From a bacterium (GTDB lineage: Bacteria; Patescibacteriota; Minisyncoccia; UBA6257; UBA9933): a stretch of DNA of 37,290 nucleotides. The position numbers and the translations under genes are program-made. The notes under the pieces are model-generated. The model searched no databases. It saw nothing but the letters and a program-made list of their open reading frames with translations, and was not told the origin of the DNA. Where the stretch lies: NCBI GenBank assembly GCA_021786355.1, contig JAJYNK010000017.1, forward strand, positions 1 through 37,290, in the 5' to 3' direction. This document shows positions 1 to 37,290 of the stretch, piece after piece; the first letter of the stretch is position 1; each line of letters opens with the position of its first letter.

Positions 1-1
1 C

Positions 2-100
2 TGTTCTAAAAAAAGTATATTTGCCGACTATAAAAGGAAAGAGGGTGGAGGTAGAGACAATTACCAAACTGAACGGAACTACATAAAGAAGAAATTTTGA
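2..100 (+). CDS. Possible 3' end of a gene cut by the window edge
   Basis: Frame 2 is open from the window edge to a TGA at 98-100 and encodes about 32 residues rich in Lys, Arg and Tyr, ending NYIKKKF. No start is inside the window, so if real it is the C-terminus of a plus-strand gene to the left. I do not recognise the family. It could also be chance, since short open frames are common in AT-rich DNA. Confidence 0.25.
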   Translation, partial: CSKKSIFADYKRKEGGGRDNYQTERNYIKKKF

Positions 101-304
101 TATGCTAAAAAAATAATTTTTCATTTTATTCAATACAGAATAATACGGATAATTAAATACACACTGATTTATACGGATTTTATACAATTTTAATAATATG
201 AATAAATCGTTTAATAGTCAACGCGCGCATACCATTATCCGTATGAATCCCACACATAAATTATTATGTGTGGGGTAAATCCGCTTTAGTCCGTATTAAT
301 CCGT
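101..304. repeat. Intergenic stretch with degenerate TACGGAT/ATCCGTAT repeats
   Basis: This AT-rich spacer contains repeated words on both strands such as tacggataa, tatacggatt, tatccgtatgaatcc and gtccgtattaatccgtg. The same kind of word recurs at about 9084-9172 and, with gcg in place of ccg, inside miaA at 18394-18432. No gene was seen. A perfect hairpin at 249-274 is listed separately. Confidence 0.5.
249..274. repeat. Solo palindrome CCCACACATAA / TTATGTGTGGG
   Basis: Perfect 11-bp inverted repeat (249-259 and 264-274) with a 4-nt loop. The arm is the same word as the start of the 23-bp inverted repeats that bracket the GIY-YIG gene at 16031-16288, so this may be an empty or non-autonomous copy of that element. 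It could equally be a plain RNA hairpin downstream of the surface-protein terminator. Confidence 0.7.
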
Positions 305-305
305 G

Positions 306-337
306 AACTAAAATCCCCCTTTCGGGGGATTTTAGTT
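306..337 (-). terminator. Intrinsic terminator of the 1654-aa surface protein gene
   Basis: A 14-bp inverted repeat (306-319 and 324-337) with a TTTC loop and five G:C pairs at the top, flanked by A/T-rich arms giving a U-rich tail on the minus strand. It lies 10 bases past the stop codon at 348. The preceding word ctttagtccgt also precedes the terminator of the other surface gene. Confidence 0.85.
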
Positions 338-347
338 GCCACGATTT

Positions 348-3300
348 TTATTGCGCCGCTTTCTTTAACTCCTGAAGCTGAGCCAAAAGTTTCGCTATTT
401 TCGATTCAATATCTTGAATTAAAGCTTTCAACTGTTGGATCAACTGCGCTTTGGAAGACGCCTGCTCCGGCAGTTGCGGAGCGCTCGCGTTTGAACCAGC
501 TAAAAGCTGGTTTATCTTTGCCCGAGTCGCTGGGCCGACATCGCCGTATCCAAGATCGCCGGATTTCGCAACACCGTATTTTTCCTGAAATCTCTGAACA
601 GCTCTTTTTGTGGCAGTACCGAAATATCCGCTTATTGTTCCTTCAGGATAAATATCCTTATCTTGAGCTAAAAATTCCTGTAGAGATTTCACCTCAACGT
701 CGGTCACCCCCTGCATTAATCTAGATGTAATCTTTTTAATTAACCCTGTCGGCAATGAAGTTTGCGCTACTACTCCGGCCGGCTGCGAAATCGTACCAGT
801 AGCAGACGTTACCGATGAGGTAGTGGCAGCAAGAGAAGGAGCGAACCCCCCGCCACCACCGCCGCCCCCGGACAAAACCGATATCGGAAGACCGCTCTGC
901 GCAACTGCGCCGCTTGCCGGAGTGGCGGAGACCGCGTCTGTTGCCGCTGATTCGTTGTCATTACTATCCAAAGCCGAAACTTTATAGGAATAAGCCGTGC
1001 CATTCGTTAATCCGGTATCCGTGTAGCTCGTTGCCGTTGTTTGTCCAAGATACGGATAATCCGAACCGCTTAGACGATACACGTCGTACTTGGTAGCGCC
1101 AACAGAAGCGGTCCAGGATAAAGTAATTTGGCCGTTACCGGCTGTCGCCGATAAGCTCGCGGGAGTCGCTGGCGCCGTTGAAGAAGTGGCAAACATCGGA
1201 GCAAAAGTAGAAAAATGGCTTGTTGTCCCCTTCAAAGTTAAAGACGTAAGAGTATCCCAAGTCGCGCCGGTTGGTGAAGGTATCGGCGTTGTTGAAATTT
1301 CAGTCCAGTTATCCGCGGTATTGTCCCAATAGCCGATTTTAATTTTATTTGCGGCTGCTAAGCTGGTAACACCTCCGTTTATAAGCTCGGCTTTGGTAAG
1401 CACAATTTCCATATTGACGTTTTGAGAAAGATTGGAAATTTGTTTTCCTTGATTAGCCCCGCTGGAATACGCCGCTTCGATTTTTTTGCCTTTAGTTGAG
1501 AAAACCTTAACGTTATTTTTCTTCGGAACATCCATAGTGTTTTGCACCGTTACCTGTGTTTGAGTTGTATCCGACCCCAAAGCGCCTTGGGGAATATCCA
1601 ACTTAACGTCGTCAGTTTGAACAACGCCTCCTTGAGTCGGAGTGAACGACTGCGACGTCCGTTTAGTGTCAAAACTTACGGCCTGCAGATTTATTGTTAA
1701 GCCCGCAGACGGGGCAGTTACGCTGATCGGGTTAGCCGTGTTATACCCGTCAGCCACGGCTTGAACCTTCCACAAACCGCTTCCCACGCTTAAAGAGAAG
1801 CTGCCGTCTCCTTCTGACATTGCCCCTGCCCAACCGGCGCTTCCGGTTTGCTCAGCCCAAACCCGCGCACTTGCTATTGCTGTACCATTATACCTAACAT
1901 AACCGGTAATGGTTTGAGAATTTTGAGTTAAAGCCAAAGACAACCCGGTAGTCGTTGTGCTTATTGATTGGCTGGTTAATCGCGTCCCCGCAAATCCTGG
2001 TTTTCCGACTCCAATATCATAATTTCCTCCTCTTAATTTCATTGAGAAAGTCCCGTCGCTAGCCACTCTAGCGCCGCCGCCGCCGTTGGGACTCGCCGCC
2101 CAGACAAAAGCGTCGGTTGAACTTCCGGAAACTGTTCCTGACACCGCGTAAAATTCAACACTGCTCAAATCTATAACTATAGAAGTGCTAGCTGTGATTG
2201 CCGTTGTGGTCGGCGTAATCGGCCCGAATCCGGGAATTCCGCCTTCAATGGTGTAGGTGGTTGAACCAGAAAAAGGAACTTGGATGCTATAGGCATCGTA
2301 ATCCGCTCCTACGCTTGAAGTGGAATTGGTAAATCCGCCGCCAAGCGAACTGTGCGCGCCAATAAATACATTGGTAAACGTATTTTTCGGCTTTAGGCGA
2401 ATTTCTAGTGTTGCTGTATTGACGGAAACATTAATACCTGTTTGATCGGCGCTTACCGCATTACCACTGTTTAATTGCGCTTTATAAAGCTCTCCCTGGC
2501 CCATTTGCGCGGCGTGAAGATAAAGATTAGTAAGGCCCGTTCTTATTTTGAACGTAAACGCGCCGGTATTGTCGGTTTTAGCCCAACCCATTCCCGGTCC
2601 AAATTCTCCTTGAGTAACCCAAGTATCAACCTGCGAAACACCGGATCCGTTTTTGGAAACCGTTCCAGAAATCGTCACAAAATTGGCGCTGCTTAAAGTA
2701 AAGTTAACGGTCGGGCTGGTGGAATTAGTCACCACAATATTTGCTTGTTCCGACATTTGTCCGTAATCCTTGCTGAATCCGCCGACATGGTAATTGGAAC
2801 AAGGCGAAACATACATTTTGTAATAACCTTGGGAATCAGTAAACGCGTGTCCGCCACCGGGTCCGCCGGAACACCAAGCGTTTACGTCAACATTGGCAAT
2901 CGCGCTTCCAGTGCCGTCTTTTACATAACCCGAGATATTACTTGTTGGCGGTTCCAATCGTATCGTTATCACCGGCGCGCTGGCATTAAGCGCGAACGCG
3001 CTTGAAGCATCGACTACTACGTCTCTTTCAACTGACGAGGGCATACCGGGTCCGCCAACGCCTACTCGATAAGTACCTTGACTCACATAAAGAGTGAAGT
3101 ATCCGGTGCTATTGGGCATAGTCGCGGTACCTTTTCCGTTTGCTATCGGCTGATAAGCCGAGATCCACATCTCGTTATACTTAGCCGCCGAAAGCGCGCT
3201 GCCGCTCCCGTCGACAACTCTGCCGTAAATTTTCCTATCAGCCGCGGTAAAATCAAGATTGGCGGTAATCGTTGTGGTGGAATTGCTTATTTCAAACATC

Positions 3301-5312
3301 TGTCCGTTAGGTTCAAGAAGCGGTGAGGTGCTTGTTGTTGAAGGAGACGGAGGAAAATGCGCCTCAACTCTATAAAATCCATTACTCGGCAAAGCAACGC
3401 TGTAAGCCACCTGACAAGTGCTGGTTGTGCTGAAAAAAGCGGGCATCGCGCCTCCCGGTCCCATAGTGGTGTTTACGCCTTGAGGCGACGCCATAACGGC
3501 AATTGCCTTATTTTGGCCGTCAGCGCCGCAACTCGCCTGCGTAGTTATCGTGCCGGAAACTTTTCTGGTTGTCGCGCCTTGCAAAGTCAAAACTAACGGG
3601 CTGGAAGTTGAAGTTCCGGATTGGATATTCGCGCCGGGAGCCGGTAAACGAGCGCCAGTTGGATCAAACGCCCAAACCATCCCCATACCCGCAATATTGG
3701 TTATCGTGTAAACTCCTGTGCTTGTGCTGAAAGTTACCCCCGCGCTCGCGGCAGTATAAACTTGGGGTCCATTCATCCCCGCTATAACCAAACTCACATT
3801 GCTACTGGATGTAACCGTGGAAGTGCTCGCGCCGGATAAAAGATCAACCCGGACATTGAGAGGGCCTGAAATATCAAAAAACGTGTTCTGATTCATATCC
3901 GAAGTCATACCATCGGAAGTCACAACTGTAATCGGACCTCCTTGAGCTCCTGTCGGAACAATAGCGGTAATTGAAGTGCTACTCCAAGCAGTCGTGGAAG
4001 CCACGATTGGCTGAAGCGGTCCTGTGTTTGGGTTAAACCCGCCCGAGAACAAAACCGTGCCGGCGCTAGCCCCGAAATTAGTTCCGGCAATCGTTACAGC
4101 GCTTCCTACCGCTCCCGAAGTCGGAGAAACCGTAGTAATTGTCGGCATCGAAGCCGTAGAAACAGTAATACTGCTATTAGAGTAAGAAAGAGGAAGGTTA
4201 TTTGTATCGGTAACTCCCGAAATTGCCAAGCTTATGGTTGCTCCGCCGGTTAAGCTTAAGTTTTTAATAGTCACGCGGTTGCCCATAACCTCTATAAATG
4301 CCGTTCCATAACCGCCGCAACTTAACGCCGCGCCGTTAAGCGTATAGTTCGCGCAATTCATCGCTAAATCTCCTCTTAAATTTTTACTGACATTAATCAC
4401 TATTTTATTAGTGAATGCCGCAACCGAAGTAATTGTCGGCGGAGTTGAAGACGTGTTAGGCGTAAACTGGACAAAAGTGCTTGTGGCATTGCCGGCCGCG
4501 TCGGTTACTGCCAGCCACAAGGAAGAATAAAAAGTAGCGCCGATATTTATATTGGTTTGACCAGCGGAGTTAAGAGCGCCCGAAGCGAGCGACGCCGAAC
4601 TAGTAGTAGAAGTTGTGTAAATTGATAAAATTCCTTGCTCGCCGATCCCTCCCGAACCACCAATATCGCTTAAAGAATAATTTCCGCCACTGTACGTAAG
4701 TATGGCCTTAGTCGGATCAGGAGTTTGGGAATGAACATCAGCGACAACTGGAGCTGTCGTGGTGGCGTTGGTAGTAGGAGAATTCGCCGATGTTTTAACG
4801 CCACTCGCGGAAATATTTACCGTAACGCCCTGACGAATTGTTCCGGCAGCTTCAGGATAACCGTTATCAGTCCATAAATTTGAAGTTCTTAAAACAACGA
4901 AAAATAGTCCGGTTGCCGGAGTTGTTGTCGCGGCCGCGATGTTTATCGTAGTTGTCGTGGCGATATTAACACTTGAGGTTGCAAGTAATGTATCGGTTGG
5001 GTCAAAAGAAAAATTAGAATTTGCGTCTTTATATACGCCTACCCAGTCAAAACTGGACGAAGCAATTGCGGTGCTTGTCGCGCTTGTTGATGTGGAAACC
5101 AAAACCGTTGTACTTGATAGAGTTTCACCAGCGTTAGCGGATAAGCCAAGCGTTAAAACAGGAATTAACGACCCCGCCCTTACGGTACTGGTCGTGCTGA
5201 CCATCGCCGTTGAAGTGCCGCTTACCGCAGCCTGCGCGTTATTTAATAAACCGATCGCAAAAAAACTGGCGATTACAAAAATCGCCCCGACAAAAAAGAA
5301 CTTTCTAAACAT
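348..5312 (-). CDS. Giant secreted multidomain surface protein with C-terminal peptidoglycan-binding domain
   Basis: A 1654-aa exported protein. Residues 1-29 are a clear Sec signal peptide (basic start, hydrophobic core, AQAA cleavage site). The body is Ser/Thr/Gly-rich and beta-rich. About 391-480 is an IPT/TIG-like domain (SPTSGAVGSAVTIAGTNFG). Roughly six carboxypeptidase-regulatory-like sandwiches follow, each opening with an SGxV or GYV strand near 580, 694, 789, 877, 1054 and 1131. A fibronectin type III domain lies at about 1380-1467 and a poly-Gly hinge near 1480. A PG_binding_1 domain at about 1530-1605 has the YFGTATKRAVQRFQ motif, and a Leu-rich coiled coil ends the protein. The inferred role is an adhesin or cell-surface stalk held to peptidoglycan by its C-terminus. 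The start is fixed by the signal peptide. No Shine-Dalgarno is obvious. The gene is monocistronic and ends in its own terminator. Confidence 0.9.
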   Translation of the reverse strand: MFRKFFFVGAIFVIASFFAIGLLNNAQAAVSGTSTAMVSTTSTVRAGSLIPVLTLGLSANAGETLSSTTVLVSTSTSATSTAIASSSFDWVGVYKDANSNFSFDPTDTLLATSSVNIATTTTINIAAATTTPATGLFFVVLRTSNLWTDNGYPEAAGTIRQGVTVNISASGVKTSANSPTTNATTTAPVVADVHSQTPDPTKAILTYSGGNYSLSDIGGSGGIGEQGILSIYTTSTTSSASLASGALNSAGQTNINIGATFYSSLWLAVTDAAGNATSTFVQFTPNTSSTPPTITSVAAFTNKIVINVSKNLRGDLAMNCANYTLNGAALSCGGYGTAFIEVMGNRVTIKNLSLTGGATISLAISGVTDTNNLPLSYSNSSITVSTASMPTITTVSPTSGAVGSAVTIAGTNFGASAGTVLFSGGFNPNTGPLQPIVASTTAWSSTSITAIVPTGAQGGPITVVTSDGMTSDMNQNTFFDISGPLNVRVDLLSGASTSTVTSSSNVSLVIAGMNGPQVYTAASAGVTFSTSTGVYTITNIAGMGMVWAFDPTGARLPAPGANIQSGTSTSSPLVLTLQGATTRKVSGTITTQASCGADGQNKAIAVMASPQGVNTTMGPGGAMPAFFSTTSTCQVAYSVALPSNGFYRVEAHFPPSPSTTSTSPLLEPNGQMFEISNSTTTITANLDFTAADRKIYGRVVDGSGSALSAAKYNEMWISAYQPIANGKGTATMPNSTGYFTLYVSQGTYRVGVGGPGMPSSVERDVVVDASSAFALNASAPVITIRLEPPTSNISGYVKDGTGSAIANVDVNAWCSGGPGGGHAFTDSQGYYKMYVSPCSNYHVGGFSKDYGQMSEQANIVVTNSTSPTVNFTLSSANFVTISGTVSKNGSGVSQVDTWVTQGEFGPGMGWAKTDNTGAFTFKIRTGLTNLYLHAAQMGQGELYKAQLNSGNAVSADQTGINVSVNTATLEIRLKPKNTFTNVFIGAHSSLGGGFTNSTSSVGADYDAYSIQVPFSGSTTYTIEGGIPGFGPITPTTTAITASTSIVIDLSSVEFYAVSGTVSGSSTDAFVWAASPNGGGGARVASDGTFSMKLRGGNYDIGVGKPGFAGTRLTSQSISTTTTGLSLALTQNSQTITGYVRYNGTAIASARVWAEQTGSAGWAGAMSEGDGSFSLSVGSGLWKVQAVADGYNTANPISVTAPSAGLTINLQAVSFDTKRTSQSFTPTQGGVVQTDDVKLDIPQGALGSDTTQTQVTVQNTMDVPKKNNVKVFSTKGKKIEAAYSSGANQGKQISNLSQNVNMEIVLTKAELINGGVTSLAAANKIKIGYWDNTADNWTEISTTPIPSPTGATWDTLTSLTLKGTTSHFSTFAPMFATSSTAPATPASLSATAGNGQITLSWTASVGATKYDVYRLSGSDYPYLGQTTATSYTDTGLTNGTAYSYKVSALDSNDNESAATDAVSATPASGAVAQSGLPISVLSGGGGGGGGFAPSLAATTSSVTSATGTISQPAGVVAQTSLPTGLIKKITSRLMQGVTDVEVKSLQEFLAQDKDIYPEGTISGYFGTATKRAVQRFQEKYGVAKSGDLGYGDVGPATRAKINQLLAGSNASAPQLPEQASSKAQLIQQLKALIQDIESKIAKLLAQLQELKKAAQ

Positions 5313-5540
5313 TTTTTTAAAAACCGCGAACTGAAAATTATTTGCTTATAATTTTACAGATCTGCGACTTTTTATTATTAAAAACAAGACCTTTTTCACC
5401 GCGCTTTATTGATAGAGTTGATTTATATTTAATGAATATAAATCAACAGTAATTCCCGCTTATTTCAAGTATACAATAATAATTTTTTTAATAATGTGGA
5501 TAACTATTTGGATACGTTAAATACAAAATTCTTTAGTCCG
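5313..5540. other. Leader and spacer between the two surface-protein genes
   Basis: No gene seen. The region must hold the promoter of the 1654-aa gene on the minus strand, but I cannot choose one convincingly among several AT-rich -10-like words. A perfect 13-bp hairpin lies at 5417-5447 (arms gttgatttatatt and its complement, loop TAATG), about 105 bases upstream of the start codon. It could be an operator or a leader structure. Confidence 0.5.
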
Positions 5541-5542
5541 TG

Positions 5543-5576
5543 AATTCAAAAACCCCCTTTGGGGGGCTTTTGAATT
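5543..5576 (-). terminator. Intrinsic terminator of the 1087-aa surface protein gene
   Basis: Inverted repeat aattcaaaa...ccccc/ggggg...cttttgaatt around a TTT loop, followed on the minus strand by a T-run within the arm. It lies about 40 bases beyond the stop at 5616. Its design matches the terminator at 306-337, and the flanking ctttagtccgt word is shared. Confidence 0.85.
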
Positions 5577-5615
5577 GCCGATTATTAGCTATCGGGAAAC
5601 TCCAATCAGAAGTTA

Positions 5616-8600
5616 CTAGAAGCTGAATGTATTCGTCTGGCCATTGATTGGTAACGTGATTGACGGATCCAATGAAGAAATAGTCGTCAACACTCCATCG
5701 TTCCAGGTAGCGGCTTGTACCGCAATCTGGTAGGTCCTTGTTGAAGGACTGGTTGTTACCAAGTTAGACGCAGAGGTCAAATCAGCTTTTACAATCAAGT
5801 AGTAGTTTTGTCCAGCAGGAATAGTCCAACCAGTAGAACCATTCAAGGTAAATGTCATCGTATTAGTAGACGTTACCGTTGAAGTAGCTAGTACCGTTGA
5901 AGGCTTGTCGCTTCCGTACACTGTCAAAAGAACAGATGACGAAGTTTGTAACAAGTTACCCGCCTGGCTCAAGTTTACAGTCTTTATGACTGCGTCATAT
6001 CCACCAGCGGCAAAAGTGAACTGGCCGACAGTCGCGCCGTTGGAAAGACCAGCCGGTGCGGTGTATGACGGACCAGAGCTTACGCCCAAAGTGGCTCTGT
6101 AAACGGTCTGGTTATTCGTATTGTACGTAAGCGTAGTCGTGGTAGCGACTATTGATGTAGTTGTTGCTCCAGACGCGTTGTTATAAGTGTAGTTATACAA
6201 TCTGAGTGCGTGTACCGCGCCAGACGAAGCTGACGGATAAGCCACTGTGTCAGCAACCACACTCAACGTCTTGTATGAGCTTACCGGAACAGTTACTCCT
6301 GCCAACGGGAAAGCGATAACGCTAGTGGAATCCTCTGATCCCGTAGCCAATTGAGTTGTTCCATCCATCAATCTGTAGTTGGTAAATGACCTGTCAGATG
6401 AAGTTGTTACTCCCGCGCTGGTTGTAATGTCGTACACCTGAAGATTGGTCAAGACAGAGCTACCATTATTGTCCGTGGTAAATCTGAATTTACCAAGCGA
6501 AATGCCATTAACTCCCATTCCGACAAAAGCGGCATTCGGAGTAGCGGCATCAACAGTTCCGGTCAAAGTACCGCCAGTTGTTATACTGACAGTCTGACCG
6601 GTTACGCCTGTGATGGAAACCGAGTTTCCAACATTGTTTGTAGCATTAACCGATGTCAAAGTAATCAACGCTGAACTGGTTGCGGTCGCGCTATTGGAAA
6701 GATTCGCGTAAACATCAACAACCGCAGTCGCGCCCGGATTAATCGCCACTGTTGAAGCAGCGTTAAAGGTATACGGTTGGTTAGCTGTAACAGTCGGCTG
6801 GGCATTGCCTGCCTGAACGCCATTAACTTTAACAGTCAAGGCTGTAATCCAAGCAGCTTGCCCTGCGCTATTAACAGTCGTCACAGTAACACCAGTCATA
6901 TTAACACTGTTAATCTGACCAGCTGTTAAGTTAAACGACGCGATTTTTGCTTGGCTAGCTCCGGCTACAACAATCGGGGTTCCCAAAGCGTAGTTCAAAG
7001 ACGACGCTAGCTGGGTACCTGACGCCAATACCGCCAATGTGTAACCAGCAACTGAAGAAACAGTAACTGACGCGTAACTAGTGTAGCTCTGCGCAGTTCC
7101 ACTTGAAAGAGTTATCAAATAAGAACCTGTAGCAGACGAACTAATATCAGCGTAAACAGTCAAAGTTCTGGTCTGATTAGCCGAGATAATGTAGTTTAAC
7201 GATCCAGAACCAACGCTAAATGTCGCGGCTCCGGTAGTCAAAGTGGTTCCCAGCTGAACTCCCTGATCATCCACAACCCTAACGTTTGTAAGGTTAGCCG
7301 CTGTGCCGGTGATAGCGAAGTTTAATTGCTGGATTTTAACGCTGTCTCCAGAAGCTAACAAATCAAGTTTAGCTAACGGCTGGTTGGTATTTCCAGCAAC
7401 AACATTAGTTGCCGGAGAATTAACGTTTCTTGACAAAACCAATCCACCGTTTGCGATTGTCGCGCTGTAGAAGTAAACCGGGAATGAACCCAATGCCGTA
7501 GCAAGGGTCGCTCCGATTCCTACGCTGTAAGTCGCGTCTGTCGCGTTTACATCAGCAGCTTGCTGAAGAGAAAACTGGAAGGTTCTGTTAACTCCGCCAG
7601 TGATGTCAGCATAAACCTGTAAAACAACGGTTTGTCCTGACGACAAAGATAACGGAGCGGCTGACATATCAAATGTCAAAACATTGTCAGAACCAAGCTG
7701 GGCGATTGTAGCGCCGACTTGAGTTCCGCCGTTCATTAACTTGATATTTTGCAAGAAGCTCGGAGTAACGCTTCCGACATTAAGCAATCGGATGCTGTTG
7801 ATTTTAACCGGCTGGTTTCCAGCTTGCGCCGAAACCTGACCAACTAAATAATTCGTCTGTCCCGCGTTTACGGTGACAGTTGAGCTGGCTGCGCCGGAAA
7901 GAGTCAATGTGGCAAGGTTAGAAACGCTTACCAAGGCATACTGACTGCCGCTTACCGGGAAATTACCCGAAACTGTGCCGGTTCCAGAAACTGTTACATC
8001 GGTCGCGGCCGCAACGCCAAACGACAGCACGTGGCTGGCGCTTGAAGTAGCAGTGGTCGCATCCAAAGTAACGGTAATGGCTTTTGTTGTTCCGGCTTTT
8101 ACGGTAAAGAGACCGTTGGCATTGCTAAAGTTAACTTTAGCAAGCGAAACTCCCAAATTGGTAGCCAATCTGGTAACGCCGTCGTAAAGATACATATTGT
8201 TAATATCTGCATCTTGCGACAAGCCGCTTCTCGTTACTTTTACGCCTGTAACAACAGCATCGGCTGATCCGGCAGTGAAGTTAAGCTTCAAAACCGGAGT
8301 ATTCACAGCGCCGATAGCCAAATTGGCTGACGCTGGGTTATCAGAAGCTAAAGAAACAGAAACTGCTCCAGAAACTGGAGTGGTGCTTGTGCCCGTTCCA
8401 GTGCCGGTTCCGGTTCCCGTTCCTGTTCCAGTGCCGGTTCCGGTTCCTGTTGAAGCCAAGGAATTAACAAAACTCCTTGTTATCGGACCAAAATAACCGA
8501 CTGCTGGAGAAATTTTATTAGCTGCCTGATACTTTGCCAAAGCGGCTTTGGTCTTGGCGCCGAAATAAGTGCTTTCATTGCCAACTGAACCAGCTCCGCT

Positions 8601-8879
8601 GGCAGAAACTGTGAATCCTTGAGCATTCAAGAATTGCTGAAGGGACTTAACATCCGCTCCGCTTGATCCCACAGTGAGGTTGCGGGTAAACGAATAAGAA
8701 GATGATGTTCCCTGTACTTGCGTTAATTGCGATTTGGCCGCGTTAAGCTGAGCCATAAGCGCTGCGATTTGGGCTTCCAAATCCGTAGTGCTTGTCTGAG
8801 CAAAAGCAACCGGCGCCATCATATAGACAACGGTTGTTACGGAAACCGCAATGGACGCAAATTTTCGTCCTATATTCAT
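5616..8879 (-). CDS. Secreted S-layer-like surface protein with N-terminal peptidoglycan-binding domain
   Basis: A 1087-aa exported protein. Residues 1-28 are a signal peptide ending VAFAQTS. Residues 31-56 form an Ala/Leu/Gln coiled coil (LEAQIAALMAQLNAAKSQL). Residues about 64-145 form a PG_binding_1 domain (SGADVKSLQQFLNAQGF, YFGAKTKAALAKYQ, GYFGPITRSFVN). A Gly-Thr dipeptide linker follows at about 147-167, then more than 900 residues of Ser/Thr/Val-rich beta repeats with no recognised enzymatic motif. Such abundant, Lys-poor beta proteins are plausible S-layer or pilus-like surface subunits in CPR cells, but this is inference. Modules are in mirror order to the neighbouring 1654-aa protein. 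The start is chosen for the signal peptide. A terminator follows. Confidence 0.9.
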   Translation of the reverse strand: MNIGRKFASIAVSVTTVVYMMAPVAFAQTSTTDLEAQIAALMAQLNAAKSQLTQVQGTSSSYSFTRNLTVGSSGADVKSLQQFLNAQGFTVSASGAGSVGNESTYFGAKTKAALAKYQAANKISPAVGYFGPITRSFVNSLASTGTGTGTGTGTGTGTGTGTGTSTTPVSGAVSVSLASDNPASANLAIGAVNTPVLKLNFTAGSADAVVTGVKVTRSGLSQDADINNMYLYDGVTRLATNLGVSLAKVNFSNANGLFTVKAGTTKAITVTLDATTATSSASHVLSFGVAAATDVTVSGTGTVSGNFPVSGSQYALVSVSNLATLTLSGAASSTVTVNAGQTNYLVGQVSAQAGNQPVKINSIRLLNVGSVTPSFLQNIKLMNGGTQVGATIAQLGSDNVLTFDMSAAPLSLSSGQTVVLQVYADITGGVNRTFQFSLQQAADVNATDATYSVGIGATLATALGSFPVYFYSATIANGGLVLSRNVNSPATNVVAGNTNQPLAKLDLLASGDSVKIQQLNFAITGTAANLTNVRVVDDQGVQLGTTLTTGAATFSVGSGSLNYIISANQTRTLTVYADISSSATGSYLITLSSGTAQSYTSYASVTVSSVAGYTLAVLASGTQLASSLNYALGTPIVVAGASQAKIASFNLTAGQINSVNMTGVTVTTVNSAGQAAWITALTVKVNGVQAGNAQPTVTANQPYTFNAASTVAINPGATAVVDVYANLSNSATATSSALITLTSVNATNNVGNSVSITGVTGQTVSITTGGTLTGTVDAATPNAAFVGMGVNGISLGKFRFTTDNNGSSVLTNLQVYDITTSAGVTTSSDRSFTNYRLMDGTTQLATGSEDSTSVIAFPLAGVTVPVSSYKTLSVVADTVAYPSASSGAVHALRLYNYTYNNASGATTTSIVATTTTLTYNTNNQTVYRATLGVSSGPSYTAPAGLSNGATVGQFTFAAGGYDAVIKTVNLSQAGNLLQTSSSVLLTVYGSDKPSTVLATSTVTSTNTMTFTLNGSTGWTIPAGQNYYLIVKADLTSASNLVTTSPSTRTYQIAVQAATWNDGVLTTISSLDPSITLPINGQTNTFSF
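8388..8452 (-). repeat. Hexamer tandem repeat encoding the Gly-Thr linker
   Basis: About eleven imperfect copies of GG(A/C/G/T)AC(C/T/G) on the coding strand encode the alternating Gly-Thr hinge between the peptidoglycan-binding domain and the beta body of the surface protein. A longer internal unit (gttccagtgccggttccggt) occurs twice. Such an array is prone to slippage in multiples of six bases, changing linker length without a frameshift. Confidence 0.85.
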
Positions 8880-9174
8880 TTTTATGTTTTCGTTTTAATG
8901 CCCTTTTTAAAAATAAATTATTTCTAAAATGAGCTTTTATTTTTGACTTAAATTATTTTTCAGAAAAGCTATTGCCTTCCAATCGACCCACTGCCTGACC
9001 GTGTGAGGTTAGGCGGCAGCCTGATAAAACAATAACTCTGGTAGCTTGGTAAATAACTAACAACCAACAACTTATTCTATCCATATCAATCTGTGTGTAT
9101 TTTCCGTACGTTCTTAACTTAATCTGTATAATCCGCGTGTATTTTATTATCTGTATAAATCCGTATTTTATAAT
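8880..9174. other. Promoter and leader region of the 1087-aa gene plus degenerate repeats
   Basis: No convincing gene. The 60 bases just upstream of 8879 are A/T-rich and lack a strong Shine-Dalgarno. A hairpin with 8-bp arms (gcctgacc/ggttaggc, one G.T pair) lies at about 8993-9014. Bases about 9084-9172 hold degenerate repeats (tctgtgtgtattttccgta, tctgtataatccgcgtgt, tctgtataaatccgt) like those at 120-305. Confidence 0.4.
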
Positions 9175-9197
9175 AAAAAATCCTCGCATGAGCGAGG
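9175..9197 (-). terminator. Intrinsic terminator of a minus-strand transcript
   Basis: CCTCGC/GCGAGG stem (9182-9187 and 9192-9197) with a 4-nt loop, followed on the minus strand by a run of six T. It would end a transcript started at the promoter at 9511-9540, or read-through from the HTH gene at 9633-10412. Confidence 0.7.
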
Positions 9198-9276
9198 CGA
9201 ATCCCATTATAATATCACGAGGCAATTATGCCGAGTAAGTATCGGCGAAGTCAAATATCTACTTATCACGCGATAT

Positions 9277-9399
9277 TTACAGCTTCGCTGTGATAATAAT
9301 AGATAAAAGCTCAACTAAAAAGTTTCGCGATATTATTGTTTGGTTTAGCCTCACTCTAAACCCCGCACCAAAAGAAGATATTTCATTCCTTTGGAGCAT
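9277..9399 (-). CDS. Possible 40-aa ORF inside the structured transcript
   Basis: An ATG at 9399 is preceded by an AGGAGG Shine-Dalgarno (9410-9415, 10 bases upstream). The frame encodes 40 residues beginning MLQRNEISSFG and ending ITAKL. There is no recognisable domain. The ribosome site sits in the loop of the long inverted repeat and could be exposed or sequestered by it. It may be chance. Confidence 0.2.
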   Translation of the reverse strand: MLQRNEISSFGAGFRVRLNQTIISRNFLVELLSIIITAKL

Positions 9400-9497
9400 C
9401 AATGTTTACCCTCCTAAACACCATAGCAACAAAGTGAAGTTGATTGCTAAAACTTTTGAATATCTTGCTCCACAATCTTCTATTGGTGCGGGGTAAA
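9358..9497. repeat. Palindromic element, ACCCCGCACC ... GGTGCGGGGT type
   Basis: Terminal inverted repeat of about 22 bases (9358-9379 and 9475-9497) with one gap and one mismatch, enclosing about 95 bases. The minus-strand 5' end reads TTTACCCCGCACC, closely matching the ends of the elements at 21425-21535 and 29928-29983. Confidence 0.7.
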
Positions 9498-9510
9498 CCC
9501 CTATTTTCTA

Positions 9511-9540
9511 ATTATAAAATACTGCGATAAGCCGTGTCAA
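9511..9540 (-). promoter_or_regulatory. Sigma70-type promoter, TTGACA-18-TATAAT
   Basis: The minus strand carries TTGACA (9535-9540) and TATAAT (9511-9516) with an 18-bp spacer, both perfect consensus boxes. Transcription would start near 9504 and enter the structured region. Confidence 0.65.
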
Positions 9541-9632
9541 CAATCCACCCTTAACGGTATTAATATAGACAACGAAACTTAATCGCTGACGTTACAACCT
9601 TGCCTATAGTAATTCGCTGGCTGGCGGACAAA

Positions 9633-10412
9633 CTACTTTGCCACGTAATAACTGCCCGGACCAGTACTACCGATTCTAGAAACCAAACCCTGATCGCAAA
9701 GTCGTAAAAGATAAAATCTAACGGTTCGTTCGCTTATATCAGGAAAAGAGGCTAATAATTCCTTAGTAGTTGTTTTGCCTAATTCTTGCACCTTTTTGAA
9801 TAAACGATTTTGCCGATCTTCGTCGTCCTGAGGTTGCCGAAGGATTGCCGAACTATTTTCCATTACCGAACTATTCTCGTTTTGCCGAACTACTTGTGGT
9901 GAGTCGTTCGACCCTGAGCTCACGACCGAAGGGCCTTGCCGAACCATTGCCGAACTCTTTGCCGAACTCTTTGCCGAACTATCCTGTCCTAAGTTTATTG
10001 AAGGATTATTTATATCAAATAAAGGCGTTGGAACTTTTGCAAAAATTGTGTCTATTGCCGAACCATCTTCTTTTTCTTGCCGAATTGCCGAATTCCATTG
10101 CCGAATTGCTTCTTTTAAATTATCTATCTCCCTAAAAAGCACAAAAGCGTTAGTTTTACCGATCTCTTCCACTACCTCTGCCAAACGAATAAGTTGTTCT
10201 AATTTTTCCAGGTTATCCACAATTCCAAGATTGGCGACAACATCTACGGAGGCGTTTTCCAACTCGGTTTTAAGCTTTAGCTGTTTTACAATATTAGCGC
10301 ATCTAAAAACCGCCCAAGCAATTTCAAAGGATCGATTTTTTATAAATTCCCCTTGATTTGAAGCTATCTCGGATTGCATAAAATTTGAGTTCGGCAATGT
10401 GGAGATTGCCAC
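9633..10412 (-). CDS. HTH transcription regulator with octamer-repeat linker
   Basis: A 259-aa protein from a GTG at 10412, or 248 aa from the ATG at 10379; neither has a Shine-Dalgarno. The first 120 residues are helical (NIVKQLKLKTELENAS, LIRLAEVVEEIGKTNAF), with no family I can name. Residues 125-195 are a low-complexity Ser/Asn/Gln linker. Residues about 200-259 form a winged helix (LGKTTTKELLASFPDISERTVRFYLLRL, then a wing ending GSYYVAK), like DeoR/MarR-type regulators. The linker DNA holds eleven TTGCCGAA octamers. A perfect palindrome made from the same word covers the GTG start, suggesting autoregulation. The PaaX-like gene lies directly upstream. Inferred role: local transcription regulator. 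Confidence 0.8.
   Translation of the reverse strand: MAISTLPNSNFMQSEIASNQGEFIKNRSFEIAWAVFRCANIVKQLKLKTELENASVDVVANLGIVDNLEKLEQLIRLAEVVEEIGKTNAFVLFREIDNLKEAIRQWNSAIRQEKEDGSAIDTIFAKVPTPLFDINNPSINLGQDSSAKSSAKSSAMVRQGPSVVSSGSNDSPQVVRQNENSSVMENSSAILRQPQDDEDRQNRLFKKVQELGKTTTKELLASFPDISERTVRFYLLRLCDQGLVSRIGSTGPGSYYVAK
9832..10112. repeat. Array of TTGCCGAA octamers inside the HTH gene
   Basis: Eleven exact TTGCCGAA copies plus one TACCGAA variant occur within about 280 bases. On the coding strand the word is read both as Ser-Ala (TCG GCA) and as Arg-Gln (CGG CAA), so the repetition is conserved at DNA level rather than protein level. Three copies form a perfect 12-base tandem (gccgaactcttt type) coding SSAKSSAKSSA. 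Confidence 0.85.
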
Positions 10413-10422
10413 ATTGCCGAAC
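10389..10422. promoter_or_regulatory. Palindrome over the HTH gene start, GTTCGGCAATGTGG arms
   Basis: Perfect 14-bp inverted repeat (10389-10402 and 10409-10422) with a 6-base loop. The GTG start codon (10410-10412) lies inside it. The arms contain the same TTGCCGAAC word repeated in the gene body. It could be an operator for the encoded regulator or a translational hairpin. Confidence 0.6.
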
Positions 10423-10504
10423 TATTATTCACTTTTTAGCAGGTATCCAAAAACATGTCAATCCCTAAAATAAAAATAGAGTAAATAATACAAATAATAC
10501 TTAA

Positions 10505-10540
10505 TATAGACATTTCCCACGATCGTGGGAAATGTCTATA
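10505..10540. promoter_or_regulatory. Perfect 36-bp palindrome, operator-like
   Basis: Half-site TATAGACATTTCCCACGA followed directly by its exact reverse complement, with no spacer. It lies downstream of the PaaX-like gene and about 90 bases upstream of the HTH gene, with -10-like words (TATATT on minus, TATAAA on plus) at its two edges. It matches the site at 11109-11144 in 31 of 36 positions. Inferred to be a binding site of the PaaX-like regulator. Confidence 0.75.
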
Positions 10541-10581
10541 AAATATCCCATCAACCGATCGAAAAAAATCTTTAAACTTAA

Positions 10582-11100
10582 TCAAACCACATCTTCTTCT
10601 GTTGCTTTAAAAAATCTCAAATAAGAAATAATTTTAATTTTATTCAAGCTGTCCAAAAAATCTTTTGGTAATGGCATTGGCCCTATCCAAACACTTTTTT
10701 GAAGTTGTGAAAACCCTAAAACTCCCAACGCTTCCCTTAACCAATCCCTTTTACGCCTCTCGACCTCCGGTATATCAAAAATAATAATCATATTTTTCTT
10801 TTGAGAAGACTTTTCTTCTGCGCGTATTGATTTTAATTTTGGAAGTTTTTCGGATAACTGATTTTTCAAATATTCTTTTCCTTTTTGGGTAATGCTCCAA
10901 ACTTTATTATTATTTTCAACCAATCCTTTTTTCTTTAAACGATACAAAGTAGTTCTTAAAGTTTGGTCATTTAAATTTTCGTATGTGAATTTTTGTTTAA
11001 AAGAAGCCGGCCCAGTATAACCACGCATTCTTCTACGCATCAATTTATATCCACCGTGATAGTTTGATAAAATAAACAATAAATCTTCTGTAAAGCTCAT
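10582..11100 (-). CDS. PaaX-like transcription regulator with Cas2-like C-terminal domain
   Basis: A 172-aa protein from the ATG at 11100 (MSFTEDLLF). A longer frame from 11124 would run into the operator palindrome and is less likely. Residues about 5-80 are a winged helix (FILSNYHGGYKLMRRRMRG, LNDQTLRTTLYRLKKKGLV). Residues about 105-170 match the PaaX C-terminal/Cas2-like ferredoxin fold (MIIIFDIPE, RRKRDWLREALGVLGF, LQKSVWIGPMPLP). Such proteins are sometimes mislabelled Cas2; there are no CRISPR repeats or cas genes here. A TTGCTA-17-TATAAT promoter lies within an operator-like palindrome, and only six bases separate the -10 box from the ATG, so the mRNA may be leaderless and autorepressed. 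A second palindrome follows the gene. Confidence 0.8.
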   Translation of the reverse strand: MSFTEDLLFILSNYHGGYKLMRRRMRGYTGPASFKQKFTYENLNDQTLRTTLYRLKKKGLVENNNKVWSITQKGKEYLKNQLSEKLPKLKSIRAEEKSSQKKNMIIIFDIPEVERRKRDWLREALGVLGFSQLQKSVWIGPMPLPKDFLDSLNKIKIISYLRFFKATEEDVV

Positions 11101-11106
11101 ATCAAA

Positions 11107-11135
11107 ATTATAGACAATTTCCACGATCGTAGCAA
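11107..11135 (-). promoter_or_regulatory. Promoter of the PaaX-like gene, embedded in its palindrome
   Basis: On the minus strand TTGCTA (11130-11135) and TATAAT (11107-11112) are separated by 17 bp. The -10 box is six bases from the ATG at 11100, which predicts a leaderless or nearly leaderless transcript. Confidence 0.65.
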
Positions 11136-11144
11136 ATGTATATA
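11109..11144. promoter_or_regulatory. Imperfect 36-bp palindrome upstream of the PaaX-like gene
   Basis: Centre CCACGATCGT and outer words TATAGACA and TGTATATA. It is 31/36 identical to the perfect palindrome at 10505-10540. It covers the promoter spacer, so bound protein would block RNA polymerase. It also ends five bases before the -35 box of the divergent tRNA-Leu promoter. Confidence 0.75.
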
Positions 11145-11148
11145 AATA

Positions 11149-11176
11149 TTGAAAATTATTTTTTTTAGGTTAAAAT
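11149..11176 (+). promoter_or_regulatory. Promoter of tRNA-Leu
   Basis: TTGAAA (11149-11154) and TAAAAT (11171-11176) with a 16-bp spacer, placing the start about 15 bases ahead of the mature tRNA. Confidence 0.55.
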
Positions 11177-11199
11177 TGATTTTGTTCACTGACTAATAG

Positions 11200-11286
11200 G
11201 CCCGGGTGGCGGAATTGGCAGACGCGCAGGACTCAAAATCCTGTAATCGCAAGGTTGTGTGGGTTCAACTCCCACCCCGGGCACCA
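11200..11286 (+). tRNA. tRNA-Leu (anticodon CAA)
   Basis: Acceptor arms GCCCGGG and CCCGGGC pair perfectly. The D-arm carries AATTGGCAGA. The anticodon stem CAGGA/TCCTG encloses CTCAAAA, giving anticodon CAA at 11234-11236, which reads UUG leucine codons. A long class II variable arm is present, as expected for tRNA-Leu. The T-arm is GTGGG-TTCAACT-CCCAC. Discriminator A and an encoded CCA close the gene. Confidence 0.95.
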
Positions 11287-11431
11287 GAAGTATACTTTGG
11301 AGTTGAAGGGTATCTAAAAAAGTAAGCTGCTTTACTTTTTTAGAACCCGGGCTCTGGAGGAGGAGCGAAGCTTGTGCGAAGTTTTCGAAGCACGCGGAGC
11401 GACGGGTGAAGAGAACTCCCACCCCGGGCAC
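11267..11431. repeat. Direct repeat of the tRNA-Leu 3' end flanking a 130-bp insert
   Basis: The 18-base string aactcccaccccgggcac in the T-arm/acceptor (11267-11284) recurs exactly at 11414-11431. Such tRNA 3'-end duplications are the usual footprint of site-specific integration (att sites) or of a decayed second tRNA copy. The segment between them holds no ORF, but has a hairpin at about 11312-11343 (tctaaaaaagtaa / ttacttttttaga). Confidence 0.7.
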
Positions 11432-11457
11432 AAAAAAGGGAAGGCTTTCGCCTCCCC
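11432..11457 (-). terminator. Intrinsic terminator of the 74-aa zinc-ribbon-like gene
   Basis: Stem GGGGAGGC/GCCTTCCC (11438-11445 and 11450-11457, one G.T pair) with a GAAA loop on the minus strand, followed by six T residues. Confidence 0.9.
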
Positions 11458-11490
11458 GTTGACTCGGCAGTGTTTTCCCACGCCACGCTC

Positions 11491-11715
11491 CTACGCTGTT
11501 GCTTCCGCGCGAATAACTCGGAAATTCTTTGTTACCGCCCCCCGAGAAACGCACGCTACACAACCATCAACCTCGAGAATCTCCATTTCACCTTTCACTT
11601 CCTCGGTTTTTTTCCACTCCGAAGTGCCCGGCTCGCACAAAACGCCAAGCGTTCCGTCATCGCGAATTTTTCGGCTGCGACACTTTTTGCATTCAATTAA
11701 CCAGGGCTTCGCCAT
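11491..11715 (-). CDS. Small Cys-rich (zinc-ribbon-like) protein of unknown function
   Basis: A 74-aa protein. Residues 9-12 are CKKC, a typical zinc knuckle. Further Cys residues occur at about 27, 52 and 55 (CVAC), giving a plausible four-Cys zinc site. The sequence between is charged. An excellent Shine-Dalgarno (GGGGAGGTGAG) precedes the ATG, and the gene has its own terminator, so it is very probably real and expressed alone. Codons are richer in G and C than in most neighbours, which may hint at different ancestry. I do not recognise a named family. Confidence 0.75.
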   Translation of the reverse strand: MAKPWLIECKKCRSRKIRDDGTLGVLCEPGTSEWKKTEEVKGEMEILEVDGCVACVSRGAVTKNFRVIRAEATA

Positions 11716-11809
11716 AACTCACCTCCCCCTGCGCCAAAGCGCGAAGAAAAAAATATTATTTTACTCCCGCCTCAATCTTAACTCATTCTTTATGAAGTTT
11801 TATAAGAAC
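11716..11809. other. Short spacer with the ribosome-binding site of the 74-aa gene
   Basis: Holds the strong GGGGAGGTGAG Shine-Dalgarno at 11718-11729 and a small GCGC-TTTG-GCGC hairpin just before it, on the minus strand. A promoter for the 74-aa gene must lie here, but I see no near-consensus pair. Confidence 0.4.
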
Positions 11810-11833
11810 AAAAAAACGGGCTCAAAACCCGCC
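11810..11833 (-). terminator. Intrinsic terminator downstream of hsp20
   Basis: On the minus strand a GCGGG/CCCGT stem with loop TTTTGAG is followed by seven T residues. It is about 85 bases past the hsp20 stop codon. Confidence 0.7.
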
Positions 11834-11917
11834 TTCTTCTGGTCTAGAATATGTTTTCTTTCCGAAAACACCAGTTTTTCTCAATCCATCCTTAAATCCC
11901 CTCAAATCGTCTTCCAT

Positions 11918-12373
11918 TTAATCGAACTTAACTTTTATTTTTTTTGTTTTTGACTTGTTTAATTTTGGCAAAATCACTTTCAATATTCCGTTTTTTATGG
12001 AAGCATTGGCCTTATCCGAATCAACTTCCTGAGGCAAAATAACTGTTCGGGCAAACTTACCCCAATAACATTCTTGATAAAGATAGTCGTCTTTTTTGAT
12101 TTTTTCGTTCTTTTCCCTCGTTCCTTTTATTGTAACCGATTCCGGCGAAATTTCAATGTCCAATTCGTCGGCTTCAACGCCGGCAATAGCCGATTCCACG
12201 ACTATGGAAGTGGGAGTTTGATAAACATCTATGGCCAATTGTCCTTCGGACTCTTCAAAAATATCCGCAGGCGAATTTTCTTCATCGTCGGCAACAATCA
12301 ATTTTATTTCTTCTCCCTCGTCGGTATTGCCTTGAGTCAGTTTTTCAAAAATTTTTTTAGTGTTTTCATTCAT
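11918..12373 (-). CDS. Hsp20 family small heat-shock protein
   Basis: A 151-aa ATP-independent chaperone that holds unfolding proteins. The acidic N-terminal tail (TDEGEEIKLIVADDEENSP) is followed by an alpha-crystallin domain at about residues 45-140: IDVYQTPTSIVVESAIAGV, LDIEISPESVTIKG and the signature GILKVILPK near the end. The C-terminal tail KKIKVKFD contains an IxV-like motif used in oligomerisation. I chose the ATG at 12373 (MNENTKK). A longer upstream frame runs through an intergenic repeat. The leader consists of copy 1 of the GCGAAC palindromic element. No CIRCE or other heat-shock operator was recognised. An intrinsic terminator follows. Confidence 0.93.
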   Translation of the reverse strand: MNENTKKIFEKLTQGNTDEGEEIKLIVADDEENSPADIFEESEGQLAIDVYQTPTSIVVESAIAGVEADELDIEISPESVTIKGTREKNEKIKKDDYLYQECYWGKFARTVILPQEVDSDKANASIKNGILKVILPKLNKSKTKKIKVKFD

Positions 12374-12377
12374 ACAC

Positions 12378-12472
12378 TTACGCTTAATATAATACGAACG
12401 CCACGAATAGATCATAAATATTTTTTATTTTAGTTCGCGGTGTTCGTATACATTCGCATTGTTGGTATTATA
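12378..12472. repeat. GCGAAC palindromic element, copy 1
   Basis: Lies between the PrsW-like gene stop (12473) and hsp20. The minus strand starts right after the stop with ATACCAACAATGCGAACG, then TATACGAACACCGCGAAC, and ends with GCGTTCGTATTATATTAAGC before the next ATG. The two halves are inverted copies. This copy is shorter in its second arm than copies 2 and 3. Confidence 0.85.
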
Positions 12473-13135
12473 CTACGTTCTTTTCAATTTTTCAAAGTCA
12501 TAAAATATAAAAAAGGACACGAATACCAAAACAATAATCGAGTATACGAGCCCGTTGGCTTTTAATAAAATAATTAAATAATTAAACACAAAGTGCAATA
12601 AAACAGCCGCCGCTAAACCTATTAAAATATAAAAAAAGGCGTTCTTTTTAATAATTCCTCTTGCCCAATAATAGCCGACTATAGCCGAACTAAAAGCGTG
12701 AAGCAAAGTTGCCCCCAAAAACCTGAAAATCATCAGGTCGAAACTCGCTGCAGTTCCGGCTCTTAAGGCTAGGGCGACGTTTTCTACTGTCGCCAAACCC
12801 AAAGCGCCAGTTACCATATAAACCATCGCGTCAACCGGCTCGTCAAAATACTTACTCCTAAAAATAGTGAGGTAAACAAAAATAAATTTAAAAAATTCTT
12901 CAATAGTCACAAAGGTTACAACATAAATCGGGTTTTGCCCAAAAATTCCGTTTTCTAAAAAATAACCCTTTAAATAATTTTGCAAAATAACGGCTACCAA
13001 AGCCGCCAAAAATCCGGTAAAAAAAACAAAAAAAATACTTCTCTTCGGTTCCGGATGCTCGTCTTCTTTAAGAAAAAAAATCAGCCAGGCCAAACCGGGA
13101 ACCAATCCCAAAAAAACAGAAAGTAAAATCGTCAT
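12473..13135 (-). CDS. PrsW-family intramembrane metalloprotease-like protein
   Basis: A 220-aa polytopic membrane protein with about seven or eight hydrophobic helices. PrsW/CPBP-type motifs are visible: the glutamate pair in TIEEFFKFIF (residues about 77-86), DAMVYMVTGALGLATVEN with its conserved E-N (about 101-118), and two His motifs, LLHAFSSAIVGYYW and LHFVFNYL. These are expected to bind zinc within the membrane. Family members cleave anti-sigma factors or process membrane proteins; the substrate here is unknown. The start overlaps the stop of the upstream 416-aa gene by four bases (ATGA), implying translational coupling and a shared role. Confidence 0.85.
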   Translation of the reverse strand: MTILLSVFLGLVPGLAWLIFFLKEDEHPEPKRSIFFVFFTGFLAALVAVILQNYLKGYFLENGIFGQNPIYVVTFVTIEEFFKFIFVYLTIFRSKYFDEPVDAMVYMVTGALGLATVENVALALRAGTAASFDLMIFRFLGATLLHAFSSAIVGYYWARGIIKKNAFFYILIGLAAAVLLHFVFNYLIILLKANGLVYSIIVLVFVSFFIFYDFEKLKRT

Positions 13136-14382
13136 ATTTCAAACCAGCCTTTTATAATATTCTCCTTCATTATTTCTTCCATTTTCCCCAAACCGAAATA
13201 TTCGGAAAATATCTTATTCCACATTGACTCCTGATGATGGTAAAGATACTTGGTTAATTCTTTCTGCTGAACCAACGACATTGAAGAATCTATCAGATTA
13301 AAACTGACCAACACGTCTATCCCCGCGTCGCTTTTAAAATAATCGCCGACCCAGTTTAAGTCCTGCCAAAAATAAAGGTCTGATTCCAAATGGTCGATAT
13401 TTCTTCCGGCGCGTATAAGCAATCGCTCCGCTTTATCCCAATGAAGAGCTTCCGGATTAATATGAGGCGCGAATAAACGCCAATCATTTTCATCATCCTT
13501 AGCCAAATATCTTTGTATAACCAGCCACAAAGATTTTTCCGATTCCGCCATTTGTTTATCAATAACGTCGCCTCTTAAAAGCGAAGTAATATTTTTGGAA
13601 AAATCGGCGCCCGCGCTGAACCTCTTAAAAAGATCGCTATAAAACGAGACCTCGTTAAAATAGTGGAGCAAAAGCCCGAAATTTCTCAAGACCTCTCCGG
13701 ATATTTCCAGCGCTATAGGAATCACGTAAATTACACCCAATTCCTTCAAATGGCTTACATTATGATATTTTTTCTTTATAAAACTTTCTGCCAAACGCGC
13801 CCATTTTTCCGGCAGAGCTTTGGTCATAATTTCCCTCTCCTCGAAATCCTCCGCTTTCAAACCCTCGTATTGCTTAAAAAAAACTTCGTTAAGCCACTCT
13901 CCGCCTTCCACAAATCTTAAGCTTGGAAATATTTCAAAAACATCTTCTTTATTTATAAGTTCATTGACGTCTCTGTAGCCCAATAAATTAATAAGCTTTT
14001 GGGGCGGCTCTTTAAGTAAAAATTCGATGGCTTTTTCTTTTTTTAAAAAAAAACCCTTTGGCCTGCCGGCTGATTCTTTGGCCACCTCCAACACTCTTTC
14101 CCAGTCTTTGGAAACCGTAGCTTTAGGGTCTCCAAGCGCTTTAGTCAAACTGTCATTGTCGCGCTCTATTTTTTTTATGAGCGCGCTATAAATATCTTTG
14201 GCAAATTTAACATTCTCCAACCCCAACGTTTCCAAACGATTCCTGATGGCAGTACCGTTTTCTTCTACAATCTTTTCCATAATATTTTTCTTTCCGGTCG
14301 AAACGGAAAGTTTTTCTTCAAGAGCTTTAATGACGTCTTTATCGGTCCTTAAAATTTTTGCTATTTTTTCGTGGGGATACAT
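13132..14382 (-). CDS. Hypothetical soluble helical protein, 416 aa
   Basis: I do not recognise the family. The protein has no signal peptide or membrane segment and appears all-helical and charged. The first 100 residues are Lys/Glu-rich, and Trp/Tyr/Phe-rich stretches follow (residues about 155-170 and 290-345, for example LYFWQDLNWVGDYF). It is translationally coupled to the PrsW-like protease by an ATGA overlap, so it may be a partner or regulator of it. The ATG at 14382 follows copy 2 of the GCGAAC element, whose end provides the leader. Similar helical proteins next to PrsW-type genes seem usual for this lineage, but that is from memory and unverified. Confidence 0.8.
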   Translation of the reverse strand: MYPHEKIAKILRTDKDVIKALEEKLSVSTGKKNIMEKIVEENGTAIRNRLETLGLENVKFAKDIYSALIKKIERDNDSLTKALGDPKATVSKDWERVLEVAKESAGRPKGFFLKKEKAIEFLLKEPPQKLINLLGYRDVNELINKEDVFEIFPSLRFVEGGEWLNEVFFKQYEGLKAEDFEEREIMTKALPEKWARLAESFIKKKYHNVSHLKELGVIYVIPIALEISGEVLRNFGLLLHYFNEVSFYSDLFKRFSAGADFSKNITSLLRGDVIDKQMAESEKSLWLVIQRYLAKDDENDWRLFAPHINPEALHWDKAERLLIRAGRNIDHLESDLYFWQDLNWVGDYFKSDAGIDVLVSFNLIDSSMSLVQQKELTKYLYHHQESMWNKIFSEYFGLGKMEEIMKENIIKGWFEI

Positions 14383-14386
14383 GTAC

Positions 14387-14503
14387 TTACGCTTAATATA
14401 ATACGAACGCTACGAACTTTATGCGAACACCACAAACAAATTTCCTGTTACAAAATTAGTTAGTTTGCGGTGTTCGTATACGTTCGCGTTGTTGGTATTA
14501 TTT
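14387..14503. repeat. GCGAAC palindromic element, copy 2
   Basis: Fills the gap between the transketolase stop (14504) and the 416-aa gene start. On the minus strand it begins ATAATACCAACAACGCGAAC, continues with TATACGAACACCGC, has an AT-rich centre, then GTGGTGTTCGCATAAAGTTC and GCGTTCGTATTATATTAAGC. The arms of about 40 bases are inverted copies of each other. Confidence 0.85.
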
Positions 14504-15364
14504 TCATTCGTGCTCGCTTTTAATTTTGCCTTCCAATGTTCTTAATTCCGAAAGCGCCTCGCGCGCTTGATCCTTGTTCGGCGAAGCGCCGTGCCACAGA
14601 TAATTTTTTTCCATAAAACTGACTCCCTTGCCGGCGATTGTATGGGCGATAATAACGGTTGGCTTTTCATAAATCGCTTTAGCTTCGTAGAGCGCGGCCA
14701 CCACCTCGGAAATATTATGACCGTCAATTTCCAAAACATGCCAATTGAACGCCTCGTATTTGTCCCTGAGCGAATCAAGCGACATAACTTCTTCTGTAAA
14801 TCCGTCTATTTGAATGTTATTGCGGTCAATTATAGCCGTTAAATTGCTAAGCCGATTTTTTCCGGCAAACATTATCGCTTCCCAAGTATTTCCTTCATTA
14901 TGCTCTCCGTCGGACATCAAACAAAAAATCCGGTTTTTCTTTTTATCCAGCTTAGAGGCCAAAGCCATGCCAATCGCCTGCGAAAGCCCCGAACCCAGCG
15001 GCCCGGATGTCGTTTCAATTCCGGCTATGGAACCGCGATGCGGATGCCCCTGCAATCTGCTGCCAAACTTTCTCAATGTTTTTAGTTCTTCTAATTTAAA
15101 ATATCCGGCATGAGCCAGAGTAGCGTATAAAACCGGACAAATATGACCGTTAGACAAAATCACTCGGTCTCTCTCGGGCCAATTCGGTTTTTTGGGATTA
15201 TGGTTTAAAACATGAAAATAGAGGGCGACAAAAACATCGGCCATGCCCAAAGAACCTGCGCTATGCCCGCTTTTTGCTTCAAGAAGCATCTTAACAATGT
15301 CTTGTCTTATCTCGTTTGCTTTTTCCTCAAGATATTTTAGTTTTTTCTCATGCAAAATCTCCAT
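14504..15364 (-). CDS. Transketolase N-terminal subunit
   Basis: A 286-aa thiamine-diphosphate-binding half of transketolase, which in the complete enzyme moves two-carbon units between sugar phosphates in the non-oxidative pentose phosphate pathway. Visible motifs are SGHSAGSLGMADV near residue 33, GHPHRGSIAGIETTSGPLGSGLSQAIGMA near 97-125, the diphosphate/Mg motif MSDGEHNEGNTWEA near 150 and DRNNIQIDG. The length matches split transketolases, where the pyrimidine-binding half is a separate downstream gene. Here the downstream neighbour is the unrelated 416-aa gene, so the partner subunit must be elsewhere. Three bases separate it from the upstream MFS gene, suggesting one operon. Confidence 0.93.
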   Translation of the reverse strand: MEILHEKKLKYLEEKANEIRQDIVKMLLEAKSGHSAGSLGMADVFVALYFHVLNHNPKKPNWPERDRVILSNGHICPVLYATLAHAGYFKLEELKTLRKFGSRLQGHPHRGSIAGIETTSGPLGSGLSQAIGMALASKLDKKKNRIFCLMSDGEHNEGNTWEAIMFAGKNRLSNLTAIIDRNNIQIDGFTEEVMSLDSLRDKYEAFNWHVLEIDGHNISEVVAALYEAKAIYEKPTVIIAHTIAGKGVSFMEKNYLWHGASPNKDQAREALSELRTLEGKIKSEHE

Positions 15365-15367
15365 ATT

Positions 15368-16018
15368 TTAACGGTTTATGGACGGAATAGAAGGATCTCT
15401 TAATAAAATCTTTTCTTTGACTCTTCCGGGGATAATCAAATCCGGAACCAAAAAAATCACCATAGCGCCTATTATTGACAGAAACCCGACCATGAGAAAC
15501 ACGAAAGGAAAGCCGAAAAAATTCGCCAAAATACCGCTTAACATCGACGCCACAAATGCGGCCAGTCCGACAACCGTGCTGTCCAAAGACCAGTCAAAAG
15601 AAAATCTACTTTTATCCAAATGGCGGGAAAAAATCCCATACCATGACGGCACATACAAAGCCATTGCTACGGCATAAATCGCCTGAACCAAAAAAACATG
15701 CCATAATTTCGTTGAAATCGAAAAAGTGAAGGCCGCCGCCCCTCCCAAAAGAAGCGCCAAAACCAAGGCATAAAAATCATCTTTTTCTCCGTCGTTTTTA
15801 TCAAGATAGTTGGCGACGGGAATTTGAATTATAGATTTAATCAACCAATAAGTCGCGGCGATCAGTCCTACGCTTATAAGCGTTGCCCCGGCGATTTTTT
15901 CTATCACAAAAATCGAAAAAATTGGGCTGATTAAACTCCAACCTCCGATAAAAAACAAATCGGACAAAACCAAAAATTTAACAACTCGGTTAATCGATAT
16001 GTTGAAAGTTATTTTCAT
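15368..16018 (-). CDS. Half-size MFS-like transporter (about 6 TM)
   Basis: A protein of about 216 aa with six predicted membrane helices, resembling one six-helix half of a major facilitator. MFS-like features include the hydrophilic loop NYLDKNDGEKDD after helix 2 (position of motif A) and the repeated AxxLSGxLANFFG helix. Full MFS proteins have 12 helices, so this may work as a homodimer or be a shortened relative. The start is uncertain. The ATG at 16027 lies inside the inverted repeat of the adjoining GIY-YIG cassette. I prefer the ATG three codons later (MKITFNIS), the first base beyond the likely native junction, with GTGTGGG as a weak Shine-Dalgarno supplied by the repeat. Confidence 0.75.
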   Translation of the reverse strand: MKITFNISINRVVKFLVLSDLFFIGGWSLISPIFSIFVIEKIAGATLISVGLIAATYWLIKSIIQIPVANYLDKNDGEKDDFYALVLALLLGGAAAFTFSISTKLWHVFLVQAIYAVAMALYVPSWYGIFSRHLDKSRFSFDWSLDSTVVGLAAFVASMLSGILANFFGFPFVFLMVGFLSIIGAMVIFLVPDLIIPGRVKEKILLRDPSIPSINR

Positions 16019-16315
16019 CCCACACATAATTTACGCCAAAAAAGTATTGCGGAGACGTTCTTTTAGTCGCCGCAAACCTTGAGCGTGCAGTTTTAATGAT
16101 TTTTCTCGGTTAAAAGCATCGACTTTAGATATATAGCCTTCAAAATATATCAACCTCCAAGGTGTTTTATTTTTTGTAGACAAAGAACCCTTCTTGTTAT
16201 GCACTTCTATTCTTTGCTTGAGATTGTTAGTGCAACCAATATACAAATTTTTATCTTTCATTGATTGTAACACGTAAACAAAGTGCATAACAGCGTAAAT
16301 TATGTGTGGGATGAA
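16014..16315. mobile_element. GIY-YIG cassette 1 bounded by a perfect 23-bp inverted repeat
   Basis: The left end ttcatcccacacataatttacgc (16014-16036) and the right end (16293-16315) are exact reverse complements. They enclose only the 85-aa GIY-YIG gene: the stop codon is inside one repeat and the start codon is four bases from the other. The repeat also carries the start region of the downstream MFS gene. The arm word CCCACACATAA occurs alone as a hairpin at 249-274. No target-site duplication is obvious. Interpreted as a minimal mobile or homing cassette. Confidence 0.65.
16031..16288 (-). CDS. Single-domain GIY-YIG endonuclease (URI/UPF0213-like)
   Basis: An 85-aa protein that is one GIY-YIG nuclease domain. 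Residues 3-6 (FVYV) and LYIG near 17 form the GIY and YIG strands, and NNLKQRIEVHN carries the catalytic Arg. The YFEGYISKVDAFNREKSLK helix contains the conserved Glu/Arg/Glu and the end is the usual basic LRRLKERL. Members cut DNA; cellular roles of the standalone type are poorly known. It sits precisely between perfect 23-bp inverted repeats, which also form a long hairpin in the mRNA. It is 45 percent or so like the second GIY-YIG in this window by eye. Confidence 0.9.
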   Translation of the reverse strand: MHFVYVLQSMKDKNLYIGCTNNLKQRIEVHNKKGSLSTKNKTPWRLIYFEGYISKVDAFNREKSLKLHAQGLRRLKERLRNTFLA

Positions 16316-16334
16316 TAATAACTGCCTTAAACCA

Positions 16335-17036
16335 TTATAAAATATTATCGGCTTTTCTCAAACTTTTTAAATCAACCGAAAACAGATAAAAAATTCGATT
16401 TATTTCTTCATCTTGGACAAACGCCAAAGCCAGAAACAAATCAAATGGCTCGACTTGAGTCCGCTTATTATCAAAGGCTTGCAAAAATGCCTTTTTTGCC
16501 AAAAATTCGATTTTATCAATTAAATATTTTGGGTTTAGGGCGTCATCCGCTTCGCCCCGTACTGCAACTTTGTTATAGTACGGGGCTTCGTCGATTTTCA
16601 AAGACAGTTCCTGGCGGGAAATTCCCATTTTATCTAAAACCAGCTTTGTTTTATTTTCTTGAATCAGAATATCCAATAAACTCAAATAGAAATTTCCTCC
16701 AATAATTTTTGTTTTATAAAAAGCCCTCTCCAGCAATTCCAGTGATTTTGGCGAGAAAAAATCGCAAACATTAATGCCTTTTGCGATATCTTCGTCTTTT
16801 ATTGTTCTGATTGATTTTCTCGATCTAAACCGACGAACGGCTTTGTAAAATAAAAATGGGGTTATAAAAATCCCCATCCATCTTAATTGCTTTACATCGG
16901 AAAATAAAAACAATACCGTGGCGATTGTCAAAAAAATATAAAAGGCGTAATTGATTATTCTTAAAATGCTCCGCGAAAAGGCGGGCAAATTGAAAAGTGT
17001 TTCTGAAAAAAATAAATTACTTTCGGAAATTTTCAT
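16335..17036 (-). CDS. Membrane protein with Clp-N-like domain, possibly truncated
   Basis: A 233-aa protein. Residues about 22-42 and 50-66 are two membrane helices, followed by a basic RRFRSRKS stretch. Residues about 90-228 resemble two Clp N-terminal repeats (SLELLERAFYKTKIIGGNFYLSLLDILI...MGISRQEL and KAFLQAFDNKRTQVEPFDLFLALAF...FSVDLKSLRK). In CPR genomes, from memory, such a membrane plus Clp-N module is usually joined to AAA+ ClpC-type ATPase domains. Here the frame stops directly after the repeats and a GIY-YIG cassette follows. It could be a genuine stand-alone adaptor or the stub of a larger Clp ATPase. The family assignment is tentative. Confidence 0.6.
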   Translation of the reverse strand: MKISESNLFFSETLFNLPAFSRSILRIINYAFYIFLTIATVLFLFSDVKQLRWMGIFITPFLFYKAVRRFRSRKSIRTIKDEDIAKGINVCDFFSPKSLELLERAFYKTKIIGGNFYLSLLDILIQENKTKLVLDKMGISRQELSLKIDEAPYYNKVAVRGEADDALNPKYLIDKIEFLAKKAFLQAFDNKRTQVEPFDLFLALAFVQDEEINRIFYLFSVDLKSLRKADNIL

Positions 17037-17096
17037 TTGGATAATTTAGGTTATAATTCAATTATAACAGTCTAAATCAGCCCATCAAAACAATTT

Positions 17097-17717
17097 ATGA
17101 AATCTAAAACCTATTTAATCGGCATTGATGAAGTTGGCCGGGGACCGCTGGCCGGCCCGGTCACTGTCGCAGCGGTATTATTATCCGCCAAATTGAAAAC
17201 TGAAAAATTTAAAAATTTAAAAATTCCTTTAAGGGATTCTAAAAAACTAGGCCCTGAACAACGGGAAATTTGGTTTGATTTCGTTAAAAAACAAAAAATT
17301 CCCTATTCGGTAGCGAGTGTCTCTCCGAAAATAATCGATAAAATAAATATTTCTAAAGCCGCCAACTTAGCGGCAACAAAAGCATTGTACAAACTAATCA
17401 CAAAACATAGACCACTGATCCGAAAATGTAGAGTTTTTTTAGATGGAGGATTAAAAATATTACCAAATTTTTCTGAATCTCTATTGGCTAGTGGCTATAC
17501 CCTAACCACCATTATAAGAGGCGATGAAAAAATTCCCGCCATATCGCTTGCGTCAATTATTGCCAAAGTTCGGCGAGACAAATATATGGAAAAAATGCAT
17601 AAAAAATTTCCACAGTATAATTTCAAAAAACACAAAGGTTACGGCACCGAAATCCATTACAAACTTTTAAAAAAGAACGGCGCTTCAAAAATCCACCGCA
17701 AAAGTTTTTTATCTTAA
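17097..17717 (+). CDS. rnhB: Ribonuclease HII
   Basis: A 206-aa enzyme that nicks RNA-DNA hybrids and misincorporated ribonucleotides. Motifs are GIDEVGRGPLAGPV (catalytic D11 and E12), LRDSKKLGPEQRE, the strand FLDGG with D116, AISLASIIAKVRRD and HKGYGT near residue 178. The length is normal. It is the first of only two plus-strand protein genes and is divergent from the Clp-N-like gene, with a spacer of 60 bases. There is no strong Shine-Dalgarno before the ATG. The next gene in the same direction is miaA, but a candidate antisense RNA lies between them. Confidence 0.96.
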   Translation: MKSKTYLIGIDEVGRGPLAGPVTVAAVLLSAKLKTEKFKNLKIPLRDSKKLGPEQREIWFDFVKKQKIPYSVASVSPKIIDKINISKAANLAATKALYKLITKHRPLIRKCRVFLDGGLKILPNFSESLLASGYTLTTIIRGDEKIPAISLASIIAKVRRDKYMEKMHKKFPQYNFKKHKGYGTEIHYKLLKKNGASKIHRKSFLS

Positions 17718-17733
17718 AACAAATAAAACAAAT

Positions 17734-17765
17734 AAAAAAGGGGCGCAGCCTTGTGAGCGCGCCCC
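17734..17765 (-). terminator. Intrinsic terminator of the candidate small RNA
   Basis: Seven perfect G/C pairs (17740-17746 with 17759-17765), a 12-base loop and a T6 tract on the minus strand only. On the plus strand there is no T-run, so it would not efficiently stop rnhB transcription. Confidence 0.75.
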
Positions 17766-17830
17766 CGAGAGCCGATCCATCCTTGTGGGAGAATCGGACA
17801 TCTTCCGAAATCAAAAACGATGTACGATCT
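17734..17830 (-). ncRNA. Candidate small RNA of about 97 nt, antisense to the rnhB-miaA spacer
   Basis: The minus strand has a near-consensus promoter (17837-17864) and an intrinsic terminator made of a GGGGCGC/GCGCCCC stem (17740-17746 and 17759-17765) plus six T. The RNA in between folds into ACAUC/GAUGU, then CCGAU/AUCGG and then the terminator. The loops of the last two both contain CACAAGG. The middle one reads CACAAGGAUG, which matches the core of the known CsrA-binding consensus (ACARGGAUG), a speculative link because I see no csrA. No protein-coding signal. Not SRP, 6S or tmRNA by motif. Confidence 0.5.
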
Positions 17831-17836
17831 GAAATA

Positions 17837-17864
17837 ATAATAACACACGGATAACAGTTGTCAA
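17837..17864 (-). promoter_or_regulatory. Promoter for the candidate small RNA
   Basis: TTGACA (17859-17864) and TATTAT (17837-17842) on the minus strand with a 16-bp spacer. The -35 box lies two bases upstream of the miaA ATG, so small-RNA initiation and miaA expression could interfere. Confidence 0.55.
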
Positions 17865-17866
17865 TT

Positions 17867-18799
17867 ATGGAAAAGCAAAAAATTATAGTTATTTTAGGGC
17901 CGACTTCCGGCGGCAAGTCAGATTTGGCCGTTAAAATCGCCCGTAAATTCAACGGCGAAATTATTTCCGCCGATTCCCGTCAAGTTTATAAAAATATGGA
18001 TATCGGATCGGGAAAAATCACTAAAAAAGAAATGCTGGACGTCCCCCACTATCTTCTTGGTGTCGCCAGCCCCAAAAGAACTTTCACGGTTAGCCAATAT
18101 CAAAAACTCGCCAAAAAAGCGCTTGCAAAAATCGCAAAAAAAGGCAGGCCCCCAATAATCTGCGGCGGTACCGGACTTTATATCGACTCCGTAATTTATG
18201 ATTATAAATTTCCAAAAGCGCCGCCCAATCAAAAACTCCGCCAAAAACTTGAAAAATTAAAAACCGAAAAGCTTTTCCAAAAACTCCAAAAACTTGATTC
18301 CCTTCGCGCCAAAAATATCGACTGCCATAACCGCCGTCGGCTTATTCGGGCCCTTGAAATTGTTCTAACAACCAAAAAGCCAGTTCCGCCATTAATCAGC
18401 GTAAATCAGCGTAATAATCCGCATGAATCAGCAACCGCAGCGGTGTTAAAAATAGGAATCAAAAAATCTCCCGACGAATTAAAAAAGAAGATTGAAAAAA
18501 GATTATACAAACGCCTCGAACAAAAAATGACAGAAGAAATTAAAAATCTTCATAAAAGCGGTTTGAGTTGGAAAAAATTGGATTCTTTCGGACTGGAATA
18601 CCGATTTATTTCGCGTTATTTACGCGGGCTTATTTCGCGCCAAGAAATGATTGAGCTGATCCTCAAAGAATCTTATAAATACGCCAAGCGCCAGATGACC
18701 TGGTTTAAAAGGGACAAAAATATTTATTGGCTTGATCCCGATAATAAAAAAGATTTAAAAAAAATATTCGCGCTTTGCCGAAACTTTCTCGGTTTATAA
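17867..18799 (+). CDS. miaA: tRNA dimethylallyltransferase
   Basis: A 310-aa enzyme that prenylates A37 of tRNAs reading U-starting codons, using dimethylallyl diphosphate. The P-loop GPTSGGKS is at residue about 10, ISADSRQVYKNMDIGSGK follows, GGTGLYIDS is near 103 and the NRRRLIRALEIV helix is near 155. The C-terminal QMTWFKRDKNIYWLD is typical. I chose the ATG at 17867 over a TTG three codons upstream. Residues about 176-189 (SVNQRNNPHESATA) are encoded by degenerate ATCAGCGTAA repeats and look like an in-frame insertion between conserved segments. The stop is two bases from the convergent gatB stop. Confidence 0.95.
   Translation: MEKQKIIVILGPTSGGKSDLAVKIARKFNGEIISADSRQVYKNMDIGSGKITKKEMLDVPHYLLGVASPKRTFTVSQYQKLAKKALAKIAKKGRPPIICGGTGLYIDSVIYDYKFPKAPPNQKLRQKLEKLKTEKLFQKLQKLDSLRAKNIDCHNRRRLIRALEIVLTTKKPVPPLISVNQRNNPHESATAAVLKIGIKKSPDELKKKIEKRLYKRLEQKMTEEIKNLHKSGLSWKKLDSFGLEYRFISRYLRGLISRQEMIELILKESYKYAKRQMTWFKRDKNIYWLDPDNKKDLKKIFALCRNFLGL
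18394..18432. repeat. ATCAGCGTAA-type repeats inserted in miaA
   Basis: The units aatcagcgta, aatcagcgta, ataatccgca and tgaatcagc follow one another without a break. They resemble the intergenic ATCCGTAT repeats at 120-305 and 9084-9172. They stay in frame and add about 13 residues to MiaA. Confidence 0.6.
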
Positions 18800-18801
18800 T
18801 T

Positions 18802-20250
18802 TTATAGCTTATTTTTGAATAACTCTTTTAAAATCTGCGGATTGCCCCTGCCTTTTAATTTTTTCATCGCCCGACCTATTAAAAACTGCAGAGTCGCCTC
18901 GCCCTTCTTTTTATAATCCTCTGTCGCTTTCGGATTCTCGCTTATTACTTCTTCAATTGTCTTTGTCAATTCGCTTTCATCGGAAATCTGGCTCATCTCT
19001 TTGTCTTTTATGATTTGACGCGGATCAAGGCCGCTTATATACATTTCTTTTAACAAATCCTTGGCTATGCGGCTAGAAATTTCTCCGGATGAAATCATTA
19101 CGACAAAATCGGCGAAATTTTCCGGAGTTATTTTTAAACTTCCGATATCTCCATGTTCGGCTTTTAAAAGCCCCTGCAAATCGCTGGAAAAATAATTAAA
19201 AACCAATTGGATCTTTTCTTCTCTTTTTTCCTGTCCTTTATCCGCTAAAAGCTCTGAAACGGTTCTCTCAAAAAATTCAGAGAGTTTTTTGTCTCCGATT
19301 AAAAAATCAATTTGTTCCGCTTTTAAAGCGTAATCTTTAACAAGACGCTCTCTTTTCTGTTGCGGTAATTCGCTAAGCGACCGCCTGATAAAATCCAAAT
19401 CTATAAAATTGGAATCTGAAAAATCCAGAGGCGGCAAATCGGGCTCAGGAAAATAACGGTAATCATGCGCCTCTTCTTTGGATCTTTGAGAAAATGTTTC
19501 TTTTTTAAATTCGTTCCAGCCGCGCGTTTCCTGCGAAACTTTTTTCCCGCTTTCCAAAACCTCTTCTTGTCTCTTTATTTCAAAATCAACTGCCTCCTCG
19601 ACCGCCCTGAAAGAATTCAAATTTTTAATTTCTACTTTTGTTCCCAATTCTTTGTCCTTGCTGATTGAAATATTCGCTTCCACTCTCATCTGCCCTTTTT
19701 CCATGTCAGCGTCGGAGATGTCCAAATATCTCAAAATAATTTGCAATTCTTTGGCAAAATCAGTCGCATCTTTTCCGTTTTCAATATCCGGTTCGGTTAC
19801 GAGCTCCATTAACGGCACTCCGGCGCGGTTAAAATCGACTAACGACGATTCGTTTTTGTCGGAATGAACCAATCGAGCCGTATCTTCTTCCAAATGAATT
19901 CTTGTCAAATTTACTTTTTTGCCATCAATCGCTAAAGACCCGCCAACACAAAGCGGTTCATCATATTGGGAAATCTGATAACCCTTGGGCAAATCCGGAT
20001 AGAAATAATTTTTTCTGTCGAATTTTGATTTTAAAGGAATTTCGGAATTTAACGCCATTCCCAATTGCAAAACTTTTTTGACCGCTTCTTTATTTATGAC
20101 GGGAAGCGTCCCGGGATGGCCGGTGCAAATCGGGCAAATATTTACGTTTGGCTTTTTTTCTAAAGGGTCGTTAACGCACCCGCAAAACATCTTGCTTTTG
20201 GTTTTGAGCTCTACATGAATCTCGAGGCCAATTGTCGGTTTATAACTCAT
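18802..20250 (-). CDS. gatB: Aspartyl/glutamyl-tRNA amidotransferase subunit B
   Basis: A 482-aa subunit of the GatCAB complex, which converts Glu-tRNA(Gln) and Asp-tRNA(Asn) to the amidated forms. The N-terminal signature TIGLEIHVELKTKSKMFCGC is followed by the zinc site CGC...CPICTGHPG. Also visible are FDRKNYFYPDLPKGYQISQY, LEEDTARLVH and DFNRAGVPLMELVTEPDI. The YqeY-like tail domain ends LIGRAMKKLKGRGNPQIL. Length is normal. gatA and gatC are not in the window, so the complex is encoded at separate loci. An intrinsic terminator separates it from rplK upstream, so it has its own promoter. It converges with miaA. Confidence 0.96.
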   Translation of the reverse strand: MSYKPTIGLEIHVELKTKSKMFCGCVNDPLEKKPNVNICPICTGHPGTLPVINKEAVKKVLQLGMALNSEIPLKSKFDRKNYFYPDLPKGYQISQYDEPLCVGGSLAIDGKKVNLTRIHLEEDTARLVHSDKNESSLVDFNRAGVPLMELVTEPDIENGKDATDFAKELQIILRYLDISDADMEKGQMRVEANISISKDKELGTKVEIKNLNSFRAVEEAVDFEIKRQEEVLESGKKVSQETRGWNEFKKETFSQRSKEEAHDYRYFPEPDLPPLDFSDSNFIDLDFIRRSLSELPQQKRERLVKDYALKAEQIDFLIGDKKLSEFFERTVSELLADKGQEKREEKIQLVFNYFSSDLQGLLKAEHGDIGSLKITPENFADFVVMISSGEISSRIAKDLLKEMYISGLDPRQIIKDKEMSQISDESELTKTIEEVISENPKATEDYKKKGEATLQFLIGRAMKKLKGRGNPQILKELFKNKL

Positions 20251-20287
20251 TGCTTTGTATTCTCAAAATATCACAATTTATCGCTCA

Positions 20288-20314
20288 AAAAAAGCGGCTT
20301 TTGTCCGCTTTTTT
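20288..20314 (-). terminator. Intrinsic terminator after rplK
   Basis: Arms aaaaaagcgg (20288-20297) and ccgctttttt (20305-20314) with a 7-base loop. It is symmetric enough to work on both strands, but its place after rplK and before gatB suggests it ends the secE-nusG-rplK transcript. Confidence 0.8.
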
Positions 20315-20347
20315 CATAAAGATTTATTTCTCCACCTCTATCCCTAA

Positions 20348-20365
20348 AACGCGCCGAGGCGCGTT
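20348..20365. repeat. Short perfect hairpin AACGCGCC/GGCGCGTT
   Basis: Perfect 8-bp inverted repeat with a two-base centre, ten bases beyond the rplK stop codon. Too tight a loop for a usual terminator, and no T-run follows. It may add stability to the rplK mRNA 3' end. Confidence 0.5.
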
Positions 20366-20374
20366 CGGGCGACA

Positions 20375-20800
20375 TCATTCTATAATGTCTAGCCCCATAC
20401 TTCTGGCGGTTCCTTCCACTATCTTCATCGCCGCTTCAATGTCGTTGGCGTTTAAATCCACCATCTTCTTTTCAGCAATTTCTTTTATTTGCTCCTTGGA
20501 AACACTTCCTACTTTTTTCTTTAGCGGATCGCCGGAACCTTTTTCAACGCCCGCTGCTTTTCGAAGCAAATCCGAAGCCGGAGGAGTCTTCAATTTAAAC
20601 TCAAAAGTCCTGTCTTCGTAAATAGTGATTTCCGCGGGCACAATGCTCCCTGCCATTTCTTTGGTCGCTTCGTTAAATTGCTGGCAGAATTGGGCGATAT
20701 TAACGCCGTGCGGCCCAAGCGCGGTTCCCACCGGCGGCGCCGGGTTTGCCGCTCCGGCCGGAAGTTGTAATTTTAAAATTGTTTTTATCGGTTTAGCCAT
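20375..20800 (-). CDS. rplK: 50S ribosomal protein L11
   Basis: A 141-aa protein of the ribosomal GTPase-associated centre. The N-terminal domain has the conserved [20 protein letters not shown] and [15 protein letters not shown]. The C-terminal rRNA-binding domain includes [13 protein letters not shown] and the tail [11 protein letters not shown]. Length is normal. It follows nusG by five bases and ends the secE-nusG-rplK cluster. The usual next gene rplA (L1) is absent and a terminator follows directly, so L1 must be encoded elsewhere. Confidence 0.97.
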
Positions 20801-20805
20801 ATGTT

Positions 20806-21366
20806 TTATATCTTTTGAACTTGCAATGAATCCAATTCGACCGCCGTTTCTCTTCCGAATATCGGCACCATAACTTTTAATTTCCCTTGTTCTTCATCGA
20901 TGGAACTTATTTTGCCTTCATAATCCTTAAACGGGCCGTCGACAATCCTAACCAATTCACCCGTCTGATATTCGATTTTGAATTTTTTCTTTTCTTCGCC
21001 TCTCATTCTGTCCAAAAGAAAATCAACTTCGGACTTAGAAAGCGGAACCGGCTTTGTGGAATCTGCGCCGACAAATCCTGTTACTCTCGGCGTGTTTCTG
21101 ACAACATACCAAGAATCTTCACTCATCACCATATCCACTAAAACATATCCCGGATAAATTTTTTCCTCCGTTTCTCTTCTTTTGCCGTTTTTTATTTTTA
21201 TTTTTTTTTCTTTGGGAACGATAATGCTAAAAATTTTATCCTGCATATCGAGCGATTCCACTCTTTGCTTTAAATAACGCGCCACCGCGTCTTCGTATCC
21301 GGAATAGGTGTGAATGGCGTACCAATGCCTTTCCCCCTTAAATTCGCTTTTTTTATCTTTTTCCAT
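20806..21366 (-). CDS. nusG: Transcription termination/antitermination protein NusG
   Basis: A protein of about 186 aa from the ATG at 21366 ([20 protein letters not shown]). Upstream in-frame ATGs at 21390 and 21411 would start within or next to an intergenic hairpin and are less likely. The NGN domain has [29 protein letters not shown] and [10 protein letters not shown]. The KOW domain has [18 protein letters not shown] and ends DSLQVQKI. NusG binds RNA polymerase and modulates elongation, pausing and coupling to ribosomes. There is no clear Shine-Dalgarno. It lies between secE, across a 180-base palindrome-rich gap, and rplK five bases downstream. Confidence 0.95.
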
Positions 21367-21398
21367 AATTGTTGAAATTTTAGAGCTCATCTGTAGCG

Positions 21399-21421
21399 AA
21401 TAAAATTTCACTACAATTATG
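21399..21421. repeat. Solo palindrome CTGTAGCGAA ... TTTCACTACA
   Basis: Short inverted repeat (tgtag/ctaca outer arms with imperfect AT-rich interior) just upstream of nusG. Its CACTACA/TGTAGTGAAATTT words match the ends of the second GIY-YIG cassette at 21789-22102. Confidence 0.45.
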
Positions 21422-21424
21422 AGA

Positions 21425-21597
21425 ACCCCGCACCTTTTGTAGCATAGATTTATTAATATGTCGATTTTGAGCCGTAGGCGACTTCGTCTTCATGGTTTTG
21501 TATTTGCATAATCTTTGCACCAAAAGGTGCGGGGTAAGGTTTTGTATCTAAATTTTGTCCAGTCAGCTGGCGGATCCAAAATTTAGACAAAGCCCTT
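21425..21597. repeat. Palindromic element between secE and nusG
   Basis: On the minus strand, right at the secE stop, a stem pairs GGGCTTTGT with ACAAAACC, with a nested CTAAATTTTG/CAAAATTTAG stem (about 21537-21597). A second, perfect 15-bp inverted repeat (21425-21439 and 21521-21535, accccgcaccttttg) then encloses about 80 bases. The same two-part design occurs at 29928-30028 after the histidine kinase gene. No gene inside. Confidence 0.75.
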
Positions 21598-21787
21598 ATA
21601 TTTTTAAAACAAAAACTTTAATTAAATATCCGAATATGCCGTCTAAAACTCCCAAAAAAACCATAATAATTATGGAAAATATGATAACCGCAAGCGTCAA
21701 ATTAATCGACTCCTTGCGAGTGGGCCAATTAACCCGCTTGAGCTCTATCCAAGATTCCTGAATATAATTTTTTAAACGGCTGAACAT
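21596..21787 (-). CDS. secE: Preprotein translocase subunit SecE
   Basis: A 63-aa single-pass clamp of the SecYEG channel. It shows the family signature SWIELKRVNWPTRKES at residues 12-27, an amphipathic helix lying on the membrane, followed by one transmembrane helix of about 20 residues (LTLAVIIFSIIIMVFLGVLDG). Length is normal for the short bacterial form. The ATG follows immediately after the end of the GIY-YIG cassette repeat, which supplies a CAGGGA Shine-Dalgarno-like word. It heads the secE-nusG-rplK cluster. Confidence 0.95.
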   Translation of the reverse strand: MFSRLKNYIQESWIELKRVNWPTRKESINLTLAVIIFSIIIMVFLGVLDGIFGYLIKVFVLKI

Positions 21788-21788
21788 T

Positions 21789-22102
21789 CCCTGTAGTGAA
21801 ATTTCAATTTAAATTTTTACTTTTAGAATAGAAATATTCTTTTAGACGACGTTTTAATAAGCGGTTGCCTTGTGTTGTTTTAAAATATTTTTCTCTGCGT
21901 TTAGCGTCATTTTCATTTAAACACGCCTCGTAGTATATACATTTCCACGACTTGTATGGTTTAGTGGAAAAATTTAATCCCTGATTATGTTCTTTTAACC
22001 TTTTAATCAAATCTTTTGTATATCCAACATATACATTACTATTCTTCAAGCCTTCAATTACGTACACATAGAACATAATCAGATTGAAATTCTACTACGG
22101 GG
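21789..22102. mobile_element. GIY-YIG cassette 2 bounded by a 20-bp inverted repeat
   Basis: Left end ccctgtagtgaaatttcaat (21789-21808) and right end attgaaattctactacgggg (22083-22102) are reverse complements at 17 of 20 positions. They enclose only the 90-aa GIY-YIG gene, whose TGA stop lies inside the left repeat and whose ATG is six bases from the right. The cassette lies in the gyrB-secE gap and ends one base before the secE ATG. Same architecture as cassette 1, different repeat sequence. Confidence 0.6.
21804..22076 (-). CDS. Single-domain GIY-YIG endonuclease (URI/UPF0213-like), second copy
   Basis: A 90-aa nuclease domain. FYVYVIEGLKNSNVYVGYT holds the YVY and YVG strands, LIKRLKEHNQG the catalytic Arg, CIYYEACLNENDAKRREKYFK the conserved Tyr/Glu/Arg/Glu helix, and GNRLLKRRLKEY the basic end. 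It is clearly homologous to the gene at 16031-16288 but well diverged, so the two are not a recent duplication. It interrupts what would otherwise be the gyrB to secE junction and is enclosed in its own inverted repeat. Confidence 0.9.
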   Translation of the reverse strand: MFYVYVIEGLKNSNVYVGYTKDLIKRLKEHNQGLNFSTKPYKSWKCIYYEACLNENDAKRREKYFKTTQGNRLLKRRLKEYFYSKSKNLN

Positions 22103-22132
22103 CATTGTGTATTATAAATATGACAAAACGAA

Positions 22133-24094
22133 TTATATGTCAAGGTTTTTAACGGTACTTGCCATCCTTTGAATGAATTGTTTTCTGGGCTCGACAGAAT
22201 CACTCATTAAAACGGAAAATAATCTATCCGCTTCTTCCGCGTCATCAATGCTTATAACTTTCAATGTCCTTCTTTCGGGATCCATGGTTGTTTCCCAAAG
22301 TTGTTCAGGATTCATTTCTCCCAACCCTTTATATCTTTGTATGTTAATATTGACTTGCTCTTTTTTACTAAGCGATGTCATTTCTTTAACAATTTTATCT
22401 TTCTGCGCGTCATTGTAGGCGTAACGAACTTCTTTTCCCAGTTGCATCCTATACAAAGGCGGTTGCGCAATAAAAAGATGTCCGTTCTCGGCAACCGGCA
22501 AAAAATGCCTGTAAAACAGCGTCAACAAAAGAGTTCTAATATGATTACCGTCGCTATCCGCATCGGTCATTATGACTATTTTATGATAGCGCAATCGGCT
22601 TAAATCAAAGTTATCGGCGATAGCCGTGCCCAAAGCGATTACCAAAGATTTTATCTCGTTGTTAACCAGCATCTTGTCGATTCTTGATTTTTCAACGTTT
22701 AAAATTTTTCCCCTTAACGGCAAAATTGCTTGAAATCTTCTGTTTCTTGCTTGCTTAGCGCTTCCGCCCGCGCTGTCTCCCTCAACAATAAACAATTCCG
22801 ATTCTGTGGCATCGCGCGAAGAACAGTCGGCAAGCTTTCCGGGCAAACTCATTCCCTCTAACGCGCCTTTTCGAAGAACCGTGTCTTTGGCGGCTTTGGC
22901 AGCTTTTCTTGCTTTTTGAGCCAGCAAACATTTTTCGACAATCACTCTGGCGTCGCTGGAATATTTTTCCAAATATTCTTTTAAAGCTTCGCTGATAACC
23001 GATTCTACGGCTGTTCTCGCTTCGGGATTTCCAAGCCGCGCCTTTGTCTGGCCTTCAAATTGCGGCTCTTTTAATTTTATGGAAACTATTGCCGTAAGCC
23101 CCTCTCTTACATCGTCGCCGGTTAAATTTTCTTCCGAATCTTTCAGATAATTATTGCCTCTTGAGTAATCATTTAAAACGCGCGTTAGGGCGGATCTAAA
23201 TCCAGTCAAGTGCATTCCGCCGTCAGGCGTATAAATATTGTTTGCAAAACTAAGTTCTCTTACGTCGGATTCTTCATTATAAACAAAAGCTGTTTCCACT
23301 TCGATATTGTCGCTGTCTTTCTTGATATAAAATATTTTCTGCTGATTTGTTTCTTTGCCTCTATTCAAATAATCGATAAAATCCAGAAGGCCGCCGTCAA
23401 ACTGAAAAGAATAATAAAAAGGAGTTTCTTCCCGCTCATCGATTATTTCTATTTTCACGCCTTTGGTCAAAAACGCCTGCTGACGCAAATGATCAACCAT
23501 CGTTTTGCGGTTAAAAGAAATTTTTTGAAAAATTTCCGCGTCTGCTTCAAAAATTATTTTTGTTCCGTTCGAAACGCATTTGCTTCCTTTCTTAACCGCG
23601 AATTTCGGCTTACCTCTTTCGTATTCCTGATAATAAAGATTGCCATTGCGGCAAACTTCCGCTCTCATCCATATCGAAAGAGCGTTAACCACCGAAACGC
23701 CGACCCCGTGAAGTCCGCCGGAAACTTTATAAGATTCGCCCCCGAATTTTCCGCCGGCGTGCAAAGTGCACATTACGGTTTCTAAGGCTGATTTTTTTGT
23801 TTGCGGGTGGATATCAACGGGAATTCCGCGGCCGTCGTCGGTAACCGCAACTTTGTCGTTTTTCAAAAGCTCCACTCTGACTGTTTTAGCATGGCCAGCC
23901 ATAGCCTCGTCAATAGAATTATCCACCACCTCCCAGATCAAATGGTGAAGCCCGTCAACTCCGGTTGAACCGATATACATTCCCGGCCTTTTTCTGACCG
24001 GCTCAAGACCTTCCAAAACATAAATATCTTTAGCTTCGTAAGAAGCGTTATTGCCGTTGTTTTGAATATTTTTTTTGATTTCTTTTTTTGTCAT
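22133..24094 (-). CDS. gyrB: DNA gyrase subunit B
   Basis: A 653-aa ATPase subunit of a type IIA topoisomerase that introduces negative supercoils with GyrA. The Bergerat ATP fold has EVVDNSIDEAMAG, DDGRGIPVDIH and GGLHGVGVSVVNALS in residues about 50-135. The transducer domain carries the QTKARLGNPEAR lysine loop. The Toprim domain has LFIVEGDSAGGSAKQARNR near 435 and IMTDADSDGNHIRTLLL near 510. The tail QRYKGLGEMNPEQLWETTMDP is conserved. Length fits the short GyrB form. ParE is a less likely name. gyrA is not nearby. The N-terminal Lys/Asn stretch is poorly conserved. Confidence 0.95.
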   Translation of the reverse strand: MTKKEIKKNIQNNGNNASYEAKDIYVLEGLEPVRKRPGMYIGSTGVDGLHHLIWEVVDNSIDEAMAGHAKTVRVELLKNDKVAVTDDGRGIPVDIHPQTKKSALETVMCTLHAGGKFGGESYKVSGGLHGVGVSVVNALSIWMRAEVCRNGNLYYQEYERGKPKFAVKKGSKCVSNGTKIIFEADAEIFQKISFNRKTMVDHLRQQAFLTKGVKIEIIDEREETPFYYSFQFDGGLLDFIDYLNRGKETNQQKIFYIKKDSDNIEVETAFVYNEESDVRELSFANNIYTPDGGMHLTGFRSALTRVLNDYSRGNNYLKDSEENLTGDDVREGLTAIVSIKLKEPQFEGQTKARLGNPEARTAVESVISEALKEYLEKYSSDARVIVEKCLLAQKARKAAKAAKDTVLRKGALEGMSLPGKLADCSSRDATESELFIVEGDSAGGSAKQARNRRFQAILPLRGKILNVEKSRIDKMLVNNEIKSLVIALGTAIADNFDLSRLRYHKIVIMTDADSDGNHIRTLLLTLFYRHFLPVAENGHLFIAQPPLYRMQLGKEVRYAYNDAQKDKIVKEMTSLSKKEQVNINIQRYKGLGEMNPEQLWETTMDPERRTLKVISIDDAEEADRLFSVLMSDSVEPRKQFIQRMASTVKNLDI

Positions 24095-24176
24095 TTTAAT
24101 TGTTTTCTAACAAAAACAAGGCCCGAAATACCCTTATTTGCTAAGGCCTCACATAGTTAATAATAGCAGGTTTTTC

Positions 24177-24340
24177 TTATTTAAACAACGGCTTACCCTT
24201 GATAAATCGCTCCAGTTTTTTAGCATTGCCATGCTTCAGCAGGCCCAAATAAGAATTTGATGTTTTAGAAATTGGACTCTTTTTAATCCTTTAAATATTC
24301 ACGAAGAGTTGCGAAATGAAGTTATCCATATTAAGTTAGC
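24177..24340 (-). pseudogene. Remnant of a reverse transcriptase (DGR-like), internally deleted
   Basis: Two short minus-strand peptides lie head to tail. The first, MDNFISQLFVNI then a stop at 24291-24293, resembles the RT block consensus GN(L)TSQLFANIYL that precedes the catalytic YADD. The second, 24177-24290, reads SNSYLGLLKHGNAKKLERF and ends KGKPLFK, resembling the C-terminus of DGR and related RTs (NSYLGxxxHxN...L). The catalytic YxDD segment between them and everything upstream are missing. It sits just downstream of the DGR-type variable protein, where an RT gene is expected. Recognised by eye, so moderate confidence. Confidence 0.5.
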
Positions 24341-24355
24341 GCATTTAAGAAAATT

Positions 24356-24389
24356 AAAAAAAAGCCCTTGGCGAAACTCCGCCAAGGGC
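24356..24389 (-). terminator. Intrinsic terminator (or DGR-type cruciform) after the variable protein
   Basis: Perfect 10-bp stem GCCCTTGGCG/CGCCAAGGGC (24364-24373 and 24380-24389) with a 6-base loop and eight T on the minus strand. A strong terminator. In known DGRs a GC-rich hairpin just 3' of the variable repeat also promotes retrohoming, so it could be a relic of that. Confidence 0.85.
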
Positions 24390-24446
24390 CGGTCTAAGGG
24401 ACCAAGGATTCAAAAAACCTAAATATCCAAGATCCCAAGTTCAATA

Positions 24447-25058
24447 CTACTTGCGGACCGCGGCGAAACGGCAGTAGACGCTCCAGCCAGACCCGAGCCA
24501 GAACAGTCGCAGGTAGCGCTCCGAGCCGCTCCAGAAGAGGTACGGACAGAAGCGGCTGCCGTACGAGTCCTGCCACACGGAAGCCAGACCGATAATCGGA
24601 AACTCTCGCTGGAGTTCCGGGTGGTTGGCGCCAAAGGCAAGAAGCTCGTGAAGCTCAGCCGGGCGGAGACCGCGCTTGTCCAACTCGGCCAACGCCTCTT
24701 TGGTGGAGACGACCCGGTTGAAATGCACCAACTCGATCTCAACCTCCGCCTTGCCCGACCGGTTGGTCGGGAAGTTCTTCTGAGTGATGTCATTATTCAC
24801 CCAGTCGTACTTTCCGGCTGCGATCGCGTCGGTGATCGGCTGGTCGTAGTTGACGATGAGGCGGTAGATGTTGGGGTTGACAGAAACAACACGGCTGCGC
24901 CCGTCAAGAACATCCAGTACTTGGCCAAGAACCGTTCCTTCTGAAAGCTTTTTGATCATAGCGTTGGTCCACTGCGACCCGTCGCTCCCGCGAGTCCGAC
25001 GAAACGCCGCTTTCAATTCTCCCGCCTGATCAACATCGAGCATCAAGTTCTCGCTCAT
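24447..25058 (-). CDS. DGR-type variable protein with C-type-lectin-like C-terminus
   Basis: A 203-aa protein from the ATG at 25058 (MSENLMLDVDQ), which has an AAAGGAGAG Shine-Dalgarno; the ATG seven codons upstream precedes that site and is rejected. The N-terminal 150 residues are of unknown function. The last 50 residues, from GLASVWQDSYGS to CRFAAVRK, match the ends of variable proteins of CPR diversity-generating retroelements (from memory; fold CLec). The last 110 bases are crowded with NNC codons (TAC, GGC, AGC, TTC, CTC, TGC), as expected when AAC codons of a template are adenine-mutagenised. The gene is far more GC-rich than its neighbours. It has its own promoter, leader hairpin and terminator. 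Inferred role: ligand-binding display protein. Confidence 0.7.
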   Translation of the reverse strand: MSENLMLDVDQAGELKAAFRRTRGSDGSQWTNAMIKKLSEGTVLGQVLDVLDGRSRVVSVNPNIYRLIVNYDQPITDAIAAGKYDWVNNDITQKNFPTNRSGKAEVEIELVHFNRVVSTKEALAELDKRGLRPAELHELLAFGANHPELQREFPIIGLASVWQDSYGSRFCPYLFWSGSERYLRLFWLGSGWSVYCRFAAVRK

Positions 25059-25117
25059 CGTTGTCTCTCCTTTTTGCAACAGTGTTCTTGCGAACGCGTT
25101 GCGGTTTAAGGATTCAC

Positions 25118-25168
25118 TCCATTACAGCTTTTAAAGGACGCTCGTTGCCCGCTAAAAGCTGTAATGGA
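25118..25168 (-). promoter_or_regulatory. Leader hairpin of the variable protein gene
   Basis: Perfect 16-bp inverted repeat (25118-25133 and 25153-25168, arm tccattacagctttta) with a 19-base loop in the leader between the promoter and the Shine-Dalgarno. Could stabilise the mRNA or be an operator. Confidence 0.6.
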
Positions 25169-25212
25169 ATTTCCCGCAATTATTTGTTTTTAAAGAACTA
25201 TTTTATGACTTA

Positions 25213-25240
25213 ATTATAACATACCGTCATTTTTTGTCAA
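25213..25240 (-). promoter_or_regulatory. Sigma70-type promoter of the variable protein gene
   Basis: TTGACA (25235-25240) and TATAAT (25213-25218) on the minus strand with a 16-bp spacer. The -35 box overlaps the last codons of dedA. Predicted leader is about 145 nt. Confidence 0.75.
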
Positions 25241-25860
25241 CTCTTTATCTCTCGCTTTAAATGTCTATTTAACCACCAAACCAAAGCGCTGATTATCAGA
25301 ATCAAAATTAAATAGTCAAACTTTCGAAAATACATCATCGCCACTCCCCAATTCTCGCCCAAACTATACCCCATGTAGGCCAAAAAACCCGACCAAATAA
25401 GCGACCCCGAAAAAGTCGCGATTAAAAACCTTTTTAAATTCATTTTTGCCAACCCGGCCGGAAGCGAAATAAAAGTGCTGACTATCGGAACCATTCTCCC
25501 CAAAAAAACCGAAAAATCTCCCCGCTTCTCAAACCATTTTTTAGCCAAATCCAAATTAATATCGCTGATCAAAAATTTCAAGATTGTTGATTTATTTCTG
25601 GCCGGTCCGGATAAAAATCCAGCCAATTTATAGGACAAAAAAGCTCCAACTAAGTTACCGAGCGCGCCCGTTAAAATAACGGTCCAAAAATTAAACCTTC
25701 CGTTAAAAACCAAAAAACCGGAAAATGTCATTGTCGCTTCCGACGGAAGCGGAATATTGAAACTCTGAAGCGCCATAAGCAAAAAAACACCGACATAACC
25801 GGTGGCGCTGATGACGCTTAAAATAAAACCCGATATTAAAGCAATAACATCAACGATCAT
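25237..25860 (-). CDS. DedA family membrane protein
   Basis: A 207-aa polytopic membrane protein of the DedA/SNARE-associated group, some members of which act in undecaprenyl-phosphate or phospholipid recycling. Family features are FNIPLPSEATMTFSGFL with the conserved Glu near residue 41, GALGNLVGAFLSYKLAG, and FLGRMVPIVSTFISLPAGLAKM with the conserved Arg near 121. Five or so hydrophobic segments are present. The ATG overlaps the end of galT by 11 bases, so the two are co-translated. The promoter of the variable protein gene lies over its 3' end. Confidence 0.92.
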   Translation of the reverse strand: MIVDVIALISGFILSVISATGYVGVFLLMALQSFNIPLPSEATMTFSGFLVFNGRFNFWTVILTGALGNLVGAFLSYKLAGFLSGPARNKSTILKFLISDINLDLAKKWFEKRGDFSVFLGRMVPIVSTFISLPAGLAKMNLKRFLIATFSGSLIWSGFLAYMGYSLGENWGVAMMYFRKFDYLILILIISALVWWLNRHLKREIKS

Positions 25861-26893
25861 CTATTCTTAAAATGGTTGCCGCTTCATTGGGATCAACTGC
25901 TGTTATTTCTATCCCCGTGCCAAGTTCAAAACCAGCTGAAATGCTGATTTGAGGCACAATTTCTATATGCCAATGGTAGTGACCATGCTTTTGTTTATCA
26001 ACATGCGGAGCCGTATGAATGAAAAAATTATAATCAGGATCTTTAAGCTTAATTTCAATTCCTTTAAGGACTTTTTGCAAAACATCGACAACCGCTTCCG
26101 TATCTTCTTTTTCCGTTTCTTCAAAAAACGGCAAGTGTTTTTTGGGAAAAATCCTTACTTCAAACGGCTCTCTTGAAACAAAGGGTGTAAAAGCGATTGC
26201 GCCGGCGTTTTCATAAACAACTCGCGCCTTGTCTTTCTTCTCCCATTCAATCATAACGCAGTGAACGCATTTTTTATTCACGAAAAAATACGAGTCCGAA
26301 CCCTTCAAAGATCTTCCGATATCCGGGGGAATAATCGGAAGCGATATTATTTGGTAATGCGGGTGATAAACCGAGGCGCCCGCTCTCGGCCCCCAATTAT
26401 GAAAAATGGACGTATAAGACGTACAATTGTCTTTACTGATGATTGAGTACCGATCTTTAAAAGCCGTAAAAACCAAGTTAGCCGTATCCTTATCCAAATT
26501 CGCGAAATTTTTATCATGATCGCGGGTAATAACAAGGTCGTGATAACCAACGCCCTCAACGACCGCATAGGGGCCTTTTTTGAATTCTTTGGCGCAACTA
26601 GTTTTGCGCTTTAATGCCGGGTACTTATTTTCCAAAATCTGAACCTGCCAATTTTTCAAATCGCCTTGATAACCTGGAAATTCTTTATCTATAAAAATAT
26701 GCTTTTTACCGTTTGCATAAATAAGAGCCGGCGGGCTATTCCCGCTTTTTTGAGGGTCCTCAAAAGGACAGTTTTCAATCGGCGCTTTTACTCGTTCTTC
26801 TTTTTTTAAAAATTGCTCCGGCTTTTTAGCTCGAGCAGGAGCAATTGCCACCCAATCTCCGGAAACAATATCTTGACGAAGTTCAGAATCCAT
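25850..26893 (-). CDS. galT: Galactose-1-phosphate uridylyltransferase-like protein
   Basis: A 347-aa HIT-superfamily nucleotidylyltransferase that swaps UMP between UDP-glucose and galactose-1-phosphate (Leloir pathway), or a related ADP/UDP-sugar transferase. N-terminal: LRQDIVSGDWVAIAPARAKKP. The active-site motif HPHYQ near residue 178 carries the nucleophilic His, in the place of the usual HPHxQ. HYHWHIEIVPQ near 309 is the second conserved block. The first zinc motif, usually CPFC, is CPFE, so that ligand is lost, while a CVHC pair occurs near 210. galK and galE are not in the window. It is coupled to dedA by overlap. Confidence 0.85.
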   Translation of the reverse strand: MDSELRQDIVSGDWVAIAPARAKKPEQFLKKEERVKAPIENCPFEDPQKSGNSPPALIYANGKKHIFIDKEFPGYQGDLKNWQVQILENKYPALKRKTSCAKEFKKGPYAVVEGVGYHDLVITRDHDKNFANLDKDTANLVFTAFKDRYSIISKDNCTSYTSIFHNWGPRAGASVYHPHYQIISLPIIPPDIGRSLKGSDSYFFVNKKCVHCVMIEWEKKDKARVVYENAGAIAFTPFVSREPFEVRIFPKKHLPFFEETEKEDTEAVVDVLQKVLKGIEIKLKDPDYNFFIHTAPHVDKQKHGHYHWHIEIVPQISISAGFELGTGIEITAVDPNEAATILRIDDR

Positions 26894-26980
26894 AATAAAA
26901 ATTTAAAACTTAAAAATAAAAATGAAAAATATAAAATTTTTAAATTGAATTGTTTTTTATACAATTATCATATCGCCATT

Positions 26981-28870
26981 TTAATTTTTGATATTTTCAT
27001 TTTTCATTCTGTTTGTATAATACCATCTTAAGACATCCTTTGCTATCGGAATCGTGTTTAAACTCCCCTCTCGGGCATCTTCCACCAAAATCAAAATCGC
27101 TATTTTAGAAGTATCGAACGACTGATCGGCTGGTGCAAAACCCACAAAAAAAGCATTGACTTTGGTGTTTTGTTCAATTTGAGCGCTTCCTGTTTTGGCA
27201 GCCACTTTTACGGGCAAATCAGAAAGCAGATTGGAGGTTCCATAACTTTTCTCCACTCCGTCAATCATGCCTTTTTTAACTTCTTTTATTGAATTTATAA
27301 GGTCTGTGTTATCAGCGATTATTTTCGGACTGTTTTCTTTTATTAAGTTCCCTTTTTCATCGGTTATTTTTTTCACGACAAACGGTTGAAAAATTTTACC
27401 GCCATTAGCGATGGAACTTATGTAATTAATAAGTTCCAGAGGAGTTATCATTAGGTCTCCTTGGCCGATACTTACGTTATAAGTATCTCCAAGACGCCAA
27501 ATGGTTCCTGTTCTTTTTTCTTTTTCAGCCGGGTCGGGCAAAAATCCATTTTTTTCTCCGGGCAAATCAATTCCGGTTTTTTGGTCTAACATAAATTTTT
27601 GCCAATATTTTTTTAAGCGCTGTACGCCCAAACCGCCTATATCTTCGAATCCTCCGCCAACTTCGTAAAAATAAACATTGCTTGAACGGGCAATTGCCGA
27701 ATATAAATTCACCCAACCATGCGGTTTCCAATCCACAAAACGCGACGGCTTGTCCGGAAAATACGGATTGGGAATTTCAATGTAGCCTTTTGAAAAAACG
27801 CTTTTCAGAGGAGAAACTACGTTTTCGTTCAAAGCCGCTACACCAACTAGCGGTTTTATGGTTGATCCCGGGTTATAAACGCCCGAAACAATCCGATTAA
27901 AAAGAGGTTGGTCCGAATCGCTAAACATTCCACTGCTTAAATGATTATTATCAAAAGTAGGGATACTGACCAAAGCCAAAACTTCTCCGGTTTGGGGGTT
28001 TATTGCCACCCCAGCGCCTCGCGTCCTGCCGATATTATAAAGCCCTTGTTTTAATCGATTAAAAAAATAATTTTGGAAATCGCTGTCGATTGTCAAATAA
28101 AAATTATCGCCGCTTATCGAATCGACCGCGAACTTTTCTTCTATAATTTGATTTTTAGAATTTTTGTATTTGACGGTTTTCCCCGCTTGCCCTCTTAAAT
28201 AATTGTCGTAATAAAATTCCAGGCCATCCTTGCCTACGGTATCGTTAATTAAAAAATTTTCGTTATTTTTTAAATCCTTTTTATCCACCGCGCCGACATA
28301 ACCGAGAATATGGGAAAAAATTCCTCCATCCGGATATTGCCTTTTAAAATCGTTCTCTACTCTAAAAACATTTGAATCTAAAACTTTTATCTTTGTCACC
28401 TCTTCAATAGTCAAATCGCGGGCAATTATAAGCGATTTTTGTTTTTCCAAATCAGTTTCCAAAAGCGATTTTTCCATCTCATCACTATTAATTCCTAAAA
28501 TGGCGGATATTTTCTCTATCTCGGCTTTTTGTTCGTCTTTGTTTTTTAAAAATAACGCCGAAATGTCCAAAACAACCCTAAAAGACGGGATATTTGTTAC
28601 GAGGGTTTTATTATTGCGGTCAAAAAATATTCCTCTTGAAGCAGTAAGAGCCGTTATGTCGCTGACATTGTCTTGAGCCCGATTTTTATAAAAATCCCCT
28701 TTTGCTATTCCTAAAGAAAAAATTTTTGCCGCGCTTATCAAAACCATAAGTCCGGCAAAAAAAATAATCAGATTAAAAGCTTTTTTAGAAAGAGGCATTT
28801 CTAATTCTCCAAAATCCTTTTTTAAATCGTCTAAAATCGCGTCTTCTAAAAATATGTCCGGTTTCTTCAT
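26981..28870 (-). CDS. mrdA: Penicillin-binding protein 2 (peptidoglycan transpeptidase)
   Basis: A 629-aa class B penicillin-binding protein that cross-links peptidoglycan, probably in elongation with an SEDS glycosyltransferase. Residues about 30-52 form the single membrane anchor. The pedestal starts with SRGIFFDRNNKTLVTNIPSF. Catalytic motifs are PGSTIKP (Ser-x-x-Lys, near residue 336), SSNVYF (Ser-x-Asn, near 393) and KTGSAQIE (near 555). Length is normal. rodA, mreB and mreC, its usual neighbours, are not seen here. The leader is copy 3 of the GCGAAC element, and there is only a weak Shine-Dalgarno. Confidence 0.94.
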   Translation of the reverse strand: MKKPDIFLEDAILDDLKKDFGELEMPLSKKAFNLIIFFAGLMVLISAAKIFSLGIAKGDFYKNRAQDNVSDITALTASRGIFFDRNNKTLVTNIPSFRVVLDISALFLKNKDEQKAEIEKISAILGINSDEMEKSLLETDLEKQKSLIIARDLTIEEVTKIKVLDSNVFRVENDFKRQYPDGGIFSHILGYVGAVDKKDLKNNENFLINDTVGKDGLEFYYDNYLRGQAGKTVKYKNSKNQIIEEKFAVDSISGDNFYLTIDSDFQNYFFNRLKQGLYNIGRTRGAGVAINPQTGEVLALVSIPTFDNNHLSSGMFSDSDQPLFNRIVSGVYNPGSTIKPLVGVAALNENVVSPLKSVFSKGYIEIPNPYFPDKPSRFVDWKPHGWVNLYSAIARSSNVYFYEVGGGFEDIGGLGVQRLKKYWQKFMLDQKTGIDLPGEKNGFLPDPAEKEKRTGTIWRLGDTYNVSIGQGDLMITPLELINYISSIANGGKIFQPFVVKKITDEKGNLIKENSPKIIADNTDLINSIKEVKKGMIDGVEKSYGTSNLLSDLPVKVAAKTGSAQIEQNTKVNAFFVGFAPADQSFDTSKIAILILVEDAREGSLNTIPIAKDVLRWYYTNRMKNENIKN

Positions 28871-28873
28871 GGC

Positions 28874-28985
28874 TTCGCTTTAATATAATACAAACGCCGC
28901 GAACTTTATGCGAACACCACGAATTTTTTCCTTTTTTACTCCTTTGTTCGCGGTGTTCGTATACGTTCGCATTGTTGGCATTATA
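28874..28985. repeat. GCGAAC palindromic element, copy 3
   Basis: Occupies the mutM to PBP2 gap. The mutM TAA stop is itself the first part of the element (TAATGCCAACAATGCGAACG on the minus strand). The order of words, TATACGAACACCGCGAAC, then GTGGTGTTCGCATAAAGTTC, then GCGTTTGTATTATATTAAAG, matches copies 1 and 2. Confidence 0.85.
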
Positions 28986-29868
28986 ATTTTTGGCAATACG
29001 GGCAAAAATGGGCTGACCTGCCCGCCATTTTAACCCGTTTTATCAATGTTTGGCAACGCGGGCACGGTTCTCCTTCTTTTCGATAAACAAGCCGAACTTT
29101 GTTGTATGTTCCTGCCCTGCCTGAAGCATCTCGAAAGTCGCTTATTGAAGTCCCTCTAAGCTTTAAAGCTCTCTTTAATACCCGTCTCATAGCCAAATAT
29201 AAATTTTTTGTTTCTTTTTTTGTTAATTTATTCGCTGGCTTAAACGGATGTATTTTTGCCAAAAAAAGCGCTTCGTCGGAATAAATATTTCCTATGCCGG
29301 AAATTATTTCCTGATTCATCAACGCTTGCTTTATCTTCCCGCTAACGCGCCCGATAATATTTTCGAATTTTTCAAAAAACAATTTTTTGTCTAGCGCGTC
29401 CGGACCTAGTTTTTTTAACTCCGGCAGATTTTCTATTTTCTCTTTGTCTCCCAATAAAACTTTTGCGAATTTCCTCAAATCGGATAAAGCCATCTGCCGT
29501 CCGTTGTCAAAATAAAAAATAAGATGGATATAGCCGTTAACTTTTTCCCGAAGCAATCCCTTTTCCAAACTAATTATCTCGTATTTAAATTTTGAAATTT
29601 TTTGCGTCCGCCATTTTCCCACTAAAAGATGTCCGGTCATTTTTTGATGAACCAATAACAAATAACCGTGGCTTAAATAAATTAAGATGTTTTTCCCCGC
29701 TCTTTTTATTTTTTTTACTTCAAGTCCCTTTATTTCTTTTTCAAATACTTTTGGCTTTGGGTTTTTTATTGTTTTAGGCCAATCAAACCAAACGGCCGTT
29801 ATTTTACGGCCTATAATTTTCCTATTTAAATCGTCGACGATTGTTTGGACTTCCGGAAGCTCGGGCAT
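28981..29868 (-). CDS. mutM: Formamidopyrimidine-DNA glycosylase
   Basis: A 295-aa base-excision repair enzyme that removes 8-oxoguanine and formamidopyrimidines and cleaves the abasic site. The N-terminal MPELPEVQT provides the catalytic Pro2 and Glu3, and KIKRAGKNILIYL holds the conserved Lys. The helix-two-turn-helix has SGIGNIYSDEALFLAKIHP near residue 190. A C-terminal zinc finger with CPRC and CPYC ends the protein. Length is slightly above the usual 270 because of an insertion near residue 85. The ATG follows a leader with mutually exclusive hairpins. The upstream neighbour is the histidine kinase gene. Confidence 0.96.
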   Translation of the reverse strand: MPELPEVQTIVDDLNRKIIGRKITAVWFDWPKTIKNPKPKVFEKEIKGLEVKKIKRAGKNILIYLSHGYLLLVHQKMTGHLLVGKWRTQKISKFKYEIISLEKGLLREKVNGYIHLIFYFDNGRQMALSDLRKFAKVLLGDKEKIENLPELKKLGPDALDKKLFFEKFENIIGRVSGKIKQALMNQEIISGIGNIYSDEALFLAKIHPFKPANKLTKKETKNLYLAMRRVLKRALKLRGTSISDFRDASGRAGTYNKVRLVYRKEGEPCPRCQTLIKRVKMAGRSAHFCPYCQKL

Positions 29869-29927
29869 GCCAATGTTGTTTAAATTTACAAGCTCAATGC
29901 GCAGTAAATTTTACCACAACATTGAGC
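29869..29927 (-). promoter_or_regulatory. mutM leader with competing hairpins
   Basis: On the minus strand GCTCAATG can pair with CATTGAGC, while the overlapping CAATGTTGT can instead pair with ACAACATTG, which ends two bases before the ATG. The two folds exclude each other, and the second hides the start region. It resembles an attenuator, but no ligand or terminator is evident. Confidence 0.35.
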
Positions 29928-30028
29928 ACCCAGCACCATTTTTGAAAAATAGAAAATTCTATAGTACAAAAATGGTGCTGGGTAAAGGTTTTGTAATTCC
30001 GACCAAAGCGTCGGAAACAAAGCCCTTT
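29928..30028. repeat. Palindromic element between histidine kinase and mutM genes
   Basis: Directly after the kinase stop the minus strand reads AGGGCTTTGT, a CCGAC/GTCGG hairpin, then ACAAAACCTTT. A perfect 17-bp inverted repeat follows (29928-29944 and 29967-29983, acccagcaccatttttg). This is the same two-part plan as 21425-21597, with G replaced by A in the repeat. Confidence 0.75.
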
Positions 30029-31361
30029 AATATTCCTCCATTATCTGCGCGGTCTTGGAAGGAATCAAACTCCTGTCAGTTGGTAAAGTTATATAAAAAG
30101 TGCTGCCTCGGTTTACTTCCGATTCAACCCAAATTTCTCCGCCATGCGCTTTTACAATATTTTTAGTAATATAAAGGCCTAGTCCAATTCCTTCAGTTAC
30201 CGATTTAACCGCGTTTTCCGCTCGGAAAAACTTAGTAAACAATCTTTGGGCGTCTTTTGCTGGAATTCCTATCCCCGTATCTTTAATGATTATTTGCGCA
30301 AACGGCTGGTTGTTAAGTTTAGTTAATGCAACCGTCACTTGCCCGTTTTCAACATTATATTTTATGGCATTAGTTATCAAATTAGAAAGCACTATCGAAA
30401 GCTTATGCTTATCAGCCGCTACTTTTATTTCTTTTTCTTTAGGTTTTTGAAAAAATAATTTAATGTTTGTTTGTCTTGCTAAATCAATAAATCCTTCGAA
30501 AACTTCGCTTATAAAAGAAATCAAATCAATTTCCTCGAATTGATAATCAAATTTCCCTTCCTCTATTTTAGCGACATCTAATAAATCACTAACATTTTCA
30601 ATTGCTATTTTAGTTGCCGCAAGACCGGATTTTGCAATTTCCATTTGCTCTTTCGACAAATCTTCTTTGCTAAGAGTTTCCCATCCCCAAAGCATGCCGG
30701 TTAACGGAGTCCTTAGTTGATGCGCCGCGATTTCTATAAATTCGCTTTTTGATCTTAAAATCCCCAATTCCCTGGTTCTATCTCTTATCACTTTTACAAA
30801 ACCCAACAAATTCCCTTCAGAATCGATAATTTTACTGGTTGCAACTCTCAAATCATATCTGGGATCTTCAAATGAAAAGTCGGAAACTTGCAATCCAGTA
30901 ACGTCTTCAGATCTCCGCACAACCAAAGGCGCGAGAGACGGAAACAAAATTTGGCATAAAAAAGAAAATCTCCGATCTTTGGCTTTTTCCGGAGTAAAAT
31001 ACTCACCGATTATATCTGCCGCTGAAACGTTAAAAATTTTTTCCGCTGCCTTGTTAAAAATTAGTACCTTAAAATTAGGATCGTAAGCTATAACCGCGTC
31101 ATAAAGATCGGTAATTATATTGCTAAGCTGGGTTTTTTCCACTTTCACCGCTAAATTAACTCGGGCAGATCGAAAGCTGTAAACTAAAATTATAATGACG
31201 CCCAGTATTAAAAGAATTGCCAGATCAAAAAATACCCAACTTTCCGAAAGATAAAAAAACCCCGCGACCAGTGAAAATAACACGAACACAAAAAACAGCC
31301 AGAAAAATCTCATTTCCGGCAAAAATAAAAAACTAGATTTCCTTTTTTTAATTTCCGCCAT
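30027..31361 (-). CDS. Membrane sensor histidine kinase with PAS domain
   Basis: A 444-aa protein. Two adjacent membrane helices (residues about 18-40 and 44-64) have almost no extracellular loop, so sensing is probably within the membrane or in the PAS domain at about 75-195 (LYDAVIAYDPNFKVLIFNKA, ending GFVKVIRDRTRE). The HisKA domain has the phospho-acceptor His in FIEIAAHQLRTPLTGM near 214. The HATPase domain has NLITNAIKYN, DTGIGIPAKD and GIGLGLYITKNIVKAHGGEIWV. No response regulator gene is adjacent, so it is an orphan kinase here. The ATG abuts an intergenic inverted repeat ending CCGGGT. Confidence 0.94.
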   Translation of the reverse strand: MAEIKKRKSSFLFLPEMRFFWLFFVFVLFSLVAGFFYLSESWVFFDLAILLILGVIIILVYSFRSARVNLAVKVEKTQLSNIITDLYDAVIAYDPNFKVLIFNKAAEKIFNVSAADIIGEYFTPEKAKDRRFSFLCQILFPSLAPLVVRRSEDVTGLQVSDFSFEDPRYDLRVATSKIIDSEGNLLGFVKVIRDRTRELGILRSKSEFIEIAAHQLRTPLTGMLWGWETLSKEDLSKEQMEIAKSGLAATKIAIENVSDLLDVAKIEEGKFDYQFEEIDLISFISEVFEGFIDLARQTNIKLFFQKPKEKEIKVAADKHKLSIVLSNLITNAIKYNVENGQVTVALTKLNNQPFAQIIIKDTGIGIPAKDAQRLFTKFFRAENAVKSVTEGIGLGLYITKNIVKAHGGEIWVESEVNRGSTFYITLPTDRSLIPSKTAQIMEEY

Positions 31362-31513
31362 ACCCGGTAGTAGAACAACGATTTATAAATTAAATAATTT
31401 AATTTATTTCGTTTATTTAAATTGGATTTGTTTATTTATAAATATCTTTACATTTTACCCGGTAACAATATTGGTGCCTACTGACGAAATTAATCGTTGT
31501 TTCACTAACCGGG
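31362..31513. repeat. Intergenic element with ACCCGGTAGTAGAACAACGA inverted repeat
   Basis: Left arm at 31362-31386 and right arm at 31492-31513 are reverse complements with a one-base gap and two mismatches. They enclose a very AT-rich centre and a third ACCCGGTAACA word at about 31457. The left arm begins at the base after the kinase ATG. No ORF inside. Confidence 0.65.
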
Positions 31514-31542
31514 CATATTTTTTAAACACTCAAGCACTCAAG

Positions 31543-32676
31543 CTACAGCGCCAGCGAATAAAAGCGGTTATCATATCTATTTATAAAAAGAAATTTATTT
31601 CCATAAAACGAAATAGAATCTGCATCAATTGATTGGCTATCACCAAGAGCAATGGTTTCCAATTTATTGCCGTTAAGATCGAGTTGAATAAAATTATCAT
31701 TTGAAAACACGGCTCTCTTAAAATAATCATCAACAAATTTAACTCTGTCGAAAACGGATTGATCGTTAGGCACCGCGCAAAAAATATTTGACCGGCCGGC
31801 TATAAAACATTTTTGAGGAAAGGTATAAAATCCGAAATCCGCCAATTTTTTTCCGTTTCCATCGATTAAAGAAAGTTTTGGCGTATTTAAATTTGCGCTG
31901 AATTTAATTCCCAGATCGCCAAATTTGGAAAAAGACAAAATTAAACCGCTCCCGGATAAAAACTTAGTAATGTTTTTTGTTTTTAAATCAATCGACCAAA
32001 TTTCCGTTTCAGCTTCCGTAAACATTTTTGAAACCAATAATACTTTATTAGAATTTATCCACTTAATATCGAAGTCCTCCTGATTTAACGACAAAATTTT
32101 TATTTGTTTTTTAGAAAATTCGCCGCCTCCTTTTTTAAAATTAGCAATATCGTTTGTAAACAAATCAGAATAGCCTTTTAAATTATTTTGAAGATAAGCA
32201 ATTTTCCCGCCGTCGCTTGAAAAAGAAGCCGCCGTTATCGTACTTGGCAAAATAAGCCATTTTTTATTTTCCAAATCGAAAATATTCCACTTAGAAACCC
32301 CTAAATTGGAAAACTCTACTAAAACAAGTTTCCCGTCAGCTGAAAATTCTCCTTTTTTTACATCACCCATCGCTTGATCGCTAATCGCCTCTTCGCTATT
32401 TTGATTGGTTTTAAATATTTTCCCGTCCGAACTTAAATAAAAAATATTTTCCAAGGAACTATCGGCCCAATAAGCAACCACGAACTCATTACTTAATGCT
32501 TTCAGTTTTAAAACAGCTTGCGAAGGCAAATTCGAACTAACTTCTCCGGGAGAAATAGACGGCGTTAAAATTTCTTTTGATTTTTTCCACCCAAAATAAA
32601 CGCCGACCCCAACGGCAGCTATTGCGATTATGATTATTATTATGATAAGTGTTTTTTTCATGAATATAGATATCAT
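31543..32676 (-). CDS. Membrane-anchored beta-propeller-like protein
   Basis: A protein of about 377 aa. The N-terminus (MKKTLIIIIIIIAIAAVGVGVYFGW) is one membrane helix with the rest outside. The body shows repeated four-strand blades ending in motifs such as FSADGKLVLVEF, FSSDGGKIAYLQ, IWSIDLKTKNI and LISNSNKVLLVS-like strands, as in WD40/TolB-type propellers. Function unknown; it may be a scaffold of the secretion apparatus encoded upstream. The start is uncertain. The ATG at 32676 overlaps the previous stop as ATGA; the ATG at 32661 directly precedes the lysine-rich signal anchor. It is the last gene of the operon. Confidence 0.75.
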   Translation of the reverse strand: MISIFMKKTLIIIIIIIAIAAVGVGVYFGWKKSKEILTPSISPGEVSSNLPSQAVLKLKALSNEFVVAYWADSSLENIFYLSSDGKIFKTNQNSEEAISDQAMGDVKKGEFSADGKLVLVEFSNLGVSKWNIFDLENKKWLILPSTITAASFSSDGGKIAYLQNNLKGYSDLFTNDIANFKKGGGEFSKKQIKILSLNQEDFDIKWINSNKVLLVSKMFTEAETEIWSIDLKTKNITKFLSGSGLILSFSKFGDLGIKFSANLNTPKLSLIDGNGKKLADFGFYTFPQKCFIAGRSNIFCAVPNDQSVFDRVKFVDDYFKRAVFSNDNFIQLDLNGNKLETIALGDSQSIDADSISFYGNKFLFINRYDNRFYSLAL

Positions 32677-33554
32677 CCGCTCATTGGCCTTACCAAAACA
32701 TCCCAATGGTCGCCTCCTTTGGCGTCTTTTTCTCTGGCATAAATAGCGCCCGTTGAATTTTCTTTATATTGAGGCGCGCCGTCGCTTCTTGCTCCCACAT
32801 AAGTAAAGTTATTGCTTTTAGTTATGTAATTATTCAAAACGGTATTTGGCCTTACGTCAAACTTATAACCGCTGCCATGATCGTATCCCCCGACAGTATG
32901 CCCTCCTTCCGTGCCCCCTGTCACAAACACATTATCGCCCCCAACAGCTTTTCCTAAAGACAAAATTTCCGCCATTGTTTCAACCTGTATTCCGTTTAAA
33001 CCAACACACCCGGTCGTCTGCCCTTGGCTGCACGCTGTTTTAGCTCCTATCCCGTAAGTTGAAAGTTGTCTTCTACTCGCGTCCTCGCTATATGTTTCAC
33101 CGACTAAGTCCGCGAAAGAAGCATAAGTAGTTGAGGTTGGGCTTTTTAAAACCGGCAAATCTCCCAATTCTTTTCCTATTGCGCCAACGTCGTTTAAGCG
33201 CGGATTAATTGTATTAAAAATCACGGCCGCGCCAGCCAAAAGAACAATACCCCAAAGAGTGTCTTTTATCCTTTCGTCGGCCTCTTTCACCAAACTAGGA
33301 TTTCCAACCGCGCCCCAAGTTCTTAAAATACCCGCGTAAACCAAGGACCCGAAAGCTACAAGCCCTACCACTGCCATGGCGACATTATATAAAAATCCAA
33401 CCGACAATCCCAAATTATTTCCGGAAGCGACATCGTTATATCCAGGAACGTTTTTAAAATACATTAAAACACTTGACGAAGCGCCGAGAGCGGATTTAGC
33501 AAAAATAAAAATAATCAAAAACAAAAAAAAGATAAACGCGGTTTTTTTAATCAT
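32673..33554 (-). CDS. Pilin-like membrane protein fused to an M15-type peptidase-like domain
   Basis: A 293-aa protein. Residues 1-24 are a signal peptide. Residues about 47-75 and 95-115 are two helices flanking a short basic loop (ILRTWGAVGNPSLVKEADERI), the layout of VirB2/TrbC pilins. Residues about 180-293 form a soluble domain with GGHTVGGYDHGSGYKFDV, where HxxGxxxD matches the zinc motif of M15 peptidases (D-Ala-D-Ala carboxypeptidase/VanY type), and GDHWDVLV, which could give the second His. If active it would cut peptidoglycan peptides to let a pilus pass. The propeller gene overlaps its stop, and the Ig-like gene is 14 bases upstream. Confidence 0.7.
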   Translation of the reverse strand: MIKKTAFIFFLFLIIFIFAKSALGASSSVLMYFKNVPGYNDVASGNNLGLSVGFLYNVAMAVVGLVAFGSLVYAGILRTWGAVGNPSLVKEADERIKDTLWGIVLLAGAAVIFNTINPRLNDVGAIGKELGDLPVLKSPTSTTYASFADLVGETYSEDASRRQLSTYGIGAKTACSQGQTTGCVGLNGIQVETMAEILSLGKAVGGDNVFVTGGTEGGHTVGGYDHGSGYKFDVRPNTVLNNYITKSNNFTYVGARSDGAPQYKENSTGAIYAREKDAKGGDHWDVLVRPMSG

Positions 33555-33568
33555 ATTTTTCAGAAAAA

Positions 33569-34261
33569 TTATTTCAGTTTAAATTGAACTTCCTTATTTG
33601 CAAATTCCATTTCGTTTAATAAATTTTTAGCAGTCACCTTCAGATTGATTTCCGAATTCAAGCCTACCTTCGGATCAACGTTGAAATTTAATAAATTTAA
33701 ACCTTTGTAAATTCCGGCTGTTTGCCCGTTTGCGGTCCATTGAAAAGAAAGGTTATTTAAGGTTTTTACGTTGAAGAAAAACGGATTTGCCTTAAATATC
33801 GCCGTTTTTGAAACGTTATTTAATGAAAGCGCCGGCGACTCAATATTGACTTCCGGATTAACCACGGGTATTTGAATTATTTTATTAAAAGATTGGCCTT
33901 TATAATCCGGTAAAGCGATTCTTAACTCTATGTTATTGCCCGGATAATCAGTAACCGTAAAAAAATATTTTTTAATGCCTAAACCGTCATTTTCGTTTTT
34001 TACCAAATTATCATTTACATACCAACGCACAACAACATTCGATAAATCGGAAATTTTTCCGTTTTTTAATAATTCGAAACTTACGCTCACGCGGCTGCCC
34101 CGACTCGGTAAAATTTTACCCTCATACCAAGCAGGGACAAAACCATCAGCCTTCCAAGTAGTTAAAAATTCATACCCGCTCTGCGCGTAAGCAATATTAA
34201 AACTAGAAAATAAAAACAGGGCGTAAAGTATGAAAAAAATTTTTAAAATTCTATTTATCAT
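33569..34261 (-). CDS. Secreted Ig-like protein of the secretion operon
   Basis: A 230-aa protein. Residues 1-26 are a signal peptide ending IAYAQSG. Two beta-sandwich-like modules follow, with WYVNDNLVKNENDGLG and FQWTANGQTAGIYKGLN resembling the W-x-x-N/D-G strand pattern of PKD or Ig-like domains. No enzyme motif. Function unknown; an extracellular component of the apparatus is plausible from its position. It is separated by one base from the upstream 114-aa gene and 14 bases from the downstream pilin-like gene, so it is firmly in the operon. Confidence 0.8.
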   Translation of the reverse strand: MINRILKIFFILYALFLFSSFNIAYAQSGYEFLTTWKADGFVPAWYEGKILPSRGSRVSVSFELLKNGKISDLSNVVVRWYVNDNLVKNENDGLGIKKYFFTVTDYPGNNIELRIALPDYKGQSFNKIIQIPVVNPEVNIESPALSLNNVSKTAIFKANPFFFNVKTLNNLSFQWTANGQTAGIYKGLNLLNFNVDPKVGLNSEINLKVTAKNLLNEMEFANKEVQFKLK

Positions 34262-34262
34262 T

Positions 34263-34607
34263 TTATTCCGTCTCCTTTAATGACGTTTCTTCGAATTCAT
34301 TTGAATCTTCGCCCTCATTCGCCGTTTCTCTGTTGATCTTTATAATAGAAGCTATAACTCCTCCGGTTTTCCCCGGTAAAAAACTGCCTGACAAAAAATC
34401 TATTCCAGATCCTATTCCAAATCCGCTCAACCCGCTAATTCCACTTTTTGTAAACAACCAAAATCCGATTAAAAACGAAACTGCAATATTTATCATCTCT
34501 CCAATAATTATACCAAAGCCAGTCAAATCAACCAAAGCCTCTATTCCATCGCTAAAAGCCGTTATCAATATCATAATTATTCCTTCAGGAAGTGAAATTT
34601 TACTCAT
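34263..34607 (-). CDS. Small membrane protein of the secretion operon
   Basis: A 114-aa protein with two hydrophobic stretches (residues about 8-20 and 28-55), a Gly-rich segment (GISGLSGFGIGSGIDFLSG) and an acidic tail rich in Glu. I do not recognise it. Small two-helix proteins are common in conjugation-type operons. It follows the VirB4 gene by 58 bases. Confidence 0.7.
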   Translation of the reverse strand: MSKISLPEGIIMILITAFSDGIEALVDLTGFGIIIGEMINIAVSFLIGFWLFTKSGISGLSGFGIGSGIDFLSGSFLPGKTGGVIASIIKINRETANEGEDSNEFEETSLKETE

Positions 34608-34665
34608 AATTTAATCTGCGACTCATAACTTGCGCTGATATAAATTTTTTGTTACTGGTTGTTAA

Positions 34666-36414
34666 TTATTTTTCTTTCTCCATTTCCAACAACTCTTCCG
34701 GATTAGTTGTGATTAATTTGTCCTCGAAATACGACGGGATAATTCTTATCGCTACATGCTTTAACCCGACAAAAAATATTCCTTCGCCTACTCCGGCCTG
34801 TAAAACCAAATTTTTTTCCGCTTCGGTCAAATAAAATGTTTTTGCTACTACCTCAATGGCCGACGGAGATTGTTTCAACAAAAGTTGAAGCGAGGAATTG
34901 GTAATAACGGGCTTGCCTAATGGCGAATCCAAAAATTCCTCTACGTTTTGGGTAATTGTCGTAAGACCAAGATAATATTTCCGGCATCTTTTAGCCAAAG
35001 AATACAAAAATGCCGCGCTGTCTGGATATTTCATCATCCACCACGCCTCGTCGATTATTAAAATTCTTTTTTTCATTTCCGAGCGAATTAAATTCCAAAT
35101 AAAATTCAAAACGATATACATTGCTATTGGTCTTAGTTCTTCTTCTAAATCGCGGATGGAAAATATCACCAACCTGTTTTTTACATCAACGCTTGTCGGT
35201 TTATTGATAAATCCGGCGTAAGTTCCTTTGGTAAAAGTATAAAGCCGCGTTGCCAGATTTTTTCCGCCATCCATATTTTCCAAAACCGTTTGCAAGTCTT
35301 CCAAAAGCGGGGCTTTGAATTTTGAAAAATCTTTGACTTCGGCGGTAATGCCTCTGGAAGCGTACGTTTCCGTTATCGCTTTATCTAAAACCGCTTCCTC
35401 TTCCGGCGTAACGTTTTTAAGCATTAATTTCAAAAGTCCGGTCAAGTTCAAAATGTGCGACTTGAAAACGTCTCCGGGGTCTTCGTCTTTGGGGATAGTC
35501 GGAATGTCCAGCGGATTTATCGAATCGTTTGAATTTAAAGAGATTTTTAAAACCGTTCCGCCAACCGCGTCGGACAATCTTCTGTATTCATCTTCCGGAT
35601 CAATAACCAAAACGTCTATGCCAAGCATGAGCGACCTGATAATTTCCAACTTTGTCGAATATGATTTCCCCGCTCCGGCTTTGGCAAAAACAACTTGGTT
35701 GGCATTTTCCAAAGAAAATCTATCGAAAATAACCAGCGAATTATTGTGCTGATTAACGCCGTAAAGGACTCCTTTGTCGGAAGTTAAGTCCAAAGAAACA
35801 AACGGAAAAAAAGAAGACGCGGGTCCTGTATTTAACGGGGTATTGGAAAGCAATTTATCCTGGCAAAGAGGCAAAGTTGAAATAAGGCCGTCAACATGCT
35901 GAAAAGTCGCCGGTTTTACGTAAACAAGCTGGCTCTCAAAAAGAGAGTTTATTTTATCCTCAATTCTCGCTAATTCTTCGGCAGTCGGCGCGTATATGGT
36001 TATATAAACGCCTACGCTTAAAAGTTTTTCTTGCGCCTGCTGTAAATTATTTCTTAAATTTTCAATGTCCTGGTACGCGGTTTCAAGCATCGGATCTCTT
36101 ATTAATCCTTTTTCTTCCCGTTCGGAAAGCTCCGCTTCCAAAGAAGTGACTTTTTTTCTTAATTTCCGAAGCGCTGAAGCCGTATCGATTGGGTGAACAA
36201 ATATCGAGATGTCTAGCAAATTAGGCATATTAATAATGGAATTAAACCACCCCGCCGACAAATATCTTGGGTAATTCAGAATAAAAAGGGTTTTCACGAA
36301 AAAATCTCCGATTCTTAAATAGCCGGGATTAACTTCCAGCGCAGCCGGCGCAATAACGTTTTTGACGTCTTTTTCCGAAGGCTCATAAGGTTTTGTTATT
36401 TTAATGTTATCCAT
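34666..36414 (-). CDS. VirB4/TraC-type secretion ATPase
   Basis: A 582-aa protein from the ATG at 36414 (MDNIKITKPYEP); an upstream ATG at 36456 adds only an AT-rich hydrophobic stretch and overlaps a repeat. The N-terminal half has the TraC-like PRYLSAGWFNSIINMP and a coiled coil (ALRKLRKKVTSLEAELSEREE). The ATPase core has Walker A AKAGAGKSYSTK near residue 240, VIDPEDEYRRL, Walker B RILIIDEAWWMM near 465 and TITQNVEEFL. Family members power substrate and pilin movement in type IV secretion, and in CPR cells probably a DNA-uptake or attachment pilus (inference). The upstream gene encodes a partner N-terminal-like protein. Confidence 0.93.
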   Translation of the reverse strand: MDNIKITKPYEPSEKDVKNVIAPAALEVNPGYLRIGDFFVKTLFILNYPRYLSAGWFNSIINMPNLLDISIFVHPIDTASALRKLRKKVTSLEAELSEREEKGLIRDPMLETAYQDIENLRNNLQQAQEKLLSVGVYITIYAPTAEELARIEDKINSLFESQLVYVKPATFQHVDGLISTLPLCQDKLLSNTPLNTGPASSFFPFVSLDLTSDKGVLYGVNQHNNSLVIFDRFSLENANQVVFAKAGAGKSYSTKLEIIRSLMLGIDVLVIDPEDEYRRLSDAVGGTVLKISLNSNDSINPLDIPTIPKDEDPGDVFKSHILNLTGLLKLMLKNVTPEEEAVLDKAITETYASRGITAEVKDFSKFKAPLLEDLQTVLENMDGGKNLATRLYTFTKGTYAGFINKPTSVDVKNRLVIFSIRDLEEELRPIAMYIVLNFIWNLIRSEMKKRILIIDEAWWMMKYPDSAAFLYSLAKRCRKYYLGLTTITQNVEEFLDSPLGKPVITNSSLQLLLKQSPSAIEVVAKTFYLTEAEKNLVLQAGVGEGIFFVGLKHVAIRIIPSYFEDKLITTNPEELLEMEKEK

Positions 36415-36450
36415 GATAAAAATTAAAAAGTTAAATATAAAAATGTAAAA

Positions 36451-36554
36451 TGACACGCTGCGTCATCCTGAGTTCGCCAATTGGCGGACGAAGGATCTCT
36501 TTCTTTGAAATTCTTCACTTCGCCGCGTCTAACGCGGCTGCGCTCAGAATGACA
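36451..36554. repeat. GTCATCCTGAG ... CTCAGAATGAC palindromic repeat
   Basis: Ends tgacacgctgcgtcatcctg and ctcagaatgaca are imperfect inverted copies. The interior has nested hairpins (gccaattggc; ccgcg/cgcgg) and the word gaaggatctc. This type of GTCATTCTGAGC/GAAGGATCT repeat is, from memory, widespread in many bacterial genomes. It fills the 188-base gap between two genes of the secretion operon. Confidence 0.75.
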
Positions 36555-36602
36555 AAATAAATTTTTATTTTAGGAATATCATTTTGCTTTTTCCATTTTG
36601 AA

Positions 36603-37274
36603 TTATTGTGTTTCTTTAGCTATCTTCAGATCGCGTTTCTCTATTGCTTGGGGATTGTATAAATTGTAAAAAAGCTCGATTAGCTCCTCGTCATTTAACG
36701 GCACTGCTCTTAATCCTATTTGTTCGAGTCCGACTACAACCTGGTCGGTTCTTTGATTTAATTGAGTAATACGCTCCCCCAAATCCTCTTCTTGTTTTGC
36801 TTCGTCTTTTTCTTTTTTCCCGAAAAAAGCAAAAAACGGAAGTTTTGAAAAAAAACTTTTTTGGGCTGTTTGAGAAATATCCATTCCGTCATAAGGCACC
36901 ACTGCAAAAAAAGTTTTTGTCATTATCTCGTTTTGTTTTACAAACGAACGGATAAATTCTATATATTCGGCGATTTGATTTTTTAAAAGCTCGTTCTGCT
37001 CTTCGGCCTGCCTTTGAGAGAGCATTTCCAAATACCCTCCTATATTCAACCGGCGGGAATGGATTATTATTTGCACTGAAAAATCCAGCGTGTTTAAAAA
37101 ATTCTGATAAGAGCCGATTATTATGTTTTGTTCTTCCTCTGATTTCAATTCAAAATTCGTTCCGCTGACCATCACAACTCGTCGAAGCCCTCCGCTTCTT
37201 AAAATAATCACTCCATCCTTTATATCTTCAATATCTACGAATTGTTGGGTTGAAATTGTTTCTTTTTCCGCCAT
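36603..37274 (-). CDS. TraC N-terminal-like protein of the secretion operon
   Basis: A 223-aa protein with no signal peptide. Residues 1-100 (FVDIEDIKDGVIILRSGGLRRVVMVSG... and LNTLDFSVQIIIHSRRLNIGGYL) resemble the N-terminal domain of TraC/VirB4 ATPases, which docks to the inner-membrane complex. The middle is a coiled coil and a short hydrophobic patch (FFSKLPFFAFFGKK), and the end is acidic and helical. No Walker motifs, so it is not an ATPase. The split into this protein plus the VirB4 ATPase downstream appears normal for CPR loci (from memory). It is the first gene seen of the operon, and any earlier genes lie beyond the window. Confidence 0.8.
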   Translation of the reverse strand: MAEKETISTQQFVDIEDIKDGVIILRSGGLRRVVMVSGTNFELKSEEEQNIIIGSYQNFLNTLDFSVQIIIHSRRLNIGGYLEMLSQRQAEEQNELLKNQIAEYIEFIRSFVKQNEIMTKTFFAVVPYDGMDISQTAQKSFFSKLPFFAFFGKKEKDEAKQEEDLGERITQLNQRTDQVVVGLEQIGLRAVPLNDEELIELFYNLYNPQAIEKRDLKIAKETQ

Positions 37275-37290
37275 TTTTTTTATTATAACC

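Follow-up and report, generated by a model that had tools for sequence, protein, structure and literature searches.

A very small, apparently mobile GIY-YIG nuclease cassette at the start codon of secE

The cassette at secE and its empty site

The window analysed here is a stretch of 37,290 nucleotides in which a 314-bp cassette, with a small GIY-YIG nuclease as its only gene, lies at the start codon of secE. The locus comprises the following features.

21596..21787, minus strand: secE, the host gene with the cassette at its start codon (PF00584, 72 bits)
21785..21788, no strand: target site duplication CATT, copy 1, which includes the secE start codon; empty site GAGCATTGTG in G001
21789..22102, minus strand: mobile GIY-YIG cassette, 314 bp, bounded by CATT; absent from G001, where its flanks are joined
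21789..21808, no strand: terminal inverted repeat, downstream end CCCTGTAGTGAAATTTCAAT, which holds the nuclease stop codon and matches the other arm at 17 of 20 positions
21804..22076, minus strand: GIY-YIG nuclease ORF, UPF0213/SLX1-like, 90 aa (PF01541, 60.6 bits)
22083..22102, no strand: terminal inverted repeat, upstream end; its reverse complement is CCCCGTAGTAGAATTTCAAT
22103..22106, no strand: target site duplication CATT, copy 2, from comparison with the G001 empty site

An earlier note on this DNA had placed a diverged 90-aa GIY-YIG gene between 20-base inverted repeats, with its stop codon inside one end and the cassette ending one base before the secE start codon. All of this holds. 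The PF01541 score is well clear of the cut-off of 22.6 bits, the TGA stop occupies 21804-21806 within the downstream arm, and the ATG of secE occupies 21785-21787. The single base between the ATG and the cassette is part of the CATT target duplication. The note had recognised neither the cassette as an inserted unit with a duplicated target nor that base as belonging to the duplication, and had missed that many non-coding elements have identical ends.

The insertion was recognised by comparison with G001, a genome of the same genus whose contig C4 runs collinear with the window at ~78-91% identity, depending on the block. Around the cassette site the two sequences are collinear and about 90% identical, with the cassette missing from G001, which reads GAGCATTGTG where the window reads GAACATT-[CCCTGTAG...CTACTACGGGG]-CATTGTG. 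The inserted unit (21789-22102) is flanked on both sides by the 4-base CATT. On the minus strand this duplication is AATG and includes the secE start codon, and thus secE is intact. Empty sites in G001 correspond to nine of the genome's GIY-YIG cassettes (L001-L005, L007-L009 and L011), the two of the window among them, an empty site being called when the cassette flanks adjoin in G001 without the nuclease gene; L003 was judged from match coordinates. Clean 4-bp duplications relative to the G001 empty sites were found for the secE cassette (CATT), L004 (TCAA) and L005 (TTGA). Neighbouring or nested elements make L002, L004 and L007 composite.

Taken singly, the inverted repeat at secE is weak, with an ungapped score of 11 that 2.3% of shuffled flanks and 6.2% of neighbouring genes also reach. 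It goes beyond chance because of the G001 empty site with its 4-bp duplication and because its end sequence has 35 exact copies in the genome, against 0 for a control pattern. These findings bear out the judgement of the earlier note, drawn from two copies of one architecture, that a chance origin is unlikely. On these comparisons, the cassette itself is almost certainly a mobile unit.

At L011 (G000:C24), a GIY-YIG gene without clear repeats lies immediately upstream of the tmRNA gene and is missing from G001. One orthologous site carries a GIY-YIG cassette in G001 (L105) and a different non-coding palindrome in G000 (L124), with the same TTGAC adjoining both; the pair would represent either independent insertions or a replacement at one target.

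Related elements in the window, the genome and other bacteria

Other elements delimited in the window are the following.

9361..9493, no strand: non-coding element with ends CCCCGCACC / GGTGCGGGG; target site duplication TAAA; absent from G001, which has the empty site CTCTAAACCCC
16014..16315, minus strand: second GIY-YIG cassette of the window, with ORF 16031-16288, directly upstream of an ORF starting at 16020/16027 (minus strand); 16019-16314 absent from G001
21425..21535, no strand: non-coding palindromic element with ACCCCGCACCTTTTG ends, between nusG and secE; present in G001 too
29875..30025, no strand: non-coding composite element around the palindrome 29928-29983 (CCCAGCACC ends); absent from G001; related to the coding element L007
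31363..31513, no strand: non-coding sibling of the secE cassette, with ends CCCGGTAGTAGAA / CCCGGTTAGTGAAA; target site duplication CATA; absent from G001

The arms of the cassette at 16014-16315 (16014-16036 and 16293-16315) are perfect, matching at 23/23 bp. The earlier note had described the two GIY-YIG cassettes of the window as having different ends; their sequences do differ, although an outer CCC/GGG is common to both. At 16014-16315 the inverted repeat also runs 5 bp past CCC/GGG (TTCAT/ATGAA) into empty-site sequence, as though an inverted copy of one flank had been made. Part of the element at 29875-30025 is 99% identical to the flank of L007, and the sibling at 31363-31513 sits at the start codon of an ORF (30027-31361, minus strand) that is histidine-kinase-like by eye. 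The nusG-secE intergenic region (21349-21601) is a composite of three hairpins, of which ~250 bp recur elsewhere in G001 (C8 and C4) at 78-88% identity.

Non-coding copies bearing the cassette ends far outnumber the coding copies, and the genome has dispersed palindromic non-coding units of the kind that characterises REPIN/RAYT systems. The 35 exact copies of the secE cassette's end sequence, CCCNGTAGTRRAA, were counted against a reversed control pattern; with one mismatch allowed there are 82 copies, compared with 6 for the control. The copies occur mostly as non-coding inverted pairs, nearly always joining an AGTAGAA end to an AGTGAAA end, which is also the pairing in the coding copy. Of 23 reconstructed CCCNGTAGTRRAA elements, 9 lie between exact 4-bp duplications, in most cases CATA/TATG (1.3 expected, maximum 6), a count in which some overlapping alternative pairings remain. 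The CCCMGCACCTTTT ends of other cassettes behave alike, with 59 matches against 3 for the control. A separate 81-nt unit with ends CCCCGTAGTGAAT / CCCTGTAGTAGAT occurs in four tandem copies at G000:C7:2207-2526.

These siblings bear on the reading of the repeats as RNA or transcription-control hairpins of a vertically inherited gene rather than transposon ends. The repeats do hug the ORF, one of them overlapping the stop codon, and the sibling at 31363 folds better than shuffled sequences. Against this, target duplications accompany the gain or loss of repeats and gene as a single unit, identical ends also surround non-coding DNA, and no terminator-like site was detected at the cassette. The hairpin reading is contradicted by the empty sites unless these are precise deletions, and we regard it as extremely improbable. 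A terminator or RNA gene was likewise rejected, there being neither a terminator-like site at the cassette nor an Rfam match, and no Rfam intron was found in the window at the gathering threshold, which speaks against a group I intron. An origin from phage was discarded as well, since a viral collection gave just 4 distant matches.

A survey covered 192 distinct small GIY-YIG ORFs, drawn from the present genome, related genomes and 80 loci in a public genome collection. The loci were picked by similarity to the nucleases of this genome, so the fractions below are not population estimates; related loci are non-independent, and start codons and ORFs were unannotated. Flanking inverted repeats with a score of at least 12 accompany 44.3% of the 192 GIY-YIG ORFs but only 3.5% of 370 neighbouring ORFs, with 0.9% for swapped flanks and 0.4% for dinucleotide shuffles. 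The enrichment on which the earlier note had staked its case was therefore found, and strong repeats are absent from over half of the 192 ORFs. Repeat-bearing cassettes cluster on the nuclease tree, with 31 changes where shuffling gives 61.8 (minimum 51), so that having repeats is a property of lineages with gains or losses. Among 78 tight cassettes, 63 have an outer-end CCC, compared with a background of 9.6%. Across the same 78, repeat similarity tracks nuclease similarity (Mantel r=0.60, 0/2000 permutations), whereas the DNA 8-60 nt outside the repeats hardly does so (r=0.15), in agreement with the earlier suggestion that each nuclease lineage has its own repeat.

The hosts of the cassettes belong mostly to CPR phyla, and also include Omnitrophota, Verrucomicrobiota and two Algoriphagus. 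The secE cassette is a member of a widespread group of very small mobile DNA elements that is apparently undescribed. At L003 (G000:C47, 1430-1820) and L002 (G000:C30), GIY-YIG genes of a second type lie between CATTGCGAG...CGAAGCAATCT and CATCCCGAG palindromes and look like coding partners of that repeat. In L010 (G000:C8:5907-6110), the reading frame of a GIY-YIG domain continues into an apparent signal peptide and secreted protein of 300 aa, which may represent a cassette that has lost its stop codon.

Target sites, the nuclease and a proposed mechanism

Target duplications are not confined to the window. In a set of 60 cassettes with CCC/GGG as the anchor, exact direct repeats of 4 bp adjoin the outer side of the ends in 22 (2.7 expected, maximum 8 in 2000 shuffles), and no excess of direct repeats was seen in the same 60 when the first 5 bases had to match. 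The duplicated word varies with the end family, being TATG or AATG for CCCCGTAG ends and TTGA or TTTA for most CCCCGCACC, CCCCCACACC and CCCCGTT ends. The ATCCCGTTAGAGAT group fits a shorter duplication, in which, as interpreted by eye, the AT of the element and the G of the target rebuild an ATG. The right end lies at most 4 nt from the start codon of an ORF of at least 60 aa in 37% of cases; the corresponding values are 8% for shifted positions and 6.5% where GIY-YIG ORFs lack repeats. Cassettes L112, L202, L231 and L276 each have a right arm that adjoins or overlaps a tRNA gene at its 5' end. The places of insertion are start codons (TATG), tRNA 5' ends and TTGA boxes. In the coding cassettes with TATG, this word and the nuclease gene point the same way; the sibling at 31363-31513, which is non-coding, is in the opposite orientation relative to its gene, so the bias may come from selection for expression and not from insertion itself. 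In the right flanks of L175, L185, L200 and L214, a second element end (TATGCCCCGTA, TTTACCCCGTT) follows immediately after the duplicated target, suggesting repeated insertion at one target.

The genes at these targets are unrelated, including secE and, as judged by their first residues, ParA-like, RNase H-like, primase-like and other genes. This matters for the possibility of free-standing homing, as by the seg endonucleases of phage T4, in which the cassettes would spread through the repair of breaks at short conserved sites and the repeats would be halves of pre-existing palindromes or a later gain. The domain class and the intergenic position are like those of the T4 seg genes (PMC2988022), the orientation of insertion is consistent relative to the downstream gene, and L049, L265 and L273 lie at the start of apparently one metallo-beta-lactamase-like gene. 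Homing would, however, call for one conserved allelic target, and here a single end family precedes many unrelated genes; the ends are also common to non-coding elements, and the T4 review is silent on inverted repeats and target site duplications (PMC2988022). Homing into an existing palindrome was rejected because the G001 empty sites have no palindrome at the insertion point, except at the L105 site, where G000 has the non-coding palindrome L124. We consider this explanation improbable.

The nuclease itself is UPF0213/SLX1-like by both sequence and fold. Its closest solved structures are UPF0213 BH0048 (1zg2) and SLX1 (7cq2-4), followed by I-TevI; the 1zg2 profile matches with E=4e-12, and the best Foldseek match of the predicted structure (pLDDT 89.9) is again 1zg2 (probability 1.00, E=3.2e-3). 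Y5, Y16, R26 and E62, which we take to be the residues expected for GIY-YIG catalysis, are invariant among 19 diverse members, and the residues invariant in relatives also include G18, H30 and K66. Between copies at unrelated sites the median dN/dS is 0.12 (63 non-independent pairs), which points to maintenance of the protein by purifying selection.

It is hypothesized that the cassette is a self-mobile element resembling an insertion sequence, with a GIY-YIG nuclease in place of the transposase, and we consider nuclease-driven mobility rather likely from the sequence comparisons. Each member consists of two terminal inverted repeats, with an outer CCC/GGG and a lineage-specific inner part, around one UPF0213/SLX1-like GIY-YIG gene whose stop overlaps one end. 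The nuclease would recognise its own ends together with a short target at the 5' end of a gene (TATG start codons, tRNA 5' ends or TTGA boxes) and make a staggered cut of about 4 nt; strand joining would insert the element, and gap filling would leave the 4-bp duplication. The duplication restores the start codon or 5' end of the host gene, which therefore survives, with the nuclease gene probably transcribed from the promoter of that gene; a promoter scan at the cassette gave no strong consensus. Non-coding elements with matching ends would probably have been moved in trans, and the family may be active at present.

The main alternative is that an unrelated enzyme acting in trans moves the palindromic elements, with the GIY-YIG gene a passenger in some copies. 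The great numerical excess of non-coding over coding copies would fit a passenger, as would G005, an 84%-complete assembly with 21 arms of the secE cassette's type whose best nuclease match is just 50% identical. GIY-YIG enzymes are known as hydrolytic nucleases and have no known strand-transfer activity. This chemistry and G005 were counted against nuclease-driven movement, together with the weak correlation between arm count and nuclease similarity across genomes (Spearman 0.35; 0.30 without G000 and G057), the lack of strong repeats at over half of the small GIY-YIG ORFs, and the cuts of the relatives I-TevI and SegA, which leave 2-nt overhangs and not 4 (PMC2988022).

Against a passenger stand the co-variation of the ends with the nuclease across genomes, the strong purifying selection on the nuclease and the stop codon built into one end. 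The 93%-complete genome also yielded no Y1 (HUH) transposase (PF01797) match at E<=1 in a search whose positive controls matched, no DDE_Tnp_1 (PF01609) and no rve (PF00665) above the cut-off, these being the three families sought, although the remaining 7% of the genome could hold one. A sub-threshold PF00665 match (E=0.011) is a short frame overlapping a palindrome and was judged to be due to chance. Mobilisation by a RAYT/Y1 enzyme was rejected, as the genome has no Y1 gene. Because of the co-variation, the selection on the protein, the built-in stop codon and the lack of these transposases, the nuclease is the most likely mobiliser, and a passenger gene appears unlikely.

We propose more broadly, and a little more tentatively, that the cassettes are probably a new class of autonomous DNA transposon of ~300 bp, in which a single-domain GIY-YIG nuclease acts as the transposase, targeting of 5' ends restores the start codon, and large sets of non-coding palindromes are driven in CPR and some other bacteria. 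Should the nuclease indeed mobilise the cassette that encodes it, GIY-YIG would be added to the few enzyme folds that drive DNA transposition, and the cassettes would be among the smallest autonomous elements. Such movement would explain many orphan GIY-YIG genes and intergenic palindromes in the small, transposase-poor genomes of CPR. Insertion that rebuilds a start codon would be a gene-sparing entry to a gene-dense genome, combined with borrowing of a promoter, and could serve as a targeting principle. The related cassettes in cultured Algoriphagus, among them L190 in Algoriphagus hitonicola DSM 19315, make nuclease-driven movement testable.

Comparison with known systems

The full-text literature, with subscription papers and preprints outside its scope, gave no description of GIY-YIG elements bounded by inverted repeats, and within the same scope nothing relevant was found on the sequence GTCATTGCGAG or on UPF0213/YhbQ/COG2827. 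UPF0213 and SLX1 proteins, closest to the nuclease among solved structures in both sequence and fold, have been described as proteins of the host, SLX1 cutting branched DNA with SLX4, whereas the cassettes are mobile and multi-copy. In CPR bacteria, GIY-YIG ORFs occur in non-intron insertions of rRNA genes that seemingly did not spread by homing (PMC11270868). Those insertions lie inside the rRNA genes, and the paper makes no mention of inverted repeats; the observation fits our reading of the cassettes.

The T4 genes segA-segG are similar in being small, intron-less GIY-YIG genes between host genes that probably depend on neighbouring promoters, and the cassette shares the nuclease domain of free-standing homing endonucleases. 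Homing of the seg genes, however, is to allelic or neighbouring sites, through recombination that follows a cut leaving a 2-nt 3' overhang, and the genes are reviewed without mention of inverted ends, target duplications or non-coding derivatives (PMC2988022), whereas the cassettes have all three.

REP/REPIN sequences with their RAYTs are also similar, with many short palindromic non-coding units and few coding copies, and a GTAG motif occurs in one end family of the cassettes. RAYTs, however, carry a Y1 HUH domain, and Y1 is absent from this genome. The cassettes have target duplications, whereas IS200/RAYT-type movement is not known to make any.

Insertion sequences with their MITEs share terminal inverted repeats, short target duplications, empty sites and non-coding derivatives with matching ends. 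They differ in that the sole gene of the cassette is a GIY-YIG nuclease of ~85 aa in a total of ~300 bp, with no DDE, HUH, serine or tyrosine transposase; the 90-aa ORF at secE belongs to no known transposase class. The element fits the structural definition of an insertion sequence while lacking its transposase, and it departs from both RAYT systems and allelic homing in their key features.

Follow-up and report, generated by a model that had tools for sequence, protein, structure and literature searches.

What happened at a locus where an intact gene resembling the target of a diversity-generating retroelement (DGR) stands beside what looks like the debris of its mutagenesis machinery? The window, i.e., the whole stretch of 37,290 nucleotides that was analysed, is contig C6 of a Patescibacteria assembly of 607,536 bases in 47 contigs (93% complete). 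It contains a 203-aa ORF at 24447-25058 on the minus strand, located between a DedA gene and gyrB. Among the nearest named relatives by gyrB is Ca. Wolfebacteria (69-70% identical), which places the host in the Patescibacteria (CPR). A first-pass annotation had read the span from 24177, the stop codon of a broken reverse transcriptase (RT), to 25058, the start codon of the variable protein (VP), as a dead DGR with an intact former target. This interpretation is supported by homology to intact cassettes of VP, template repeat (TR) and RT, by a test at adenine sites, and by the lack of an RT and a TR in the assembly. The locus is very probably the wreck of a cellular DGR of the Patescibacteria type beside its former target.

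The VP gene and the signals around it are as follows:
24447 to 25058, minus strand: former DGR variable protein, intact ORF of 203 aa, assigned by its homologues in genomes of the class.
24450 to 24581, minus strand: variable region (VR), the last 44 codons (SVWQ...FAAVRK), assigned by identity to the TR consensus of relatives.
24363 to 24390, minus strand: intrinsic terminator of the VP gene, a 12-pair stem with a T run, in a similar place in intact relatives.
25118 to 25168, no strand assigned: perfect 16-bp inverted repeat (19-nt loop) within what is presumably the 5' UTR of VP, read from the sequence.
25213 to 25240, minus strand: promoter-like TTGACA-16-TATAAT, sigma-70-like (12/12), a consensus match only.

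Homologues of the VP are encoded in 51 of the 285 genomes of the class (E<=0.01), while a search of its own genome found one place only. Its C-terminal half is homologous to the VPs of intact DGRs from the same class of Patescibacteria (CPR), and it is 52-57% identical over ~140-155 aa to the VPs of loci L031, L034 and L038, which have a TR in cis. The tail, SVWQDSYGSRF...CRFAAVRK, had been called CLec-like in the first-pass annotation. In the structural model (mean pLDDT 85, residues 61-203 mostly above 95), nearly all neighbours listed are C-type lectin domains, but Z is at most 7.8, below 8 and thus in the range that the aligner calls common, and Foldseek returned no neighbour at E<=0.001. 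The predicted C-type lectin fold of the C-terminal half is therefore suggestive rather than proven. Pfam and NCBIfam gave no family for the VP, PHROGs gave none useful (best E 0.099), and a single-VP search of genome-contig and viral-contig collections found no relatives. Pfam applied to 25 VP homologues named eight families with one member each (best E 0.011), and a PDB profile-sequence search gave one match (E 0.69); both were discarded as noise.

The intact relatives were surveyed with an ungapped scan, in which TR adenines are scored separately, at the 31 VP loci found at E<=1e-20. In several of the genomes with a VP homologue, the last ~45 residues of the VP match a second, short stretch some 340 nt downstream, the TR. 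It is present in cis in 10 of the 31 loci (L031, L034, L037, L038, L042, L044, L046, L049, L116 and L156), at a distance of 326-370 nt from the VP stop, and has mismatches almost only at TR adenines. Eight of these ten loci encode a full RT that begins 0.65-0.92 kb after the VP stop; in L038 and L049, the contig breaks off ahead of the RT or within it. One of the 31 has its TR in trans, on another contig of genome G156 beside an RT (L175), with 103 matches, 27 mismatches at A and 3 others. A conserved leader was observed between VP and TR (L031:4682-4830, and likewise in L034, L037, L038, L042, L046 and L116). It lies about 110-270 nt past the VP stop and has a GGATAGTAG-like start, CGGTTACGGC...CGAATTC and a later TACTTGG; it probably corresponds to the 5' portion of the template RNA. 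Two congeneric genomes (G300:C3:110666-111704 and G301:C5:52231-53308) have an RT that is divided in two at a common point, close to profile position 184; this could be a broken RT that both share, or a split RT.

An accessory protein gene, for instance Avd or HRDC, can be part of a DGR. An HRDC accessory gene is described in a DGR context (PMC4891356), and the DGRs of Patescibacteria form a clade of their own, DGR clade 2 (PMC8144416). Relatives of the window share with these DGRs a VP with a CLec-like C-terminal VR, a TR downstream, and an RT with SQ and YADD or YCDD, all on one strand. In contrast, the window retains just the VP and 44 RT codons, arranged as follows:
24315 to 24362, minus strand: stretch holding the first deletion site, from comparison with L034.
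24294 to 24314, minus strand: RT remnant 1, SQLFVNI, with the SQ dipeptide of DGR RT motif 4, from tblastn and shuffles.
24291 to 24293, minus strand: junction of an internal in-frame deletion, reading TAA, between the remnants, from the RT alignment.
24177 to 24290, minus strand: RT remnant 2, the C-terminal 37 residues RIKKSPISKTSNSYLGLLKHGNAKKLERFIKGKPLFK and the stop, from tblastn, profile and shuffles.

A tblastn search of 24000-25250 with the DGR RTs of six relatives matched RIKKSPISKTSNSYLGLLKHGNAKKLERFIKGKPLF at E=2e-8, with SQLFVNI in the same frame; SQ is the characteristic dipeptide of DGR RT motif 4 (PMC3521204). The best real score was 40.0 bits, whereas the top-scoring of 300 dinucleotide-style shuffles of this interval reached 23.1. 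Thus, the two shreds that had been picked out by eye as RT (SQLFVNI and a piece with NSYLGLLKHGN) are indeed RT sequence in one frame, and no YxDD is left in either. The C-terminal piece reads RIKKSP...KPLF. The pieces have the same strand, order and frame as in the relatives and start about 132 nt after the VP stop. About 91 RT codons, including the YxDD core, are gone between them. A further ~1.3 kb, comprising the TR, the leader and RT codons 1-198, is gone between the VP terminator and SQ when compared with L034. Weak similarity continues the match of remnant 1 as far as 24335, and 24335-24315 may be decayed RT (LNMDNFI vs LPLGNLT), or else the TR-RNA leader may begin there (GGATA...). NCBIfam, applied to the RTs of two intact relatives, gave only RT families, below their cut-offs.

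Since the window has lost its own TR, the VR was compared with a consensus of five relatives' TRs of equal tail length. Identity is 69 of 77 at non-adenine sites and 9 of 29 at adenine sites (Fisher p=6.7e-9), a difference by which the VR, judged from sequence, bears the mark of adenine mutagenesis. Differences at TR adenines of the relatives' consensus, together with homology to the targets of intact DGRs, are what characterises a DGR target. The first-pass annotation had relied on a richness in NNC codons as the trace of mutated AAC codons. In the 11 columns with AAY in at least four of the five TRs, the window has NNC at 8, NNY at 9 and AAY at none, and intact VRs have a similar 7-8 NNC. 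However, codons elsewhere in the window tail often end in a pyrimidine as well (19/33), so the adenine-site test is the stronger evidence. One AAY column is CGA in the window, a codon that AAY cannot become through adenine mutagenesis alone, and this counts against the reading as a DGR wreck.

An RVT_1 search of the genome found nothing. A profile of five RTs matched the RT remnant (E=1.1e-4) and no other RT at E<=10 in the 93%-complete assembly, while the same profile has a match in 135 of the 285 class genomes at E<=1e-4. No TR was found in the window by the ungapped scan, and in the assembly a 68-nt pattern of 'VR base or A' with up to 3 mismatches matches the VR alone; the template repeat is missing, as had been noted earlier. 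Thus, the locus has neither an RT with SQ in motif 4 and YxDD nor a TR nearly identical to the VR, as a functional DGR would. A target that is kept while RT and TR are absent from an assembly of this completeness corresponds to the orphaned targets of Treponema denticola.

Isolates of T. denticola carry leftover DGR targets without RT or TR and, as in the window, targets with adenine-biased VRs outlast the loss of both (PMC4891356). There, the loss was inferred between strains of one species, whereas the window still contains its broken RT, and VPs have been orphaned repeatedly across a CPR class. The DiGReF collection contains DGRs with truncated RTs, and in these cases, too, an inactivated RT adjoins a recognisable VR (PMC3521204). 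However, the VR/TR pairs described there are intact and the RT is hit by nonsense, frameshift or insertion, while the window has lost its TR and most of its RT through deletion. Orphaned targets as well as broken RTs are therefore already known from these accounts, and the window adds another case. Within the openly licensed literature, we found no paper describing Patescibacteria with broken DGR cassettes or with orphaned VPs, and none on the breadth of orphaning in this class, although a prior report is possible.

The ancestral order would have been VP, TR and RT, all on the minus strand. By analogy with known DGRs, the RT would have copied the TR with errors at adenines in an active phase, and the cDNA would then have replaced the last ~130 bases of VP. 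A later deletion took the TR and the N-terminal ~198 RT codons, and another about 91 RT codons with the YxDD core, while the VP frame and its expression signals survived. The VP would no longer be diversifiable and should be inherited as one C-type-lectin-like binder; a fixed binder is most likely what it is today. The first-pass annotation had called it a frozen but still expressed receptor. That it is frozen follows from an assembly (93% complete) in which both RT and TR are missing. Its expression is only suggested, by the open frame and by signals that are all present as described (TTGACA-16-TATAAT at 12/12, an AGGAGA Shine-Dalgarno upstream of the VP ATG, and the terminator at 24390-24363). 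The VP may bind a ligand and might be a receptor; targets of CPR clade-2 DGRs usually have no recognisable membrane domains (PMC8144416). CTTGG/CTTTGG-like motifs are repeated between the VP stop and the terminator (24391-24446), and this is seen at most VP loci, including orphaned ones. The 16-bp inverted repeat has no Rfam family above gathering score; atpB, NsiR1 and Spot_42, which appear at a low threshold, all score below gathering and are chance matches.

Orphaned VPs are not confined to the window. No TR was detected for 20 of the 31 close VP loci, a number that is an upper bound, as the TR was sought in cis and in those RT loci of the same genome that had been fetched. High trans scores in L043 and L155 are paralogous VP matches rather than TRs, because they have many non-adenine mismatches. 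Ten of the 20 loci lie in genomes without an intact RT. In eight of these (G119, G283, G018, G008, G287, G001, G224 and G096), no RT match was found at E<=1, and two (G000 and G292) contain RT scraps only; G224, G283 and G018 are listed as 99-100% complete in 3-10 contigs. G292 is from the same family as the window; its VP is 59% identical to the window's and is followed, about 100 nt past the stop, by a different RT scrap, YTNKFDQLVNHKLKIRYYIRYCDD. A tree was built from 30 VP cores (VR excluded), and in it VPs with and without TR are intermixed, with 8 changes, at least 5 of them forced by well-supported branches, although 18 of the 27 inner branches are weak and the bootstrap has not settled. 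Given this intermixing, the orphan state has probably arisen several times, through loss or through duplication or transfer of the target alone. A tentative explanation, still short of probable, is that the mutagenesis machinery is repeatedly lost in this CPR class while selection keeps the last-selected binder. The DGR would then be a discovery phase, with its product afterwards fixed and maintained as an ordinary gene.

It is possible, on the other hand, that the VP is simply on its way out, i.e., that the loss is recent, the protein is not selected, and the open frame reflects a time-lag. The RT pieces are little decayed: in a by-eye reading of the alignment, the pieces cover 15 positions at which five intact RTs do not vary, and they still agree at 14 of them. 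Thus, the RT loss may be recent, and an open VP frame need not mean selection. In addition, genome G239 has a VP fragment with a stop, and the congeneric genome G091 (gyrB 95% identical) is entirely without VP. Yet the VP frame is clean and has its promoter, ribosome binding site and terminator, and other lineages keep open VP frames where neither RT nor TR was found. VPs without a TR also have branches like those of sisters with one (L035 0.43 vs L034 0.43). Synonymous sites are expected to be saturated, since the nearest VP is only 58-59% identical.

The history of the site bears on where the cassette came from. In G091, gyrB and DedA are about 127 bp apart, and the flanking genes are syntenic with those of the window and 89-97% identical. 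The DedA gene of the window differs:
25237 to 25860, minus strand: DedA/VTT-domain gene, an allele foreign to the congener, from DedA identities.
It is 49% identical to the DedA of G091, while the DedAs of G091, G239 and G277 are 64-70% identical among themselves, so it is a foreign allele. Judging from these identities, the cassette was probably imported together with DedA; loss of the VP cassette in G091 is a possible alternative. The same figures would fit a segment that was acquired already dead with the foreign DedA and never worked in this lineage. We consider this rather unlikely: no donor with the same broken cassette was found, and import of a live cassette fits equally well. A small GIY-YIG nuclease-like gene (21804-22076) was also observed, between nusG and gyrB.

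Diversification of the VP in trans, by an intact RT and TR located in sequence that the assembly lacks, is improbable. The assembly is 93% complete in 47 contigs, and TRs in trans do occur among relatives (G156/L175); but the assembly holds no RT at E<=10 except the remnant, no RVT_1 and no TR, and the cis RT is itself destroyed. Least credible of all is an assembly artefact in which chimeric joins created the deletions, for although VR/TR near-repeats can disturb assembly in a 47-contig genome, one junction falls between terminator and RT and the other within the RT, both outside any VR/TR repeat, the flanks are syntenic with G091, and G292 has an analogous but different wreck.

Surveys of DGRs based on RT miss genes of this kind, whose RT is gone. 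Should 20 of the 31 close VP loci truly be without TR, the imprint of DGRs on CPR genomes would be larger than RT counts suggest. Fixed former targets would be a natural set of binders for ligand tests, and they offer a way to ask if hypervariation is useful only for a time.

The window VP is also a mosaic protein: its first ~58 residues (24885-25058) match another VP type (L101, L113, L108 and L110), and the rest matches the SVWQ...FAAVRK type. VP genes are GC-richer than their flanks and RT in most of the 31 loci, including all five for which RT composition was computed. In the window, the VP core has a GC3 of 0.71, against a GC of 0.40 in the flanks.
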